Notes: a model not told the origin generated them from the sequence alone. Shown: positions 1 through 64,000, counted from the first letter of the stretch. The stretch is DNA of 64,000 nt from Deltaproteobacteria bacterium (GCA_029261815.1 JAJDAQ010000098.1:95781-159780), one strand, 5' to 3'. Numbers and translations: made by a program.

Positions 1-540
1 CTCCGTCGCGACGTCCCCGGCGATCTGCTGGAAGCCGGTGTCTGGCGCGGGGGTGTACCGATCATGATGCGCGCCATCTTGCGGGCATATGACGTGACCG
101 ATCGCGTCGTCTGGGCAGCCGATTCCTTCGCGGGTCTCCCGAAGCCCGATCCGGACAAGTACCCGGCCGACCGCGGGTTTGATCTCTCGATGTGGAAGTC
201 GCTTGCCGTCCCGCTCCCCAAGGTCAAGGAGAACTTCGCCCGATTCGGCCTCCTCGACGATCAAGTGAAATTTCTCGAGGGATGGTTCCGGGACACACTT
301 CCTACGGCGCCGATCGACGCACTTGCCGTGATGCGTCTCGACGGTGATCTCTACGAATCGACGATGGACGGGCTCGTCCACCTCTATCCGAAGTTGTCGC
401 CCGGAGGCTTCGCCATCATCGACGACTACTACAACGCCCCCCCCTGCAAACAGGCCGTGGACGACTACCGGTCAACGCATGGGATCGAAGAAGAGATCGT
501 GACCGTCGACTGGTCAGGCGCCTACTGGCAGAAGCGCTGA
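1..540 (+). CDS. TylF/MycF-type O-methyltransferase (macrocin-O-methyltransferase family), 5'-truncated by window edge
   Basis: Frame is open from base 1 (LRRDVPGDLLEAGVWRGGVPIMMRAIL...); VWAADSFAGLP and RLDGDLYEST...IIDDY motifs typical of TylF family. Confidence 0.85.
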   Translation, partial: LRRDVPGDLLEAGVWRGGVPIMMRAILRAYDVTDRVVWAADSFAGLPKPDPDKYPADRGFDLSMWKSLAVPLPKVKENFARFGLLDDQVKFLEGWFRDTLPTAPIDALAVMRLDGDLYESTMDGLVHLYPKLSPGGFAIIDDYYNAPPCKQAVDDYRSTHGIEEEIVTVDWSGAYWQKR

Positions 541-558
541 GTGGAGCCGGGCTTCCGG

Positions 559-2595
559 TCAGTCTCCGCGGCCCGGTGCCGCTGAGGCGGCCTCCTCCAG
601 GCCGATTCCGAACCATGCGACAGCGAGCTCACGCGGATCCGTCGATCCCGGAATAACATCGGTCGGACGACCGACATAGCCGTACTCGAAACGGATCACA
701 TTTCGCCCTCCCTTGAGATGCTCTCGGGGAAGCGTGACGGAATAGCGGTTCCGACCCGGGTCGAGGGCCAGATCGTGAACGGGCGTACCGTTCAGCCGGA
801 TCGTGATCGTCTGCTCGGTGCCGTCGCGGAGATCGAATGGCAAGCAGTCGAGATTCAACGTGATGTCGCTTGCCTTGCCAAACCGGCCGACGAGAACACT
901 CGCCGGGCCATCACTCCAAAGGATGTTTCCTTCCGGATCATTCCAGCCCGACTCCAGCGCACGGGCTTGCCGATTGTTTCCGATCTCCAGAGTCCAGGGG
1001 AGAGACAGCGCGCGTGCGCGCGGCGTCCCGCTGACGAGCAGCGGTGCGATGAAACCGGCGAGTGCTTCACCCGCGATCGCATTCCCGCGCGCGTTGAAGT
1101 GCGGATCCTGCCGGTGGTAGAGGTGCCGGCTGCCGTCCGGAAGCGCCGGAACCGAACGCAAGGCCGGAAGGAGATCGAGAACCGGAATGTCATGCTCCGT
1201 CATCCACGCCGTCACCTGACGTTGCGGGCGATCGCGCTCCATGGGAATGGGGCTCCCTTCCTGCACCGCGCGCCAGAGCCCGTCCTCGACCTGGAACACG
1301 TCGGGGATCAGGACGAACGCAAGGGGGAAGTCCGCCGCTGCCGCGTCCAGCGCATCGAGGGCATCCTCGAAACCTTCATAGAGGGCCGGGTCGTCGACGC
1401 CGATCCGATCGGCGTTGCGGCGTTCGAGTTCCAGGAAGACTTCGGCACCGAGACTTGGCGGTTCGCGGAGCGGGTCCGCCAACCACGGATACTGCTCGCC
1501 GGGCGCACCTCCATTCGGCGACACGGCGTCGAGCGCATCTTCGGAATCAATCCAGTTCTGGATCTCTGCGCGCGACAACACCACCAATCGACGCGCGAGC
1601 ATCGCGACCAACGAGATGTCCGCGTCATGCCAGCGGGGCGGCGCGCGATAGGGCCTCGTCGCCACGATGTCCCTGCCGACGAATAGATGCACGATGACAA
1701 GATCCGGATCGAGCGGAATCGCTTCTGTCTTCAACAGGTGTCGATAGTCGTAGGGATCGATTCCGGCGGATCCCATGTTGTAGACCTGGACGCCCGGCAG
1801 GCTCCGCTCGGCCGCGGTCGTAAAATGGAACGCATGCGGAACCACGCCGTAGCTGAACGAGCCGCCGATGCTGGCGACCAGCGGACCCGAGAGTTCGGAT
1901 CGAGGGAGAAACGGCGAGTCGAAGTGGCCGCCTTCGTTGATCAGGGTGTCGAAGCGTCGGTCGCCGTGCAGGAGGCGACCCGCGTCGCGTCGTATCTGGG
2001 AGTCGCTGTCTTCATTGATCAGGATCGGAACGCCGACGAACGACGACACCACGCGAAGCGTCAACTCCAACAACACGAGGCTCGCCACCGCGTTCATTGC
2101 CAGTACGTCGAGGCGACGCGCCCTCGCTGAGACCTTGAGCTGTCGCCGGCGCTTCAACCGCTGGTTCGCGAACAGGAATCCACCGTAGCCGAGCGCTGCC
2201 ACGATCTCGGCGACGATCGGATGAACCACCCGATAGGGCCCTGTGAAGGTCTCGGGCGCAGACAGGACGAACAGACTGAAGACGACGCAGGCGGCCGCGC
2301 CGTACACCGCGACCCGCACCCGAAGGGAGCCGTTCACCTCGGTGCCCGACCGCAGCCAGCGCTGGAAGGTCCGCACCATGTCCCAGCTCCCGGCGACGGC
2401 GATCGCGACAACGAGTACGAGGAGAAGCACGCTGGCTCCGCTGACCTCGACCTCGCCAAGAACCGGCGCGAGCACTTCGCCGAGCAGCTCCTCGACGAGT
2501 GCCCGCTGAAGCCAGACCTCGAACGCTGTCGCGACGGTCAGTGCCACGCCAATGGCGTGGATCACGAGCAGGATCACGGGAACGAGACGAGACAC
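559..2595 (-). CDS. Multi-TM SGNH-hydrolase-like protein with C-terminal beta-sandwich (paralog A, divergent active site)
   Basis: 678 aa; several N-terminal TM segments; ASIGGSFSYG, LFVGRDI, DPHFNARGN blocks; C-term LNGTPVHDLALDPGRNRYSVTLP; clear paralog of 2631..4646 and 5952..7928. Confidence 0.8.
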   Translation of the reverse strand: MSRLVPVILLVIHAIGVALTVATAFEVWLQRALVEELLGEVLAPVLGEVEVSGASVLLLVLVVAIAVAGSWDMVRTFQRWLRSGTEVNGSLRVRVAVYGAAACVVFSLFVLSAPETFTGPYRVVHPIVAEIVAALGYGGFLFANQRLKRRRQLKVSARARRLDVLAMNAVASLVLLELTLRVVSSFVGVPILINEDSDSQIRRDAGRLLHGDRRFDTLINEGGHFDSPFLPRSELSGPLVASIGGSFSYGVVPHAFHFTTAAERSLPGVQVYNMGSAGIDPYDYRHLLKTEAIPLDPDLVIVHLFVGRDIVATRPYRAPPRWHDADISLVAMLARRLVVLSRAEIQNWIDSEDALDAVSPNGGAPGEQYPWLADPLREPPSLGAEVFLELERRNADRIGVDDPALYEGFEDALDALDAAAADFPLAFVLIPDVFQVEDGLWRAVQEGSPIPMERDRPQRQVTAWMTEHDIPVLDLLPALRSVPALPDGSRHLYHRQDPHFNARGNAIAGEALAGFIAPLLVSGTPRARALSLPWTLEIGNNRQARALESGWNDPEGNILWSDGPASVLVGRFGKASDITLNLDCLPFDLRDGTEQTITIRLNGTPVHDLALDPGRNRYSVTLPREHLKGGRNVIRFEYGYVGRPTDVIPGSTDPRELAVAWFGIGLEEAASAAPGRGD

Positions 2596-2630
2596 CGACG
2601 GAACCTAGCCCAAGGACTCCCTGCAACGAG

Positions 2631-4646
2631 TCATGGCGTCGGCAGCGCGAGCCCATTCGACGGGGACCGGAAGCTGATCTCGTACCAGGCGACCGCGAGG
2701 ATCCGCTCGTCGGCGGAGTTCTCGAGCACTTCGCTCGGTTGATACGTGTCGCCGTACTCGAAGCGCACCACGTTCCGCCAACGCCGGAGATGCTTCCGCG
2801 GCAACGTCACCGAATAGCGATTGCGTCCTGGTGCCACGACAACCTCGGCGACGTTGGCGCCATTCAACAAGACCTTGATCTGCTGTGCCTTGCCGTCGGG
2901 ACCAACGAACGGCAGACAATCGAAATCCATCGCGACGTCTGCGCCCGGGCTCAGCGGCGCAATCAGCTCGGAGCTGGGACCCGCACTCCACGAGACACCG
3001 TCCTCGGCCGGGTGCCATCCGCGAACGAGGCGCTCGGAAGCGGCTTCGCTCGAGAGATCAATGCTGAATGGCAGTGACACGCGCGAGACCCTTGGTGTCC
3101 CAGTCTCGAGAAGAGGTCCTACGAATCTGGCCAGTGCCTGCCCTGCGACCGCGTTCCCCCTGGCATTGAAATGCGTGTCCCGCAGGTGATAGAGATGCCG
3201 ATCGCCGTCTTCGAGAGGCTCCACAGCGCGCAGCAGCGGCAGGAGATCGAGCACCGGAAAGTCGTGGGCCTCGAGCCAAGCGAGCGTTCGTTTCTGCGGA
3301 AGATCCCGGTCGTGCGGCCCTTCGAGCCGGGCGGAGACCCTGGCCCAGAGCGCGTCCTCTACCTGGAATTCATCCGGGATCAGCACGAACGCGAGCGGCA
3401 CGCCTTCCGCCGCTTCGGCGAGCGCCGCGAGAGAGGCCTCGAAGCGGTCGTAGAGGCCGATATGGTCGGACGTGATCTGCACGGCGTTCCGAAAGGAAAC
3501 GTCCTCGTACACGTCCTCGCCGAAACTCGGAACCTCGAGCGAAACATCCGCCACCCAGGAGAAATCCTCGGGCGCTCGCTCGTGCGCGGCGGCCTCTCGG
3601 TCTTCTGCCGCGCGCCGCAGGACGCCGAGCCGATGCCACAGGATGCCCGCCTTGTAGCTGTCCGCATCCGCCCAGCCGGGTTCCGCGCGGTAGGGAGGGC
3701 CCGCGGTGATGTCATTGCCCATGAACAGCTGGACCACGATCAGATCGGGGTCGAGGGGGAGCGCCTCTCCTTCGAGCAGGTGCCGATAGTCCCCCGGACC
3801 GGTCCCGGGGAAACCCATGTTGTAGACGCTCACGTCCTTGAGGGCGCGCTCCGCGACGGTCGAGTAGTGATAGGCGTGGGGGGTTGTTCCGTAGCTGAAA
3901 GAGTCACCGATGCTGATGACGAGTCGACCCGAAAGCTCCGAGCTCGGAACGAATGCGGTGTCGTAGTGCCCTGTTTCGTTGACCGGGAAGCCCCATTTGA
4001 GCTGCCCTGCCGGCAGGCGCTCCGCATCCCGACGAATCCGCGACGAACTCTCGTTCGTCACCAGGAGCGGGATCGGCACCACGGCCGAGATCACGCGAAG
4101 TGCGATCTCGAGCACGACCAGGCCAAGCACTGCGTTCATCGCAATGACATCGAACGCACGTCGCAGCCGCCCCGGGACCGGCTGCCGATCCGGTGCGATC
4201 CGCGATGCCCAGCGGAGGTAGGCCGCGTAAGCAGCGCTGCCCAAGATCTCCATCAGGATGGGAAACTGGACGCGGAACGGACCGGTGAACGTCTCGGGTT
4301 CCGAGAACACGAAGACGCCGGCACCCACACAGCCCACGACGACGTAGGCGAGAACCCGGAGCCGAAGCCCGACATGGGTTTCCGCGATCCCGCGGCGCCA
4401 GCGCCGAAGTGTTGCCACGATCGTCCATGCGGATGCGATCACGGTCATCGTGACCAGAACAAGGAGGGCCCCCACCAGGACCGGAACGACGAATGCACCA
4501 GCGCCACCGATCAATGGCAGCAGGGCGCGATCGATCAGGAGTTGCAGCAGAGGGCGCTGGACCCATGCCACCCACGCCGTCCCCACCGCGAAAGCAAGGC
4601 CGATTCCGTGGATCAGAACGAAGAGCGGCGCAGCGATGCGAGACAC
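2631..4646 (-). CDS. Multi-TM SGNH-hydrolase-like protein with C-terminal beta-sandwich (paralog B)
   Basis: 671 aa; ISIGDSFSYG, LFMGNDI, DTHFNARGN blocks; same architecture as neighbours. Confidence 0.82.
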   Translation of the reverse strand: MSRIAAPLFVLIHGIGLAFAVGTAWVAWVQRPLLQLLIDRALLPLIGGAGAFVVPVLVGALLVLVTMTVIASAWTIVATLRRWRRGIAETHVGLRLRVLAYVVVGCVGAGVFVFSEPETFTGPFRVQFPILMEILGSAAYAAYLRWASRIAPDRQPVPGRLRRAFDVIAMNAVLGLVVLEIALRVISAVVPIPLLVTNESSSRIRRDAERLPAGQLKWGFPVNETGHYDTAFVPSSELSGRLVISIGDSFSYGTTPHAYHYSTVAERALKDVSVYNMGFPGTGPGDYRHLLEGEALPLDPDLIVVQLFMGNDITAGPPYRAEPGWADADSYKAGILWHRLGVLRRAAEDREAAAHERAPEDFSWVADVSLEVPSFGEDVYEDVSFRNAVQITSDHIGLYDRFEASLAALAEAAEGVPLAFVLIPDEFQVEDALWARVSARLEGPHDRDLPQKRTLAWLEAHDFPVLDLLPLLRAVEPLEDGDRHLYHLRDTHFNARGNAVAGQALARFVGPLLETGTPRVSRVSLPFSIDLSSEAASERLVRGWHPAEDGVSWSAGPSSELIAPLSPGADVAMDFDCLPFVGPDGKAQQIKVLLNGANVAEVVVAPGRNRYSVTLPRKHLRRWRNVVRFEYGDTYQPSEVLENSADERILAVAWYEISFRSPSNGLALPTP

Positions 4647-4692
4647 GCGCGAACGGTAGCCCAGCGCGCACGGCCCCTGTCAGAGACCCGCC

Positions 4693-5955
4693 CTACCGAG
4701 GCGTCGCGATGGGCGTCGATACCGCTCGTCCGAGGGTCGAGAAGACGCACCGCGCATCACCATCGACGGGTCGGCCGAAGCGGCCATCCGCCGGGACCGG
4801 GAAACAACGCCGTGGCCCGACCTCGAATGCGGTGTAGAACAAGACCGCTCGATCGGGCTCCACGACCACGGTCGGTGCCATCAGGCCCCAGCTATCGAAG
4901 CGCCCTTCACGGGGTCCGAGAATCGCCATCGGTTCCGACCACGAGACGCCGTCGCGTGAGTGCGACCAGGTGATGACTTCGTCCCGGTGGAATTCGCCGA
5001 ACACCAGGCTCGACGCGAACAGATGGTACGCGCCATCGATCCAGTGCATCTCCGTGATGTTCGCACCCTCGACCAGTCCGCTCTCCGATCGTGAACGAAG
5101 CTTCCAATCCAGATCGAAGTCTGCACGACCGAGGGCCACACCCTGGATCTGCTGGCCCGGCGCATCGATCGCGGCCTCCGGCTTCGCCAGCCCGAGACCC
5201 ACGAAGTAGACCTCGATCCCATCCTCCCGAACCACGACGCTCGGCTCCTGGACGTTGTTGTCGAAGCGTCCCGGGCGTTCGTCGTGGGGAACCAGCGGCT
5301 CTGGCCGACGCTCGAACGTGATGCGTTCATCCATCATCGCCGCGCGAAGGCTCCGTCCCGCCAGGGCGAGTTCGGCGATCCCGATCTGGAAGCGCTGATA
5401 CCGTTTGACACCATCCAGGTCGCCGTCACCCGTATACGTCAAGTACACGGTGCCTCCGCGACGAAACACGAAGGGCGTCTCGATCTTCGTCGAATCGAAT
5501 CCGGAAGCCGGAGGAACGACGACCGGCGTCTGCCGATAGCTCCAGCTCAGTCCGCGGTCGGCGGAGAATGCGTAGGCCACCGTTCCGATCGTCTCGAGGA
5601 TGTTGCACGCGCCCGGTGCCGCCGGATCCCAGCTCACCTCATAGCGCTCGCCTCGACGACAGAAGATGGCGGTGTGAAAGAGGTGATAGCCCTCCTCATC
5701 TGCGTAGACGTGCGGATCGAACACGACCGTCGGGAGACCCCTTGCGCCGGCATCGACTACGGGCGCGGAGTTGGGATGTCGCAGGAAGGTCGGGAAGAGC
5801 GGCGGTGCCGCGAGATCCTGGGCTTCGGGTGCCGCTGGCACATAGGGAGGGACTTGAGCGCAAGCCTGCAAGAAGAAGATCCCCAGGAACGCGACACGGG
5901 CGAGCCATGATGCCCGGCTGCGCGGGCGGACCGGTTCCCGGCAAGATCGGTTCAC
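4693..5955 (-). CDS. Beta-propeller glycosyl-hydrolase-like (GH43/GH32/GH130-like fold) lipoprotein
   Basis: 420 aa; N-terminal signal with lipobox-like FFLQAC; DPHVYADEEGYHLFHTA and repeated YHLF/VYLTY/W blades; start codon overlaps the upstream gene stop by 4 bp. Confidence 0.65.
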   Translation of the reverse strand: MNRSCREPVRPRSRASWLARVAFLGIFFLQACAQVPPYVPAAPEAQDLAAPPLFPTFLRHPNSAPVVDAGARGLPTVVFDPHVYADEEGYHLFHTAIFCRRGERYEVSWDPAAPGACNILETIGTVAYAFSADRGLSWSYRQTPVVVPPASGFDSTKIETPFVFRRGGTVYLTYTGDGDLDGVKRYQRFQIGIAELALAGRSLRAAMMDERITFERRPEPLVPHDERPGRFDNNVQEPSVVVREDGIEVYFVGLGLAKPEAAIDAPGQQIQGVALGRADFDLDWKLRSRSESGLVEGANITEMHWIDGAYHLFASSLVFGEFHRDEVITWSHSRDGVSWSEPMAILGPREGRFDSWGLMAPTVVVEPDRAVLFYTAFEVGPRRCFPVPADGRFGRPVDGDARCVFSTLGRAVSTPIATPR

Positions 5956-7928
5956 GGTGCCTCCGCGTGCGGAGCCACCGCACCGACGGCCTCGCCGGTA
6001 CGATCGAAACTGATGTCGTACCAGGCGACCGCCAACTCGCGCATATCATCGGCTCCCTCTTGATGCTCGGCTGGCCGCCGCGTCCACGCATAGCGAATCG
6101 CCAGGTGCGCAGGAGCCGGTCCCAGCCGGTCTCCGGGTAGCCGAATCTCGACCGTGCTCCGTTCGGGAGGCAGCACGACTTGTTCCAGGCGGCTTCCGTT
6201 CAGATCGATCGCGATGCGCTGCGCGGGCGCATCCGGGTCCGGATACGGTTGGACGTCCAACCGCATCGTGACATCGGTGGGACCCGAAACCTGCGCGCGA
6301 AAGGTCGTCACCGGGCCGTCGCTCCAGAGATGCGTCGGCTCGGGCTCCTGCCAGCCATGGCGCAGGGTCAACTCAGCCGGCGTGCGGGAGAAACGCGGCC
6401 CCGTCGTGTTGGCAGTTCGTCCCTGAGCGGACGGGCCGGACTCCAGAATCTCGGAGACGAAGCGCGCCAGTTCCGTGCCGGACACCGCATTCCCACGCGC
6501 GTTGAAGTGCGTGTCCTGGAGATGGAAAACATGCTGTCGGCCGTCGGCCAACGGCTCGACGCTCTCGAGGACCGGGAGAAGATCGAGGAAAGGCACTCCG
6601 CGCTCCGAGAACCACCGGGCGAGTTCGCGCTGGGGACGATCGCGAACCAGTGGCTGATCGCTCGCGCCGCGGACCGCTTCCCAGATGTGGTCCTCCACCT
6701 GTGCCTCGCTCGGGATCAGTACGGCGGCGACCGGGATGTCCCCAACGGCTTCGAGGATCCGTTCGAAATTTCCGAAGAACCGCTCATAGATGGCGTCGTC
6801 CGGCCCACACACTGCGACCATGTTGCGCGTTTCGATCCCCAGAAAGATGTCTTCAGGGAAGGACGGCTGCTCCAGCATCGGGTCGTCGAACCATACGAAG
6901 TGCCGTAAAGGGTCCTCTTCCGTCTCCGCGTCGGCAGGCCTCGGCACCGCGTCATCGCTCGACTTCCGTACCTTCCACAGCGTCGCGGCCCGCTCCAACG
7001 CCACAGGCAGCAAGTACCGCTCACGTTCGTACCAACGCGGTTCACTCGTTTCGGGTGCCGTATCCGACAGATCGTTTCCGAGGAAGAGCTGAATGACGAT
7101 CAGGTCGGGGTCGAGCGGGACCGCCTCATCCTGCACGAGATGCAGGTAGTCGACGGGGCCTGTCCCGGGAAAGCCCATGTTGTAGATCTCGACATCGGGC
7201 AGCCGCTGCTCGGCCAGCGTGGTGAAGTGGCGTGCGTGCGGAACCACCCCGTAGCTGAAGGAGTCCCCGATACTGGCGACGAGCACGGAACGTTGGAGGC
7301 GCGCAGTGGCGACTTCCGTGTCGTAGTGGCCGCGTTCATTCATCGGGAAGCCGACATGGAGGGTGCCGGGCGCGCGACGATCCGCAGAGCGGCGAACCTC
7401 TCCCGAACTTTGTGCGGTGACCAGCAAGGGTGTCGACCAGAACACGGCGACGCCTTGTAATGCGACCTCGGCCAACACAACGAGCAGCACGACATTTCCC
7501 AAGGTGACATCGGCCATTCGACGCAACCGCTGTGGAAGGATGCGACGGAGCCATGGGAGCGCGGCTTGAATCGCGAGTGTCACACCGTAGAACAGTACGG
7601 CCGTGATCGAGGCCGCCTGCCAGAACCTTACCGGCGGCGTCACGACGAGATAGGCCGTGCACAGGAACGCCGCATAGAGCGTGATTCGCCACCGTAGGGC
7701 TGCGCTCGGCAGTGGGTCGTCGCGCCGGAACCGCCGCCACGCTTCGACCAGCGCTGTCGCTGCCCAGATCAGGACACCCACGAGCAACACGAGCAGAAGC
7801 CAGGCGACCGGGCCGTAGACAATCACGAGGACTTCCCGGACCACCACCGAGAACAGCAGGGTGACCAGGCAAGCCAACATGCCGATGCCATGGAGAACGA
7901 CGAATGAAAGCGAGACAGCCCGGCGCAC
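5952..7928 (-). CDS. Multi-TM SGNH-hydrolase-like protein with C-terminal beta-sandwich (paralog C; first gene of operon)
   Basis: 658 aa; ASIGDSFSYG, LFLGNDL, DTHFNARGN; TM-rich N terminus. Confidence 0.82.
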   Translation of the reverse strand: MRRAVSLSFVVLHGIGMLACLVTLLFSVVVREVLVIVYGPVAWLLLVLLVGVLIWAATALVEAWRRFRRDDPLPSAALRWRITLYAAFLCTAYLVVTPPVRFWQAASITAVLFYGVTLAIQAALPWLRRILPQRLRRMADVTLGNVVLLVVLAEVALQGVAVFWSTPLLVTAQSSGEVRRSADRRAPGTLHVGFPMNERGHYDTEVATARLQRSVLVASIGDSFSYGVVPHARHFTTLAEQRLPDVEIYNMGFPGTGPVDYLHLVQDEAVPLDPDLIVIQLFLGNDLSDTAPETSEPRWYERERYLLPVALERAATLWKVRKSSDDAVPRPADAETEEDPLRHFVWFDDPMLEQPSFPEDIFLGIETRNMVAVCGPDDAIYERFFGNFERILEAVGDIPVAAVLIPSEAQVEDHIWEAVRGASDQPLVRDRPQRELARWFSERGVPFLDLLPVLESVEPLADGRQHVFHLQDTHFNARGNAVSGTELARFVSEILESGPSAQGRTANTTGPRFSRTPAELTLRHGWQEPEPTHLWSDGPVTTFRAQVSGPTDVTMRLDVQPYPDPDAPAQRIAIDLNGSRLEQVVLPPERSTVEIRLPGDRLGPAPAHLAIRYAWTRRPAEHQEGADDMRELAVAWYDISFDRTGEAVGAVAPHAEAP

Positions 7929-7987
7929 GCGACCAAGCTAGCAGAGGCAGATGATCCGAATCTCGCGCCGCGGCGGAGCGAGCCCCT

Positions 7988-8443
7988 CTATTCGCGTCGG
8001 CCCAGCGTGACTTTTCGCACGTCGATCGGCTGGCCCGTTCGCTCATCGACGACGCGCGGCGAGACGGGATCCCCAGTCTCGCGGTCGAAGATCTGGAGCG
8101 GCGGTTCGCCGCCATCGGCCCAGAGCCAGTCCTCTCCGAAACGCCACATTGCGGCCAGCACAGGGTAGAAATCCCGGCCCTTCTCGGTCAACACATACTC
8201 GTACCGCTCGGGCCGCTCTTCATACAGCCGACGTTCGAGCATGCCTGCGTCCACCAGCTTCGCGAGGCGCTGGGCCAGGATCCCACGCGAAAGACCCAAC
8301 GCGCTTTGAAACGACTCGAATCGGCGGTGGCCAAGAAAGGCCTCGCGCATCAAGACCGGTGTCCATGAATCGCCCATCAGCCCGGTCGTCCGGGCGATGG
8401 GGCAAGGCGCGTCTGCGAAGCGGTCAGCTCTCATCTCAAGCAA
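7988..8443 (-). CDS. HxlR-family winged-helix transcriptional regulator
   Basis: CPIARTTGLMGDSWTPVLMREAFLGHRRFESFQSALGLSRGILAQRLAKLVDAGMLERR is typical HxlR; overlaps 3' end of molybdoenzyme gene by 8 bp. Confidence 0.9.
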   Translation of the reverse strand: MLEMRADRFADAPCPIARTTGLMGDSWTPVLMREAFLGHRRFESFQSALGLSRGILAQRLAKLVDAGMLERRLYEERPERYEYVLTEKGRDFYPVLAAMWRFGEDWLWADGGEPPLQIFDRETGDPVSPRVVDERTGQPIDVRKVTLGRRE

Positions 8444-10691
8444 TCACTTCGAGCTGCGCGCGAACATGCTTGTGCCACGGGGTGAGGGCCAACCAGTCGC
8501 GATCCTCGGCCGATGTGAGTTCGTTCGGCGGTGTCCCGTGCACACGGCGCACGCCATCGGCGTCCGGGTACTCGAGCCCGTGGCCGTTCGGCAGGGTGAT
8601 GTGCCCGTCGCGCAAGGTATCATTGACTTCAACAACGGCTTCCGCCGCGCCCCGCTTCGTCCTGATCCGAACGCGCCCGCCCGTTTCGATGCCGAGCCGT
8701 GCCGCATCGCCAGGACTCATTCGCAGCGCGCCTTCGGCATCCTTCTTGCGCCAACCAGGGCTTCGGAAGATCGTGTTCGCCGTACTCGTCCTTCGCTCAC
8801 CCGCCGCGAGGATGAACGGATAGTCATCCGTGAGGCGCGGCGGCGCCTCGTCCGCCAGTTCGGCAAGCTCGGCGACGAGTTCAGGAATGACGAGCTGGAT
8901 GCGACCGTCGTCTGTGCCAATACGCTCCAGTGTCACGTCGTACGGGTCTGAGGTGACCACGACGCCGTTGGCATGGGCCAAGATTGCGCGGAAGACCGCG
9001 TCTCCCAGGACCGGCCCTTCACCATCGAACCCTGCGCGTTTCACGGACGCAGTTTCTTCCGCTGCGAGCGTCTGCGCCGCACCCCAGAGGAGTGCTGCAC
9101 CCTCGAAGCCATCATCGAGAGAGCGTCCAAGCGTCTCGTAGAGCACGACCGGCAAGATTGCGGCGAGATCCGGCCGACTTCCCATCATTCCGAGGAAGGC
9201 CATGCCGAACTTCTCAAGGCCTTCGTTCGCCGCCTCGCGCAACACCGTCAGGTCCTCATCCGTGTAGGCGCCCAGCGCGCGACAGAGGCGACTGTGGATC
9301 TCGGGCTCTGTCAACGTGCCATCCGCCACTGGGAAGAGCGGGTGGCGCAACTGAAAGGTGTGATCGGGGAAGCCACCGCCGAAGAACGTGGTCTCGACCT
9401 TCTCGTACTGCGAAGCCGCGGGCAGGATGTAATGCGCGTGCTTGGCGGTCTCGGTCATCGCTACATCGATGACGACCACGCATTCGAGCGCGTCGAGGGC
9501 CTCGCGCATCCGGGGACTGTCTGCCAGCGAGTGTACGGGGTTGCCGCTTTCGATGAACATCGCGCGGAAGCGATCGGGATGGTCCGTCAGGATCTCCTCT
9601 GGAATCGCGTTGCACGGAATCAGGCCGGTAATGATCTTGTGCCCGCCCACCGGCGATACCTTGTTGTCCTTTCCCTCCCCGATGAGTTTTCCGACGTGCG
9701 TCGGGAGGTTCATCGCACCCTTGAGGCCCAGTCCGCCACGCAGCACGTAGAGCAGTTTCTCGAGGTAGGAGTTCAGCGTGCTATGCGGGGCCATCTCGAT
9801 TCCGAGATCTTCGAGGACCGAGACACTCTCCGAGGAGCCGATCAGTCGCGCCGCCTTTCGCACATCCGCTTCGTCGACCCCGGCGCGGCCACAGTAGTCG
9901 GCCACCGGGACCTCACGCAGGACATCGAAGAGTTCCTTGCCGTCTCCTGCCCGCTCCGACAGGAACGCCTCGTTCGTGAGACCCTCATCGAGCATTACCT
10001 TCAGCATGGCCGCCAGCACGAAAGCATCCGTCCCGGGAATCACCTGGAGGAACACGTCGGCAAGATCCGCACTTTCCGTGCGGCGCGGATCCATCACGAT
10101 CATGTGCCGGTTCGGGTCCTTGGCGATCGCTCGCAGCGCCGGCCGGGCGCGCTCCCAGCCGTGTGATTGCCACGGGTTCTTGCCGATAAAGACGGCGACC
10201 TCGGCATTCTCGAAATCAGGATGCGGTCGTCCACCAAACATCTGTCGTTCGACCCAGAACTCGCCTGTCTTCTCCTGGGCCAGGGCGTTCGACGCGTACC
10301 GCATGTCGAGTGCGCGCCGGGTGGCACCGCTATATGCGCCGCCCAGGTGGTTGCCCTGCCCTCCACCGCCGTAGTAGAAGATCTTGCTGCCACCGTGGGT
10401 ATCGCGAATCGCACCGAGCTTCGCGGCGACTTCACGAATTGCCGTGTCCCAATCGATCGCTTCGAAACTGCCGTCGGCCCGGCGTCGAAGCGGGGACGTC
10501 ACGCGGTCCGCGTGATTCTGATAGTGGTCGAGGCCCGCGGCCTTCTCACACGTGTACCCGAGCGATCGCGGATTGGTCTTGTCGCCCTTGATCTTGACGA
10601 AATGCCCATCGGCGACCTGCACCTGCAGTCCACAGTTGGTGCTGCACAGGATGCAGGACGTGCTCTTCCACTCGGCGGGTTCGGCGGCCAT
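8436..10691 (-). CDS. Molybdopterin-dependent oxidoreductase (4Fe-4S, bis-MGD family)
   Basis: N-terminal CxxCxxxC...C (SCILCSTNCG...GYTCEKA); GKNPWQSHG and C-terminal molydopterin-binding region (GGRVRIRTKRGAAEAVVEVNDTL...NGHG). Confidence 0.9.
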   Translation of the reverse strand: MAAEPAEWKSTSCILCSTNCGLQVQVADGHFVKIKGDKTNPRSLGYTCEKAAGLDHYQNHADRVTSPLRRRADGSFEAIDWDTAIREVAAKLGAIRDTHGGSKIFYYGGGGQGNHLGGAYSGATRRALDMRYASNALAQEKTGEFWVERQMFGGRPHPDFENAEVAVFIGKNPWQSHGWERARPALRAIAKDPNRHMIVMDPRRTESADLADVFLQVIPGTDAFVLAAMLKVMLDEGLTNEAFLSERAGDGKELFDVLREVPVADYCGRAGVDEADVRKAARLIGSSESVSVLEDLGIEMAPHSTLNSYLEKLLYVLRGGLGLKGAMNLPTHVGKLIGEGKDNKVSPVGGHKIITGLIPCNAIPEEILTDHPDRFRAMFIESGNPVHSLADSPRMREALDALECVVVIDVAMTETAKHAHYILPAASQYEKVETTFFGGGFPDHTFQLRHPLFPVADGTLTEPEIHSRLCRALGAYTDEDLTVLREAANEGLEKFGMAFLGMMGSRPDLAAILPVVLYETLGRSLDDGFEGAALLWGAAQTLAAEETASVKRAGFDGEGPVLGDAVFRAILAHANGVVVTSDPYDVTLERIGTDDGRIQLVIPELVAELAELADEAPPRLTDDYPFILAAGERRTSTANTIFRSPGWRKKDAEGALRMSPGDAARLGIETGGRVRIRTKRGAAEAVVEVNDTLRDGHITLPNGHGLEYPDADGVRRVHGTPPNELTSAEDRDWLALTPWHKHVRAQLEVIA

Positions 10692-10735
10692 GGACGGATC
10701 TCCTTCGAAGGGGCGCGGCTGTTCGTTCGAAACTC

Positions 10736-10768
10736 GAATGCACTCAGTTCGATATTAGAATGGACTAA
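10736..10768. promoter_or_regulatory. Candidate operator upstream of molybdoenzyme/HxlR operon: direct repeat GAATGSACTMA with 22-bp spacing
   Basis: GAATGCACTCA (10736) and GAATGGACTAA (10758); region is AT-richer than surroundings and 45 bp upstream of the ATG at 10691. Confidence 0.4.
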
Positions 10769-10906
10769 ATTCATGTGCAACTGCAGGCACCTGGAGCCTT
10801 CCGGGCCCGGGACCTTGACCATTGCTTGACCGATCCGCCGATCGCCTTCCGGACGGCGACGCCCCTTCTAGAATCGAGGTTCGGTCGCCATCGGAAGGAG
10901 CTGGAA

Positions 10907-13900
10907 ATGCTGGACTGGATTGGAAACCGCCGCGGACGGTTCATCGCGGGGCTCGTCGTCGCCTGGTTGGCCGCCGCTGCGCCGGCCAGCGCAATCACGG
11001 CATTCGCCAACTGGAACGGCGGCAGCGGCATCTGGTCGAACCCCGTCCAATGGGCCATTGGCTGCCCCCAGGTTCCGCCGCCGACCACGCCCGGCAACAC
11101 AGCGTCGTGTTTGTTCACCGTCAACGTGTCCGGCCCGGCCAGTGATGTCCAAGGCGACGTGGGCGCCACGATCTCGGTCCTCAACCTGAATTCGGGTGCC
11201 GAACTGTCGATCGCTACGAGCCTGACGTCGTTGATCGACACGTCGATCGGAAGCCAGAGCACCCTCACGGTCGGGCCCGTCGCCAGCCTCGTCACCGGCC
11301 TGCTGACCAATCAGGGAACGCTCGACCTCGGCCTACTCGCGGGCGTGACTGCCGTGACCGTGGTCAATGGGGGGACGATCGACAGCACCGGCGGCTCACT
11401 CCTCGTGGGGTCGATCGAGAACCTCTCCGGCGCGACGATCGACATCGGCCCCGGACTCACGACGCTCTCGACCGCCGTCCTCGTCAACGAAGGGACAGTC
11501 AACCTCTCGGATCCCGCATCGACGCTCTCGGCCTCCCTGTCGTTCTTCGAGTTCTCCGGAAGTGGGGAAGTCGTTCTCGCGCATGACACCGCTTCGCTGA
11601 GTGCACTCGTCAACCTCGGCAACCTCGGGGGCCACACGATCCGCGGCACGGGCAGCGTGGTCAGCAGCACGATGGTCAACCAGGGAGACGTCCTCGCGGA
11701 CAGTGCCGGAGACACGCTCCACGTCATCACCGGCTTCCTCGATTCGACGGGCGACCTACGCGCGCTCGGCGGAACACTCGATGTGGATGCGGTCGACGTG
11801 GTGACATCGGGAACGGTCGAAGCCACGGGCGCGACCGGCAAGTGGAAGTTCGACGCGACGAATCTCGACAACGACGGGCTCATGGTGGTGCGCTCGGGCG
11901 CACGCGGCGAGATCAAGAATGCCAGCGTCGACAATGGCGGTGGCATCCTTCAAGCAGATGGCGGCTCGATCGCCTTGGAGGACGTCGGCATCGAAGGCGG
12001 CGTCATCACGTCGAACAGTGGGGGCTTCGTCACGATGGCGGGCTCGGGGGCGATTCGCGACCTCACGAACAGCGCGGACTTCCGGTTCCTGCCCGGAAGC
12101 GTGACGTCGATGATCGGGACGATCACCAACGACGGTGTGATGACGGTGCCCGATGGCGCGGCGGTCCCCGGCGCTGGCTTCTTCGTGACCCTCGACGGTA
12201 CGGGTCGGCTCGTTCTTGCGGGCGACAACGCGACCTTCGGGTCGACGACAACGACGACGTGGACCCAGGGTGCGGCCCACACGATCGAAGGCTTCGGAAC
12301 GTTCCAGGGCCTCGTGATCGACAACGGCAATCGGATCGTCGCGAACGTGGCCGGGCAACGGCTCCGCGTCACCGCTCCGGATGGTGGAACCGGCCCGCGC
12401 CTCATCAATCGAGGCAGCCTCGAGGCGATCCAGGGCGGCATCCTCCGCGTCGAGAACAGCGACATCGACAACACGTCAGCCGTCGTTCTCGCAGATACGG
12501 GTTCCATCGTCGAACTCGATCAGGTCCGACTTCGCGGAGGCAGCCTGACCGGGGCCGGCGAGATCCAGTGGAGCGGACTCGGGGCCCTCCTGGACGGTAC
12601 GGACGGCAGCCGCGTCCAGGGCACCGTCAACCAGTCTCTTCTGTCCGGCTCCCAGGTCGCGTTCTCGGGCTTCGATAACGACGGAACCATCATGGTCGGG
12701 GACGGCGCGATCGCGTTCACCACCGGAGTGGCCCACTTCACGGGTGCCGGGTCGTTCTCACTGGACGGGCCCGGGGCCATTTTCGGGTCGGCAGGCACGA
12801 GTCAGTACGGCCAATCGGCAACGCACCGCATGGACGGCGAGGGACTCATCCAGGGCTTCGGCTTCCACAACGAAGGAACCCTTTCCGCCGACCGCGCGGG
12901 AAAAACGCTGAACTATCAAGTCTCGAACGGAACGGCGAGCGCGAGCACCCAGAACGACGGTCTGTTCGAAGCCACGGGCGGCGGCACGCTTGCGATCCAA
13001 AGTGCGCGCATCGACAACTTCGGGACGATTCGCGCCGACGCCAACTCCCTCGTGACGGTCGCCAACTCGGAGATCCGCGGCGGCACCCTCGAAGGTGCCG
13101 GCGAGGTCCAGTGGACGGGAAACAGCGCACTCCGTGAGGCTCCGGATGGAAGCCGGGTACAGAGCACGGTCGACCAATCTGTCCTTGCGGGCTCGCAGGT
13201 CTTGTTCGAGGGCTTCGACAATGAGGGGACGGTCTCCGTAGAAGACGGTGCCATCGCATTCACGTCCGGCGTCGCCCACTTCGTGGGAACGGGATCCTTC
13301 TCGCTCGAGGGCCCCGGCTCCACGTTCGGCTCCGGTCTCACGAGTCAGTATCGACAGTCTGCCGCGCACCGCATCGGCGGGGAGGGGTTGGTCCAGGGGT
13401 TCGCATTCCACAACGAGGGAACCCTCTCCGCCGACCGCGCGGGAAGAACGCTGAGCTACCAGGTCTCGAACGGAACCGCGGGCGCGAGTACCCAGAACGA
13501 CGGTCTGTTCGAAGCCACGGGCGGCGGCACGCTTGCGATCCAGAGTGCGCGCATCGACAACATCGGAACGATTCGGGCCGACGCGTCTTCGCTCGTGACG
13601 TTCCGCGACACGGCGGTCCGCGGCGGAATCCTGGACGGTGTTTCCGAGATGCAATGGTTCGGCAGCTCCCGCCTGGTCGAGTCTGCACTCGACGGCAGCG
13701 CCGTCCAGTCTCTCGTGGATCAGCGACTCCGCACAGGGACATCGCTCTTCGTGACCAAGCTCCAGAACGACGCGACGATCACGATCGAGGATGGCGCGTC
13801 CCTGCTCCCGGGCAGCCAGATCGATCCGGTTTCCGGAAGCGGCGAGATCGTTCTCGACGGCCCCGGCGCCTTGCTAGGCGTCTCTGGCGCCAGCCATTGG

Positions 13901-14968
13901 ACCCAGGGTGCCAATCACGAGATCCGGGGCGAGGGTCGCGTGGAAGGCCATTCCCTCGCGAGCGCGGGAACGATCGCGGCCGACCGTGCGGGCCGCACAC
14001 TGCACCTCACAGTCCCGAACCTGACCAACACCGGCACGGTGCGCGCGACAAATGGCGGCACCCTCGACGCGACGGCGGTTTTCTATAACGACGGAGGCGT
14101 CATCGAAGCCGACACGGGCTCGGTCATCCGCATGGACGCGAGCGCGGTCTATGGCGGCCTGTTGACTGGCGCCGGCGAGATCCAGTTCCTCTCAACCGGC
14201 CTGATCGCGGCAGCTGTTGGTGGTAGCGGCGTTACGAACGAGAGCACCCTGCGAATCATCGGACCCAACGTTCGGGTATCAGACACGTTGACGAACGATG
14301 GACACATCCTCGTCGAAGACGGCGCACTCCTGAACCCGGACTCCAACGGCTTTCCGCGTACCCTGATCGCCGGTGGCGGTACCGTTTCGCTCCTTGCGGC
14401 CGGGAGTCAGGCGGGCTCCGGGCTTGGACTGTGGACGAATGGTCCTGGACATACGGTCGAAGGCGTCGGCACCATCGGCGCGAGTGGATTCCAGAACAAC
14501 GGCGTGCTCTCGCCCGGTCTGGCAGGTGGAGACGAGACCGCGGCGCTTCGCATCGCGGCGAACGCGGTGGGCTTCGGTGGCACCTCTCACCTCGACATCC
14601 AACTCGGAGGATCGCAGGCCGGAGTCAGTCATGACTTCATCCAGGCAGACACGACGCTGCTCGACCTCGGAGGCGTCCTCGCATTGAGCTTCGTCGACGG
14701 GTTCGCGCAGTCGGCACAGGCCTCCGATGTCCTGACGATCCTCACGGCCCTGAGCCCGCTGACGCAGTCGTTCAGCAATGTGTCGAATGGGGGGCGCCTC
14801 GACTCCATCGACGGCAGGGGCTCGTTCCTCGTCCACTATGGGGCCGGCAGCGTGTTCGATGCTGCGTCGGTCGTGCTGAGCGACTTCGTCGCCCTACCGG
14901 AACCGGGCACGATTGCGCTCCTCACGATCCTCGTGCTCGTCGTGCGGCGGCGTCAGGCGGCGTCGTAG
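10907..14968 (+). CDS. Large secreted repeat protein (beta-helix-like N-x-G-T repeats) with C-terminal PEP-CTERM-type sorting signal
   Basis: Preferred start at 10907 (MLDWIGNRRGRFIAGLVVAWLAAAAPASA signal peptide, GGAAGGAG upstream) rather than ORF-track 10775; C-term LPEPGTIALLTILVLVVRRRQAAS; internal 181-aa repeats. Confidence 0.85.
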   Translation: MLDWIGNRRGRFIAGLVVAWLAAAAPASAITAFANWNGGSGIWSNPVQWAIGCPQVPPPTTPGNTASCLFTVNVSGPASDVQGDVGATISVLNLNSGAELSIATSLTSLIDTSIGSQSTLTVGPVASLVTGLLTNQGTLDLGLLAGVTAVTVVNGGTIDSTGGSLLVGSIENLSGATIDIGPGLTTLSTAVLVNEGTVNLSDPASTLSASLSFFEFSGSGEVVLAHDTASLSALVNLGNLGGHTIRGTGSVVSSTMVNQGDVLADSAGDTLHVITGFLDSTGDLRALGGTLDVDAVDVVTSGTVEATGATGKWKFDATNLDNDGLMVVRSGARGEIKNASVDNGGGILQADGGSIALEDVGIEGGVITSNSGGFVTMAGSGAIRDLTNSADFRFLPGSVTSMIGTITNDGVMTVPDGAAVPGAGFFVTLDGTGRLVLAGDNATFGSTTTTTWTQGAAHTIEGFGTFQGLVIDNGNRIVANVAGQRLRVTAPDGGTGPRLINRGSLEAIQGGILRVENSDIDNTSAVVLADTGSIVELDQVRLRGGSLTGAGEIQWSGLGALLDGTDGSRVQGTVNQSLLSGSQVAFSGFDNDGTIMVGDGAIAFTTGVAHFTGAGSFSLDGPGAIFGSAGTSQYGQSATHRMDGEGLIQGFGFHNEGTLSADRAGKTLNYQVSNGTASASTQNDGLFEATGGGTLAIQSARIDNFGTIRADANSLVTVANSEIRGGTLEGAGEVQWTGNSALREAPDGSRVQSTVDQSVLAGSQVLFEGFDNEGTVSVEDGAIAFTSGVAHFVGTGSFSLEGPGSTFGSGLTSQYRQSAAHRIGGEGLVQGFAFHNEGTLSADRAGRTLSYQVSNGTAGASTQNDGLFEATGGGTLAIQSARIDNIGTIRADASSLVTFRDTAVRGGILDGVSEMQWFGSSRLVESALDGSAVQSLVDQRLRTGTSLFVTKLQNDATITIEDGASLLPGSQIDPVSGSGEIVLDGPGALLGVSGASHWTQGANHEIRGEGRVEGHSLASAGTIAADRAGRTLHLTVPNLTNTGTVRATNGGTLDATAVFYNDGGVIEADTGSVIRMDASAVYGGLLTGAGEIQFLSTGLIAAAVGGSGVTNESTLRIIGPNVRVSDTLTNDGHILVEDGALLNPDSNGFPRTLIAGGGTVSLLAAGSQAGSGLGLWTNGPGHTVEGVGTIGASGFQNNGVLSPGLAGGDETAALRIAANAVGFGGTSHLDIQLGGSQAGVSHDFIQADTTLLDLGGVLALSFVDGFAQSAQASDVLTILTALSPLTQSFSNVSNGGRLDSIDGRGSFLVHYGAGSVFDAASVVLSDFVALPEPGTIALLTILVLVVRRRQAAS
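12536..13078 (+). repeat. Repeat unit 1 of 543-bp (181-codon) tandem repeat in PEP-CTERM protein gene
   Basis: Starts at codons for GGSLTGAGEIQW; 3' half nearly identical to the following unit. Confidence 0.8.
13079..13621 (+). repeat. Repeat unit 2 of 543-bp tandem repeat
   Basis: Starts at GGTLEGAGEVQW; shares GACGGTCTGTTCGAAGCCACGGGCGGCGGCACGCTTGCGATCCA (12956 and 13499, exactly 543 bp apart). Confidence 0.8.
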
Positions 14969-15915
14969 ATCGAGGGCGCCTTGTCCCTCGGGATCGCCTC
15001 GGGATAGATCGCCTGCACCTCGCCGATGAAGCCGAAATCGTCCATCCGATCGAGATCGAAACGCAGGTCGAGACCACGCTTCGCGAAGTCGCGATCGAAA
15101 ATGGCGGCGACGTCATCGATGGAGAGTGCGCACGCCTGCTCGGCGCGCATCGACGCCTCGTCGCGATAGACGTCGGCCTTCCACAAGACGCTCACGCGAT
15201 AGTTCGCGAGCGGCGCGCGGTAGCGTTCCTCGCCGCAGTCACTGACGGCCCACTCGCCGGAGCCGTCGCCAACGGGGACGAGTTCGGCACGCGGCGTCAC
15301 CATCCGGGTCCCCTGATCGAACGGGCCCACCGGCCCCACCTGGTGGAACATGCCGTGGTTGTCCCCGACGAGTGCCGTGTTCGCCATGTCCCCCACGTGC
15401 TCGCGCGGTGGCGCATCGGGGCCATCGGGCCAGTAGCGGAACGCCCCGCCCTCGACATCATTCATCCACCAGATGGATGTCGCTTGCACGATGCCTTCGC
15501 GCTCGAACAGGCCGGACCAGAACATCGTGCGGAGCAGCCACATCGGGGTGTTGCTGCGGTCGCGCCCCTGGAAGCGCGGGTTGTCAGTGTGCGCAGGACC
15601 ACTGCGCTCGAGGGCCGCCATCACGTTCACGTAGACGCTGTGGGGCTTCACGATCTCGGCGCCATACACCTGCTGAGCCGTCTCGATCACGCGCGGGTGA
15701 TGCAGGAAGAGCTCCGACCCCTCGACCTGGAGATCCGAGTGCACCCAGTCGTTCTGGAACCACATCGGGCTCGACGGCGTGTCCATTTCGGCGTCCGGCC
15801 GGTACCAGCCGCCGAGCGGCGTGTACGGCGCATTGCGCTCGAGGAGTCGGACCACCTCGCCGACGTCGTCAAAGACATCTCGCAGGAGGATCGGCGGAAC
15901 GGGGATCGGGTGCAT
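14953..15915 (-). CDS. Phytanoyl-CoA dioxygenase (PhyH)-like Fe(II)/2OG oxygenase
   Basis: Start set at MHPIPVPPILLRDVF; HTDNP (HxD) and MFHQVGPVGPFD regions; tail-to-tail 16-bp overlap with 10907..14968. Confidence 0.65.
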   Translation of the reverse strand: MHPIPVPPILLRDVFDDVGEVVRLLERNAPYTPLGGWYRPDAEMDTPSSPMWFQNDWVHSDLQVEGSELFLHHPRVIETAQQVYGAEIVKPHSVYVNVMAALERSGPAHTDNPRFQGRDRSNTPMWLLRTMFWSGLFEREGIVQATSIWWMNDVEGGAFRYWPDGPDAPPREHVGDMANTALVGDNHGMFHQVGPVGPFDQGTRMVTPRAELVPVGDGSGEWAVSDCGEERYRAPLANYRVSVLWKADVYRDEASMRAEQACALSIDDVAAIFDRDFAKRGLDLRFDLDRMDDFGFIGEVQAIYPEAIPRDKAPSIYDAA

Positions 15916-16092
15916 GCAAGGAGCGTATCCGATCCAAGGCGCCCGGAATGACACCATGGGGACGAAGCCGCTCAGCCCGAAAGCACGCGGGCGGGGTAGA
16001 CTCCCACGCGGAGAACCCCCATGACCGCGCCCGAGTCCCGACCGCCGAACCAATCCCACTGGCCGCCCGCCGCCGCGTCCGACCACACGTGC

Positions 16093-16680
16093 ATGAACCG
16101 CAGGAAGTTCCTCAAGAGCACGTCCGTCGCTGCACTCGCCGCGGTGACCGCACCGAGCGTGGGTGCCGCGTGCATGCCGATCGACAGCACACCGTGGATC
16201 GGCCTCAAGGGAAATAGCGACGAAGACTTCATGAAGATCGCGATCGAACTCGCGAAACAGGATGACCCCCTGATTCCGTTCGGAGCCGTCATCGTGGACA
16301 AGAGGAAGATGGAGACGGTCGCCGTCGGCGTGAACGAGACCCTGGTGAATCCGACCGACCACGGCGAGATCATGGCGATCGATTCACTGATGAAGGTTGC
16401 CGGGGTGATCGAGCATGTGGAAGCCGGCCTCGGAAAGCTGCGACACATGAGCCTCTACACGACAGGCGAGTCCTGTCCCATGTGCATGGGTGCCATCATC
16501 TGGTGTGGCTTCAACGAGATGATCTATGGCTCATCGATTCCGTTCATCGCGGCGACCACGGGCTTCTCGCAGATCAATCTTCGTGCGACAGCGGTAGCCG
16601 CGGCCGCGCCCTACGGCGTCCAGGTTCGCGGCGGGGTCCTGGAGGCCGAAACCAACGCGCTATTCAAGGCCGGCCTGTAG
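16093..16680 (+). CDS. TAT-exported nucleoside/cytidine deaminase-like protein
   Basis: MNRRKFLKSTSVAALAAVTAPSVGAA twin-arginine signal; zinc motifs HGEIMAID and CPMCMGA (HxE...PCxxC-like). Confidence 0.8.
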   Translation: MNRRKFLKSTSVAALAAVTAPSVGAACMPIDSTPWIGLKGNSDEDFMKIAIELAKQDDPLIPFGAVIVDKRKMETVAVGVNETLVNPTDHGEIMAIDSLMKVAGVIEHVEAGLGKLRHMSLYTTGESCPMCMGAIIWCGFNEMIYGSSIPFIAATTGFSQINLRATAVAAAAPYGVQVRGGVLEAETNALFKAGL

Positions 16681-16691
16681 ACGCGCCAACG

Positions 16692-19600
16692 TCAGATCGG
16701 TAGCAACGGCAGGGCATTGGCCGACACCGCATCCGCACGGATGCGATCTCCGAACGCCGCGTACGCCTCCTTTGCCTTCACCAGCGCTGCGTCACGGGCC
16801 GCGAGGTCGTCAGTGATTTCAGCCCAGGCGGCACGCAGCTCATACAAGCTCGGGTTCCATGCAACGAGACCGAGTTCACCAGCCAGGGTTTCGGCGCGAT
16901 CGATCGCTTCGCGAGCGAGCGACCGATCGCCCTTCGGGTCGGTGAGGTGAACACGAGCCCTGGCCACGCAGACGCGCAGGTGTTGATTCGGCGCATCCAC
17001 TCTTGCCACCGCCACATCGGCGTCCGCGAGCGCATGATACGCACCGGATGCATCACCGAGTGCGATTCGGGCCTCCGCCAGGCATGCGTATGACTGCGGC
17101 GCGGCGTGCAGGTTCCCCTTGACTTCGATCGACATTGCGATGGCTTCCTCGAAGTTGGCGACCGCCTCTTCGAAGCGACCCATCCAGCGGTAGAACACCC
17201 CTCGCGCAGCTTTCATCTGGGAGCGGACGACATCGTTTCCGCAGTTCTCGGCCCAGTCGGCGGCATCGGTCAAGATCTCTTCGAGGCCGCCGCTGCCTCC
17301 GATCTGTTCGGCCAGCCATATGCGGTCGGCGACCTGCCAACACCGGCTCTGCCCTTCTTCCGCCTCGATCGCCTCCTGGAGCGCGGCCTCCATTCGGGAC
17401 AACCCGTCCTCGACGTCTCCCAGGTCGCATAACGTCACGGCGTGATGGTGCCGCAGCAGGATCGGCACACGCATCGCGTGATGCCCCATCCCCCACATCG
17501 GCTGGATGTCGGGCATCGCCAGTGCCTCCGCAGCGGCCTCCCTCGCTTTCTCCGACTTCCCGGTCGCCCTCCACAGGTACGCGGCCGAACTGGCCAGCGT
17601 GAAATAGAGCTCCCTGTCGTTATTCTCCCGTGCGATCTCCTGGGCGCGGATCAACCATTCTGCGCCTTCGTCAGCGCGACCGTCGTGAAGCAGGGACTGG
17701 CCGTAGTAGTCGTAGATACGCGCCAGGACGCGTGGCCCGCTTGGCACTTCGCCGACCATGCGCTGCACCTCGTCCTTGATCTGGGCGAGCTCTGCCGGCC
17801 CGAGCTCCCCCTGGTAGCCCAGACCCGCCAGAGACACCCGCGACGCTGCCTGCAGCGCCGCCGCCGCAGGATCGTCGAGCACGAGGTCTGCGAGTTCCTT
17901 CGCCTTCCGAAGAGCCGTGAGCGAGAGGCGTGGATCCAGACGATAGACCCAAGCGCCGTAGTTCAACTGCATCTCCGCAGCTTCGAGGGTACGCCCAGCA
18001 CGTTCGAGGTGGGAAGCAATCGCGCCCATGTGGCCGGAAGGACCGCTTCCATGGCGTTCTGCCAATCGGTCAGCGATATGCCCGTGAAGTTCGCGGCGAC
18101 GCTCACGGAGCTGGGTCTGCTCCGCAGTCTCACGCACCAGTGGATGATGGAACGCGTAACGCTCCAACGGAACCGTTGCCTTGGGTTCGATCATCCGGAG
18201 CTTGACGAGTTCGTCGAGCGCCGGTCCGGCGTCGGGAACTTCCGCAACCGCTTCGACAAGTTCACGGTCGAACTCGCTCCCCACAAGCGATGCCACATGA
18301 AGTACGCGCTTGGCACTCTCACCGAGACGATCCACGCGGGCCGAAAGCAGCGCGCGAATACTCGGCGGAATCTCGAGTTCCTCGGGTTCTCGCACGAGTC
18401 GGTAGGCGCCCGGTTCGCCTTCGAGAACACCCGCCGCCACCAGCGACGACACGGAATGTTCGACGAAGAGCGGATTTCCGGCGGCACGAACGCAGACTTC
18501 GTGCTGGAGCGAGTCCGTCGTCGGGTCGGCCCCGATGATGTTCCGGATCATCCCGTCGCAATGGTCGTGGGCGAGCGGGTCCAGCGGAATCTGGTGATAA
18601 CTCGAACTCCCCATCCAGGGTGCGCTGAAACCCGGCCGTGCCGTAAAGACGAACAGCAGCCGCTGCGCCGACGCATGGTCGACCAGCACCGGCAGCACTT
18701 CGAGGCTCGAGTCATCGATCCAGTGAACATCCTCGATGACGATCAAGGTCGGCGCGTGGGCCGCGACATCCTCCAACAGCCGACGCAACACGGCACCGAG
18801 CTGGCGACGCCGCGCAGCGGGGTCGAGCCGCGGCACGTCGTCCCCGAACTCGCCCACACCCATGAAGTCATAGACGAGAGGCGTCAGGGCGGCGTAGTCG
18901 GGACCGAGCTCTTCCATCCGGGCCAGCAAGAGCGCACGCGTCTGGTCGTGTCCCTCACCGGGAGCGATCCCGCACAATCCGCGACTGAGTCCGATCATGA
19001 CTTCGAACGCGGGCGCGCCACGCTGCCCGCTTGCACTTGCCGAATAACACGTGAAGCCTTCGCGCCGGCTTCGCTCGATCAACTCCTCGACGAGTCGGCT
19101 CTTCCCGAGCCCGGCTTCACCGACGAGGCCCACGACGCGACCCACACTGTCTCGCACCCTCTCGCGTTCTCGCGCGAAGAGGTCCATTTCGTGTTCGCGG
19201 CCGACGAATGCGGATGCCGGCTCCACATGGAGTCGTCCGCCCAGCGCGGCACCGCGCAAGGCCCGGACCTCGACCGGCTCGTCGATTCCCTTGATTTCGC
19301 GTTCTCCGAGCGACTCGAATGAGAAGCGATCACCCGCGAGCGCTGCCGTCTCGGCCGTCGCAAGGATCTCGCCGGCGGCCGCCAGGCCTTCCATCCGAGC
19401 TGCGATCCCTACGGTCCTTCCCTGAGCGGTGTAGTCGCGGCGCAGTTCGACGCCGATCGTCGCGACGACGACTTCGCCCGAGTGCAGCCCGACCCTGGCC
19501 CCGATTCGCACGCCGAAGTCGCGCTCGACGGAGTCAGAGAGCTCAACCATCCCCTGCTGAAGCGCGAGTGCTGCATCGCACGCACACTGGGCGTGGTCTT

Positions 19601-20072
19601 CGAGCGAGAGCGGCGCCCCGAACAACGCCATCACGCCATCACCCGTGTACTGATTGATCGTGCCATCGAAGCGGTGGATGGCGGCTCCGGCGAGCGAGAA
19701 GAAGCGATCCATGACACGGTGCCACTCTTCGGAGTCCACGCGCGACGTCGCCTCCACCGAGCCCTGGATATCGACGAACATGACGGTGACGAACTTACGC
19801 TCGCCTTCCATGGCCGCGCGACTGCCGAGAACGGCTTCTTCAAGATGCCGGGGCGTGTAGTCGGGCGATGAGCCAGACGGCGCTGATTCGGAGGCGCGAC
19901 GTTCGTCGGAAGACCCGGAGGGTCCCGATGGCGCTCCGCACTGGCTGCAGAAGCGCGCGCCCGGGTCGAGAGCCGCGCCACATCCGGAACAGCCGGCAGA
20001 GAGCGACGTGCCACACTGCGGACAGAAGCGTGCACCGGCAGCGACCGATTGCTGGCAAGACGGACAGTTCAC
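16692..20072 (-). CDS. Zinc-ribbon / class III nucleotide cyclase-like / AAA ATPase / TPR protein
   Basis: CxxC zinc ribbons at N-term (CPSCQQ, CPQCG, CSGCG, CSQCG), FVDIQGS...TGDGVMALFGAP cyclase domain, GEAGLGKS Walker A, TPR-like C-term. Confidence 0.9.
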   Translation of the reverse strand: MNCPSCQQSVAAGARFCPQCGTSLSAGCSGCGAALDPGARFCSQCGAPSGPSGSSDERRASESAPSGSSPDYTPRHLEEAVLGSRAAMEGERKFVTVMFVDIQGSVEATSRVDSEEWHRVMDRFFSLAGAAIHRFDGTINQYTGDGVMALFGAPLSLEDHAQCACDAALALQQGMVELSDSVERDFGVRIGARVGLHSGEVVVATIGVELRRDYTAQGRTVGIAARMEGLAAAGEILATAETAALAGDRFSFESLGEREIKGIDEPVEVRALRGAALGGRLHVEPASAFVGREHEMDLFARERERVRDSVGRVVGLVGEAGLGKSRLVEELIERSRREGFTCYSASASGQRGAPAFEVMIGLSRGLCGIAPGEGHDQTRALLLARMEELGPDYAALTPLVYDFMGVGEFGDDVPRLDPAARRRQLGAVLRRLLEDVAAHAPTLIVIEDVHWIDDSSLEVLPVLVDHASAQRLLFVFTARPGFSAPWMGSSSYHQIPLDPLAHDHCDGMIRNIIGADPTTDSLQHEVCVRAAGNPLFVEHSVSSLVAAGVLEGEPGAYRLVREPEELEIPPSIRALLSARVDRLGESAKRVLHVASLVGSEFDRELVEAVAEVPDAGPALDELVKLRMIEPKATVPLERYAFHHPLVRETAEQTQLRERRRELHGHIADRLAERHGSGPSGHMGAIASHLERAGRTLEAAEMQLNYGAWVYRLDPRLSLTALRKAKELADLVLDDPAAAALQAASRVSLAGLGYQGELGPAELAQIKDEVQRMVGEVPSGPRVLARIYDYYGQSLLHDGRADEGAEWLIRAQEIARENNDRELYFTLASSAAYLWRATGKSEKAREAAAEALAMPDIQPMWGMGHHAMRVPILLRHHHAVTLCDLGDVEDGLSRMEAALQEAIEAEEGQSRCWQVADRIWLAEQIGGSGGLEEILTDAADWAENCGNDVVRSQMKAARGVFYRWMGRFEEAVANFEEAIAMSIEVKGNLHAAPQSYACLAEARIALGDASGAYHALADADVAVARVDAPNQHLRVCVARARVHLTDPKGDRSLAREAIDRAETLAGELGLVAWNPSLYELRAAWAEITDDLAARDAALVKAKEAYAAFGDRIRADAVSANALPLLPI

Positions 20073-20138
20073 GCACAGATACTAGCCATTGCCCCGGTCC
20101 GCCGGCCTACAGCGGGCCAGCTGGACTACGATCGCGGC

Positions 20139-20552
20139 ATGCTCGACTGGCCGACCCTGAACGCCAACGTCATCGCCGAATTTCGGGCCAACCAGGGCCG
20201 CGTCGCCCAGTTCGGCGATCAACCGGTGATCCTGCTCCACACGATTGGCGCGCGGACCGGAACGCTCCGGATCACGCCCCTCGTCCTCGTCATCGATGGA
20301 GCGGACCAGCTCCTGTTCGCGACTTCGGCGGGTGCGCCAAGGCATCCGACCTGGGTCTACAACCTACGCAGTAACCCTGAGATTGAGGTCGAACTCGGTA
20401 CCGAGAAATACCCTGCGCGGATCGACGAACTCTCGGACTCCGAGCGACAGGCCAGGGTCGACGAGATGGCCAGCAAGGTCCCGCAGTTCGCCGAGTACGT
20501 CTCATCTGCAGCGCCCCGGAAGATTCCAGTCTTCTGCGTGAAGCGCCTCTAG
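20139..20552 (+). CDS. Deazaflavin-dependent nitroreductase (DDN)/split-barrel family protein
   Basis: HTIGARTGTLRITPL...HPTWVYNLRSNPEIEVELG signature; start set at MLDWPTLN. Confidence 0.85.
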   Translation: MLDWPTLNANVIAEFRANQGRVAQFGDQPVILLHTIGARTGTLRITPLVLVIDGADQLLFATSAGAPRHPTWVYNLRSNPEIEVELGTEKYPARIDELSDSERQARVDEMASKVPQFAEYVSSAAPRKIPVFCVKRL

Positions 20553-20558
20553 GCGCGC

Positions 20559-21419
20559 CTAGCGAGCGAAGCCCTCGAGGAGCTTCCAGTCGGGCCCGCG
20601 ACCCGTGGCGTTGTACGCACTGACCGCGATGTGCGAGGCACCCGCGGCCTCATACTCGGCCACCCGATCGTCGATGGCGGCGCGGTCGCCCCACGCCACG
20701 ATCATGTCGATCAATCGATCACTTCCCCCGCCTGCCCAATCGGATTCGTCGAAACCGAAGTTCCGCCATTCCTTTTGATAGGCCGGAAGCGGCATATAGA
20801 TTGCCAGGGCCGCGCGCGCGATCTTTCGGGCGATATCGGCATCTTCGCAGAGACAACACGGCAGCACGATATTCAGTCGCTTGTCCGGACCCAGGATCTC
20901 TCTCGCCTGGACGGTGTGTGCCGGCGGCAGCAGGTAGGTATTGGCACCGTCGAGGCGCTGCGCAACGAGCTCCAGGAGTCTCGGCCCATTCGCGGCCAAC
21001 CAGATCGGTGCCGGCTGTGCCGGGGCCGGCGAGTCGACCCGCGTCGCATCCATCGTGTCGATGTAATCGCGCATCTTCTTCGCTGGGGGCACCCAATCGA
21101 GTCCGTGCATCGCAGCCATCGGCGGATGGGACACACCCAATCCAAGGACGAAGCGACCGTCCGACAACTCGGCCAGCGTCTGACGGTTCTGGGCGGCCAC
21201 CATGGCGTCGTGGGAGTACACGTTCGCGATTCCGGTCGCGATCTTGATCCGTTCAGTCCGCGCCAGCAGGTGAGCCGCGGTCGCATAGGGATCGCGCCCG
21301 GTGAACTCGGTCACCCAGAACGAATCGAAACCGAGAGACTCGATCCGCTGTGCGAACGCTTCGAGGTCCCTCACCGCGAAACTGTCTGTATGGGAAATGA
21401 TGCTGGGAGCGTTCTTCAT
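20559..21419 (-). CDS. LLM-class (luciferase-like, probably F420-dependent) oxidoreductase
   Basis: LGFDSFWVTEFTGRDPYATAAHLLARTERIKIATGIANVYSHDAM typical LLM. Confidence 0.88.
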   Translation of the reverse strand: MKNAPSIISHTDSFAVRDLEAFAQRIESLGFDSFWVTEFTGRDPYATAAHLLARTERIKIATGIANVYSHDAMVAAQNRQTLAELSDGRFVLGLGVSHPPMAAMHGLDWVPPAKKMRDYIDTMDATRVDSPAPAQPAPIWLAANGPRLLELVAQRLDGANTYLLPPAHTVQAREILGPDKRLNIVLPCCLCEDADIARKIARAALAIYMPLPAYQKEWRNFGFDESDWAGGGSDRLIDMIVAWGDRAAIDDRVAEYEAAGASHIAVSAYNATGRGPDWKLLEGFAR

Positions 21420-21521
21420 GGAGCCCGACTGTAGTGCTGCGGAAATCGCATCGCACACCTGGCAGGAGTCCGATCCCGTGCCCTTCTCGCAGGCTCCTCG
21501 CTGCCGGCCTACCGTGTTGAT

Positions 21522-22388
21522 ATGTCAATGCGCGTAGAACCCCTCGGTGCCGCTCTCGGCGCGCGCCTCCCGGATACCCAGCTCGCCAGTCTCGACCTTG
21601 CCGGCATCGAGGAAGTTCGGGCCCTGCTTCACACCTACGAAGTGCTCGTCTTCACGGGCCAGTACCTCGACGACGAAGCCCACCTCGATGTCGGTCGGAA
21701 GTTCGGCGAACTCGGCGTCTTCCCGGCCGCTCGCCTGTTCGCGGACCAGGACCCGTCGCCCCGGATCACGACCATCGCGGACGGTCCAGACAGCCCGCCG
21801 CAAGCAGATTCCTGGCACACCGATGTCACCTGGACCGAGCAACCGCCCAACTATGCGATCTTGCGCGCCGACGTCGTCCCCGAGCGTGGAGGCGACACGT
21901 TGTGGGCCTCACTGACAGCCGCCTTCGAGGGTCTGTCGCCCGCGCTCCAGGAGTTCTGCCGCAGCCTGGAAGTCTTCCACGACTGTACGCACTTCCTGGA
22001 CGGCGTCCGAGCCAAGCTGGGCGAGGAGGCTTTCGCGGCGCTGCAGTTCGAGCAGAAGCTGCGCGCCGATCATCCGGGCGTCGTGCATCCGCTGGTACGC
22101 ACTCACCCAGACACGGGGCGAGAAGCGCTATTCCTGGCTGGCGGGTTCATGCGACACATCGTGGGGCTGCGACCGCTCGAAAGCGACACGCTATTGCGAA
22201 TGCTCCAGGAGCACCTGAACGACGCGCGCTACCAGTTTCGCTGGATGTGGACCGCCGGGGATGTATGCATGTGGGATGAGCGCTCGACGAACCATCGTTC
22301 GGCCGGTGATCACTTCCCTCAGGAACGCGTTGTTTCCCGGTGCGAAGTGGGACGAGACCGACCCTACTTCCTCCGCGCGGCCACATGA
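21522..22388 (+). CDS. TauD/TfdA-family 2OG-Fe(II) dioxygenase
   Basis: SWHTDVTWTEQPP (HxD), C-term WDERSTNHRSAGDH motif. Confidence 0.9.
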   Translation: MSMRVEPLGAALGARLPDTQLASLDLAGIEEVRALLHTYEVLVFTGQYLDDEAHLDVGRKFGELGVFPAARLFADQDPSPRITTIADGPDSPPQADSWHTDVTWTEQPPNYAILRADVVPERGGDTLWASLTAAFEGLSPALQEFCRSLEVFHDCTHFLDGVRAKLGEEAFAALQFEQKLRADHPGVVHPLVRTHPDTGREALFLAGGFMRHIVGLRPLESDTLLRMLQEHLNDARYQFRWMWTAGDVCMWDERSTNHRSAGDHFPQERVVSRCEVGRDRPYFLRAAT

Positions 22389-22397
22389 GCCAGTGAT

Positions 22398-23297
22398 TCA
22401 GACGCCGCGCTGGGCACGCAACGTGTTCGCACGTTTGTCCGGCCCGTCGTGCGACCAGCCGGGCGAACGCAGCAGGTAGGACAGACGGTCTTTCCAACGG
22501 CTTGCGCGAAACGCATCGTGCGCAATTGCGCGGTACTCGTGAACAAGGACCGTCCACGGGTTCCGCGTCTCGAGATTCTTCGTCAATCCGTAGACCACCG
22601 GCTCCTCGGGAGACTCGGGCGCAAAGGTCCCGAACCACTTGTCCCAAAGGATCAACACGCCAGCGTGGTTCCGGTCCAGGTAACGCACGTTCGAGGCGTG
22701 GTGAACCCGGTGGTGCGACGGTGTGTTGAACACCGCTTCGAACGCGCGTGGAAGCCGGCGAACGACCTCGGTGTGGACCCAGAACTGGTACGTCAGGTTG
22801 ATCGTGATCATCAGCAAGACCATCGCCGGGTCGAATCCAAGCGCCGGGAGCCATAGCCAGAACAGGTACTTGTAGGCGCGTTCGCCAACGCCCTGGCGCA
22901 AGGCCGTGCCGAAGTTCATGAACTCGGATGAGTGATGGTTCACGTGACCGGCCCAGAGGAAGCGCACTTCATGGTTCAAGCGATGGAACCCGTAGTACGT
23001 GAGGTCGTCGAGAAGGAAGAGCAGACACCAGGCCCAGGGTTGGCGCCCGACGATGTCGCGGAGCGGACTCCACTCGTGCAGATCAACCATCCAACCAACG
23101 ATCACGAGCTTGGGCACGATCTCGATCAGGAACGACGCCCCCAACATGAACATCGAAGCGGCAGCGTCACGCGCCTCGTAGAGTCGCAGACCCTTTCGCC
23201 AGGACCACAGCGCTTCGAGTGCAACCGCGGCAAAGAACAAGGGAATGGCCCATTGCGTCAGGGCATCGCTGGGCTCAAAGATCGGTGTGAGGTCCAT
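22398..23297 (-). CDS. Sterol desaturase/fatty acid hydroxylase family membrane protein
   Basis: Histidine boxes HRLNH, HVNHH, HHRVHH; start set at MDLTPIFEPSD. Confidence 0.9.
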   Translation of the reverse strand: MDLTPIFEPSDALTQWAIPLFFAAVALEALWSWRKGLRLYEARDAAASMFMLGASFLIEIVPKLVIVGWMVDLHEWSPLRDIVGRQPWAWCLLFLLDDLTYYGFHRLNHEVRFLWAGHVNHHSSEFMNFGTALRQGVGERAYKYLFWLWLPALGFDPAMVLLMITINLTYQFWVHTEVVRRLPRAFEAVFNTPSHHRVHHASNVRYLDRNHAGVLILWDKWFGTFAPESPEEPVVYGLTKNLETRNPWTVLVHEYRAIAHDAFRASRWKDRLSYLLRSPGWSHDGPDKRANTLRAQRGV

Positions 23298-23352
23298 GGC
23301 ATCCGGGATGTGGAAAGGAAGGCTAGCGACTACCGATGGTGAGCGGGGCAGC

Positions 23353-23386
23353 GCCTCGTGGCCTGTTGGAAGATGACCCACGAGGC
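23353..23386. promoter_or_regulatory. Inverted repeat (9-bp perfect arms, 16-nt spacer) in divergent promoter region
   Basis: GCCTCGTGG-N16-CCACGAGGC between desaturase and dehalogenase starts. Confidence 0.45.
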
Positions 23387-23475
23387 CGACCTAGACGCCT
23401 ACGTCACCACCCCGCGGACCAGAAGCATCGAGCCGCGGTATAGTCGGCCACCCGACAACCGATGGAGGAAGACCC

Positions 23476-24381
23476 ATGTCGATTGAGTTCCTACGGACAC
23501 CGGAGGAGCGTTTCTCTGTCCTCCCGGGTTTTCCGTACGTTTCTTGCTATGCGGAGAACCTGACGGGCTACGAATCCCTGCGGATGGCCTACATCGATGA
23601 AGGACCCGCCGGCGCCGACACCACCTTCCTCTGCCTGCACGGCGAGCCAACGTGGAGCTACCTCTACCGCAAGATGCTTCCGGTCTTTACCGCCGCCGGA
23701 CATCGCGTGGTGGCGCCCGATCTCTTCGGCTTCGGCCGTTCCGACAAGCCTGTGGACGACGCCGCCTACACCTTCGACTTTCACCGCGACTCGCTCCTCC
23801 GGTTCGTCGAACGATTGGACTTGCGCAACGTCACACTCGTCTGCCAGGACTGGGGTGGGCTGCTGGGCCTGACCCTGCCGATGGACCTCCCGGAACGATT
23901 CACGCGACTGCTGGTCATGAACACGGCCATCGGAGTTGGCGAGCCGATCTCTCCCGGGTTCGCGGCCTGGAAGGGCTTCGCAGCCGTCGCTCCCGAAATT
24001 CCGGTGGCCGGCCTGATCGCCACCGATGCGCTCGCGGCCAACGGCCTCATGGATGCCCTCGCCTACGACGCGCCATTTCCGGACGATCGCTACAAGGCCG
24101 GCGTCCGGCGGTTCCCCCAACTCGTTCCCGTGGAGCCTGGAATGGGCGGCATCGACCACGGCCTGCGCGCCCGCGACTTCTGGTCCAACACATGGGCCGG
24201 GGAAAGCTTCATGGCCGTCGGCCTACGGGACGGCGTCCTCGGCAAGGACGTAATGGCGCAGCTTCGCACGCAGATCCGCGGCTGCCCGGAGCCCCTGGAG
24301 GTGCCTGAGGCCGGCCACTTCGTCCAGGAGTACGGCGAGCCGATCGCGCGCGCGGCGCTCGAGCACTTCGGCATCGGCTGA
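23476..24381 (+). CDS. Haloalkane dehalogenase, DhlA/HLD-I-like alpha/beta hydrolase
   Basis: HGEPTWSYLYRKM, VCQDWGG nucleophile elbow, W in FAAWKGF, D in LRDGVLGKDVM, H in EAGHFVQEYGE. Confidence 0.9.
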   Translation: MSIEFLRTPEERFSVLPGFPYVSCYAENLTGYESLRMAYIDEGPAGADTTFLCLHGEPTWSYLYRKMLPVFTAAGHRVVAPDLFGFGRSDKPVDDAAYTFDFHRDSLLRFVERLDLRNVTLVCQDWGGLLGLTLPMDLPERFTRLLVMNTAIGVGEPISPGFAAWKGFAAVAPEIPVAGLIATDALAANGLMDALAYDAPFPDDRYKAGVRRFPQLVPVEPGMGGIDHGLRARDFWSNTWAGESFMAVGLRDGVLGKDVMAQLRTQIRGCPEPLEVPEAGHFVQEYGEPIARAALEHFGIG

Positions 24382-24410
24382 GGCCACACCCCAACACCGG
24401 GAGTCAAACC

Positions 24411-24878
24411 ATGTCCGAATCTTTCTTCGACGCGAGCCGCTTTCGCTGGCGAGAAGTCGTCGGCAGCGGAGCCGAGGACTACTTCGTCCATCACGATTAC
24501 ACGATCCTCGGTCACGATGTCGGAGCCGGCACGCTCGACATGGTGGTTCGTTGGGGCCGCGACGGCGGACACTGCCCGGTGCATCGTCACCTCTCGACTA
24601 CCACGGTGCTGGTACTCGCGGGCGAACAACATCTCGTCGATGTCCTCGCCGATGGAACCCGCGGAGACCGACGGGTCCGCGTCGCGGGTGACTATGCGCT
24701 CAGCCTGGGCGACGCACACCCGCACCTCGAGTGCGGAGGTCCGGAGGGCGGCATGGCATTCTTCGGGAACCACTGCAGCGACGGAATCCTCTATGACCTC
24801 CACGGGCCCGACGGCAGCGTCGCGGTGCAGGTCACCATCGAGAGCCTGGTCGCCGACTTCGAAGAGAACGCGAAGTAG
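24411..24878 (+). CDS. Cupin-like protein
   Basis: GGHCPVHRHLSTTTVLVLAGEQHLVDV...GDAHPHLECG cupin motifs. Confidence 0.7.
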   Translation: MSESFFDASRFRWREVVGSGAEDYFVHHDYTILGHDVGAGTLDMVVRWGRDGGHCPVHRHLSTTTVLVLAGEQHLVDVLADGTRGDRRVRVAGDYALSLGDAHPHLECGGPEGGMAFFGNHCSDGILYDLHGPDGSVAVQVTIESLVADFEENAK

Positions 24879-24923
24879 CCGAGCGCGTGCGCGGATGCGG
24901 TCCGGATTCGGGCGCGGCGTCAC

Positions 24924-25982
24924 TCAGACCAGGACCGTCAGCCCCACCGCCACCGCCAGAACAGCGGCGCCAATGAACGCGGCCGCGATCGCGGCACCGC
25001 CCACCTGACGGATCGCATCCAAGCGCGTCTGGAGTCCGATCGCGGCCAGCGAGACTGCCAGACAAGCCGAGGCGCCGTTGGCAGCCACCGCGCGCAGATC
25101 GATTCGCGCAACCCCGTCCATCCCCCAAGGCGAATCAGCGAAGCGAAGGGAGATCTCCGGAAGGAGGTGGAGCGCACTGACGAGCGAAAGAAGCGCGAAG
25201 CCCCACAAGAACGTCGGGATCAACGTGAGGCACGAGCGCTGAGGAGTGCCCTCGCGTCCCGTTTCGCCCCGATGCTGGAACCAACCCAATGCGAGCATCG
25301 CGGGAACCAACATCGTGATCCGCGCGAGTTTCACCGTGGTCGCGACTTCGCCGGCCTCGGGCCCGAGCGCCATTCCGGCCGCCACGACCTGGGGCGTCTG
25401 CTGGAGACTCAACCCGGCCCACCACCCGAATGCTTCGGGACTCAACTCGAGGAAACGCGCAGCAAGGGGCAGCAGGAAGGTGCCAGCCGTTCCCGCGAGG
25501 ACGACGGCAGCGATGCTGGCAGACACTTCGTCGCGTCGCGCGCCGAGGACGGGTGCGGCGGCCGCGATCGCACTTCCTCCGCAGATGCCGTTTCCGACCG
25601 CGAGCAGCACCACCATGCGATGAGGTAGTGCGAACCATCGACCCAACGCCGCGAAGGTGAGCGCCGAGCACAGCAGGACCCCGACGGCGTAGCCAAACCC
25701 GCGCAAGCCGACGGCCAGGAGGTCCGACCACTCGACGCGGGCGCCGAGCAGGACGATGCCGAGCGGAAGGACGACGCGCACGACCCAGGCCGCACCTGCG
25801 TCCGTCCGCCCTGCCGGGACGTAGACGGCGATCCCGATCCCGATCGCCATGGCCAGGACCGCAGTTCCAAGGGCCGCACCGAGCGGAGTCGTCGCCAGCA
25901 GTGCACCCGATGCAGCGATCCCGAGGCACATCGCCACGCCCGGAAGGGCGCGCGCGGCGGGTGTACGGGCCATCTCACTCAT
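24924..25982 (-). CDS. YeiH/UPF0324-family putative sulfate exporter
   Basis: LGARVEWSDLLAVGLRGFGYAVGVLL, NGICGGSAIAAAAPVLGARRDEVSASIAAVVL typical of YeiH family. Confidence 0.9.
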   Translation of the reverse strand: MSEMARTPAARALPGVAMCLGIAASGALLATTPLGAALGTAVLAMAIGIGIAVYVPAGRTDAGAAWVVRVVLPLGIVLLGARVEWSDLLAVGLRGFGYAVGVLLCSALTFAALGRWFALPHRMVVLLAVGNGICGGSAIAAAAPVLGARRDEVSASIAAVVLAGTAGTFLLPLAARFLELSPEAFGWWAGLSLQQTPQVVAAGMALGPEAGEVATTVKLARITMLVPAMLALGWFQHRGETGREGTPQRSCLTLIPTFLWGFALLSLVSALHLLPEISLRFADSPWGMDGVARIDLRAVAANGASACLAVSLAAIGLQTRLDAIRQVGGAAIAAAFIGAAVLAVAVGLTVLV

Positions 25983-26072
25983 CGTCTCAACTTATCGGCC
26001 CAGGGGCGGATAATGGTTTCCAAATATGCCCAGTGATGTTGTTTCTGTAGGTAATTTAGTCACGATACGTAG

Positions 26073-26546
26073 ATGCAGGAACTATTTGACTCCCTCGACC
26101 GAGCGATCCTGATGGAGCTCCAGAAAGACTGCGCGCGGTCGGTGGCCGAAATCGGCGCAATCGTCGGCCTCTCCCAGAGTCCTTGCTGGAAAAGGATCCG
26201 GCGGCTCGAGGAAGCCGGCGTGATCCTCGGCCGGGTCGCACTGCTCGATCCAGCCAAGGTCGGCGTCGGGACCGCCGTCTTCGTCACGATCCGGACGAAT
26301 CAACACAACGAAGCATGGCTCGAACGGTTCGCGGCCGCAGTGCGCGCCATCCCCGAGATCGTCGAATTTCACCGCATGAGCGGCGACGTCGACTACCTGC
26401 TGAAACTCCAGGTCGCCGACATCGCGGACTACGACCGCATCTACAAGAAGCTGATCCGAACCACCGAGCTCTACGATGTCAGCTCGAGCTTCGCGATGGA
26501 ACAGATCAAGTACTCGACCGCGATCCCGATCCCCGAGCCGTCATGA
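26073..26546 (+). CDS. Lrp/AsnC-family transcriptional regulator
   Basis: LDRAILMELQKDCARSVAEIGAIVGLSQSPCWKRIRRLEEAGVI and C-terminal RAM domain (SGDVDYLLKLQVADIADYDRIYKKLI). Confidence 0.95.
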   Translation: MQELFDSLDRAILMELQKDCARSVAEIGAIVGLSQSPCWKRIRRLEEAGVILGRVALLDPAKVGVGTAVFVTIRTNQHNEAWLERFAAAVRAIPEIVEFHRMSGDVDYLLKLQVADIADYDRIYKKLIRTTELYDVSSSFAMEQIKYSTAIPIPEPS

Positions 26547-26572
26547 CGTAAGGTCTCGCGCGTGCCCAACTC

Positions 26573-26637
26573 GCCTGCGGTTTCGCAGAGGCAGGTTGAA
26601 CGAGGCGCCCCGGAGAGGAAACCCCTCCGGAGCGCCT
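26573..26637. terminator. Tandem hairpins between convergent genes (candidate bidirectional terminator)
   Basis: GCCTGCG-GTTT-CGCAG(A)GGC (26573-26592), then AGGCGCCCCGGAGAGG-AAA-CCCCTCCGGAGCGCCT (26603-26637; 16-bp stem, 2 mismatches). Confidence 0.6.
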
Positions 26638-26656
26638 GATCATTGAACAGACCGGC

Positions 26657-27409
26657 CTAACGGCCGCTCCACTTCGGCGCGCGCTTCTCGGCGAATGCGC
26701 GGGGGCCTTCCTTGGCATCTTCACTGGTGAAGACCTTGCCGAGGAGCGGACCCTGAAGCGCCCAGCTGTCGGCTTCGGTGAGGCCACGCGTTTCGCGGAT
26801 GATCTGCTTGCTGGCAGCCACCGCGAGCGGCGCGTTCTCGGCAATCCGCTCGGCGAGTGCGAGCGCGACTTCCGCGGCCTTGCCGGGCTCGGCGAGACGG
26901 GTCACAAGACCCCACTCCGCCGCCTGCTCCGCCAGGATCGGATCCGACGTCAGCGCCATTTCCATGGCAACGCCGTAGGGCACGCGGTTCGGCAGGCGGA
27001 AGAGTCCACCACCGGCCGCAAAGAGCCCCTTGTTGACCTCCGGAATACCGATCTTCACACCCTTGGCGGCCACGATGAGGTCGCACGAAAGCGCGATCTC
27101 GAGGCCCCCTGCGAGCGCGAAGCCCTCCACCGCTGCGATGAGCGGCTTCTTGGCCCCGGCCTGCAGGAAGTCGTTGAAGCCCTTCGGCGGGCCTTCGGTC
27201 GCGAACGCCTTCAGGTCCATACCGGCGCTGAAGCCGCCACCCGCGCCCGTCAACACGCCGGCGGTCAAGCTGTCGTCGTTGTCGAGCTCTTCGATGGCGG
27301 CCGTGAGCCCAAGGCCCAGTGCGGAGTTCACCGAGTTCTTCGCCTCGGGTCGGTTCATCGTGATGACGCGAACGCGCCCATGAGTTTCGGTCAGGATGAC
27401 ATCAGACAT
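26657..27409 (-). CDS. Enoyl-CoA hydratase/isomerase (crotonase) family
   Basis: GAGGGFSAGMDLKAF and AAVEGFALAGGLEIALSCDLIVA. Confidence 0.93.
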   Translation of the reverse strand: MSDVILTETHGRVRVITMNRPEAKNSVNSALGLGLTAAIEELDNDDSLTAGVLTGAGGGFSAGMDLKAFATEGPPKGFNDFLQAGAKKPLIAAVEGFALAGGLEIALSCDLIVAAKGVKIGIPEVNKGLFAAGGGLFRLPNRVPYGVAMEMALTSDPILAEQAAEWGLVTRLAEPGKAAEVALALAERIAENAPLAVAASKQIIRETRGLTEADSWALQGPLLGKVFTSEDAKEGPRAFAEKRAPKWSGR

Positions 27410-27430
27410 GTCGTCCCCTTTCTACGTTTC

Positions 27431-28201
27431 CTACTTGGGAGGCATGCGAATGCCGCCGTCGACGCGCAGCGTTTCGCCATTCATGTAGTCGTTGGTCACG
27501 CACTCGGCGACCATCGATGCCAGCTCGGTTGCATGCCCGAGACGCTTGGGAAAGAGCACGTTCTGTCCCAGGTGCGCCTTGAACTTGTCCGAGCCTTCGC
27601 CCTGCCCATAGATGGGCGTGTCGATCAGTCCTGGGGCGATGCAGTTCACGCGGATGCCGAGGGCCGACAGGTCGCGTGCAACCGGAAGCGTGAGTCCGAC
27701 GACGCCGCCCTTGGATGCCGAATAGGCCACCTGGCCGATCTGCCCATCGAATGCGGCAACCGACGCGATGTTCACGATCGAACCGCGCTGGCCGTCTTCG
27801 TCCACCGGGTCCTGGCCGGCCATTGCGGCCGCCACGAGGCGAATGCAGTTGAACGTGCCGACGAGGTTCACGCGCAGCACGAACTCGAACTGCTCGAGCG
27901 GGAACGGTGCGCCTTCCCGGTTGACCGTGCGACTGGCGTTGCCGATGCCGGCGCCGTTCACGAGCGCGCGAATCGGGCCCAGCTCCTGGGCGGCCGCCAC
28001 CGCGGCTTCCACCTGGGCGGTGTCTGCCACGTCGGTCTTGACGAACGTGCCCTTCAGCTCGTTCGCGACCGCGGTGCCCTTCTCTTCGTTGAGGTCACAG
28101 ATGACGGGCTTCGCACCGAGCACCGAGAGCCGGCGTGCGCTGGCCTCCCCGATTCCCGAGGCACCGCCCGTGACAATGACACTGGCTCCATCGAGTTCCA
28201 T
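27431..28201 (-). CDS. SDR oxidoreductase, 3-hydroxyacyl-CoA dehydrogenase type-2-like
   Basis: VIVTGGASGIGEASARRL, YSASKGGVVGLTLPVARDL. Confidence 0.9.
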   Translation of the reverse strand: MELDGASVIVTGGASGIGEASARRLSVLGAKPVICDLNEEKGTAVANELKGTFVKTDVADTAQVEAAVAAAQELGPIRALVNGAGIGNASRTVNREGAPFPLEQFEFVLRVNLVGTFNCIRLVAAAMAGQDPVDEDGQRGSIVNIASVAAFDGQIGQVAYSASKGGVVGLTLPVARDLSALGIRVNCIAPGLIDTPIYGQGEGSDKFKAHLGQNVLFPKRLGHATELASMVAECVTNDYMNGETLRVDGGIRMPPK

Positions 28202-29371
28202 CTACTTGATCCTTTCAATGAGGGTCGCGTTGGCCATGCCACCGCCCTCGCACATGACCTGCATGCCGTACTTGCCGTCGGTCCGCTCCAACTCGTTGAG
28301 GAGCGTGGCCATCAGCTTGGTGCCCGACGCGCCGAGCGGGTGCCCGAGCGCGATCGCGCCGCCATTCACATTCACCTTGTCCAGGTCGGCACCCGTCGCC
28401 TTCTGCCAGGCGAGGACCACCGACGCGAACGCTTCGTTTACTTCGAACAGGTCGACGTCGTCGATCGATAGACCGCTCTTCTTCAGGATCTTCTCCGTCG
28501 CCGGAATCGGACCCGTCAGCATCGTCACCGGGTCGGCACCCGCCACCGAGAACGAGTGGAAGCGCGCGCGCGGCTTGAGTCCGAGTTCCTTGGCCTTCTC
28601 TGCGCTCATGATGAGCACGGCCGAAGCGCCATCGGAGATCTGCGAGCTGTTGCCAGCCGTAATCTTGCCATCGTCGCTGAACGCCGGGCGGAGACCCGCG
28701 AGCTTCTCGGCCGTGGTTCCGTGCCGGATGCCCTCGTCCTGCGTCATGACGCTCTCTTTGCCGTCATCATCGACGACGTTCACGGGCACGATCTCGTTTG
28801 CGAACTTCTTGTCCGCGGTCGCCTGCTCGGCACGCTGCTGCGAACGTGCGCCGAAGGCATCGAGATCTTCGCGGGTCAGTTCCCACTGGTCGGCGATCAT
28901 GTCGGCGCCGATCCCCTGCGGCGGGAGACCGGTTTCCTTGTAGCGCTCGGTCATCTCTTCGGGCCACGGGAAGTCCATGCCTGCGACAACGGATGCGCCC
29001 ATCGGGACCTTGCTCATCACTTCGACACCGGCGGCGACCGCAATGTCGTAGGCGCCGGTCATGACGCCCTGCGCGGCGAAGTGCATCGCCTGCTGCGAGC
29101 TGCCGCACTGGCGGTCGACCGTGGTCGCCGGCACCGACTCGGGCCAACCGGCCGCGAGGACGGCGTTTCGCGCGATGTTCAGCGACTGGGGGCCCACCTG
29201 CATCACGCAGCCCATGACGACATCGTCGACCAGGGCGGGGTCCAGGTTGTTGCGCTCAGCGAGCGCCTTCAGCACGTGGGCCGCGAGTGCGGCCGGGTGC
29301 CAGTCCTTCAGTTGTCCGTTTCGTTTGCCACCCGGCGTGCGGACGGCGTCGACGATGACGGCTTCTTGCAT
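28202..29371 (-). CDS. Acetyl-CoA C-acyltransferase (thiolase)
   Basis: DRQCGSSQQA active-site Cys region, NVNGGAIALGHPLGASG, MCEGGGMANA. Confidence 0.95.
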   Translation of the reverse strand: MQEAVIVDAVRTPGGKRNGQLKDWHPAALAAHVLKALAERNNLDPALVDDVVMGCVMQVGPQSLNIARNAVLAAGWPESVPATTVDRQCGSSQQAMHFAAQGVMTGAYDIAVAAGVEVMSKVPMGASVVAGMDFPWPEEMTERYKETGLPPQGIGADMIADQWELTREDLDAFGARSQQRAEQATADKKFANEIVPVNVVDDDGKESVMTQDEGIRHGTTAEKLAGLRPAFSDDGKITAGNSSQISDGASAVLIMSAEKAKELGLKPRARFHSFSVAGADPVTMLTGPIPATEKILKKSGLSIDDVDLFEVNEAFASVVLAWQKATGADLDKVNVNGGAIALGHPLGASGTKLMATLLNELERTDGKYGMQVMCEGGGMANATLIERIK

Positions 29372-29404
29372 GTTGGTTCCTTCTGGTTTCAGTACTGGGA
29401 AGTT

Positions 29405-30067
29405 TCAGTCTTGGGGTGTCACGACAGGGCCTCGCAAGGCCCCGAGGACGAAAGCGACCGCTTGCGCCTGGAGCGCATCGGGATCGATCTTGTTGCGGTG
29501 CACGCAGAGCGCGAGGACGGAGAAGATGGCCATCTGCACCATCGCCATGGCTTCATCCGCAGTCAGCTCGGGGCGGACCCGCAGTAGCCGCTCCTGCCAT
29601 GCCGACCTCAAGAGCCGCTCTTTCCTTCGGAGAGGTGCGGCGACATCGGTATCGAGGTTTCGGCTCTCCAGCACATAACATGCGTTGAGGTCTGCGTTCT
29701 CCAGAACGACACGGACGTAGGCGCGAACCAGGTCTTCGAGTGCAGCTTCTTCTGAGCTGCCTTCGCGACCGAGCACGGGACGAATGCCGTCGGCGATACG
29801 ACTGGCTCCGTCCCGAATGGCCTCTGCCAGCACACCCTGCTTCGTCGAGAAGTGCGAGTAGACGGCCGTCCCCGCGACTCCGGCTTCATCGCCGATGTCA
29901 TTGATCGAGGTCGCGTGGAAGCCATTGCGCCGAAACAGCCGCAGCGCAGCCGCATAGATGTCGGCCCGGCGTGAGGGCCGGCCGCGGCGTGCGCGCGTGG
30001 GCGTCGCCGCTGCGAGAGGTCGGGGGATGGGGGGGGACATCGGAAGGGCCAATATCTTAGTGGCCAT
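29405..30067 (-). CDS. TetR-family transcriptional regulator
   Basis: IYAAALRLFRRNGFHATSINDIGDEAGVAGTAVYSHFSTKQGVLAEAI. Confidence 0.93.
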   Translation of the reverse strand: MATKILALPMSPPIPRPLAAATPTRARRGRPSRRADIYAAALRLFRRNGFHATSINDIGDEAGVAGTAVYSHFSTKQGVLAEAIRDGASRIADGIRPVLGREGSSEEAALEDLVRAYVRVVLENADLNACYVLESRNLDTDVAAPLRRKERLLRSAWQERLLRVRPELTADEAMAMVQMAIFSVLALCVHRNKIDPDALQAQAVAFVLGALRGPVVTPQD

Positions 30068-30103
30068 TCAGAAAAGCGAAAGCCACGGGAGCGACCGGCG
30101 GGA

Positions 30104-30712
30104 TCAGCCGGATTCGGGCGTCTCCACCAATGCCACGCCGATCATGGCGTCCCGGGTCACGATCGCGGCGAGTTCCTCCTCGCTCCAACCCTCTGTGCCA
30201 TTCGGCCGGAGCGGGAGGACCATGAAGCGGGTCTCCGCCGTCGTGTCCCACACCCGGATCTGGACTTCGGGCGGAAGCTCGAGGCCCATCTCCTTCAGCA
30301 CCGGGCGCGGCTCGCGCGCGACGCGCGCGCGGTAGGCCGGGCTCTTGTACCAATCCGGCGGAAGACCCAGCACGGGCCACGCAGTGCACGAGCACTGGGT
30401 GCACACGATGACATTGTGCAGGGTCGGCTCGTCCTCGAGAACGACGATGTACTCACCCTGCGGTCCGGTGAACCCCAGGTCGGCGCATGCCTTGGTTCCA
30501 TCGGCGAGGAGCCGTTCGCGGTAGTCCGCATCGACCCATGCGCGCGCCACGACCCTTGCACCGTTGCGCCAATCGAATTGTTCCTCGAGCCGTGCCTGGA
30601 GAGTATCGAGCGCCCCTTCCTCGATGAGGCCCTTCCGCTCCAGTACCCGGCGCAGCGCGTCCGTGCGCGCCTCCGGCGTCGCGGCTCCACGGTGCTCGCT
30701 GTCATTGGCCAT
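30104..30712 (-). CDS. Nitrile hydratase alpha subunit
   Basis: Metal-binding motif IVCTQCSCTAWPVLGLPPDWYKSPAYRARVAREPR. Confidence 0.93.
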   Translation of the reverse strand: MANDSEHRGAATPEARTDALRRVLERKGLIEEGALDTLQARLEEQFDWRNGARVVARAWVDADYRERLLADGTKACADLGFTGPQGEYIVVLEDEPTLHNVIVCTQCSCTAWPVLGLPPDWYKSPAYRARVAREPRPVLKEMGLELPPEVQIRVWDTTAETRFMVLPLRPNGTEGWSEEELAAIVTRDAMIGVALVETPESG

Positions 30713-31340
30713 CGGCCACCTCCAGATACGTTTCCCACAGATCGACCACGACCCGGTCGTGCTCGTCGGCGTCGCTTCCCCAAAGGTCGCGAGCCCAGAA
30801 CTCGACGTGCACGGTCGGTTCGTCGCGAGGCGGGAGCCCGTGCGCAGAAGCGTCAGGAAACCGGAACCGCGGTGCGACGTGAATCACAATGCCCTGCTTT
30901 CCCCGCACATAGCGAGGGACGCGGGTGTGACCGGCGGGGTGGATGTCTCGAACACGGACCCGGTCGCCGACGGCGAAACGCGGACATGGTTCGGCTTCTC
31001 GTCCGTCCGGCTCCACGACCGCGTTCGGATGCGCGAACGGAAACCGGCCTCGTGCCGCACCCTCGAGTTCCGCGCGCGTGACGACGCCCTTCTCCACCAT
31101 CAGCGAGGCGACGCCTGTGAGTACGCGCTCGTAGTAGCGCGCGTTCAGGTAGTGGATCGGGTCCATGCGTTCGATCGCGTGGCGGTACTCGTCGGCGTTG
31201 TACGCGTGGAGGGAACCGATTGCCAGCGCGTTCAACGCAAAGGCTGTGCCTTCCCAAGGCTCGTGAAACGTCGGCTCGTCCACCTCGACCGCGATCGGGC
31301 CAAAGCCAGCCATGCCTCCAAGGTCATGAATTCCGTCCAT
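30702..31340 (-). CDS. Nitrile hydratase beta subunit
   Basis: MDGIHDLGGMAGFGP start, FAVGDRVRVRDIHPAGHTRVPRYVRGKQGIV; overlaps alpha subunit gene by 11 bp. Confidence 0.93.
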   Translation of the reverse strand: MDGIHDLGGMAGFGPIAVEVDEPTFHEPWEGTAFALNALAIGSLHAYNADEYRHAIERMDPIHYLNARYYERVLTGVASLMVEKGVVTRAELEGAARGRFPFAHPNAVVEPDGREAEPCPRFAVGDRVRVRDIHPAGHTRVPRYVRGKQGIVIHVAPRFRFPDASAHGLPPRDEPTVHVEFWARDLWGSDADEHDRVVVDLWETYLEVADGQ

Positions 31341-31439
31341 CGCGAGATCCTTCGTACCGAACCGATCGAACCCCTCGAGTGTATTCCAGCGGGCACCGCC
31401 GCTGCCCTATCTTCTGGCGTCCTCACGCGGGAAACCAGC

Positions 31440-32624
31440 ATGAACACATCAGCGCCCCTCTTCGACTGCGACAACCATTACTACGAGGCGCCCGACGCGT
31501 TCCAGCGGCACGTACCGAAGGCCATGCAGCCGCGCTGCGTTGAACTCGCCGAGATCAATGGCCGCATGCGCCATGTCGTCGCCGGCAAGATCGACTTCTC
31601 GGTCGGGAACCCGCTGTTCGATCCGGTCGGCCCGGCGGGCAGCCTCCACGAGTACTACCGCGGCAACCCGGAGAAACTTCCCGCCGCCGAGCTGATGCGC
31701 GGCCGCCTGGAGCCCCAACCGGCGTGTTACCGGGACCCGGTGGCGCGCATTGCCAAGATGGACGAGCAATCGGTCACCGGCGTCTGGCTGTTCCCGACGC
31801 TGGGCATCCTGTACGAGGAGCCGCTCAAGCACGACCCGGCGGCGGTCTGTGCGCTTTTCTCCGGATTCAACCGGTGGCTCCTGGAAGACTGGGGCTTCAA
31901 CCACCAGGACAGGATCTTCTCGGCCCCCTACATCTCATTGGCCGATGTCGACTGGGCCTGCCGCGAGCTCGAATGGGCGCTCGAGCATGGCGCACGCATG
32001 ATCGTGATGCGGCCTGCCGCGGTCTTCACGGCCAACGGGCCGCTTCCGCCGGCGGACCCGCACTTTGATCCCTTCTGGGCGCGCGTCAGCGAGGCGGGCA
32101 TCACGGCCGTCATCCACACCGGGAACTCCGGCTATTCGACGAATGGTTATGCAAGCGATGGATTTGGACGCGCCAGCATCGGCATGAGCCGCCGACCCTC
32201 GGTCAAGAACCTCACGCTCGGCCGCGCCGCCTACGACTTCCTCTTCTCGATCTCGTGCGACAACCTCTTCGAGCGCTTCCCGAACCTGCGACTTGCGTCG
32301 ATCGAGAACGGGTCCGGCTTCTTGCGCGACCTGCTCCTGAACCTCGGTCACGCGCGGGATCGCAACCCGTGGCACTTCAAGCAGGACCCCGTCGATCTGT
32401 TCCGCGAGCACGTCCACATGAGCCCGTTCTGGGAGGACGACCTCGATGAGGTCCTCGAACTCATGGGACCCGATCGCGTGATCTACGGCTCGGACTGGCC
32501 TCACATGGAGGGACTGCCGCACCCCCGCGACATCCTCGACGAGGCCCCACACCTTTCGAAGGAGGTCGGGCAGCGCTTCCTGTACCAGAACACGGCGGAA
32601 TTGACCGTGCTTCGCCCGAGCTGA
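31440..32624 (+). CDS. Amidohydrolase family TIM-barrel metal-dependent hydrolase (ACMSD-like)
   Basis: FDCDNHYYEAPDAFQRH start, HTGN, RLASIENGSGFLRDLL, YGSDWPHMEGL; start set at MNTSAPLFD, not ORF-track 30564. Confidence 0.85.
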   Translation: MNTSAPLFDCDNHYYEAPDAFQRHVPKAMQPRCVELAEINGRMRHVVAGKIDFSVGNPLFDPVGPAGSLHEYYRGNPEKLPAAELMRGRLEPQPACYRDPVARIAKMDEQSVTGVWLFPTLGILYEEPLKHDPAAVCALFSGFNRWLLEDWGFNHQDRIFSAPYISLADVDWACRELEWALEHGARMIVMRPAAVFTANGPLPPADPHFDPFWARVSEAGITAVIHTGNSGYSTNGYASDGFGRASIGMSRRPSVKNLTLGRAAYDFLFSISCDNLFERFPNLRLASIENGSGFLRDLLLNLGHARDRNPWHFKQDPVDLFREHVHMSPFWEDDLDEVLELMGPDRVIYGSDWPHMEGLPHPRDILDEAPHLSKEVGQRFLYQNTAELTVLRPS

Positions 32625-32653
32625 CGCCAGCGCCGACAACGCCCTGGCCGTCG

Positions 32654-32694
32654 AGCAGCGCGGAGGGCCGCCGTCGCGGCGTCCGAGCGCTGCT
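32654..32694 (+). terminator. Strong hairpin between co-directional genes (terminator or 5'-UTR structure)
   Basis: AGCAGCGC-GGA-GG-GCCGC-CGTC-GCGGC-G-TCC-GA-GCGCTGCT; ends 14 nt before ATG at 32709. Confidence 0.5.
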
Positions 32695-32708
32695 AAGATG
32701 ATCCGACG

Positions 32709-33743
32709 ATGACGACACTCCCCTCGGTACAACTCGGCAACAGCGGCCTCCGCATCTCGCGGCTCGCGCTCGGCACCATGAACTTCGGCGAACCGGGTCG
32801 CGGCCATCAAGGCGACTGGACGCTTGGTGCGGACGAAGCGCGGCCGATCTTTCGCGCGGCACTCGACAAGGGTCTCTTCACGTTCGACTGCGCAAATGTG
32901 TATGGCGTCGGTGCGTGCGAAGAAGTCGTGGGGAAGCTCCTCAATGAACTGGTCCCGCGGGACCAATACGTGCTCGCCACCAAGGTCGCGATGCCCATGG
33001 GCATGGGAGCGAACCAGGGCGGCCTGTCTCGCAAGCACATCATGGAGAGCATCGACGCCAGCCTGCAGCGTATGGGGGTCGACTACGTCGACCAACTCGT
33101 GATCCATCGCCACCCGCACGGAGCACCAGGGCAAGCGAGCGCACCCGTCGAAGAAACGATGGAAGCCCTGCACGATGTCGTCAAAGCCGGCAAGGCGCTC
33201 TACCTCGGCGGGTCATCGATGTTCGCTTGGCAGTTCACCGAACTCCAGATGACGGCGAAGTTGAACGGATGGACGCCGTTCGTATCCATGCAGAACCACT
33301 ACAACCTGGTCTACCGCGAGGAAGAACGGGAGATGAATCCGTACTGTGCCATGAACGGCGTTGCACTCATGCCGTGGTCACCGCTGGCCCGTGGTATCCT
33401 CGCCGGCGCGTATCAAGGCGGGCTCGACAAGGGTTCGACTGACCGCAGCAAGGGCACCGACCGCGTACGGACCGAGATGCTGTACAAGGGCGACTTCGTC
33501 TTCGACGTCGCCGAGCGCGTGATCGAGATCGCGAAGAAGTACGAATGCAAGCCCGCCCAGATTTCGCTGGCGTGGCTCTTGAGCAAACCCGAAGTCACTG
33601 CCCCGGTCGTGGGCGTCTCCCGACTCGAACAACTCGATCAGCTCATCGAGGCGACCACGATCGAACTCGCCGCCGAAGACGTGGCATACCTCGAAGAGCT
33701 GTACGCCCCGGTCGAGAACCTCCTCTCGATCGGGTTCTCCTAG
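32709..33743 (+). CDS. Aldo/keto reductase
   Basis: LALGTMNFGEPG, DCANVYGVGACEEVVGK, VDYVDQLVIHRHP, MPWSPLARG. Confidence 0.95.
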   Translation: MTTLPSVQLGNSGLRISRLALGTMNFGEPGRGHQGDWTLGADEARPIFRAALDKGLFTFDCANVYGVGACEEVVGKLLNELVPRDQYVLATKVAMPMGMGANQGGLSRKHIMESIDASLQRMGVDYVDQLVIHRHPHGAPGQASAPVEETMEALHDVVKAGKALYLGGSSMFAWQFTELQMTAKLNGWTPFVSMQNHYNLVYREEEREMNPYCAMNGVALMPWSPLARGILAGAYQGGLDKGSTDRSKGTDRVRTEMLYKGDFVFDVAERVIEIAKKYECKPAQISLAWLLSKPEVTAPVVGVSRLEQLDQLIEATTIELAAEDVAYLEELYAPVENLLSIGFS

Positions 33744-33780
33744 ACCGGGCCACCCGTCAGGCCCACTCGGACCCCCACCC

Positions 33781-35769
33781 ATGCGTCGATGGATCCTCGC
33801 AGGTGTACTCCTGCTTTTGGTGGTTGCCATCGCAGGCCGCTACCTCGTGCTCCCGGCACAAGTGGAAGCCCAGCTGATCGCGGCGGCCGAGGATGTCGGC
33901 CTCGACGTCGAGATCGGCTCGATCGACTTCTCGTTCGTGACTCTGAGCGCCGCGTTGATCGACGTCCGCGTCTCCGCCCGAGGCGAAGCGGAGCCATTTG
34001 CAGGGGCCGAGAGGCTCGATCTGGACCTCGAATGGCGGCCGCTCCTCGACCAGACCATTCACTTGAAGCGCGTGCACCTGACGCGACCCATGTGGCTGAC
34101 TGCGCTGGACGACGATGGTCTCGTCCTCCCCACCCTGGCGTTGGAACCGCCGGAGACCGTCGATGTCGCCGATGCAGGGGCGGACAACGCAGGATGGCAT
34201 CTCCGGATCGACCGGTCGACCGTCGAGTCCTTTACGGTCTCCGTCGCCAGGGAAGAAGGCCAGGAGCCAATCACGGCGACGATTCACGCGCGTGCACTCG
34301 GATTCAAGCGTACGGCTGAGGGAGGGTTCGAGGGACCGATCGAGTTGGGCATCGAGGTCGAGATCGCTGACGGCGAACTCGCGTTCGACGGCGTCGTGTC
34401 ACCCGAGACGCCGCCTAGCATCGATGGTGCACTGACGGCGCGAAACCTCGCGATTCCGACCCTCGCAGGGAGCCTGTTTGACCCGATCGCCGAGTGGTGG
34501 CGAAGCGGCCGCCTCGAAGCCGACCTGCGCGTACGGACCGGGGACGACGGCTCGCCGATCGTCTCCGGCAGCATCCGTGCCGACGATCTCGACTTCCGAT
34601 CGCCACAGGAAGACGGCTTGGCCGTCAGGGCGCCCTCTGTCTCGATCGAGCTGACCTCCCTCGAGCTAGCCGAGACTCCCCGCGTCCGAATCGCAGAGAT
34701 CTCCCTCGACGAGCCGTCGGTCGATTATTGGTCCCCGGACGCGGGCCTCGCCGCGTTGACGGGCGAGGCGGGACCGGAGCAAGATGAAGCCGGAATCGAC
34801 CTGCGAGTCGACGCCGTCCGCGTGGTAGAGGGTCGAGTGGTCGTACACGTCCGCACGCCTCCCTCGGATGAAGAAGCGGCGCCGCCTCCGTTCGATCTCC
34901 TGGTCGATGACCTCGCGATCGAGGCGAATGGACTGGATCGCGCCTCGAACACAATCGAGGAGTTCAAGGTGCGCGCCCGCGTCAACGACGAAGCACCGCT
35001 TCGCGTCAATGGTCAGCTGGGCCCCGAAGGCGTCATCACGGGCTCGCTCGATGAAATCTCGCTCGTCGCGTTCCAGCCGTTGATCGGGCGCACCGGACTC
35101 GAGATCTCCGCCGGGACTGCGCAGCTCGATACGGACGCACGCTTGCGCGAAAAAGGTGGGCGCCTCGAGAACCACATCGTCTTCCAGGATCTTTCGCTCG
35201 AGAGCAGCGACCCATCGTTCGTCGACTTGATCGGCGTTCCTGTATCGACGGCAGTCGCCCTCCTAACGGGGCTCGATGGAACAATCCGGCTCGACGTACC
35301 CGTCGAGTTCTCCGCGTCGTCCAGTTCGATTGCCCTCGGTGGAATCCTCCGCGATGCGGTCGGCGGTGCGCTGAAGGGCGCGTTGACCGCGCCGCTCAAG
35401 ATCATCGGCGGTGCGGCCGGAATTCTCACCGGGAGCGGGCAGGCGACGAGCGCTGGTGGTGGCCTGGTTGCCACCGCCGATGGCGCACCGACGCCGAACG
35501 GAGGGCGCGTCCTGAAGGAGTGGGCCGACCTTGCCCTGAGCCGGCCGCACCTGGAGATCCATGTCGCCGGGCGCGCCTACGCAGACGAATCGAACCCCGC
35601 CGAGTTCGCCGCAGGCCGCAGACAGGCTGTTGCCGAGCGGCTCCGCGGCCTCATGGGCGAGGCGCAGGACCGTGTCGTGGATGCCCCCGACGAAACGATG
35701 GTGGTTGTTCCCGCGGAGCCGTCGATCGAGCGATTCGGCGCGGTATTGAAGCTCAAGCCGAAAGACTGA
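33781..35769 (+). CDS. AsmA-like/DUF748-like protein with N-terminal TM anchor
   Basis: N-term TM RRWILAGVLLLLVVAIAGRYLVLP; repetitive beta-rich body with AsmA-like features (VEIGSIDFSF...LDLDLEWRPLL). Confidence 0.65.
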   Translation: MRRWILAGVLLLLVVAIAGRYLVLPAQVEAQLIAAAEDVGLDVEIGSIDFSFVTLSAALIDVRVSARGEAEPFAGAERLDLDLEWRPLLDQTIHLKRVHLTRPMWLTALDDDGLVLPTLALEPPETVDVADAGADNAGWHLRIDRSTVESFTVSVAREEGQEPITATIHARALGFKRTAEGGFEGPIELGIEVEIADGELAFDGVVSPETPPSIDGALTARNLAIPTLAGSLFDPIAEWWRSGRLEADLRVRTGDDGSPIVSGSIRADDLDFRSPQEDGLAVRAPSVSIELTSLELAETPRVRIAEISLDEPSVDYWSPDAGLAALTGEAGPEQDEAGIDLRVDAVRVVEGRVVVHVRTPPSDEEAAPPPFDLLVDDLAIEANGLDRASNTIEEFKVRARVNDEAPLRVNGQLGPEGVITGSLDEISLVAFQPLIGRTGLEISAGTAQLDTDARLREKGGRLENHIVFQDLSLESSDPSFVDLIGVPVSTAVALLTGLDGTIRLDVPVEFSASSSSIALGGILRDAVGGALKGALTAPLKIIGGAAGILTGSGQATSAGGGLVATADGAPTPNGGRVLKEWADLALSRPHLEIHVAGRAYADESNPAEFAAGRRQAVAERLRGLMGEAQDRVVDAPDETMVVVPAEPSIERFGAVLKLKPKD

Positions 35770-35817
35770 CCGCACCGCACGAGGTTGGGCTTCCCGTGGG
35801 ATGCCAAGAGGACGCGC

Positions 35818-36213
35818 CTAGACGTGCGCGATGCACTTCACTTCGATCATCAACTCGGGCATGAACAACGCGCTCACCTGGATCAGCGTCTGACACGCGT
35901 CCGGTTCTTTCCCGAAGGCTTCGCGACGGGCCCCGAAGACGCCCTTCATGTCGCCTAGCACGGCCTGGTTGTCCGTCACGAACCATGTCTCATCGACGAT
36001 GTCGTCCATCGTTGCGCCGAACTTCTCCAGCACTTCGGCCACGTTCGCGTATGCCTGGCGCACTTGTGCGGCCATGTCGCCGGCACCCACGACTTGTCCT
36101 TCACCATCGACACTGACCTGGCCAGATAGATAGATCGCGTCTCCCTTGCGGACGCCGTTGGCCAGGGCCGAAGCCATCGGTCCAAAGCGCACTACTTCCT
36201 TCTTGGATGACAT
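35818..36213 (-). CDS. RidA (YjgF/YER057c/UK114) family protein
   Basis: AIYLSGQVSVDGEGQVVGAGDMAAQVRQAYANVAEVLEKFGATMDDIV. Confidence 0.93.
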   Translation of the reverse strand: MSSKKEVVRFGPMASALANGVRKGDAIYLSGQVSVDGEGQVVGAGDMAAQVRQAYANVAEVLEKFGATMDDIVDETWFVTDNQAVLGDMKGVFGARREAFGKEPDACQTLIQVSALFMPELMIEVKCIAHV

Positions 36214-36241
36214 CTCTCGCTCCTCTTGCGTGGTGACGCGG

Positions 36242-37030
36242 TTACTTGTTGTTGAACCCGGCTTCGATCCGCAGCAACGTCCGGGCCGGCTCCGGGAAAC
36301 CTCGGGGATGGATCTCGGCCATCGCCGGAATTCCCATCCGCTGCCGCGCTTCTTCCAGTGGCAGCGGAAACATCGCTTCGAAGTCCACGCAGGCGAGACT
36401 CGGAACCCGCTTGCCGTGGCGATTCGCGCGTGAGACGAAGCCGACCCACTCGAACGGCCGCGAGGGCTTCAGCAGATATTGATAGGCGAGCAGCAGACGG
36501 ACCGGCAGGAGGGGGATCTGGCCGGCCGTGAACGCGTTGACGCCGATCTCGCCGATGATGTCGCGCCCATAGCCTGACACGACGTGGAAGAGATCGTGAC
36601 TGTTCGCCATCCGACGTACGAACCAGAGCTGGTCCTCGGTCCAACCGAAGCTCGCCGCCTTCTCATCGAGGCCGGCCGCGGACAGGAAATCGTCGGAAGA
36701 CCCCATTCCTTCGCCGCCCATATAGGCCAGGTACTCAGCCGCGAGGCTCCCGGTCGGCATGGCCCCCAAGGTTTCCCGATCCGCCAGGAACGCGTTCAGG
36801 TCGCGGCGCGGATGCTCGGCCAGCAGCCGCTCGCCAACTTCGCTGGAGGCGAACCGGTCGAACTCGGATTGCACGGTAGGCCCCGCGAGCGCGAACATTC
36901 CTTCGAACGCGCTGTCGAGGCCACCGTCTTGTCGGAGGAAGCGATGGAGCTGGGTGAGGCCCACCCTCCAGTGTCGGCGGAGCCTCGGTGCATCGTTTCG
37001 CACCGGCGGAGCAACACCGGCTTCGGCCAT
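36242..37030 (-). CDS. COQ4-like protein
   Basis: HDLFHVVSGYGRDIIGE fits the COQ4 HDxxHx11E motif; start set at MAEAGVAPP. Confidence 0.82.
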   Translation of the reverse strand: MAEAGVAPPVRNDAPRLRRHWRVGLTQLHRFLRQDGGLDSAFEGMFALAGPTVQSEFDRFASSEVGERLLAEHPRRDLNAFLADRETLGAMPTGSLAAEYLAYMGGEGMGSSDDFLSAAGLDEKAASFGWTEDQLWFVRRMANSHDLFHVVSGYGRDIIGEIGVNAFTAGQIPLLPVRLLLAYQYLLKPSRPFEWVGFVSRANRHGKRVPSLACVDFEAMFPLPLEEARQRMGIPAMAEIHPRGFPEPARTLLRIEAGFNNK

Positions 37031-37050
37031 CCCACTCTCCTTGGCATCAA

Positions 37051-38877
37051 CTAGCCACTGAACTCGAGGCCTTCCAGCGACCCCTCGTCGCGCCAGTCGG
37101 CGAGCAACTGGAAGAACTTGATCGAGCCTTCTCCATACGGTCCGGCCTGGATCGCACCCGGGTTCGGCTTGCCTTCGTTGTTGTAGTAGCCGGGGGTGCA
37201 CTCGGGTCCCCCGAGGCCGCCGATGCCGCCATTTGCCTTCTCAAGGATCGTCGCCGCCCAGGCATCCTCACCCTCTTGAGTGGGCTCCACCAGCGTGTGC
37301 CCGTTCGTCCGGGCGTGATCGATGATGTAGGCGATCTGGGTCGCCGACTCGTCGAGCAGATGAGGGAAGTTGGCCGTGAAGCCTCCCTGGATCGCACTCA
37401 TGATGAAGCAGTTCGGGAAGTCCCGACTCATCACGCCGTGGAGCGTCTTCACACCACGATCCCACTTCTCGGTTAGCGTTTCACCCTTGCGGCCCACCAC
37501 TTCGTATCCGGCGCGGCGGGCATAACTCGTGCCCACCTCGAACCCGGTCGCGAAGATGATGCAGTCGACTTCGTACTCCTTGCCTCCGACGACGAGGCCC
37601 TTCTTGGTGATGCGCTCGACGCCCTGCCCGTCGGTGTCCACGAGTTCGACGTTCGGCCGGTTGAATGTCGGTAGGAAGTCGTCGTTGAACGTCGGGCGCT
37701 TGCAGAACATCTGGTAGTAGGGCTTCAGCGCCTCGCCGACATCGGGGTCCTCGACGAGTTCGTCCACGCGTGCGCGGATCTCGTTCATCTTCTCGAAGTT
37801 CGCGGCCTCCATGATCTCGCCGATGCTCTGGCCGCTGTCGCCAGCGCCTTCGCGGAAGCGACGCATCATCTTCCCGATGAGGTCGGTCCAGCCGTCGTCG
37901 ACCAGGTCTTCCATCTGCGGCACGCCCGAGACGAGCGCGTTGAAGTTGTCCATCCGGTGCCGGTGCCAGCCCGGTTCGAGGCTCTTGGCCCACTCGGGAT
38001 CCGTCGGCGAGTTGCCTCGCACGTCGACCGAAGACGGCGTGCGCTGGAACACGTAGAGCTGCTCCGCGGTCTCGCCCACGTACGGAACACATTGGATGGC
38101 CGTCGCGCCGGTGCCGATCACGGCGACTCGCTTGTCGCCCAGCTTGTCGAGGCCACCCAGCGGCCCGCCGCCGGTGTACTCGTAGTCCCAGCGGCTCGTG
38201 TGGAAGGTGTGACCCTCGAACTCCTGGATGCCAGGGATGCCGGGGAGCTTCGGCCGGTGCAGGGGACCGTTCGCCATTGCGACGAAACGGGCGCGAATCG
38301 CATCACCGCGGTTCGTGGTCACGGTCCACCGCGACGATGGCTCGTCCCATTCCATCCCGGTCACCTCGGTCTGGAAGAGCGCACCCTCGTACAGGTCGTA
38401 GTGTCTTCCGAGCCGTTGCGTGTAGTCGAGGATCTCCTTGGCGCGCACGTACTTCTCGCTCGGCATATAGCCGACCTCTTCGAGCAGCGGGAGGTAGACG
38501 TAGGCCTCGATGTCGCACTGGGCGCCCGGGTAGCGGTTCCAGTACCAGGTGCCGCCGAAGTCGCCGCCCTTCTCGATCAGTCGGATGTCCTTCACACCTG
38601 CGTCGCGCAACTTGGCGCCCATCTGCAGTCCGCCGAAGCCCCCGCCGATGAGGAGCACTTCGACTTCGTCGGTGACAGGTTCGCGGACGATCTCTTCCGC
38701 GATGTACGGGTCCTCGACGAAGTCGGCGAAGTCGCCGGTCACCTCGATGTACTGCTCGTTGCCATCTTCACGAATGCGCTTGTCGCGCTCGATGCGGTAA
38801 CGCTCGCGCATCGCGTCCGCGTCAAAGCCTTCGTCGGCGAGTTTCGAGGGAGAGGGGTCTTGGGGTGCGGTAGTCAT
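37051..38877 (-). CDS. Flavin-containing monooxygenase, type I Baeyer-Villiger-like
   Basis: IGGGFGGLQMGAKL, GGTWYWNRYPGAQCD, FEGHTFHTSRWDY (BVMO fingerprint-like), GTGATAIQ. Confidence 0.93.
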   Translation of the reverse strand: MTTAPQDPSPSKLADEGFDADAMRERYRIERDKRIREDGNEQYIEVTGDFADFVEDPYIAEEIVREPVTDEVEVLLIGGGFGGLQMGAKLRDAGVKDIRLIEKGGDFGGTWYWNRYPGAQCDIEAYVYLPLLEEVGYMPSEKYVRAKEILDYTQRLGRHYDLYEGALFQTEVTGMEWDEPSSRWTVTTNRGDAIRARFVAMANGPLHRPKLPGIPGIQEFEGHTFHTSRWDYEYTGGGPLGGLDKLGDKRVAVIGTGATAIQCVPYVGETAEQLYVFQRTPSSVDVRGNSPTDPEWAKSLEPGWHRHRMDNFNALVSGVPQMEDLVDDGWTDLIGKMMRRFREGAGDSGQSIGEIMEAANFEKMNEIRARVDELVEDPDVGEALKPYYQMFCKRPTFNDDFLPTFNRPNVELVDTDGQGVERITKKGLVVGGKEYEVDCIIFATGFEVGTSYARRAGYEVVGRKGETLTEKWDRGVKTLHGVMSRDFPNCFIMSAIQGGFTANFPHLLDESATQIAYIIDHARTNGHTLVEPTQEGEDAWAATILEKANGGIGGLGGPECTPGYYNNEGKPNPGAIQAGPYGEGSIKFFQLLADWRDEGSLEGLEFSG

Positions 38878-38922
38878 GTCAGGTTCTTTCTGCTCTCGGG
38901 CGAGACGGGAGAATCGAGTCGG

Positions 38923-39555
38923 TCACGCGTGCGTGGACTGGAGTCCAGCGCGTACGAAACGCATGTAGGAATCGGCAATCGCAGCGTCGCCGGGGTCGGC
39001 CGCGGATTGGAGCAAGCGATCGAGAAACTGGTGCGCGCCAAACATGACGTGGGCGACGGCATGGATCTCGGTCGACGCCATGGCGCGGATGGCCCCAAGT
39101 TCGATCGCGGCGGTGATCCGGGCAACACCCATCTCGATCCAGGCGTCGAAAGCGCGTTGGTAGAGTTCCGGCTCGTGCAACTTCACTTCGTCTGACAAAC
39201 GCGCATACGCCGGGTTGTCTCGGAGATACGCGAGGTACGCGAGCATCCCCGCCCGCTCCTGCACGAAGAAATCGTCGCTGTCCTCGGGGAGCGAGACATG
39301 GATGCGCGACGCGAGTTCGGCCGAGAGGGTGGCCATCAGCTCATGCAGGAGCTTCGACTTCGAGCCGAAGTGGTAGTTGACGTTGCCCAGCGCGACGCCG
39401 GCACGTGCGGCGATCCGCGCGATCGAGGTCTTGTGGAACCCGACGTCACCCGCCTCGGCGAGTGCCGCTTCGAGAATTCGCGCCCGGGTATCGCGCGAAC
39501 GGGCATAGCCCGCGCGGCCGGGATCGGCAGTCGTTTCGAGGGGAGGCTGCGTCAC
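38923..39555 (-). CDS. TetR-family transcriptional regulator (GTG start)
   Basis: ILEAALAEAGDVGFHKTSIARIAARAGVALGNVNYHFGSKSKLLHELM. Confidence 0.93.
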   Translation of the reverse strand: MTQPPLETTADPGRAGYARSRDTRARILEAALAEAGDVGFHKTSIARIAARAGVALGNVNYHFGSKSKLLHELMATLSAELASRIHVSLPEDSDDFFVQERAGMLAYLAYLRDNPAYARLSDEVKLHEPELYQRAFDAWIEMGVARITAAIELGAIRAMASTEIHAVAHVMFGAHQFLDRLLQSAADPGDAAIADSYMRFVRAGLQSTHA

Positions 39556-39560
39556 GGACT

Positions 39561-39586
39561 GAACTTTGAATCAGATTTCAAAGTTC
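39561..39586. promoter_or_regulatory. 26-bp palindrome, candidate TetR autoregulatory operator
   Basis: GAACTTTGAA-TCAGAT-TTCAAAGTTC: perfect 10-bp arms, 5 bp upstream of the tetR GTG. Confidence 0.75.
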
Positions 39587-39617
39587 TGCAAGCCTTTGAT
39601 TCAATGGAGTTTTCCGC

Positions 39618-40052
39618 TCAGTTCGGAGCCGGTGACTCCGCCGGGGCAAGGCGGATCTCGACCAGGGTGCCCACCCCAGGGAGTGCGGTAGGACGTAACT
39701 CCTTGAATACCCGGGCTTTGTACGCCGGATCGTCACGGATGGCCCGCGCGGTCCCGCGCCGCAGATCGCCACGGAGCCACACCGTGACCGGGGCGCCCTC
39801 GCCATCGAGTTCCCGCCACCACCGACCATCCGCGCCGGCAAAGACGAGGTCGCCCTCGTGCCAGTAGTTCATCGGGAGTTCGCGACCGGATGGCAGGGTC
39901 ACCAGCATGACTTTCTGCGCACGCTCCCCTTTCGGATCACTGCGCAGTTCCGCCACGACACGCGGATTGGCCACCTGGTTGAAATAGAACCACGTGCCGA
40001 GCACGACGAGGAACGCCAGGGCGACCAAGCCCACGAGCACCTTCCAGAGCAT
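39618..40052 (-). CDS. Membrane-anchored small protein, possible split-barrel (nitroreductase/DDN-like)
   Basis: N-term TM MLWKVLVGLVALAFLVVLGTWFYF; VTLPSGRELPMNYWHEGDLVFAGADGRWWREL resembles DDN-type barrel. Confidence 0.55.
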   Translation of the reverse strand: MLWKVLVGLVALAFLVVLGTWFYFNQVANPRVVAELRSDPKGERAQKVMLVTLPSGRELPMNYWHEGDLVFAGADGRWWRELDGEGAPVTVWLRGDLRRGTARAIRDDPAYKARVFKELRPTALPGVGTLVEIRLAPAESPAPN

Positions 40053-40234
40053 CGCTCCACCTCCAACCGCAAAACCTAGCAGGACGCGACGGGCTACTTT
40101 CCCCCACGGCCACCATGATGGGCCTCCCCCGCCGAGGAATCGTGAAGGGCCACGTTGCGGCTACTCTACCTCCTCGCCGCCGACGAGTTTGCCAACGTCG
40201 GCCTCTACTTCCCCTCGGAGCCAAGGAACATCAG

Positions 40235-41125
40235 ATGACCACGGATATCGGAAAGCTGGGCGTATGGGCTGGGTTGGACGGCAATACCCCCGACGAGAAC
40301 GTGGCGTTTGCGCGGCAACTCGAGGCGTGGGGATACTCAGCCCTCTGGGTACCCGAGGCGGTCGGCCTCGACCCGTTCGCCACTTTGGCTCATCTCGCCG
40401 CCCACACTGAACGCCTCGTCCTTTGCACCGGGATCGCGAACATCTACGCGCGCGACCCGATGACAATGAAGGCGATCCACAAGACACTCTCGTCGATCGC
40501 GCCCGGACGCTTCGTGTTGGGCATCGGTGTCTCACACAAGCATCTCGTCTTCAACGCACGTGGTCATGAGTACAAGAAGCCGGTTCCGGCGATGCGCGAA
40601 TACCTCGACGCCATGGACAAAGCCATCTTCATGGCCCGCGGACCGGAGGAAGATGCGCCGATCGTGCTGGCTGCTCTGCGCCCCCTGATGCTGAAGCTCG
40701 CGGCGACTCGTACCCAGGGCGCGCACCCGTATTTCGTCACCCCCGAGCACACCCAGCGCGCGCGCGAACGCATGGGGCCAGACGCCTGGCTTTGCCCCGA
40801 ACAGAAGGTCTGTCTCGAAACGGACCCGACTCGTGCCCGCGCCGCAGCCCGGAATGCCATGGCCGTCTACCTCCGCGCCCCCAACTATCAGAACAGCCTA
40901 CGCGAACTCGGCTTCGACGACGCCGACTGGGCGGACCCGGCGGACCCGAGTGATCGGTTGGTCGACGCGATCGTGGCGTGGGGCGACGCGGATGCCCTCC
41001 GTGCGCGAATCCAGGCACATCACGACGCCGGCGCGACGCACGTCTGCATCCAGGCGGTCCGACCGGACGGAAACTTCGGCAACGACATGAATGTGCTCGA
41101 GGTACTGGCACCGAACGCGACCTAG
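40235..41125 (+). CDS. LLM-class (probably F420-dependent) oxidoreductase
   Basis: LEAWGYSALWVPEAVGLDPFATLAHLAAHTERLVLCTGIANIYARDPMTM; start set at MTTDIGKLGVW. Confidence 0.88.
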   Translation: MTTDIGKLGVWAGLDGNTPDENVAFARQLEAWGYSALWVPEAVGLDPFATLAHLAAHTERLVLCTGIANIYARDPMTMKAIHKTLSSIAPGRFVLGIGVSHKHLVFNARGHEYKKPVPAMREYLDAMDKAIFMARGPEEDAPIVLAALRPLMLKLAATRTQGAHPYFVTPEHTQRARERMGPDAWLCPEQKVCLETDPTRARAAARNAMAVYLRAPNYQNSLRELGFDDADWADPADPSDRLVDAIVAWGDADALRARIQAHHDAGATHVCIQAVRPDGNFGNDMNVLEVLAPNAT

Positions 41126-41137
41126 CAAGGGGACAAG

Positions 41138-42571
41138 ATGAGTCCGACACGCCGGCAGTTACTGAAATGGGGCGTTGCCTCCGGCGCGATGGCCGGCATG
41201 GGCCTGGCGGCCGGTTGGCGACTCTTGCCGCCCTCGCCTCGAAAAACAGGCGAGTCGACGACCGACCTGGCAGCGGCACTCTACGGATCGCTCGGCGCTG
41301 AAGAGCGCGTCAAAGTCTGTCTCGACTACGAGCACCCGTTCCGTCAACACCACAACCGCGGCGTTCCGGCAGGCGGCGAATGGGTCGCGCTTCTCGGCCG
41401 CGAATCTCGTCAACTCGTGGTCGATCTCGTCGACGCCGGCCTTTCCGAGGCGGGTCGCGCGCGTGTGCCGGCCCAATACTACTCGCGCATCCTCGGAGCC
41501 AACGCATGCTGTGTTGCGTTGTTTGGCAATCCCGTGACCGGCCCGTTCCAGGTCATCGTGACCGGGCCCCACCTGAATCTGCGCGTTGGCGGCACCAACC
41601 GCGAAGGCGTCGCCTTCGGCGGCCCGCAGGTCTGGGGCGACCAGGCCGGAGATGGCGAGTTGGGCCTGCCTGGCAACGCCTATCGCGGGCAGCTCGAACG
41701 CGGACAGCGGCTGATCTCCAGCCTCTCGACCGCGCAGCAGCGGACCGTCCGGCAGGCGAAGGCTCCGGTGCAAACCGACATCACGTTCCAGGGCGCCAGC
41801 GGACGCTTCGATGGAATCGCGGTCGGCGATCTACCCCTGGCCAAGCGAAACGCGGCGCGCGACCTCGTAGACGACCTGTTGGGGACCTATTCGGAGGCAG
41901 ACCACGCCTACGCCTCGGAGTGCCTGGCGCACAACGGCGGCATCGATGCCCTCCACCTCGCCGACTACAGCGTGGACCATCAAGGCGGGCGCAACGTCGG
42001 CGACGGCGCGTCGCAGATCTTCCGCCTCGAAGGTCCGGCCGCGGTCTTCTACTACCGCGGGGAGCCGCACCTGCACGCCTACCTCAATGTCGGCATGGAC
42101 GGCGAGCAGCCGATGAGCGTCGGCGAAACGCTGGGCGATAACGCAGCGCCCCGAACACGAATGGATGTCCGCGTGCTGTTCGAGGATGCCCTCCTCGCAG
42201 AGACCGGTGCCGACCTCGCGTACTACCACGGTGAGTCCGTCGCCGGTCGCCTGCGTGCTGGAACCATCCGAACCGGCGACATCTATTCGTTGGAGAGCTG
42301 GGGCGAAGACGTCACCGTCGTCGACATCGAAGGCGAAGACTTCGCAGCACCGCTACGCGCCGCGGCAAACGCCCAGGGAATGACACCGCGCGCGGGTCAG
42401 TCCTACCGGGTCGCCACGACCCGCTACATTGCCGACGCCATGGCCGACGAGGTCCTCGGACCGATCGATCGCAGCGAAAGCGGCCGCATGTTGCGGCACG
42501 CGGCCATCGAGTACTTCCGGAACCGCGGCTTCGACCCATCGCGGCCGGCGACAGAAGAAGGAACCACCTGA
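41138..42571 (+). CDS. TAT-signal protein, DUF3500-like (tentative)
   Basis: MSPTRRQLLKWGVASGAMAGMGLAAGW twin-arginine signal; FQVIVTGPHLNLRVGG...AFGGPQVWGDQ. Confidence 0.6.
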   Translation: MSPTRRQLLKWGVASGAMAGMGLAAGWRLLPPSPRKTGESTTDLAAALYGSLGAEERVKVCLDYEHPFRQHHNRGVPAGGEWVALLGRESRQLVVDLVDAGLSEAGRARVPAQYYSRILGANACCVALFGNPVTGPFQVIVTGPHLNLRVGGTNREGVAFGGPQVWGDQAGDGELGLPGNAYRGQLERGQRLISSLSTAQQRTVRQAKAPVQTDITFQGASGRFDGIAVGDLPLAKRNAARDLVDDLLGTYSEADHAYASECLAHNGGIDALHLADYSVDHQGGRNVGDGASQIFRLEGPAAVFYYRGEPHLHAYLNVGMDGEQPMSVGETLGDNAAPRTRMDVRVLFEDALLAETGADLAYYHGESVAGRLRAGTIRTGDIYSLESWGEDVTVVDIEGEDFAAPLRAAANAQGMTPRAGQSYRVATTRYIADAMADEVLGPIDRSESGRMLRHAAIEYFRNRGFDPSRPATEEGTT

Positions 42572-43020
42572 TGATGAACCGAATGCTCTTCCTGTTGACC
42601 GCAGGCCTCGCGGTCCTCTTGATCGGTTGCGGGAGCGGACCCTTCGGATTGATGTCGGGCGAAAGCCTCGACGGACCCGTCATGCCCGTGCCCGAGCAAT
42701 GGTCGTTCGAAAGCTCCACCACGGCGCAGCTCGAGACGAACCCCTCCATGCCGTACTCGGTCAATCTGAGCGCCACGCTGATCGATGGCCAGATCTACAT
42801 CAATGCCGGCGACACCGAGACGACGTGGGTCCAGAACATCGAGCGGGATTCGAACGTTCGGCTTCGCATCGACGGGAGCGTCTATGAGTTGCAGGCCCAA
42901 CGCGTAACCGACGTCGCAGAGATGAAGCGCTTTGGGGCCGCCTGGACATCCATGTCGAGTTTCATGCGGGACCCGTCTGAGTTCGAAGAAGCCTGGGTCT
43001 ACCGCTTGTCAGCTCGTTAG
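42571..43020 (+). CDS. Lipoprotein with PNPOx-like split-barrel features
   Basis: Lipobox LIGC; ATLIDGQIYINAGDTETTWVQNIERDSNVRLRIDGSVYELQAQRVTD; start overlaps upstream stop. Confidence 0.6.
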   Translation: MMNRMLFLLTAGLAVLLIGCGSGPFGLMSGESLDGPVMPVPEQWSFESSTTAQLETNPSMPYSVNLSATLIDGQIYINAGDTETTWVQNIERDSNVRLRIDGSVYELQAQRVTDVAEMKRFGAAWTSMSSFMRDPSEFEEAWVYRLSAR

Positions 43021-43031
43021 GCGAAGTCCGC

Positions 43032-44114
43032 GTGCCCCAGACAGCGCCCTACATCTTCCATGGCCACGACGTCTCCTATTTCTCGGGGAAGGTCCGGCCC
43101 GCGTTCCCCCAGAAGAGCCTGTGGGTTCGTGAGATCATGCCGGACATTCGCGAGATCGTGCGCCAGACAGGCTTGAACTTCTTCCCCGCCGTCCAGACGC
43201 CGGACGGAGACTGGTGGCAAGACTCCAGCGACATCCTGGACCGCCTCGAAGCCGCCCACCCGGAGCCGCCGCTCTACCCCACGACGCCGGTCCAGCGGAT
43301 CGTGGCCTACCTCGTCGAGCTCTACGGAGATGAAACCGGCCTCCTGCCCGGGATGCACTACCGCTGGAGCTTCGAGGAGAGCATCGAAAAGGTCGGTGTC
43401 GATTTCTCGACACCGACCCGCAACCCCGATGGCGGCGTCAATTTCGCGCGAAAGATGGCGGCCTCGCGGGAGGGCCTTGGCGTCACCGAAGCATCGGTTC
43501 CCGCCATCGAGGCACACACGCGTGATCTACTCGAAGCCCTTTGCGCCCATTTTGAGGCGCACCGATACCTGCTCGGCGATTCCATGTCGCTGGCCGACTG
43601 CGGATTGATGGCTCCGTTGTACGGCCACCTCTACCGCGATGCGGTTCCGCGAAAGCTCCTCTACGAAACGGCATTCCAGGTGTGTTCGTGGATCGAGCGC
43701 ATGAACCGCCCACCGCTCGACCAAACCGGCTGGCTCGCCGACGACGCCTTGCCGGAGACGCTGCTCCCTGTGCTCCGTGTCATGGCCGACGGTGTCCCGA
43801 TGCTGCTCAGCAGTGTGGCCGCCATCGACGAATGGGCGGGTACGGAAGCCTCAGCGTCCGAGCCCCCGCCGCGAACGATCGGAATGCACCAAGCCGCCTT
43901 CCGGGGCGTAGAGGTCGCCACCGGAGCCCGACCCTACACGCTCTGGATGCTCCAGCGGCCACTCGATGCATTCCGCGCACTTCCCCGACCTGACCAGGAC
44001 ACGGTGCGCGCCGCACTCGACGGCACCGGTTGGAATGCGCTTCTCGAACTGGAACCCCTCCATCGCCTCGAGAAGGACGGCTTCGCGCTCGCCTGGGAAG
44101 GACCTCCGGCCTAA
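43032..44114 (+). CDS. Glutathione S-transferase family protein
   Basis: N-term thioredoxin-like YIFHGHDVSYFSGKVRPAF...LQDSSDILDRLEAAHP-type region; HRYLLGDSMSLADCGLMAPLYGH. Confidence 0.82.
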   Translation: MPQTAPYIFHGHDVSYFSGKVRPAFPQKSLWVREIMPDIREIVRQTGLNFFPAVQTPDGDWWQDSSDILDRLEAAHPEPPLYPTTPVQRIVAYLVELYGDETGLLPGMHYRWSFEESIEKVGVDFSTPTRNPDGGVNFARKMAASREGLGVTEASVPAIEAHTRDLLEALCAHFEAHRYLLGDSMSLADCGLMAPLYGHLYRDAVPRKLLYETAFQVCSWIERMNRPPLDQTGWLADDALPETLLPVLRVMADGVPMLLSSVAAIDEWAGTEASASEPPPRTIGMHQAAFRGVEVATGARPYTLWMLQRPLDAFRALPRPDQDTVRAALDGTGWNALLELEPLHRLEKDGFALAWEGPPA

Positions 44115-45802
44115 CAACCGCGGATCACGTGGCCAGACAGCGCACCCGTGTGCGCATTGTTCTCGATGACGACTTCGCCGTTGACGAGTGTGGCGACGTA
44201 TCCTTCCGAGTCGATGACGTAGCGCTCCGTGTCGGCCGGGAAGTCCTTCGCCAGGTAGGGCGTACCACTACCGAGTCGTGCCGGATCCCAGACCACGACA
44301 TCGGCCCATGCACCCGATCGCAGGAAGCCCCTGTCCTTCAGGCCGTGCACGGTCGCCGGCATCCCCGTGAGTTGCCACACGGCGCGTTCGAGCGACACCG
44401 GATCTGGCGTCCAGTCGGTGAGCAGCTTGGTGGTGTAGTCGCATCCCACGAATGAGGCGAGATGTGCACCTCCATCAGACGAGCCGGACATCACGATGTC
44501 GCTGTTCACAGCGGTCTGCATCACGTGGCGGATGAACTGCTGGGAAACTTCGTCGGTTCGCGCCTGCCACCAGTTGTCGAGGCCCTCGGCGAGAGAAACG
44601 TCCAGGAACGCGTCGATCGGACGCCCACCCATCTCGGCAGCGAGTTCGACCGGGCTCTTGCCCACCCATGACGCATGGGCCGGTTCGTTGACGCTCTCGA
44701 CTTCGATCCGATCCCAGGAAAGTTGAACGCCGCGGCGGGGATCATCCTCTTCCCACTCTGCCTGGAGACGATCGCGGACGGACGGATCGCGCAGCCGCTC
44801 GCTGCGTTCCGGCTCGGGGCGCGTCAACACCTCCCGCCACAGCGCCATCTCGTCGAACACGAACGTGTCCGACAGCTTCAGGTGCAAGCCGAGCGTGTTC
44901 GTACTGGCTTGCGGATGCAGGCGCACGCCTTGCTGGAACGCCTCGGTGCAGAAGTCGAGCGTGTTCTGCCAACTCATCGGATGCGTGGCGCTCGGCAGCA
45001 GGATGTTCAGCTCGATGGGTTTCCCGGACACGCGGTAGAGATCGAGCAGGAGTTGGCGGTCCTTGGCGTCATAGGCCTCGGCGAAGCTACGCGGAATGAT
45101 CTCGATGGCCCCGTGGTCGAACTCAGCGAGGACCGATGCCAACGCGAGGATCTCGGCCGCACTGGCGAAGTTCGACGGCACGCCGCGACCGTCGTCGCCG
45201 ACGTGAAGGTCGAGCTGCGACGTCGAGAACCCGATCGCGCCCTGCTTCATGGCCTCGCGCACGAGTACCTTCATCTGGGCGATCTCGTCGTCGGTCGCTT
45301 CGCGCTCACTGGCGTCATCACCCATTACCCAGCGACGGACAGCGCAGTGGCCCACATAACCGCCGGCGTTGACGCCAAGCCGGCCGTCGAGTCGATCCCA
45401 GAAGTCGGCGAAGCTCCCGCCCGCGAACTGGAAACCGGCCGCGAGCGCATCCTTCGACATTCCTTCGACCCGTGACAACATGGCCGCGAGCCATCCGACA
45501 TCTTCGGGCTTTGCGGGCGCAAGCGTGAAACCACAATTGCCGGTCAGGACGGTCGTGACCCCGTGCCAGCAGGACGGCGATGCAATCGGGTCCCAGTCGA
45601 GCTGCACGTCGTAGTGGGTGTGCACATCGATGAAACCAGGCGCGACGATGCAGCCATCCGCCTCCACGATGCGGTCGGCCGTCTCATCCACCCGGCCGAT
45701 CCGGGCGATCCGCCCATCCTTGACGGCCACGTCGGCCGAATACGCCGGCATCCCAGTACCATCTACTACACGCCCGCCGCGAATCACGATGTCGTAGGTC
45801 AC
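44111..45802 (-). CDS. N-acyl-D-amino-acid deacylase-like amidohydrolase
   Basis: GRVVDGTGMPAYSADVAVKDGRIARIGR, APGFIDVHTHYDVQLDWDP, C-term NGEVVIENNAHTGALSGHVIRG. Confidence 0.9.
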   Translation of the reverse strand: MTYDIVIRGGRVVDGTGMPAYSADVAVKDGRIARIGRVDETADRIVEADGCIVAPGFIDVHTHYDVQLDWDPIASPSCWHGVTTVLTGNCGFTLAPAKPEDVGWLAAMLSRVEGMSKDALAAGFQFAGGSFADFWDRLDGRLGVNAGGYVGHCAVRRWVMGDDASEREATDDEIAQMKVLVREAMKQGAIGFSTSQLDLHVGDDGRGVPSNFASAAEILALASVLAEFDHGAIEIIPRSFAEAYDAKDRQLLLDLYRVSGKPIELNILLPSATHPMSWQNTLDFCTEAFQQGVRLHPQASTNTLGLHLKLSDTFVFDEMALWREVLTRPEPERSERLRDPSVRDRLQAEWEEDDPRRGVQLSWDRIEVESVNEPAHASWVGKSPVELAAEMGGRPIDAFLDVSLAEGLDNWWQARTDEVSQQFIRHVMQTAVNSDIVMSGSSDGGAHLASFVGCDYTTKLLTDWTPDPVSLERAVWQLTGMPATVHGLKDRGFLRSGAWADVVVWDPARLGSGTPYLAKDFPADTERYVIDSEGYVATLVNGEVVIENNAHTGALSGHVIRGC

Positions 45803-45965
45803 GAATCCCTCCAGCGCCGCCGCCTGGCGGGCATCGAGAACCTAGTTCGTGACGCGGCGGCCTGCTCGGTCGCGTCCATCCCGGCGCTTCCAGCCGGAAG
45901 ACCACGGATCCATCGTGACACCCGCGACGCCGACATCCCGGCCACTCGCTTGGTATTGTCGGAGA

Positions 45966-46262
45966 ATGGTCGCTGACGAGATGCGGAAGAAGCTCGAAGT
46001 CGAAATCGCCACCGTGACCTGGCAACAGCTTCGTCCGCACGCGGCAGTCGATCGCCTGTTCCTGGTCGGTGCGGACCCCGGCCTCCTCGAAGCCGGGGTC
46101 GCGTTCGCGACCGACGACACCGCCCAGGTCGCCAAGTGGATCGAAGAGGGACACGTCGCACGACCGAGTGATTCGCAGCGCGCTCAGTGGGAAGAAACTG
46201 GCGAGGGCTTTCGCTTCCTGATCCTCTCGCCCTTTGTCCTCGCCGAAGTGGTCGGATCGTGA
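45966..46262 (+). CDS. DUF2288-like small protein
   Basis: KLEVEIATVTWQQLRPHAAVDRLFLVGADPGLLEAGVAFATDDTAQVAKWIEEGHVARPS. Confidence 0.75.
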   Translation: MVADEMRKKLEVEIATVTWQQLRPHAAVDRLFLVGADPGLLEAGVAFATDDTAQVAKWIEEGHVARPSDSQRAQWEETGEGFRFLILSPFVLAEVVGS

Positions 46263-47254
46263 CGACGCCCCTGGGTGGCCCCGACGCGCCGCAGGTGGTG
46301 CGCACCGACGAAGCGCGATTCGCCAATCTCCCCGGCTACCCGTTCGAGTCCTGCTACGCCGATGTCGGCAACCCCTACGGTCCCGAAGCGCTTCAGATGC
46401 ACTACATCGACGAAGGTCCTCGAGATGCGCCGCCCGTCCTGATGGTTCACGGGGAACCAACATGGTCCTACGTCTATCGAAAGCTCATCCCCGTCTTCGC
46501 GGCCGCGGGGCTCCGTGCGATCGCGGTGGACCAGATCGGCTTCGGACGCTCCGACAAGCTGACGCGTCCCGCGCACTACACGTTCGCTCATCACGTCCGG
46601 TGGTTGGGCGCGCTGATCCATGCCCTTGATCTGCGTGAGATCACGCTGGTCTGCCAGGATTGGGGCGGCCCCGTCGGCATGGGCGCCCTGGCCGCTGCAC
46701 CGGACCGCTTTGCACGAGTCGTGGCCGGCAACACGATGCTCCATACCGCCGAACCTTCCCTCGAAGGGCGGATCGAATGGGCCGCGCACGCCAGCGGCGA
46801 TGCGAATGCGACCGTGGCCACCGCGCTGCTCGATTGGATGCACGTGTCGCACCGGAGCCTCGACTTCGAAGCCAGCCCTTCCGTTGCCTTCGCGACGGCG
46901 CGCGCCGTCGCACCCGAGGTGCTTGCGGCATATGACGCGCCCTTCCCCTCGGAGTGGCACAAAGCCGGCATGCGCCACTTCCCGGCCCTGATCCCCGTGA
47001 CGCCGACCGACCCCGGCGCCGAGATCAATCGTCAGACATGGGAAGCCCTCTCCCGGTTCGATCGCCCCTTCTTGACGCTATTCGGTGATCGCGACCCGCC
47101 GACACGCGGCTGGGACGCCATCTTTCGAGAACGCGTACCCGGGGCCGCCGGGCAACCGCATCAGACGCTCGAGAACGCGGGACATTTCTGGCAAGAAGAC
47201 TGCGGAGAAGAAGCCGCGCGAATTATCGTCGAGTGGATTCAATCGACATCCTAG
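46259..47254 (+). CDS. Haloalkane dehalogenase-like alpha/beta hydrolase (GTG start overlapping upstream stop)
   Basis: VHGEPTWSYVYRKL, VCQDWGGPVGM, LFGDRDPPTRG, NAGHFWQED. Confidence 0.88.
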   Translation: MTTPLGGPDAPQVVRTDEARFANLPGYPFESCYADVGNPYGPEALQMHYIDEGPRDAPPVLMVHGEPTWSYVYRKLIPVFAAAGLRAIAVDQIGFGRSDKLTRPAHYTFAHHVRWLGALIHALDLREITLVCQDWGGPVGMGALAAAPDRFARVVAGNTMLHTAEPSLEGRIEWAAHASGDANATVATALLDWMHVSHRSLDFEASPSVAFATARAVAPEVLAAYDAPFPSEWHKAGMRHFPALIPVTPTDPGAEINRQTWEALSRFDRPFLTLFGDRDPPTRGWDAIFRERVPGAAGQPHQTLENAGHFWQEDCGEEAARIIVEWIQSTS

Positions 47255-47261
47255 GAGCTCC

Positions 47262-47849
47262 ATGCCTCACATCGAACCGCTATCCCGCGATGACCTGCCG
47301 CAGTACGCGGACCAGTTCGCGCTCGTCGAAGCCGCAATGGGATTCATTCCGACAAGCATGCTGACCATGGCGCGCATTCCCGCCCTGTTCGAGGGCTTCT
47401 CGAGCCTCGCCTTCGCCGTGAACTCGCTGGGCGAGATCGATCGCGAACTCTTCCAGCTTGTGGCCCATGTCGCGAGCCGGGCGGCCGGCTGTCAGTACTG
47501 CCAGGCCCATACGGCCGCGGCTGCATCGCATCTCGGCACCGCAGCGGAAAAACTCGAAGCCGTCTGGGAGTTCGAGACAGATGACCGCTTCAATGCCGCC
47601 GAGCGTTCGGCACTCCGTTTGGCGCGGGATGCGGCACAGGTCCCCAACCTCACGACGAGGGCGCACTTCGACGAACTCGCCGAGCATTTCACGGAGAAAC
47701 AGATCCTCCATATCGTCGCCTGCATCAGTTTGTTCGGGTACCTGAATCGCTGGAACGATACGATGGCGACGGCACTCGAAGACGAGCCCCGTGAGTTCGC
47801 CGAAGCCCATCTCGCTTCACAGGGCTGGGCCGCAGGGAAGCACGGTTAG
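47262..47849 (+). CDS. Carboxymuconolactone decarboxylase/AhpD-like family protein
   Basis: VAHVASRAAGCQYCQAHTAAAASHLG (CxxCxxxH). Confidence 0.88.
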   Translation: MPHIEPLSRDDLPQYADQFALVEAAMGFIPTSMLTMARIPALFEGFSSLAFAVNSLGEIDRELFQLVAHVASRAAGCQYCQAHTAAAASHLGTAAEKLEAVWEFETDDRFNAAERSALRLARDAAQVPNLTTRAHFDELAEHFTEKQILHIVACISLFGYLNRWNDTMATALEDEPREFAEAHLASQGWAAGKHG

Positions 47850-48883
47850 GCGAAGTACTCCGCCGAGGTCGCGGCCGCCACGAGATTCTCGCGAAGCTGG
47901 CCAACGTCCTGGATATCCGCATTGACGACGTCCAGGCCGTGTTCGAGCACGAAGGCGTAACTCTTCTGGAACGCCGACAGATCGGCTGCGGCCAGCTTCC
48001 CGGCGTAGTGATCGTCGAAGGCACCCGCGTTTCCCCAACTCAGGAACTTGCGTCCCTTGAGGTACCGGCCGGCCTTCATCCCAACGAGTCCGATTCCCGC
48101 CGCGCGTGCGCGATCGAGCACGGGTCTTAGCTCGGTCATCGGCGGAGACTCCGGCAGGAGGCCCTTGCTGTCCCAGTCGTACCAGCCGGCCGGGGTAATC
48201 GCGATCATCGCAAGGTCGAAGCGCCCGCTCGCAGTCGCCGCCTCCAGTACGGCCTGGGCGTTGCGGTGTGTACTCAAGCCGAGGTTCTGGACCTTGCCCG
48301 CTTGCTTGGCCCGCTGGAACGTTTCCCAGATCTCGTCGCTGGTGACCAGCTTCGGGTTGTGCGAAGCCATCAAGTAGTAGGCGTCGAGCCTCTCCACACC
48401 GAGTTCCTTGAGGCTCGCGTCCATCGCCGCCTGCCATCCGGCAGCCCCCTGCTTCGCTTGGGCCACCGTCACGTCGTCGTTGGGTTCCAGTTCGACAGGG
48501 ACCTGGGCCTTGGAGATCAGGAAGATCTCGTCTCGGTGGCGCTTCGCGAACGGACCCAGGTTCTCTTCCGCATTCCGGTAGTAGCCGCGGAAGCCGACGT
48601 CGAAGGTGTTGATTCCGGCCTCGAAGGCCTGCTCGAGCAGCTCATCTTTGGCCCAGAGGGCGAGCGACGCGCCGCAGCCAAAGACGAGACGGCTCGACTG
48701 GTGGCCGGTTCGCCCCAGCGACCGGTACGACATCGTCGGCACCTCGCCGAGCCGCTCTGGCGTCGCTTCGGCCGCCGCACGGCCCGGACGAAGGAGCTGG
48801 TTCGCGGTCGCCCCGGCCACGGCCAGGTACTGGAGAAAGCGGCGCCGGGTCGGACCGGCGGTCGAGTCAGATCGTTCGCTCAT
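47846..48883 (-). CDS. TAT-exported aldo/keto reductase
   Basis: TRRRFLQYLAVAGATANQLLRPGRAAA signal, then MSYRSLGRTGHQSSRLVFG AKR domain. Confidence 0.85.
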   Translation of the reverse strand: MSERSDSTAGPTRRRFLQYLAVAGATANQLLRPGRAAAEATPERLGEVPTMSYRSLGRTGHQSSRLVFGCGASLALWAKDELLEQAFEAGINTFDVGFRGYYRNAEENLGPFAKRHRDEIFLISKAQVPVELEPNDDVTVAQAKQGAAGWQAAMDASLKELGVERLDAYYLMASHNPKLVTSDEIWETFQRAKQAGKVQNLGLSTHRNAQAVLEAATASGRFDLAMIAITPAGWYDWDSKGLLPESPPMTELRPVLDRARAAGIGLVGMKAGRYLKGRKFLSWGNAGAFDDHYAGKLAAADLSAFQKSYAFVLEHGLDVVNADIQDVGQLRENLVAAATSAEYFA

Positions 48884-48950
48884 GAGACCTCCTCGGCCAT
48901 GCGACTGCGGCCGGTTCGGAGAGCCTAGACGAGTTCGCGACTGACCTCCC

Positions 48951-49400
48951 CTAGGCGTCCCGGCGAACCGGATCGCGACTCACCTCGACGATGCGCTCGG
49001 CCGGCACCCGCAGCTCCCGCAGCAGGTAGACCGCAAAGTCAGACGCATAGCCCTGCTCGGCGATCGCCACCTCCATGCACGCGAGCCAGGCATCCCGTTC
49101 TTCCGGGCCGACCGGGAGGTGCTCGTGCGCGTGCGGGATCCGTATCGCGCCGTACTTCTCGTTGTACAGTTTGGGTCCGTTCATCCAGCCGCACAGGAAT
49201 CGCGCGAGCTTGTCGCGCGACACCGACAGGTCCTTCGGATGCATGCGCAGGATGCGCTGCGCGTCCGGGCGCTCGGCCATGATCCGGTAGAACGCATCGA
49301 CCAGCTTCGTGATGCCCGGCCGCTCTCCAGCCGCACGGTATGAGGCGTCACCGACGCCGTACGCGGCCGGCGCCCGGCCCTGTCCATCTTCGATCTCCAC
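48951..49400 (-). CDS. Group II truncated hemoglobin-like globin
   Basis: VEIEDGQGRAPAAYGVGD...LVDAFYRIMAERPDAQRILRMHPKDL...LCGWMNGPKLYNEKYGAIRIPHAHEHLPVG; GTG start chosen at 49400. Confidence 0.85.
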   Translation of the reverse strand: MEIEDGQGRAPAAYGVGDASYRAAGERPGITKLVDAFYRIMAERPDAQRILRMHPKDLSVSRDKLARFLCGWMNGPKLYNEKYGAIRIPHAHEHLPVGPEERDAWLACMEVAIAEQGYASDFAVYLLRELRVPAERIVEVSRDPVRRDA

Positions 49401-49663
49401 GCGTCCCCCTTGCGATGGGGATGCTAGCCCTTGCGCTTCTCGACGAGGAGAAAGCGGCGTGAAATGCTTTGCCATCGGGTGCGCCGAATTGCGCCCGCTT
49501 TCGAGCCGCCGTCCAGGCCGTCGAATGCGCACCGGGATCGAGCGCACTGAACTGCCGTCAGCGGACGCCGAGGAGACCGACTCCGTTCTCGGCGAGCCGA
49601 TGGCGACGTACCGGGGGCGGATCCCCGGCCGGCGGGATGCGTGAATCTCCATAGAATGGTGGG

Positions 49664-51865
49664 ATGCGACACCTCGCGCTCGCCCTGCTCAGCCTGGTCC
49701 TTCTTCAGCCTGGGAATGCCTGGGCCCAGGAACCGGATGGACCCCGAATCGGCCTCGTGCTCTCCGGCGGCGGCGCCCGCGGAATCGCCCACGTCGGCGT
49801 CCTGAAAGTCCTCGAAGAGCTCCAGATTCCGGTCCACTTCGTCACCGGGACCAGCATGGGCGCGGTCATCGGCTCGCTCTACGCCGCCGGCTACTCACCA
49901 GCCGAGTTGGAAGAGATCATCACGACCACGGATTGGCCCGATGCCTTCGAAGACAACACCGCTCGCCGGGACCTCTCCTTCCGACGCAAGGAAGACGACC
50001 TCAACTTCCTGACCTCGGCCAGGTTCGGAATTCAAGAGGGCGGGATCGCGATTCCGGCTGGCTTCATCCAAGGACAGAAGCTCAACCTGCTCCTTCGTCG
50101 GTTGCTCATCCGAACCGCGGGCCTCGAGAGCTTCGACGCGCTCCACCTCCCGTTCCGCGCCGTTTCGACCGACCTCGTGGATGGCAGCGAGGTCGTCCAC
50201 GCGAAGGGGGACGTCGCGACCTCGGTTCGCGCCAGCATGTCGATTCCGGGCGTTTTCCAACCCGTTGCAGTCGACGGTCGCCTTCTCGTCGACGGGATGT
50301 TGGTGAACAACCTTCCGATCGGGCTCGCGCTCGATCTCGGCGCTGACGTCATCATCGCCGTGGATGTCGGAACGCCCCTGCGTCCGCTGGGCGAACTGAA
50401 CGACGCGGTCGCCGTTGCCGACCAGGTACTCACGATCGCGACCGACCGGATGGCCGAGATCCAGCGCCAAAAGCTACGGGACGGCGACATCCTCTTGACA
50501 CCGTCGCTCGCCGAGATCGGCGCGGCCGACTTCGAACGCGGCAGTGAGATCATTCCGATCGGCGAAGCCGCTGCGCGCGACGTCGCTTCTCGCCTGTCTC
50601 GTTTCGCTGTCTCCGGAGCGACGTGGGACGCTCATCTTGCACGCCAGCGACACGGTGCAGAGGAGCCCCTCGTCATCGATCGGGTCGAATTCGTCAATGA
50701 TTCGACCGTGAGTGATGACCTCATCTTGTCCCAGATCGAGGAACAGGCGGGGAAGCCTCTCGAGATCGCTCAGTTGGAAGAAGATATCGCGGCGATCCAC
50801 GGCAGCGGCACCTTCCAGCGGGTCGACTATGCCGTGCACCAGGACCGCGGCGAGACCGTCCTCCGCGTCGAAGCCCACCAGAAATCATGGGGGCCCCAAT
50901 ATCTACGCATCGGTCTGAACCTCGAAGAGAACTTCGACAACACCAGCATCTACAACCTGGCGTTGAACTACACGATCAATCCGGTCAACTCGCGGGGTGG
51001 CGAATGGCGCAACGAACTCCAGATCGGGAACACGATTCGCGTGTTTTCCGAGTTCTGGCAGCCGCTCGATCGAGAGAGCCGCTGGTTCGTCGCGCCTGGC
51101 ATCTCGTTCTCCCGAACGACGGTCGCGTTGTACGAGGGCGACGACCGCACCGGGGAATTCTCGCTCCGACGAACGGAGCTGGGGCTCGACGTCGGTCGAC
51201 AGCTTTCCAACTGGGGAGAGATTCGCGCCGGCATCCGCTGGCAGGACGGACGCGCGGGACCCCTGGTCGGTGCCCGAACGTTTCAAGGGACGGAAGTCGA
51301 CGGGGGCGGCTTCTTCCTTCGCCTGGCCGCGGACACCCTCGATGCCGCGGACTATCCGACCGAGGGGGTGTTCGCGCGAGCGACACTCGCAGCACTTCGC
51401 GACTCGCTCGGCTCAGGGGCGGACTCGGAACTCATCCAGCTCCAGGTTGCCTCCGCCCACAGCTTCGGCCACCAGACGATTGTCCTCTCGGTCAGTGGCG
51501 TGACGCAGTTCGGCGACGGGATCGATCGCATCGAAAACGTGTCGCGCATCGGAGGATTCCTCAACCTCTCGGGACTCGACCGCGGACAACTCTCCGGTGC
51601 GCATTCCATCGTGGCTCGGGCGTTGACCTACCGGCAGCTCGCGGACTTCGGCGTTCTGAACTTCCGCTTTCCGGTGTATCTCGGCGCCTCGATCGAACTG
51701 GGAAATGTCTGGTCGAGCCGGCGTGAGATCTCTGTCGGCTCAGCGATCCTCGCCGGCAGCGTGTTTCTCGGGTGGCGCACGCCGCTGGGTCCCCTCTACG
51801 TCGGTTACGGCGTCGCCGAAGGCGGACAGGACTCGGCCTACCTCTTCCTCGGGAGAACGTTCTAG
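49664..51865 (+). CDS. Patatin-like phospholipase with C-terminal BamA/POTRA-type outer-membrane barrel (type Vd-like)
   Basis: LVLSGGGARGIAHVGVLKVLEEL, GTSMGAVIGSLYA, VDGMLVNNLP; barrel-like C-term ending FLGRTF. Confidence 0.92.
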   Translation: MRHLALALLSLVLLQPGNAWAQEPDGPRIGLVLSGGGARGIAHVGVLKVLEELQIPVHFVTGTSMGAVIGSLYAAGYSPAELEEIITTTDWPDAFEDNTARRDLSFRRKEDDLNFLTSARFGIQEGGIAIPAGFIQGQKLNLLLRRLLIRTAGLESFDALHLPFRAVSTDLVDGSEVVHAKGDVATSVRASMSIPGVFQPVAVDGRLLVDGMLVNNLPIGLALDLGADVIIAVDVGTPLRPLGELNDAVAVADQVLTIATDRMAEIQRQKLRDGDILLTPSLAEIGAADFERGSEIIPIGEAAARDVASRLSRFAVSGATWDAHLARQRHGAEEPLVIDRVEFVNDSTVSDDLILSQIEEQAGKPLEIAQLEEDIAAIHGSGTFQRVDYAVHQDRGETVLRVEAHQKSWGPQYLRIGLNLEENFDNTSIYNLALNYTINPVNSRGGEWRNELQIGNTIRVFSEFWQPLDRESRWFVAPGISFSRTTVALYEGDDRTGEFSLRRTELGLDVGRQLSNWGEIRAGIRWQDGRAGPLVGARTFQGTEVDGGGFFLRLAADTLDAADYPTEGVFARATLAALRDSLGSGADSELIQLQVASAHSFGHQTIVLSVSGVTQFGDGIDRIENVSRIGGFLNLSGLDRGQLSGAHSIVARALTYRQLADFGVLNFRFPVYLGASIELGNVWSSRREISVGSAILAGSVFLGWRTPLGPLYVGYGVAEGGQDSAYLFLGRTF

Positions 51866-51899
51866 CGCCGGGCGGCCGCCGTCCCTTAGGATCCGTGGG

Positions 51900-52628
51900 G
51901 TGAAGATACCGCTCCCGCCGCGCCGCTCGGTCATTGGCCTCCTGTCTGCCATCTTCGCGATCGAGTTCGTCGTCCTGGCGTTCGACCCGATCGACCGCCC
52001 GACGTGGCTGATCGAGAACGTTCTCGTAGTCGTCGGCGTCGGTTTGCTAGTCGCCACCGGCCGACGCTTCCCGCTGTCGCGGCTCTCCTACACGCTGATC
52101 TTCGCCTTCCTCGTCCTGCACGAAATCGGCTCGCACTACACCTACTCACTGGTTCCCTACGACGACTGGGCCCAGCGTTGGCTCGGCTTCTCGATCAACG
52201 ACTCCCTGGGATTCGAGCGCAATCATTTCGACCGCGCGATCCACTTGAGCTACGGCCTGTTCCTCGCCTACCCGGTGCGCGAGTTCTACGTTCGCGTCGT
52301 CGATGCCCGCGGCGTCTGGGGTTACGTCCTCCCGACCGGCTTCGTGATGTCGACGTCGATGCTCTATGAGTTGATCGAATGGATGGCCGCCGTGACCTTC
52401 GGCGGCGACCTCGGCCAATCCTATCTCGGGACCCAGGGCGATATCTGGGACGCACATTGGGACATGGCGCTCGCGACGTTAGGTGCCCTGATCGCGATGT
52501 TGCTCACCTTGTCGGTCAACGCGTCGCTGCGCCGTGACTTCTCACGGGAGTTCGCCGAAAGCTTACGCGTCAAGAGTGAGGAGCCGCTCGGCGAAGAAGC
52601 CCTCTCCAAGATGCTCGAGGAGGACTGA
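51900..52628 (+). CDS. DUF2238/YjdF-family membrane protein
   Basis: FLVLHEIGSHYTYSLVPYDDW...ERNHFDRAIHLSYGLFLAYPVRE...QGDIWDAHWDMALATLGA; GTG start at 51900. Confidence 0.85.
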   Translation: MKIPLPPRRSVIGLLSAIFAIEFVVLAFDPIDRPTWLIENVLVVVGVGLLVATGRRFPLSRLSYTLIFAFLVLHEIGSHYTYSLVPYDDWAQRWLGFSINDSLGFERNHFDRAIHLSYGLFLAYPVREFYVRVVDARGVWGYVLPTGFVMSTSMLYELIEWMAAVTFGGDLGQSYLGTQGDIWDAHWDMALATLGALIAMLLTLSVNASLRRDFSREFAESLRVKSEEPLGEEALSKMLEED

Positions 52629-52629
52629 C

Positions 52630-53517
52630 GTGTTCGAGATTCGGGCGAGTCCCGACCGCTTCCATGTCGCGGAAGCGGTTGGCGTCGACCCCTCGAACCC
52701 GGGAGCCCACGCCGCCGAATTGCACGACGCCCTCGCGCACCTCGGCGTTCTCTGCATTCGGTTCCCTCGCCCGCTCGAAGACCGCGAACTCCAGGCGGTT
52801 GCAGCAACGCTCGGACCCATCAAGGACCCGATCGCCCTCACCCGGGATGGCGAACCATTCCGATACTCGGAGCGACGGCAGATCATCGACTCCGGCTTCG
52901 TCATGACCGACGAGATCCGCGAAAAACTCGGTGACGTGCATTTCGGGGGCTTGGACGATGAACGCCCGGGTCTCTTCGAGACATTCCACTGCGACGACAC
53001 GTATACGCGCGAGCCGGCGGGTCCGACCGTGCTCCACGCACGCGCCCTTCCGCCGAGTGGGGGTGGCCCGACGCTCTTCCTCGACATGCGTGCCGCCTAC
53101 GAACTGCTCGATGCCGGCACTCGCAGCATGATCGAAGGTCGTCGTGTCGTCTACGCGTACAACAACCACGATGCGTTCCCGCCGCGACGCGCAGCCAGTG
53201 GTCCCGCCGATGTCCTCGAGGAAGTCTCGCACCCGATCGTTCGAACGCACGGGACCGCGGGCTCACGCTCCCTCTTCATTGACCTGGATCGGGCCACCCA
53301 TGTCGAGGGGATGCCGGCGGCCGAAGGCCGAGCGCTGCTCCAGCGGCTACAGGACCACGCTGAGGCCACGGCACCGCAGTGCCAGCATGACTGGCACGAG
53401 CACGATGTCCTCGCCTGGGACAATGCCTCGGTTCAGCACAAGGCGGGCGGTAACTTCAAGGTGGGCGAGCCCCGCCGTTTCTGGCGCTACATGGTCGAGG
53501 CGGGCCGGCCCGTCTAG
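52630..53517 (+). CDS. TauD/TfdA-family dioxygenase (GTG start)
   Basis: FETFHCDDTYTREPAGPTVLHARALPPSGGGPTLF (HxD), HEHDVLAWDNASVQHKAGG. Confidence 0.88.
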   Translation: MFEIRASPDRFHVAEAVGVDPSNPGAHAAELHDALAHLGVLCIRFPRPLEDRELQAVAATLGPIKDPIALTRDGEPFRYSERRQIIDSGFVMTDEIREKLGDVHFGGLDDERPGLFETFHCDDTYTREPAGPTVLHARALPPSGGGPTLFLDMRAAYELLDAGTRSMIEGRRVVYAYNNHDAFPPRRAASGPADVLEEVSHPIVRTHGTAGSRSLFIDLDRATHVEGMPAAEGRALLQRLQDHAEATAPQCQHDWHEHDVLAWDNASVQHKAGGNFKVGEPRRFWRYMVEAGRPV

Positions 53518-53554
53518 GCGACGCATCCGGCGAGCCCACCGGCTGGCGAACCGA

Positions 53555-55366
53555 CTAACCGGGCGGCCGACCTCGCGCGATCCAATGGTCCGCAGCCTCC
53601 AGCCGCCGCTCCAGCTGGCGGACCGTCGCTTCGGTGATCCGTTTGATTCCGACGCGGCGATTCAACTCGGCATTGATCTCCGCATGCCCACGCCGCGTGG
53701 AGTGCACGAGGCTGCGGACACGGGCACTGTTCATCTCGCGGAGTTCGCGGCGCCGACTACGGCCCGCCCGGGGGGGTGCCAAGAGGGCCGGGTCCGGCGC
53801 CGGTGTCGGAAGGATCTCGTCGTGGTTCGGCGGCAGGAGCACGAACTCGTCATCGGAGAAGTCGTCGTCGTCGCCGACGAGGCCGGGAATCGGCTCTCCG
53901 TCTTCGTCATCGGGAACCTCGACCGGTTCGAGTGGCTTGCCGTCCGATTCGATCGCAACCGCCGATATCGCCGAGAAGAGGGCGAGCTGCTCCTCTTCCC
54001 GCTCGGCCTCGGGGTCGCGCTCCGGGGCCTCCCGTTCGTCGGGTTTGCGCAGGTTGTGACGGCGCTGTTCGGCGATACCCATGGCGAACGCGCGCAACCG
54101 AACGTCGTCGGGAATGAACATGTAGGCACGTTGCTGACGCAGGCCAGCCTTGAATCGGACGAGCCTCCCCACCGCCTGGCGGAAGAAGAGATCGGTAATC
54201 GTGTGGGTGGCATAGACGCCGACGCGGAGCCGGGGAATGTCGACGCCTTCGCTGACCATGCGCACGGCAACGATCCACGGCGACGTCCCCGCCGAGAACT
54301 CGGCGATCTTCTCGGACGCGCGCGGGTCATCGGAGGTCGCCACCGTCACGGGCCGACCCACCAGCTTCCCGAGCTGCTTGCCGATCCCCCGGGCGTGGTC
54401 CTGGTCCATCGCGATGACCATTCCCCCGGCCGTCGGGTCACCTTCCCGGACATGGAGAAGCTGTCGGTGCGCTTTCTCCAGAACGGCCGGAAGCCACTCC
54501 CCTTCGAGGTCGAGCGCCGTGCGCAGGCGTTGGCTTGCGCGCACGCGGCCGAGCGGGTCATCGAAGCTGGCGCGCCAGGTCAGTCCGTCGGCGGTCGACC
54601 ACTCCATCCGCCCGTTGATGCGGGGGAAGTAGACCGGGCGCACGACACCACGGTCGGCGAGTGCCTCGCCGTAGCCGTACTCGTAGTCGGCCTCCGCTTC
54701 GTCGCCCACGTAGCGGACAAACGGGATGGTGCTCTGATCCGAGCGGAATGGCGTGCCCGACAGACAGAGCCGGCGAACCGCCGGATCGAATGCGTGTCGC
54801 ACGGCGTCGCCCCAGGTGCGGCTGTCGGCGGCGTGATGGATCTCATCGAGAACCACGAAGGCAGTGCGCACGAGCGGGCGAAGCGCGTCCGGGTTCGCAG
54901 CCACCTGCTGGTACGTCACGACAATGCCGTGCACGTCGGACGGCAGCGTGCCGTCGTGGGCCGACCAATTGGGGTCGAGATGGATTCCGAAGTCCTCGGC
55001 TGCGTAGGACCACTGGAGCTTCAGGTGCTGTGTGGGAACCACGACGACGAGGCGTTGTGCGGCACGATCGATCAGCAGCCGGCGGGCCGCCGTCAGCGCG
55101 AAGGTGGTCTTCCCCGCTCCCGGCGTCGCGACCGCAAGAAAGTCGCGCTCGCGGGCGTCGGCGAGCGCCTGGAGTGCCGCGCGTTGCCACGCGCGCAATC
55201 GGATCCGCGCGACCAAGCTCTCCCCCCAAACCCACGACCCAAAACCACTGAGGCATCCGGCGTGGTGACGCGCGGATGCGAACCCATCTTCGACTGCAGC
55301 AGAGGAGCCGCCGGCGGACACCGGGGGAGGCGTGGAGCCTCCGGCGGGAGGCGAAAGATAGAACAC
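53555..55366 (-). CDS. DEAD/DEAH-box (SF2) helicase; exact start uncertain
   Basis: ATPGAGKTTFAL Walker A, VVLDEIHHA, LCLSGTPFRSD, RQAVGRLVRF. Confidence 0.92.
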   Translation of the reverse strand: MFYLSPPAGGSTPPPVSAGGSSAAVEDGFASARHHAGCLSGFGSWVWGESLVARIRLRAWQRAALQALADARERDFLAVATPGAGKTTFALTAARRLLIDRAAQRLVVVVPTQHLKLQWSYAAEDFGIHLDPNWSAHDGTLPSDVHGIVVTYQQVAANPDALRPLVRTAFVVLDEIHHAADSRTWGDAVRHAFDPAVRRLCLSGTPFRSDQSTIPFVRYVGDEAEADYEYGYGEALADRGVVRPVYFPRINGRMEWSTADGLTWRASFDDPLGRVRASQRLRTALDLEGEWLPAVLEKAHRQLLHVREGDPTAGGMVIAMDQDHARGIGKQLGKLVGRPVTVATSDDPRASEKIAEFSAGTSPWIVAVRMVSEGVDIPRLRVGVYATHTITDLFFRQAVGRLVRFKAGLRQQRAYMFIPDDVRLRAFAMGIAEQRRHNLRKPDEREAPERDPEAEREEEQLALFSAISAVAIESDGKPLEPVEVPDDEDGEPIPGLVGDDDDFSDDEFVLLPPNHDEILPTPAPDPALLAPPRAGRSRRRELREMNSARVRSLVHSTRRGHAEINAELNRRVGIKRITEATVRQLERRLEAADHWIARGRPPG

Positions 55367-55438
55367 CTGCGCCCCGCGTCTCGCGAACGGCGTGTCGAAG
55401 ATTCCCTAGGCTCGGGCCTTGCGCAGAGGGAGCCCATC

Positions 55439-56185
55439 ATGTCGCGCCGCGTCCACCTGGAATCTCCGATCTCCGGCCGCCCCGGCATCGCGGCGATCCG
55501 CCTCGACGACGGAAGAGCGAACGCCATGCAGGGCGAGTGGCTTTTCGAGTTCAACGAGGCGCTCGACGAAGTCGAGTCCGCATCCGAAATCCACAGCCTG
55601 GTGCTGCATGGACGTGAGGACTTCTTCTCGGGAGGCCTCGACCTCAAGGTGCTTCCAGACCTGACGCCGGACGCGCTGCAGGCCGTCACCGGGCAGTTCG
55701 CCAAGACGATGCGCCGCGTCTTCCTGTTCCCGAAACCCGTCGTCGCCGCCGCATCCGGCCACGCGATCGCCGGGGGGATGATGCTGTTCCTCGCCGCCGA
55801 CATTCGGCTCGCCCAGCGCGGAAGCACTGCGCGCTTCGGGCTCAACGAGGCAGTGACCGGCATCCCGTTGCTGGGCGGTACCGCCGGGCTCTCCCAGGCC
55901 ACGATTCCTCGCGAGTTCCATACCGAGATGATCCTTCATGGCCGCCTCGTCGGCGCGGAAGGTCTCTTCGAGCGTCGGATCGTCCATGAGCTCGTCGACG
56001 AACCGGCACCGTTGTTGGATCGCGCCATCGAGCGCGCACTGGAACTCTCGGACGTGGACCTACCGGCCTACGCCATGAACAAGTGGCTGGTGCGCGGCCC
56101 GACGTGGGACGCCGCTGTCGAGGCTTCGGCCCTGTTGTCCGAGGCTGCGCCCTCCGAAAACCTCTTCGCCCGGATCCGGCGCTAG
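55439..56185 (+). CDS. Enoyl-CoA hydratase/isomerase (crotonase) family
   Basis: MSRRVHLESPISGRPGIAAIRLDDGRANAM...FFSGGLDLKVL...AASGHAIAGGMMLFLAADIRLA. Confidence 0.9.
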   Translation: MSRRVHLESPISGRPGIAAIRLDDGRANAMQGEWLFEFNEALDEVESASEIHSLVLHGREDFFSGGLDLKVLPDLTPDALQAVTGQFAKTMRRVFLFPKPVVAAASGHAIAGGMMLFLAADIRLAQRGSTARFGLNEAVTGIPLLGGTAGLSQATIPREFHTEMILHGRLVGAEGLFERRIVHELVDEPAPLLDRAIERALELSDVDLPAYAMNKWLVRGPTWDAAVEASALLSEAAPSENLFARIRR

Positions 56186-56916
56186 CCCCCGCTCAATCTC
56201 CGCGACGCTGGCGCATCGGTTTCCGCCAGGAACGTCTCGAGGACTTCCTGTGACGGTTCGAATCCTTGACGCAGGGCCCGCGGATTCGAGATCCGGTCCA
56301 TCCGGAACATCCGAATGGCATCCTTGTCGAGATCGAGGGCAACGATGTACCAGACCGGCACGTCAACGAAGATGCCGTGCGGCTCGATCCGACGCCGCGT
56401 ACGGGCACCCTTCCGGTCCTGGTAGTCGAAGCCGAGACAACGCCCCTCACTGAAGCAGCGTTCGAACGCTGAGAGCAGTGTGGGAACGGTCTCCCCCATC
56501 GATGCTCGGATGTTCTCCGACGCGGTGCCGGCCACGATGATCCTCTCGGCCAACCGACGCAGGTTCCGACGGCGTTGCTCGGGCAGGGATGCCAAGACCT
56601 TGTTGACCGCTGTCTGGCTTCCGCGGGAAAACGGAATCCCGGACACGAGATGCGACAGCTGGACCGACAGCCACAGCCCGACCGCCTCGTGCTCCTCCAG
56701 ATAGAGCGGCGGAAGCGGTGCGAACCGCGCGAAGCGGATGCCACCGCCGCGCCCCCGTTCGCCTTCGATGTCCATTCCGCGCAGACGCAGCGCGGCCACG
56801 TCTCGCCGCACGGTCCGGACGGACACGCCGAGTTCGAGGGCGAGATCGCCCATCGTCGGGTTCCGGTCGGACCGAAGCAAGGCGATCAGTCCCTCACGGC
56901 GTTGGCTGGCGTTCAT
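56182..56916 (-). CDS. WYL-domain transcriptional regulator (DeoR-type HTH)
   Basis: RREGLIALLRSDRNPTMGDLALELGVSVRTVRRDVAALRLRGMDIEGERGRGGGIR; start set at MNASQRRE. Confidence 0.9.
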   Translation of the reverse strand: MNASQRREGLIALLRSDRNPTMGDLALELGVSVRTVRRDVAALRLRGMDIEGERGRGGGIRFARFAPLPPLYLEEHEAVGLWLSVQLSHLVSGIPFSRGSQTAVNKVLASLPEQRRRNLRRLAERIIVAGTASENIRASMGETVPTLLSAFERCFSEGRCLGFDYQDRKGARTRRRIEPHGIFVDVPVWYIVALDLDKDAIRMFRMDRISNPRALRQGFEPSQEVLETFLAETDAPASRRLSGG

Positions 56917-56947
56917 CTTTCCTCCGGTGCCGTAAGGATGGCGCATT

Positions 56948-56970
56948 AATAGGTCAGTTCTTGGCCTATT
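56948..56970. promoter_or_regulatory. 23-bp imperfect palindrome, candidate WYL-regulator operator in divergent promoter
   Basis: AATAGGTCA-GTTCT-TGGCCTATT: 8 of 9 arm positions paired; between the 56916(-) and 57032(+) starts. Confidence 0.65.
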
Positions 56971-57031
56971 TGGACATAGTCTGGCTCCAACGCAGCCAAC
57001 CCCCACAGCCGTGGGACATCAAGGAAACGCC

Positions 57032-57406
57032 ATGACCACTCTCGAAATTGGACAGGAAATCGTGCGGCTCTCGAACGCCGGACAAGGCCTCGACGCCGTC
57101 GACAAGCACTACGCCATGAACATCGTCAGCATCGAAGGCCAGGCCGGGGACGGGTTCCCCCAACGCCTCGAGGGCTTCGAAGCCGTGCGGGGCAAGAGCG
57201 TCTGGTGGTACGACCATCACGAAGTGCATCGGTCGACGGCAGCCGGTCCGTTTTGCGGACACCGCGACGACCAGTTCGCCGTGCTCTTCGAGATGGACGT
57301 CACACTGAAGGACACCGGCGCGCGCTCGCAGATGAGCGAGGTCGGACTCTATACGGTGGCCGACGGCGCGATCGTGCAGGAAGAATTCCTCTACGGAATC
57401 GGCTAG
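57032..57406 (+). CDS. SnoaL/NTF2-like small protein
   Basis: Alpha+beta barrel-like 124 aa protein: VDKHYAMNIVSIEG...RGKSVWWYDHHEVHRS...VGLYTVADGAIVQEEFLY. Confidence 0.75.
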   Translation: MTTLEIGQEIVRLSNAGQGLDAVDKHYAMNIVSIEGQAGDGFPQRLEGFEAVRGKSVWWYDHHEVHRSTAAGPFCGHRDDQFAVLFEMDVTLKDTGARSQMSEVGLYTVADGAIVQEEFLYGIG

Positions 57407-57413
57407 GCCAAGC

Positions 57414-57451
57414 GGGGTCGCATCGCATCACTCGCGGTGCGGCGCGACCCC
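57414..57451. terminator. Stem-loop between convergent genes
   Basis: GGGGTCGC ... GCGACCCC perfect 8-bp stem. Confidence 0.45.
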
Positions 57452-57456
57452 CAGGC

Positions 57457-58530
57457 TTAGTTCGTCACGACATTCGTGGACGGCGTATAGGGAAGATCGA
57501 GCGTACTCAGTAGCCCAGGGGCGTGCGCGCACAACACTGGCAACGCGTTGATCACGCGCAATGCCGTCGCCTGGACACCGCCGGTGTTGTGGTCGCCGTC
57601 CTCGCCCGTGACATAGCACTCCAACTGAACGGTAGGATTCCCCGTCACGATGCAGCGGTGAACGCCAGAACGGCCGACCGGCGGGGCCGGCCAGTGAGCG
57701 GCTTCTCCGTCGGCCAGACGGTTCACGTGCTCGGTCACCACGACGGCGCGGCCGTGCGCCATTCCCTCCAATTGAAAGCGCACCGCCGAGCAGCTTCCAG
57801 CCGGGACACGCATCATTGGCGTATCGAAACCATCGTCGGTGTAGTGCCGCTCGAAGGACTCTCGGATCTCGTCGAGCTCGATCCCCAGTCGGTCGGCCAT
57901 CATCTGCACCATGCCACCCCACCCCATCCGCAGGACTCCGGGCATTGCGAGCGGCGGCGTGTAGTCGGCATCGCGCCCAAAGCCGAAGCTTACGCCCGTG
58001 AACTCGGGATCCTCATAGGTCGAGTAATCGCAGAGTTCCTGGACCCTCACTTCATCGATCTGGTCCGCGAGTTGGAGTGCCGCGAGCGGAAGAACGTCAC
58101 CGGAGAAACCCGGGTCCATGCCGCTCACGTAGAGCGTCGAGCGCCCCTTCTCGCACGCCTTCGCCAGCGGGTCGCGCATCCGCTCCGCCGCGAAAGGCGG
58201 GTAGACCAGGTGGATCATCGAGGTCGATGCGACGTTGATGCCGGCCGACAGGATTCGCTCGAGTTCGGGAATGACCTCCTGGGGCCGGGTCTCACCCTTC
58301 ACGGTGTAGACGACGGCGTCGGGCTTCAGCGCGAGCAAGGCGTCGACATCGTTCGTGGCGAGGACGCCGGTGTCGTCCGCGATCCCGCACAGCCGCGCTG
58401 CATCCTTGCCGACCTTGTCCGGACTATGAGCGTGGACTCCGACGAGTTCGAAGTCGGGGTGACGAATGAGATGGCGGAGACTGTGGAAACCGACGTTGCC
58501 GGTTCCCCATTGGACGACGCGCAGGGTCAT
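57457..58530 (-). CDS. NAD(P)H-dependent amine dehydrogenase/dihydrodipicolinate reductase-like protein
   Basis: LRVVQWGTGNVGFHSLRHLIRHPDFELVGVHAHSPDKVGKDAARLCG. Confidence 0.85.
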   Translation of the reverse strand: MTLRVVQWGTGNVGFHSLRHLIRHPDFELVGVHAHSPDKVGKDAARLCGIADDTGVLATNDVDALLALKPDAVVYTVKGETRPQEVIPELERILSAGINVASTSMIHLVYPPFAAERMRDPLAKACEKGRSTLYVSGMDPGFSGDVLPLAALQLADQIDEVRVQELCDYSTYEDPEFTGVSFGFGRDADYTPPLAMPGVLRMGWGGMVQMMADRLGIELDEIRESFERHYTDDGFDTPMMRVPAGSCSAVRFQLEGMAHGRAVVVTEHVNRLADGEAAHWPAPPVGRSGVHRCIVTGNPTVQLECYVTGEDGDHNTGGVQATALRVINALPVLCAHAPGLLSTLDLPYTPSTNVVTN

Positions 58531-58648
58531 GGGAGCCTCGGGACGACCTGAATCGGTCGTTGTGGTGTTGCAGGGTCTCGATCAAGTCCTCATCGGGATA
58601 CTTGATGAAAAGCACGGAGCCGCCGGCGGTTCGGGACGCGCGGGCGCG

Positions 58649-59485
58649 TCAGATCATGTAGCTGTCGCCGGCCGCCCGGATCGTGATCTCGCTGATCGAA
58701 ACGCCCCACGGCTGATTGATCGCGTACACGATCTGGTCCGCCAGAAGCGTCGGATCGAGCGCGAAGTATCGGATGTCGTCGATGTTGGTCAGGTCGTCGG
58801 GCGGATTCTCGCCGAACACCTCGCCAATCTTCTCGAAGAACGATCCCGCGTTCGCTCCCAGGATCCCGACGAGCGCGCCCTGGTTCACGATTCCTTCGCC
58901 GAGCGCCGTTCCCGGAACCCCGGTGGGCTTGATCGTCGTCACCTTGATGCGACCCTGGGATTCCTGGCGCAGTGACTCCGACAAGAAGTTGACCGCGGCC
59001 TTGGTCGCGCCGTAGACACCAGCGCCCGCGACGGGGGAGTTCCCGTAGATCGAAGACAAGTTGACGACGTGGCCACGCCCCTGGGTGATCATCGCGTCGT
59101 GGACGGCCGCGATCCCGTTGAGCACCCCCTTGAAATTGATGTCGATACATCGGTCCCAGGCGGCTGCCGCCTCGGCATGGTCGGCATGAAACGCGAGCGG
59201 CATCACACCGGCGTTGTTCACCATCACGTCGATGGCGCCATACTGGTCGAGGGCCGCGGTCGCGAGCGACGCCATCTCTGCACGATTCGTCACGTCGGCA
59301 CGGACTGCGATCGCGGCGCCGCCATCGGCAACGATGCCGGCTGCCGTTTCCTGCGCTGCGGCTTCGTCGACATCGGAGGCGACGACATTGGCGCCCAACG
59401 CCGCGCACTTCTGCGAAACAAGACGACCGAAGCCGCCGCCGGCGCCCGTGATGACGAGCGTCTTTCCATTGAGGTGATTCTCCAC
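58649..59485 (-). CDS. SDR-family oxidoreductase
   Basis: LVITGAGGGFGRLVSQ, NNAGVM, YGATKAAVNFLSESLRQE. Confidence 0.93.
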   Translation of the reverse strand: MENHLNGKTLVITGAGGGFGRLVSQKCAALGANVVASDVDEAAAQETAAGIVADGGAAIAVRADVTNRAEMASLATAALDQYGAIDVMVNNAGVMPLAFHADHAEAAAAWDRCIDINFKGVLNGIAAVHDAMITQGRGHVVNLSSIYGNSPVAGAGVYGATKAAVNFLSESLRQESQGRIKVTTIKPTGVPGTALGEGIVNQGALVGILGANAGSFFEKIGEVFGENPPDDLTNIDDIRYFALDPTLLADQIVYAINQPWGVSISEITIRAAGDSYMI

Positions 59486-59488
59486 GCG

Positions 59489-61336
59489 TTACTCCTGTGG
59501 CCGGTAATGAATGGGAGAGGTGTATGCGCGTTCCTGGATGGACGGCCCATACCCCGTCGTCGACGGATCGACCTGGAGCGCGATCGCATCGAGCAGGGAG
59601 TGCCTCGGCGTCGGAACCTCGAGGACACGCACGTAGTAGAAGGCGCGCTGGTCGGGCTCGAATGCCGGATCCGTCCACAATGCCGAGAGCGTCGGGGCAC
59701 CGTGTTCGTTCGTGTAGGCCCCGGTCTCGCGGTCCACGGTATCGGGAACCTGCGGAACGCGGCCGTCGGACCCCGCTTGGCGATCCCCGGCCCAGGCCAC
59801 GTCGTAGATCTGTTCGTGGGTCTTGCCGTCGGCCAACCAACCCTTGACCACCTGCACCCGGTCAAGGTGCGCACTCTTCGGATCCTTCGCGGCGTGGATC
59901 AGGAGCGAAGGCGCCGTGGTGAGCGCGCTCAGCTCCCCGCCCATCGGGACACCGCCGGCGCGACCGGCCGCGGTGATGTCTGGAGCCTGCTCAGCACCCG
60001 CTTCGAAACCCGTCCCACCAAACACCTGGACCCGGATCCGCGGACCCGTCGTCGCGTAGACCTCGCGGCGCTGGAACGCCGCCAGGATGGCCGCGCGGGT
60101 GTTCTCTTCCGCCCAGACTGCGGCGAGTCCCGAGGCGGACATGGACCAGGACGTACGGCCACCGGTCCCACTCCGCGCCGGTTTGCTTTCGGGCGTCGAG
60201 TCGCGTGCGAACTTGCCCCAGAAGTTCGGCTCCTCCGCACTGGAGACACCCGAATGCGCGTCAGTCGCGCCGATCAAGCCGAAGCGATACGGGTTGAAGC
60301 CGATGCGTTCTTCGATCGCGAGGCCGGTGCGGAGCGCAGACCGGACGTAGTCGGCCTCTCCCGCCTTGTAGTCCGAGGGCCCCTGCTGGATGTAGAACTC
60401 GTAGGTCTCGAAATCGGCGAAGGGATCGTCGGGAGAAAGGGCGGCGTGGGTCTCGGAGTCGCCCTTGAATTGGGTCGCCTCGACGACGCGCTCCCACTTC
60501 GCGCGCTGCTTCACCCACGCTTCGTCGATCGGCGTGCCGCGTAGCCGCGTCTCTGCCGGGAACATGTAGCCCTTCGAGATATTCGAGTTGTGCGGAATCG
60601 CAGTGAACTCGGCCCCCGTCGCGGCCGACGTCTCGTCGAGCCAATTCCACAAGTCCTCGGGGTAGTTGCTGTCGGTCGATGAATAGGGATGGAACTGTTT
60701 CGCCACGTCTGCACCCGCGCTGGTGAAGACGACGCGATGCAGGTTCGCGCCGGCTGGAATCGAGCTCCACTCCCACCCGATCAGGGCGGTGAACTCGCCT
60801 GGCCGGTTGTGCGCATCGGCGACCTCGACCGCTTGCTGCCACACGGTGCTGCTGATCGCATCGGAACCCGGGATCGTGAAGCCCAGCTTCGTCTCGGCGG
60901 CGGCCTGGACATCGTTCGTATCCGGGAGCACCGTGGCGAACGCGGCCGGCCCCCCATCGCTATCCACTGCGCGACGGATGTACCACTCAAGACCGTATGC
61001 GATCGCGCTGTCGACGAAGCCCAGGTCCTCGCGCGGGATGCCGTCTTCGACCAGGGTCTTCATGACGCCGAGGTACTCCGCGTGATCAGCGACGACGAGG
61101 AAGTCGAGCGGCGTCTGGATCTGCACGCGCGCGCGGTTGCCCGAATGCACCACCGGCAGGCCCCGCGCATAGCGGTACGCCGTCGCGGGGTCCGACGTCT
61201 GGTTGCCATTCAGATAGGCGTCAAAGGAGTTGGAGCTGTGGAGGTGCGTGTCGCCCCAAAGAAGTTGGGGCTCAGCAGCGGCAGGAACCGAGAGCAGAAT
61301 GCCCACGACGAGAAGCGCGACAATTCGCTCAGACAT
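59489..61336 (-). CDS. DUF3604-family secreted protein
   Basis: Signal peptide MSERIVALLVVGILLSVPAAAEP; LLWGDTHLHSSNSFDAYLNGNQTSDPATAYRYARG, VVADHAEYLG, GATDAHSG. Confidence 0.88.
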   Translation of the reverse strand: MSERIVALLVVGILLSVPAAAEPQLLWGDTHLHSSNSFDAYLNGNQTSDPATAYRYARGLPVVHSGNRARVQIQTPLDFLVVADHAEYLGVMKTLVEDGIPREDLGFVDSAIAYGLEWYIRRAVDSDGGPAAFATVLPDTNDVQAAAETKLGFTIPGSDAISSTVWQQAVEVADAHNRPGEFTALIGWEWSSIPAGANLHRVVFTSAGADVAKQFHPYSSTDSNYPEDLWNWLDETSAATGAEFTAIPHNSNISKGYMFPAETRLRGTPIDEAWVKQRAKWERVVEATQFKGDSETHAALSPDDPFADFETYEFYIQQGPSDYKAGEADYVRSALRTGLAIEERIGFNPYRFGLIGATDAHSGVSSAEEPNFWGKFARDSTPESKPARSGTGGRTSWSMSASGLAAVWAEENTRAAILAAFQRREVYATTGPRIRVQVFGGTGFEAGAEQAPDITAAGRAGGVPMGGELSALTTAPSLLIHAAKDPKSAHLDRVQVVKGWLADGKTHEQIYDVAWAGDRQAGSDGRVPQVPDTVDRETGAYTNEHGAPTLSALWTDPAFEPDQRAFYYVRVLEVPTPRHSLLDAIALQVDPSTTGYGPSIQERAYTSPIHYRPQE

Positions 61337-61414
61337 GATTTGGCCTCCATGCGGCACGTGGCAGCGGCGCGCGATTCTACCCCGAGTCGCGCTCGAACGG
61401 GCGAAGCGGCCTTC

Positions 61415-61431
61415 CGCTAGCCGGGCTAGCG
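61415..61431 (+). promoter_or_regulatory. Perfect 7-bp stem with 3-nt loop upstream of NTF2-like gene
   Basis: CGCTAGC-CGG-GCTAGCG, about 30 bp upstream of ATG 61462. Confidence 0.4.
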
Positions 61432-61461
61432 TCAGCGCACCTCGCACCCGGAGAGACTCCC

Positions 61462-61899
61462 ATGATCGAAGAAACCATCGAGCGCTGGCACAAGGCCATT
61501 CGTGGCGACCAGACCGTGCTGGACGACCTCCTCGCTGAAGACGTCGTCTTCCATTCGCCCGTCGTCTTCACACCGCAAGAGGGCAAGACCGTCACGAAGC
61601 TCTACCTCAGTGCGGCCAGCAATACCTTCGGCGGCGGCTCGAAGAAGGATGGCGCCAGCGCCGGTAGCAGCGACAGCAAGTTCCGATACATCAAGGAAGT
61701 CATGGTCGGCGACCAGGCCTTCCTTGAGTTCGAAACCGAAATGGATGGCAAGTACGTCAATGGCGTCGACATCATCCGCTGCAACGATCAAGGTCGGATC
61801 ATCGAATTCAAGGTGATGATCCGCCCACTCCAGGCCATCCAGACCGTCCACGCCATGATGGGACGAATGCTGAAGCAGATGCAGGGCGGCGACGACTAG
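61462..61899 (+). CDS. NTF2/SnoaL-like protein
   Basis: MIEETIERWHKAIRGDQTVLDDLLAEDVVFHSPVVF. Confidence 0.8.
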   Translation: MIEETIERWHKAIRGDQTVLDDLLAEDVVFHSPVVFTPQEGKTVTKLYLSAASNTFGGGSKKDGASAGSSDSKFRYIKEVMVGDQAFLEFETEMDGKYVNGVDIIRCNDQGRIIEFKVMIRPLQAIQTVHAMMGRMLKQMQGGDD

Positions 61900-61916
61900 C
61901 GGCGGCGCCCCGCTCG

Positions 61917-62387
61917 TCAGACAGCGGGCCGAAGCCGAAAGACGCTGAACTCCCGCTGGGTGCGCCTCTCGTAGACACGCATCTGCGGAATCGTCTCGCA
62001 GACCCCGGGCCAGATCGCTGCCTTCTCAGCCGCGTTCAACAGTTCGGCGATCGCTCGAAAGCGCTTCCCCGGCAACTGCACCTCGACAGCAGGGTTCGCT
62101 TCGAGGTTGTAGCGCCAGGCCGGATGCGCCTGTTGGCCCCACGCACTCGCGACCACGTGGAAGTGACCGTCGTGCTCGATCGCCGCGAGGTGGATCGATC
62201 GCCGCCGGCCCGTCTTGCGCCCCTGCATCGTCAGCGTCGCCATCGGCATCGTCGGCATGCCCATCGAAAAGACGCGCCCGTTCGTCAGCTTGAAGAGGAC
62301 GGGGTCGAGCTTCGATGCAACATGCCGGAACCACCACGTCGCTGCCGAGTGCGTCGTGGCCCGCACCAGGAAGTCATCATCCGGCAT
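61917..62387 (-). CDS. DDN/nitroreductase-family split-barrel protein
   Basis: LTMQGRKTGRRRSIHLAAIEHDGHFHVVASAWGQQAHPAWRYNLEANPAVEVQLPGKRF. Confidence 0.85.
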   Translation of the reverse strand: MPDDDFLVRATTHSAATWWFRHVASKLDPVLFKLTNGRVFSMGMPTMPMATLTMQGRKTGRRRSIHLAAIEHDGHFHVVASAWGQQAHPAWRYNLEANPAVEVQLPGKRFRAIAELLNAAEKAAIWPGVCETIPQMRVYERRTQREFSVFRLRPAV

Positions 62388-62395
62388 CTTCCCAC

Positions 62396-63865
62396 CTAGC
62401 CTCGGCGCGGCGCCGACTCGAACGCATCGGCGTGCACCTCGGACGTACGGCGCTTGAAATCGCGCATGCTGAACGGCCACTGCGTAACAATTCGGCCACT
62501 CGGTGTTCGGTAGTAGCCGTTGCAGCCCGCGTTCCAGACCGCGATGCCGTCCATCGCCTTCTGCACCTCTTCGTTGAATACGGCCATGGCCTCCGGGCGC
62601 ACATCGATCCAGGCGAGCCCCTCGTTGGCCAGGCGACTCACTTGCAGCAGGACGTGCTCTACCTGGCATTCGATCATTTCCAGGATCGAGCCGTTGTTCG
62701 TGTTCGGGCCGTAGAGCATGAAGAGGTTCGGGAAGCCCGCGGTCGTGATGCCCAGGAATGCCGCGGCACCCTCGCTCCAGGCGTCAGCGATGGACTGACC
62801 GCCGCGTCCGCGAACGTCGATGGTCGAGATGTAGCGGGTCGCGGCGAAGCCCGTTGCGTAGATGATCGCGTCGACTTCGCGGTCTCGGCCATCGGCGGTC
62901 CGCACGCCCTCGGGCGTGATCTGCGCGATCGGATCCGTGACCAGTTCGAGGTTCGGCCGATTGAATGCCTCGAAGTAGACATTCGAGAGCAGCGGCCGCT
63001 TGCAGCCGAACGGATGCTGTGGCTTCAGCCGCTCGCGGACCCCCGGGTCCTTGACGGCCGACAGAGCGTCCATGCACTCGGCTTCCATCTCTCGGAGGCG
63101 TGCCTCATCGTCGAAGACCATGCCGCCGTCTACCTGGTCGTAACACTCCTGGCGAATCGCTTTCAGGAGGTTCTCGTCGGAACGGAACAGCGCCAATTGC
63201 TCCTCGGGGAAGGGGTCGTCGTCCTTGGGCATCACCCAATTCGCGCTGCGCTGGAAGAGGTGGACCTTCGCCGCATCCTTCACGACCTCGGGAACGATCT
63301 GGACCGCACTCGCCGCGCTTCCGATGACCGCCACCCGCTTGCCCACGAGCGATGCGTCGTGGTTCCACTCGGCGGAGTGGAATGAAACGCCCGCGTAGTC
63401 GTCACGGCCATCAATGTCCGGCCACACGAGTTCGTTGAACATTCCGACAGCGCCCACGACAACAGAGGCTTGCTCGACTTCGCCATCCTCGAGGCGCAGC
63501 GACCAGCTTGCGCGTTCCTCGTCCCAAACCGCCTGGGCAACGCCGGCATTGAAGCGACAATGCGACCGGACGTCGTACTTGTCCGCGCAGTGTTCCATGT
63601 ACGCGAGCAACTCGGACTGCGGTGCAAAGGGCCGCGACCAGTTCGGATTCAACTCGAACGAGAAGGAATAGAGGAATGAAGGCAGGTCGACCGCGCAGCC
63701 GGGGTAGCGGTTGTGGTACCAGGTCCCGCCGAGCCCCCCGCCCTTCTCCAGGATCACGAAGTTGTCGAACCCAGACTGTTTGAGCCGGATCGCCATGCAG
63801 AGACCGCCGGGACCCGCACCGATAATCGCAATCCTGGGCTCCTGCACCGCGTCGCTTCCAGTCAT
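62396..63865 (-). CDS. Flavin-containing monooxygenase / FAD-NAD(P)-binding oxidoreductase (BVMO-like)
   Basis: IIGAGPGGLCMAIRL, GGTWYHNRYPGCAVD, GSAASAVQIVPEV, YATGFAATRY. Confidence 0.92.
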   Translation of the reverse strand: MTGSDAVQEPRIAIIGAGPGGLCMAIRLKQSGFDNFVILEKGGGLGGTWYHNRYPGCAVDLPSFLYSFSFELNPNWSRPFAPQSELLAYMEHCADKYDVRSHCRFNAGVAQAVWDEERASWSLRLEDGEVEQASVVVGAVGMFNELVWPDIDGRDDYAGVSFHSAEWNHDASLVGKRVAVIGSAASAVQIVPEVVKDAAKVHLFQRSANWVMPKDDDPFPEEQLALFRSDENLLKAIRQECYDQVDGGMVFDDEARLREMEAECMDALSAVKDPGVRERLKPQHPFGCKRPLLSNVYFEAFNRPNLELVTDPIAQITPEGVRTADGRDREVDAIIYATGFAATRYISTIDVRGRGGQSIADAWSEGAAAFLGITTAGFPNLFMLYGPNTNNGSILEMIECQVEHVLLQVSRLANEGLAWIDVRPEAMAVFNEEVQKAMDGIAVWNAGCNGYYRTPSGRIVTQWPFSMRDFKRRTSEVHADAFESAPRRG

Positions 63866-64000
63866 TTCTGGCCTCTCTAGCTCGTTGGCCTTTGTCAGCG
63901 ACCTAGGTTGGCATATTTTCTGGGTTCGCGAGGAGAGCGTTCACGATGTCGCCTCTCCGTCGATCCCCCAGACCCCCTTCAGGAGCAGCCGATGACGTAT

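Follow-up and report, generated by a model that had tools for sequence, protein, structure and literature searches.

Most of what is known about ester editing of envelope glycans comes from AlgX/AlgJ, PatB and the AT3-SGNH proteins. AlgX and AlgJ (PF16822) belong to polysaccharide loci, have an SGNH-like fold and carry one transmembrane (TM) helix or a signal peptide. Their catalytic motifs are circularly permuted to the order H-S-G-N, and Tyr replaces the Asn of block III (PMC9487903). In the SGNH-AT3 acyltransferases (OatA, OafB; PF19040) a periplasmic SGNH domain is fused to a multi-TM part, which is an AT3 domain. The GDSL_2 family (PF13472) has the canonical order with GDSF and GND motifs. 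RiCE17 (RiCEX, PDB 6HFZ/6HH9), described in PMC9487903, is a GDSL-2/CE17 acetylmannan esterase with a CBM35.

The window analysed here is the whole 64,000 nucleotide stretch from a Deltaproteobacteria bacterium (GCA_029261815.1, JAJDAQ010000098.1:95781-159780). Its first part encodes three SGNH proteins (p1, p2 and p3) and a lipoprotein.

Locus layout and putative transcription starts

Four co-directional genes and a convergent TylF-type methyltransferase gene had been read from the sequence alone, and all are present:

64..540, plus strand: TylF-type methyltransferase gene, 3' part (profile positions 108-264 of 264)
559..2595, minus strand: SGNH paralog p1, 678 aa, GTG start, with GDS changed to GGS and GND to GRD
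2631..4646, minus strand: SGNH paralog p2, 671 aa, GTG start, with GDS, GND and DTH intact
4693..5955, minus strand: propeller-type lipoprotein gene, with no TANNNT start
5952..7928, minus strand: SGNH paralog p3, 658 aa, GTG start, with S223, G252, N285 and D472/H474 all kept

The p3 and lipoprotein genes overlap by 4 bp (GTGA) and p2 and p1 are 35 bp apart, both as previously given, while the gap between the lipoprotein gene and p2 is 46 bp rather than 45 bp. The TylF gene ends 18 bp from p1 and starts upstream of base 1. The three paralogs recognised in the window are not the full complement of the genome, which has a fourth. This copy is solitary, on another contig (C149), where its neighbours are a monooxygenase gene and other metabolic genes.

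The sequence-only reading treated the four minus-strand genes as one operon. Each of the SGNH genes is preceded by a TANNNT sequence, whose first T lies 12 bp ahead of the start codon in all three:

2602..2607, minus strand: TAGGTT, leaderless-type -10 motif before the p1 GTG
4653..4658, minus strand: TACCGT, leaderless-type -10 motif before the p2 GTG
7935..7940, minus strand: TAGCTT, leaderless-type -10 motif 12 bp before the p3 GTG

Among 163 candidate starts in ~104 kb of the genome, a set that includes spurious ORFs, TANNNT ending 6 bp before an ATG or GTG was found 9 times, compared with ~0.7 at any other spacing (P ~3e-8). The position matches that published for leaderless genes in bacteria (PMC3160421). 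Scans for sigma-70 promoters and terminators performed no better than shuffles. Because all three SGNH genes have a TANNNT-N6-GTG start of their own, a single four-gene operon is probably not the arrangement. The p3 and lipoprotein genes would form one unit, with p2 and p1 started separately, and what is left of the operon is therefore the overlapping pair.

Architecture and active-site motifs of the SGNH paralogs

The three SGNH proteins can be aligned end to end, with 36-48% identity to p1 over the full-length alignment, and are predicted to consist of five TM helices, an SGNH domain and a C-terminal beta-sandwich:

592..978, minus strand: p1 C-terminal beta-sandwich (profile)
1024..2022, minus strand: p1 SGNH domain (profile)
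2667..3050, minus strand: p2 C-terminal beta-sandwich (profile)
3096..4064, minus strand: p2 SGNH domain (profile)
6000..6386, minus strand: p3 C-terminal beta-sandwich, CBM/BcsB-like (model and Foldseek)
6435..7424, minus strand: p3 SGNH domain (profile, model and Foldseek)
7440..7925, minus strand: p3 five TM helices (AlphaFold2 model, hydropathy and positive-inside pattern)

Alignment, profiles and the p3 model agree on this common layout, which had been proposed from the sequence and is no chance resemblance. The TM, SGNH and C-terminal regions match with E values of 1e-60 to 1e-175, the profiles having been built from these same proteins. The AlphaFold2 model of p3 (16 aligned sequences, mean pLDDT 80, pTM 0.61) has TM helices at residues 2-29, 41-69, 76-96, 103-130 and 133-163, an SGNH domain extending to about residue 497, a low-confidence linker at 500-529 and the beta-sandwich at 540-643. 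Four or five TM helices are detected by hydropathy in most family members. The charges of the loops, with arginines after TM2 and TM4, give a predicted topology in which the SGNH domain is outside the cytoplasm.

When the p3 model was compared with the PDB using Foldseek, the first seven chains were RiCE17 (E 3e-7 to 9e-7). GDSL hydrolases came next, and the tail matched BcsB, the EclA sugar-binding domain and CBM16. TM-scores by target against the GDSL hydrolases are ~0.55-0.66 (alpha/beta/alpha SGNH fold), in agreement with the SGNH core of the sequence-only reading; over the whole query the TM-score is 0.20, a low value explained by the differing domain arrangement. RiCE17, the best structural match of p3, has an SGNH domain with an appended carbohydrate-binding beta-sandwich, which the SGNH domain and tail of the paralogs resemble at the level of structure. 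RiCE17 is a soluble gut enzyme that lacks the five TM helices and has 10-12% identity, with no detectable sequence relation. The PDB was also queried by sequence, using the whole family, the tail and the propeller protein in turn, with no significant match.

Neither the SGNH proteins nor the tail have a Pfam or NCBIfam entry above cut-off, which accords with the earlier view of the architecture as unrecognised. GDSL_2 falls below its cut-off of 32.9 bits in p3 (31.8 bits, E 2.5e-7) and p2 (26.8 bits, E 8.6e-6), as does ALGX (16.5-22.3 bits against 26.5; E 1e-4 to 7e-3). The only Pfam hint for the tail is BcsB (E 0.31). Structure matches likewise point to the BcsB carbohydrate-binding domain, but the tail has no significant sequence relation to it and a different protein context. 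The tail was found fused to no other protein when the genome was searched. The multi-TM part joined to a periplasmic SGNH domain recalls the SGNH-AT3 acyltransferases, yet the AT3 domain (PF01757) has no match in the SGNH proteins, which have five TM helices only.

The motif order in p2, p3 and nearly all relatives is GDSF, a YNMG-type Gly, GND and DxHFN. This is the canonical S-G-N-H order, except that block V is DxH rather than DxxH. In p3 the residues are S223 (block I), G252 (block II), N285 (block III) and H474 (block V), with equivalents kept in nearly all relatives; the roles of the block residues have been described (PMC9487903). Block III is GND in 22 of the 24 rows, the others being p1, with GRD, and L048, which could not be read there. 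Block V is DTHFN in p2 and p3. Its Asp is an Asn in the C149 copy and in several relatives, and the change is therefore tolerated within the family.

The paralogs have the canonical order and a block III Asn, not Tyr. Membership of AlgX/AlgJ was rejected on these grounds, and the earlier comparison with enzymes of this type is not borne out. The two groups share the SGNH-like fold, block V DxH, a polysaccharide locus and a weak match below cut-off, but differ in motif order and in the five TM helices of the paralogs. GDSL_2 proteins are alike in motif order and in the GDSF and GND motifs, and from these the paralogs are set apart by their score below cut-off, DxH in place of DxxH, and the additional 5-TM part and tail.

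Alone among the 24 sequences, p1 has both GGSF and GRD:

1672..1674, minus strand: p1 codon 308, Arg for the block III oxyanion-hole Asn (alignment)
1861..1863, minus strand: p1 codon 245, Gly for the block I Asp, which is Asp in every other family member examined

The Ser, the block II Gly and the block V D.H are retained. With the Asp of block I and the Asn of the oxyanion hole lost, p1 is probably impaired and may be inactive. These two lost residues would also fit a decaying, non-functional tandem duplication in which p1 is already a pseudoenzyme and the locus has no specific function, as would the restriction of the four-gene set to this genome among those searched, one other genome of the genus included. 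Such decay is highly improbable: the three reading frames run uninterrupted for 650+ codons at ~37-54% identity, a promoter-like motif precedes each of them, and the motifs of p2 and p3 are complete.

The lipoprotein encoded between p3 and p2 has the lipobox LQAC. It also has five repeats of the PxV..GxYxLxxT type, at residues 79, 159, 236, 301 and 359. Pfam GH32N is narrowly above cut-off (23.9 against 22.1 bits) and GH130 is below. Judged from the sequence, the repeats are like those of glycoside-hydrolase propellers (GH32/GH43/GH130 type), and the protein is a candidate five-bladed propeller of the GH32/43/62/68/117/130 type. The lipobox of the earlier reading is present, and its beta-propeller is a prediction from the sequence. 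A single-sequence model had a pLDDT of 33 and was not used.

Relatives and genomic neighbourhood

In the order to which this organism belongs, full-length SGNH copies were found only in this genome, and there are none in one other genome of its genus. The 379 genomes of the phylum have one further strong relative (G352). In the GTDB contig collection, where a four-copy alignment found relatives and a p3 single-sequence query matched nothing, the full or near-full architecture is present in Planctomycetota MAGs, in Halioglobus japonicus and in another gammaproteobacterial MAG. Multiple copies are found in the Planctomycetota MAGs ARS15, Arabian10_MAG_46 and TH-Jun18-114. This is apparently an unnamed family scattered over several phyla. 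The beta-sandwich tail is present in the genome's own copies, in L030 and L031, and probably in G352, which has a broken frame. It is different in L032, L033, L034 and L038 and absent in the remaining relatives. Sequence comparison thus marks the 5-TM-SGNH core as the conserved part, with the tail variable or missing.

In the tree, p1 and p2 are supported sisters (96/91), and neither p3 nor the C149 copy joins this pair clearly; resolution is poor and the copies form no single supported clade. The genome's own copies are ~37-54% identical to each other. For these two reasons the repeated copies are old, and recent tandem amplification was rejected.

The set of three SGNH genes and a propeller gene is confined to this genome among those searched, and the SGNH family itself spans several phyla. 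No relatives of the propeller protein were found at E <= 1e-6 in the 379 genomes, nor beside the related SGNH loci, and the set is therefore not a conserved module. Beyond base 1, where the sequence-only reading had proposed to look for glycosyltransferases, polysaccharide genes do adjoin. Directly upstream (L005) are genes for a Wzm/Wzt-type ABC permease and ATPase, for GT4 and GT2/GT1 glycosyltransferases, for a TPR protein whose C-terminal domain is unnamed and for another GT2, followed by the first part of TylF. TylF is the last gene of this convergent polysaccharide cluster. Beyond this cluster, the opposite strand carries GMC oxidoreductase-like, radical SAM/SPASM, PMT_2 and DUF3604 genes.

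Homologues of the GT2/GT1 fusion, the unnamed domain and GT2 (37-47% identity) adjoin or lie near the family's gene in two gammaproteobacterial loci (L032 and L038). There the SGNH gene follows a carbamoyltransferase gene and an SxtJ gene, near an AT3-SGNH acyltransferase gene. In L034 a BNR-repeat (propeller) protein gene lies directly after the SGNH gene. Beside many of the planctomycete copies glycan genes are not evident, so the link between the family and glycan genes is not universal.

Proximity to the glycan cluster could be incidental, the SGNH proteins being membrane esterases that act on lipids or on other esters of the envelope. Lipases and thioesterases are among the SGNH enzymes (PMC9487903), the C149 copy and many planctomycete copies are outside evident glycan loci, and the SGNH genes converge with the glycan cluster instead of joining it. 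This explanation is nevertheless unlikely: three neighbouring glycan genes recur with the family in gammaproteobacteria, the tail resembles carbohydrate-binding domains, and a propeller-type gene is associated both here, where the glycoside-hydrolase-like lipoprotein gene overlaps p3, and in L034.

Proposed function of the SGNH proteins

Tentatively, and with a chance just short of even, the SGNH proteins are membrane-tethered periplasmic carbohydrate esterases for the glycan made next door. The five TM helices in the cytoplasmic membrane would place the SGNH domain in the periplasm, where the carbohydrate-binding-like beta-sandwich would keep the polysaccharide close to the active site. Ser223 of p3, activated by His474/Asp472 and aided by Gly252 and Asn285, would attack an O-acyl ester of a surface polysaccharide and release the acyl group. 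We infer that the substrate is probably made by the adjoining Wzm/Wzt-type and glycosyltransferase genes. Trimming or binding of this glycan would also be the task of the propeller lipoprotein. The active-site motifs are intact in p3 and p2, and p1 may bind the glycan without catalysis. What the analysis shows is the predicted fold and topology, the motif order and the neighbourhood, from which substrate, reaction direction and the roles of the propeller and of p1 are inferred.

An envelope-glycan modification locus was already suggested by the sequence-only reading, and the adjoining glycan genes agree with it. The nearest solved architecture is that of a carbohydrate esterase with a CBM, which makes de-esterification no less likely than acylation. 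The separate AT3-SGNH acylator in the gammaproteobacterial loci fits the SGNH family member as the remover of acyl groups. Several points go against this reading. Esterases and transferases cannot be told apart by fold, and the DxH of block V is also that of the AlgX acetyltransferases. The low whole-query TM-score counts here too, as do the planctomycete relatives and the C149 copy outside evident glycan loci. Most relatives have another tail or none, which means that glycan binding by the beta-sandwich does not characterise the family. The SGNH genes are directed towards the polysaccharide cluster instead of being co-transcribed with it.

Acyltransferases, in which the SGNH domain moves to the exported polysaccharide an acyl group supplied by an unlinked MBOAT or AT3 protein or brought across by its own five TM helices, are the main alternative, possible but somewhat doubtful. 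Acylation of envelope polymers is carried out by MBOAT-SGNH and AT3-SGNH pairs (PMC12148441; PMC9487903). No MBOAT or AT3 gene is present on this contig (C98), as had been noticed for the window, and the locus has no linked donor; the genome does have three MBOAT matches (C44, C97 and C156) and four AT3 matches, all on other contigs. Besides the AlgX-like DxH, the 5-TM part has R81, E154 and L157 invariant across phyla, which is more conservation than a mere anchor needs. These residues may instead be structural, since 'LE..LR' in the helix before the SGNH domain may be common among membrane SGNH proteins. The unpermuted motif order, the hydrolases as nearest folds and the separate acylator of the gammaproteobacterial relatives also argue against transfer. 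It is very unlikely that the 5-TM part is a new acyl-carrying module, making a self-contained glycan acyltransferase or regulated transacylase that needs no MBOAT or AT3, with p1 as a dead glycan-binding partner of p2 and p3.

The paralogs are a real and coherent SGNH variant, apparently without a name, and on present evidence no new kind of system. As predicted glycan esterases, or transferases, they would add to the known routes of ester editing a class of membrane-tethered enzymes with a conserved 5-TM-SGNH part and exchangeable tails. Such a class would range over Planctomycetota, gammaproteobacteria and the phylum of this organism, with no Pfam or NCBIfam model above cut-off. Within it, p1, p2 and p3 would provide a natural comparison of putatively active and inactive forms.

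Neighbours of the SGNH genes

Upstream of p3, one of the three SGNH paralogs, lie:
Window 8436-10691 and 7988-8443, minus strand: molybdopterin oxidoreductase and HxlR-type regulator
Window 10775-14968, plus strand: secreted protein of about 1397 aa, long and repetitive in sequence

The first two genes overlap, with p3 just downstream on the same strand, and read-through from them into p3 is possible. The secreted protein has no Pfam family and ends in a PEP-CTERM-like tail, PEPGTIALLTILVLVVRRR.

Related loci

L007:4686-6491, 8419-9957: solitary SGNH copy and its flavin monooxygenase-like neighbours
L034:9653-12832: SGNH relative, then BNR_2 repeat (propeller) protein
L005:14954-17791 (C-terminal 390 aa), L038:18124-19371, L032:16152-17387: unnamed 'NDYGEL...LPG' domain

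The solitary fourth SGNH copy (L007) is surrounded by the monooxygenase-like genes, not glycan genes. In L034 the propeller gene directly follows the SGNH relative, so that a propeller protein is independently paired with the SGNH family there. The 'NDYGEL...LPG' domain, without a Pfam match, is fused to TPRs in L005, directly upstream of the window, and stand-alone in gammaproteobacteria (L038, L032), always close to the same glycosyltransferases.

Start-proximal motif

Window 7935-7940, 4653-4658, 2602-2607: TANNNT before p3, p2 and p1
49664, 25982, 20072: examples of further starts with TANNNT-N6

TANNNT-N6-start occurs at 9 of 163 candidate starts (spurious ORFs included), a strong excess over the approximately 0.7 expected from other spacings. 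This over-representation points to widespread leaderless transcription in the organism.
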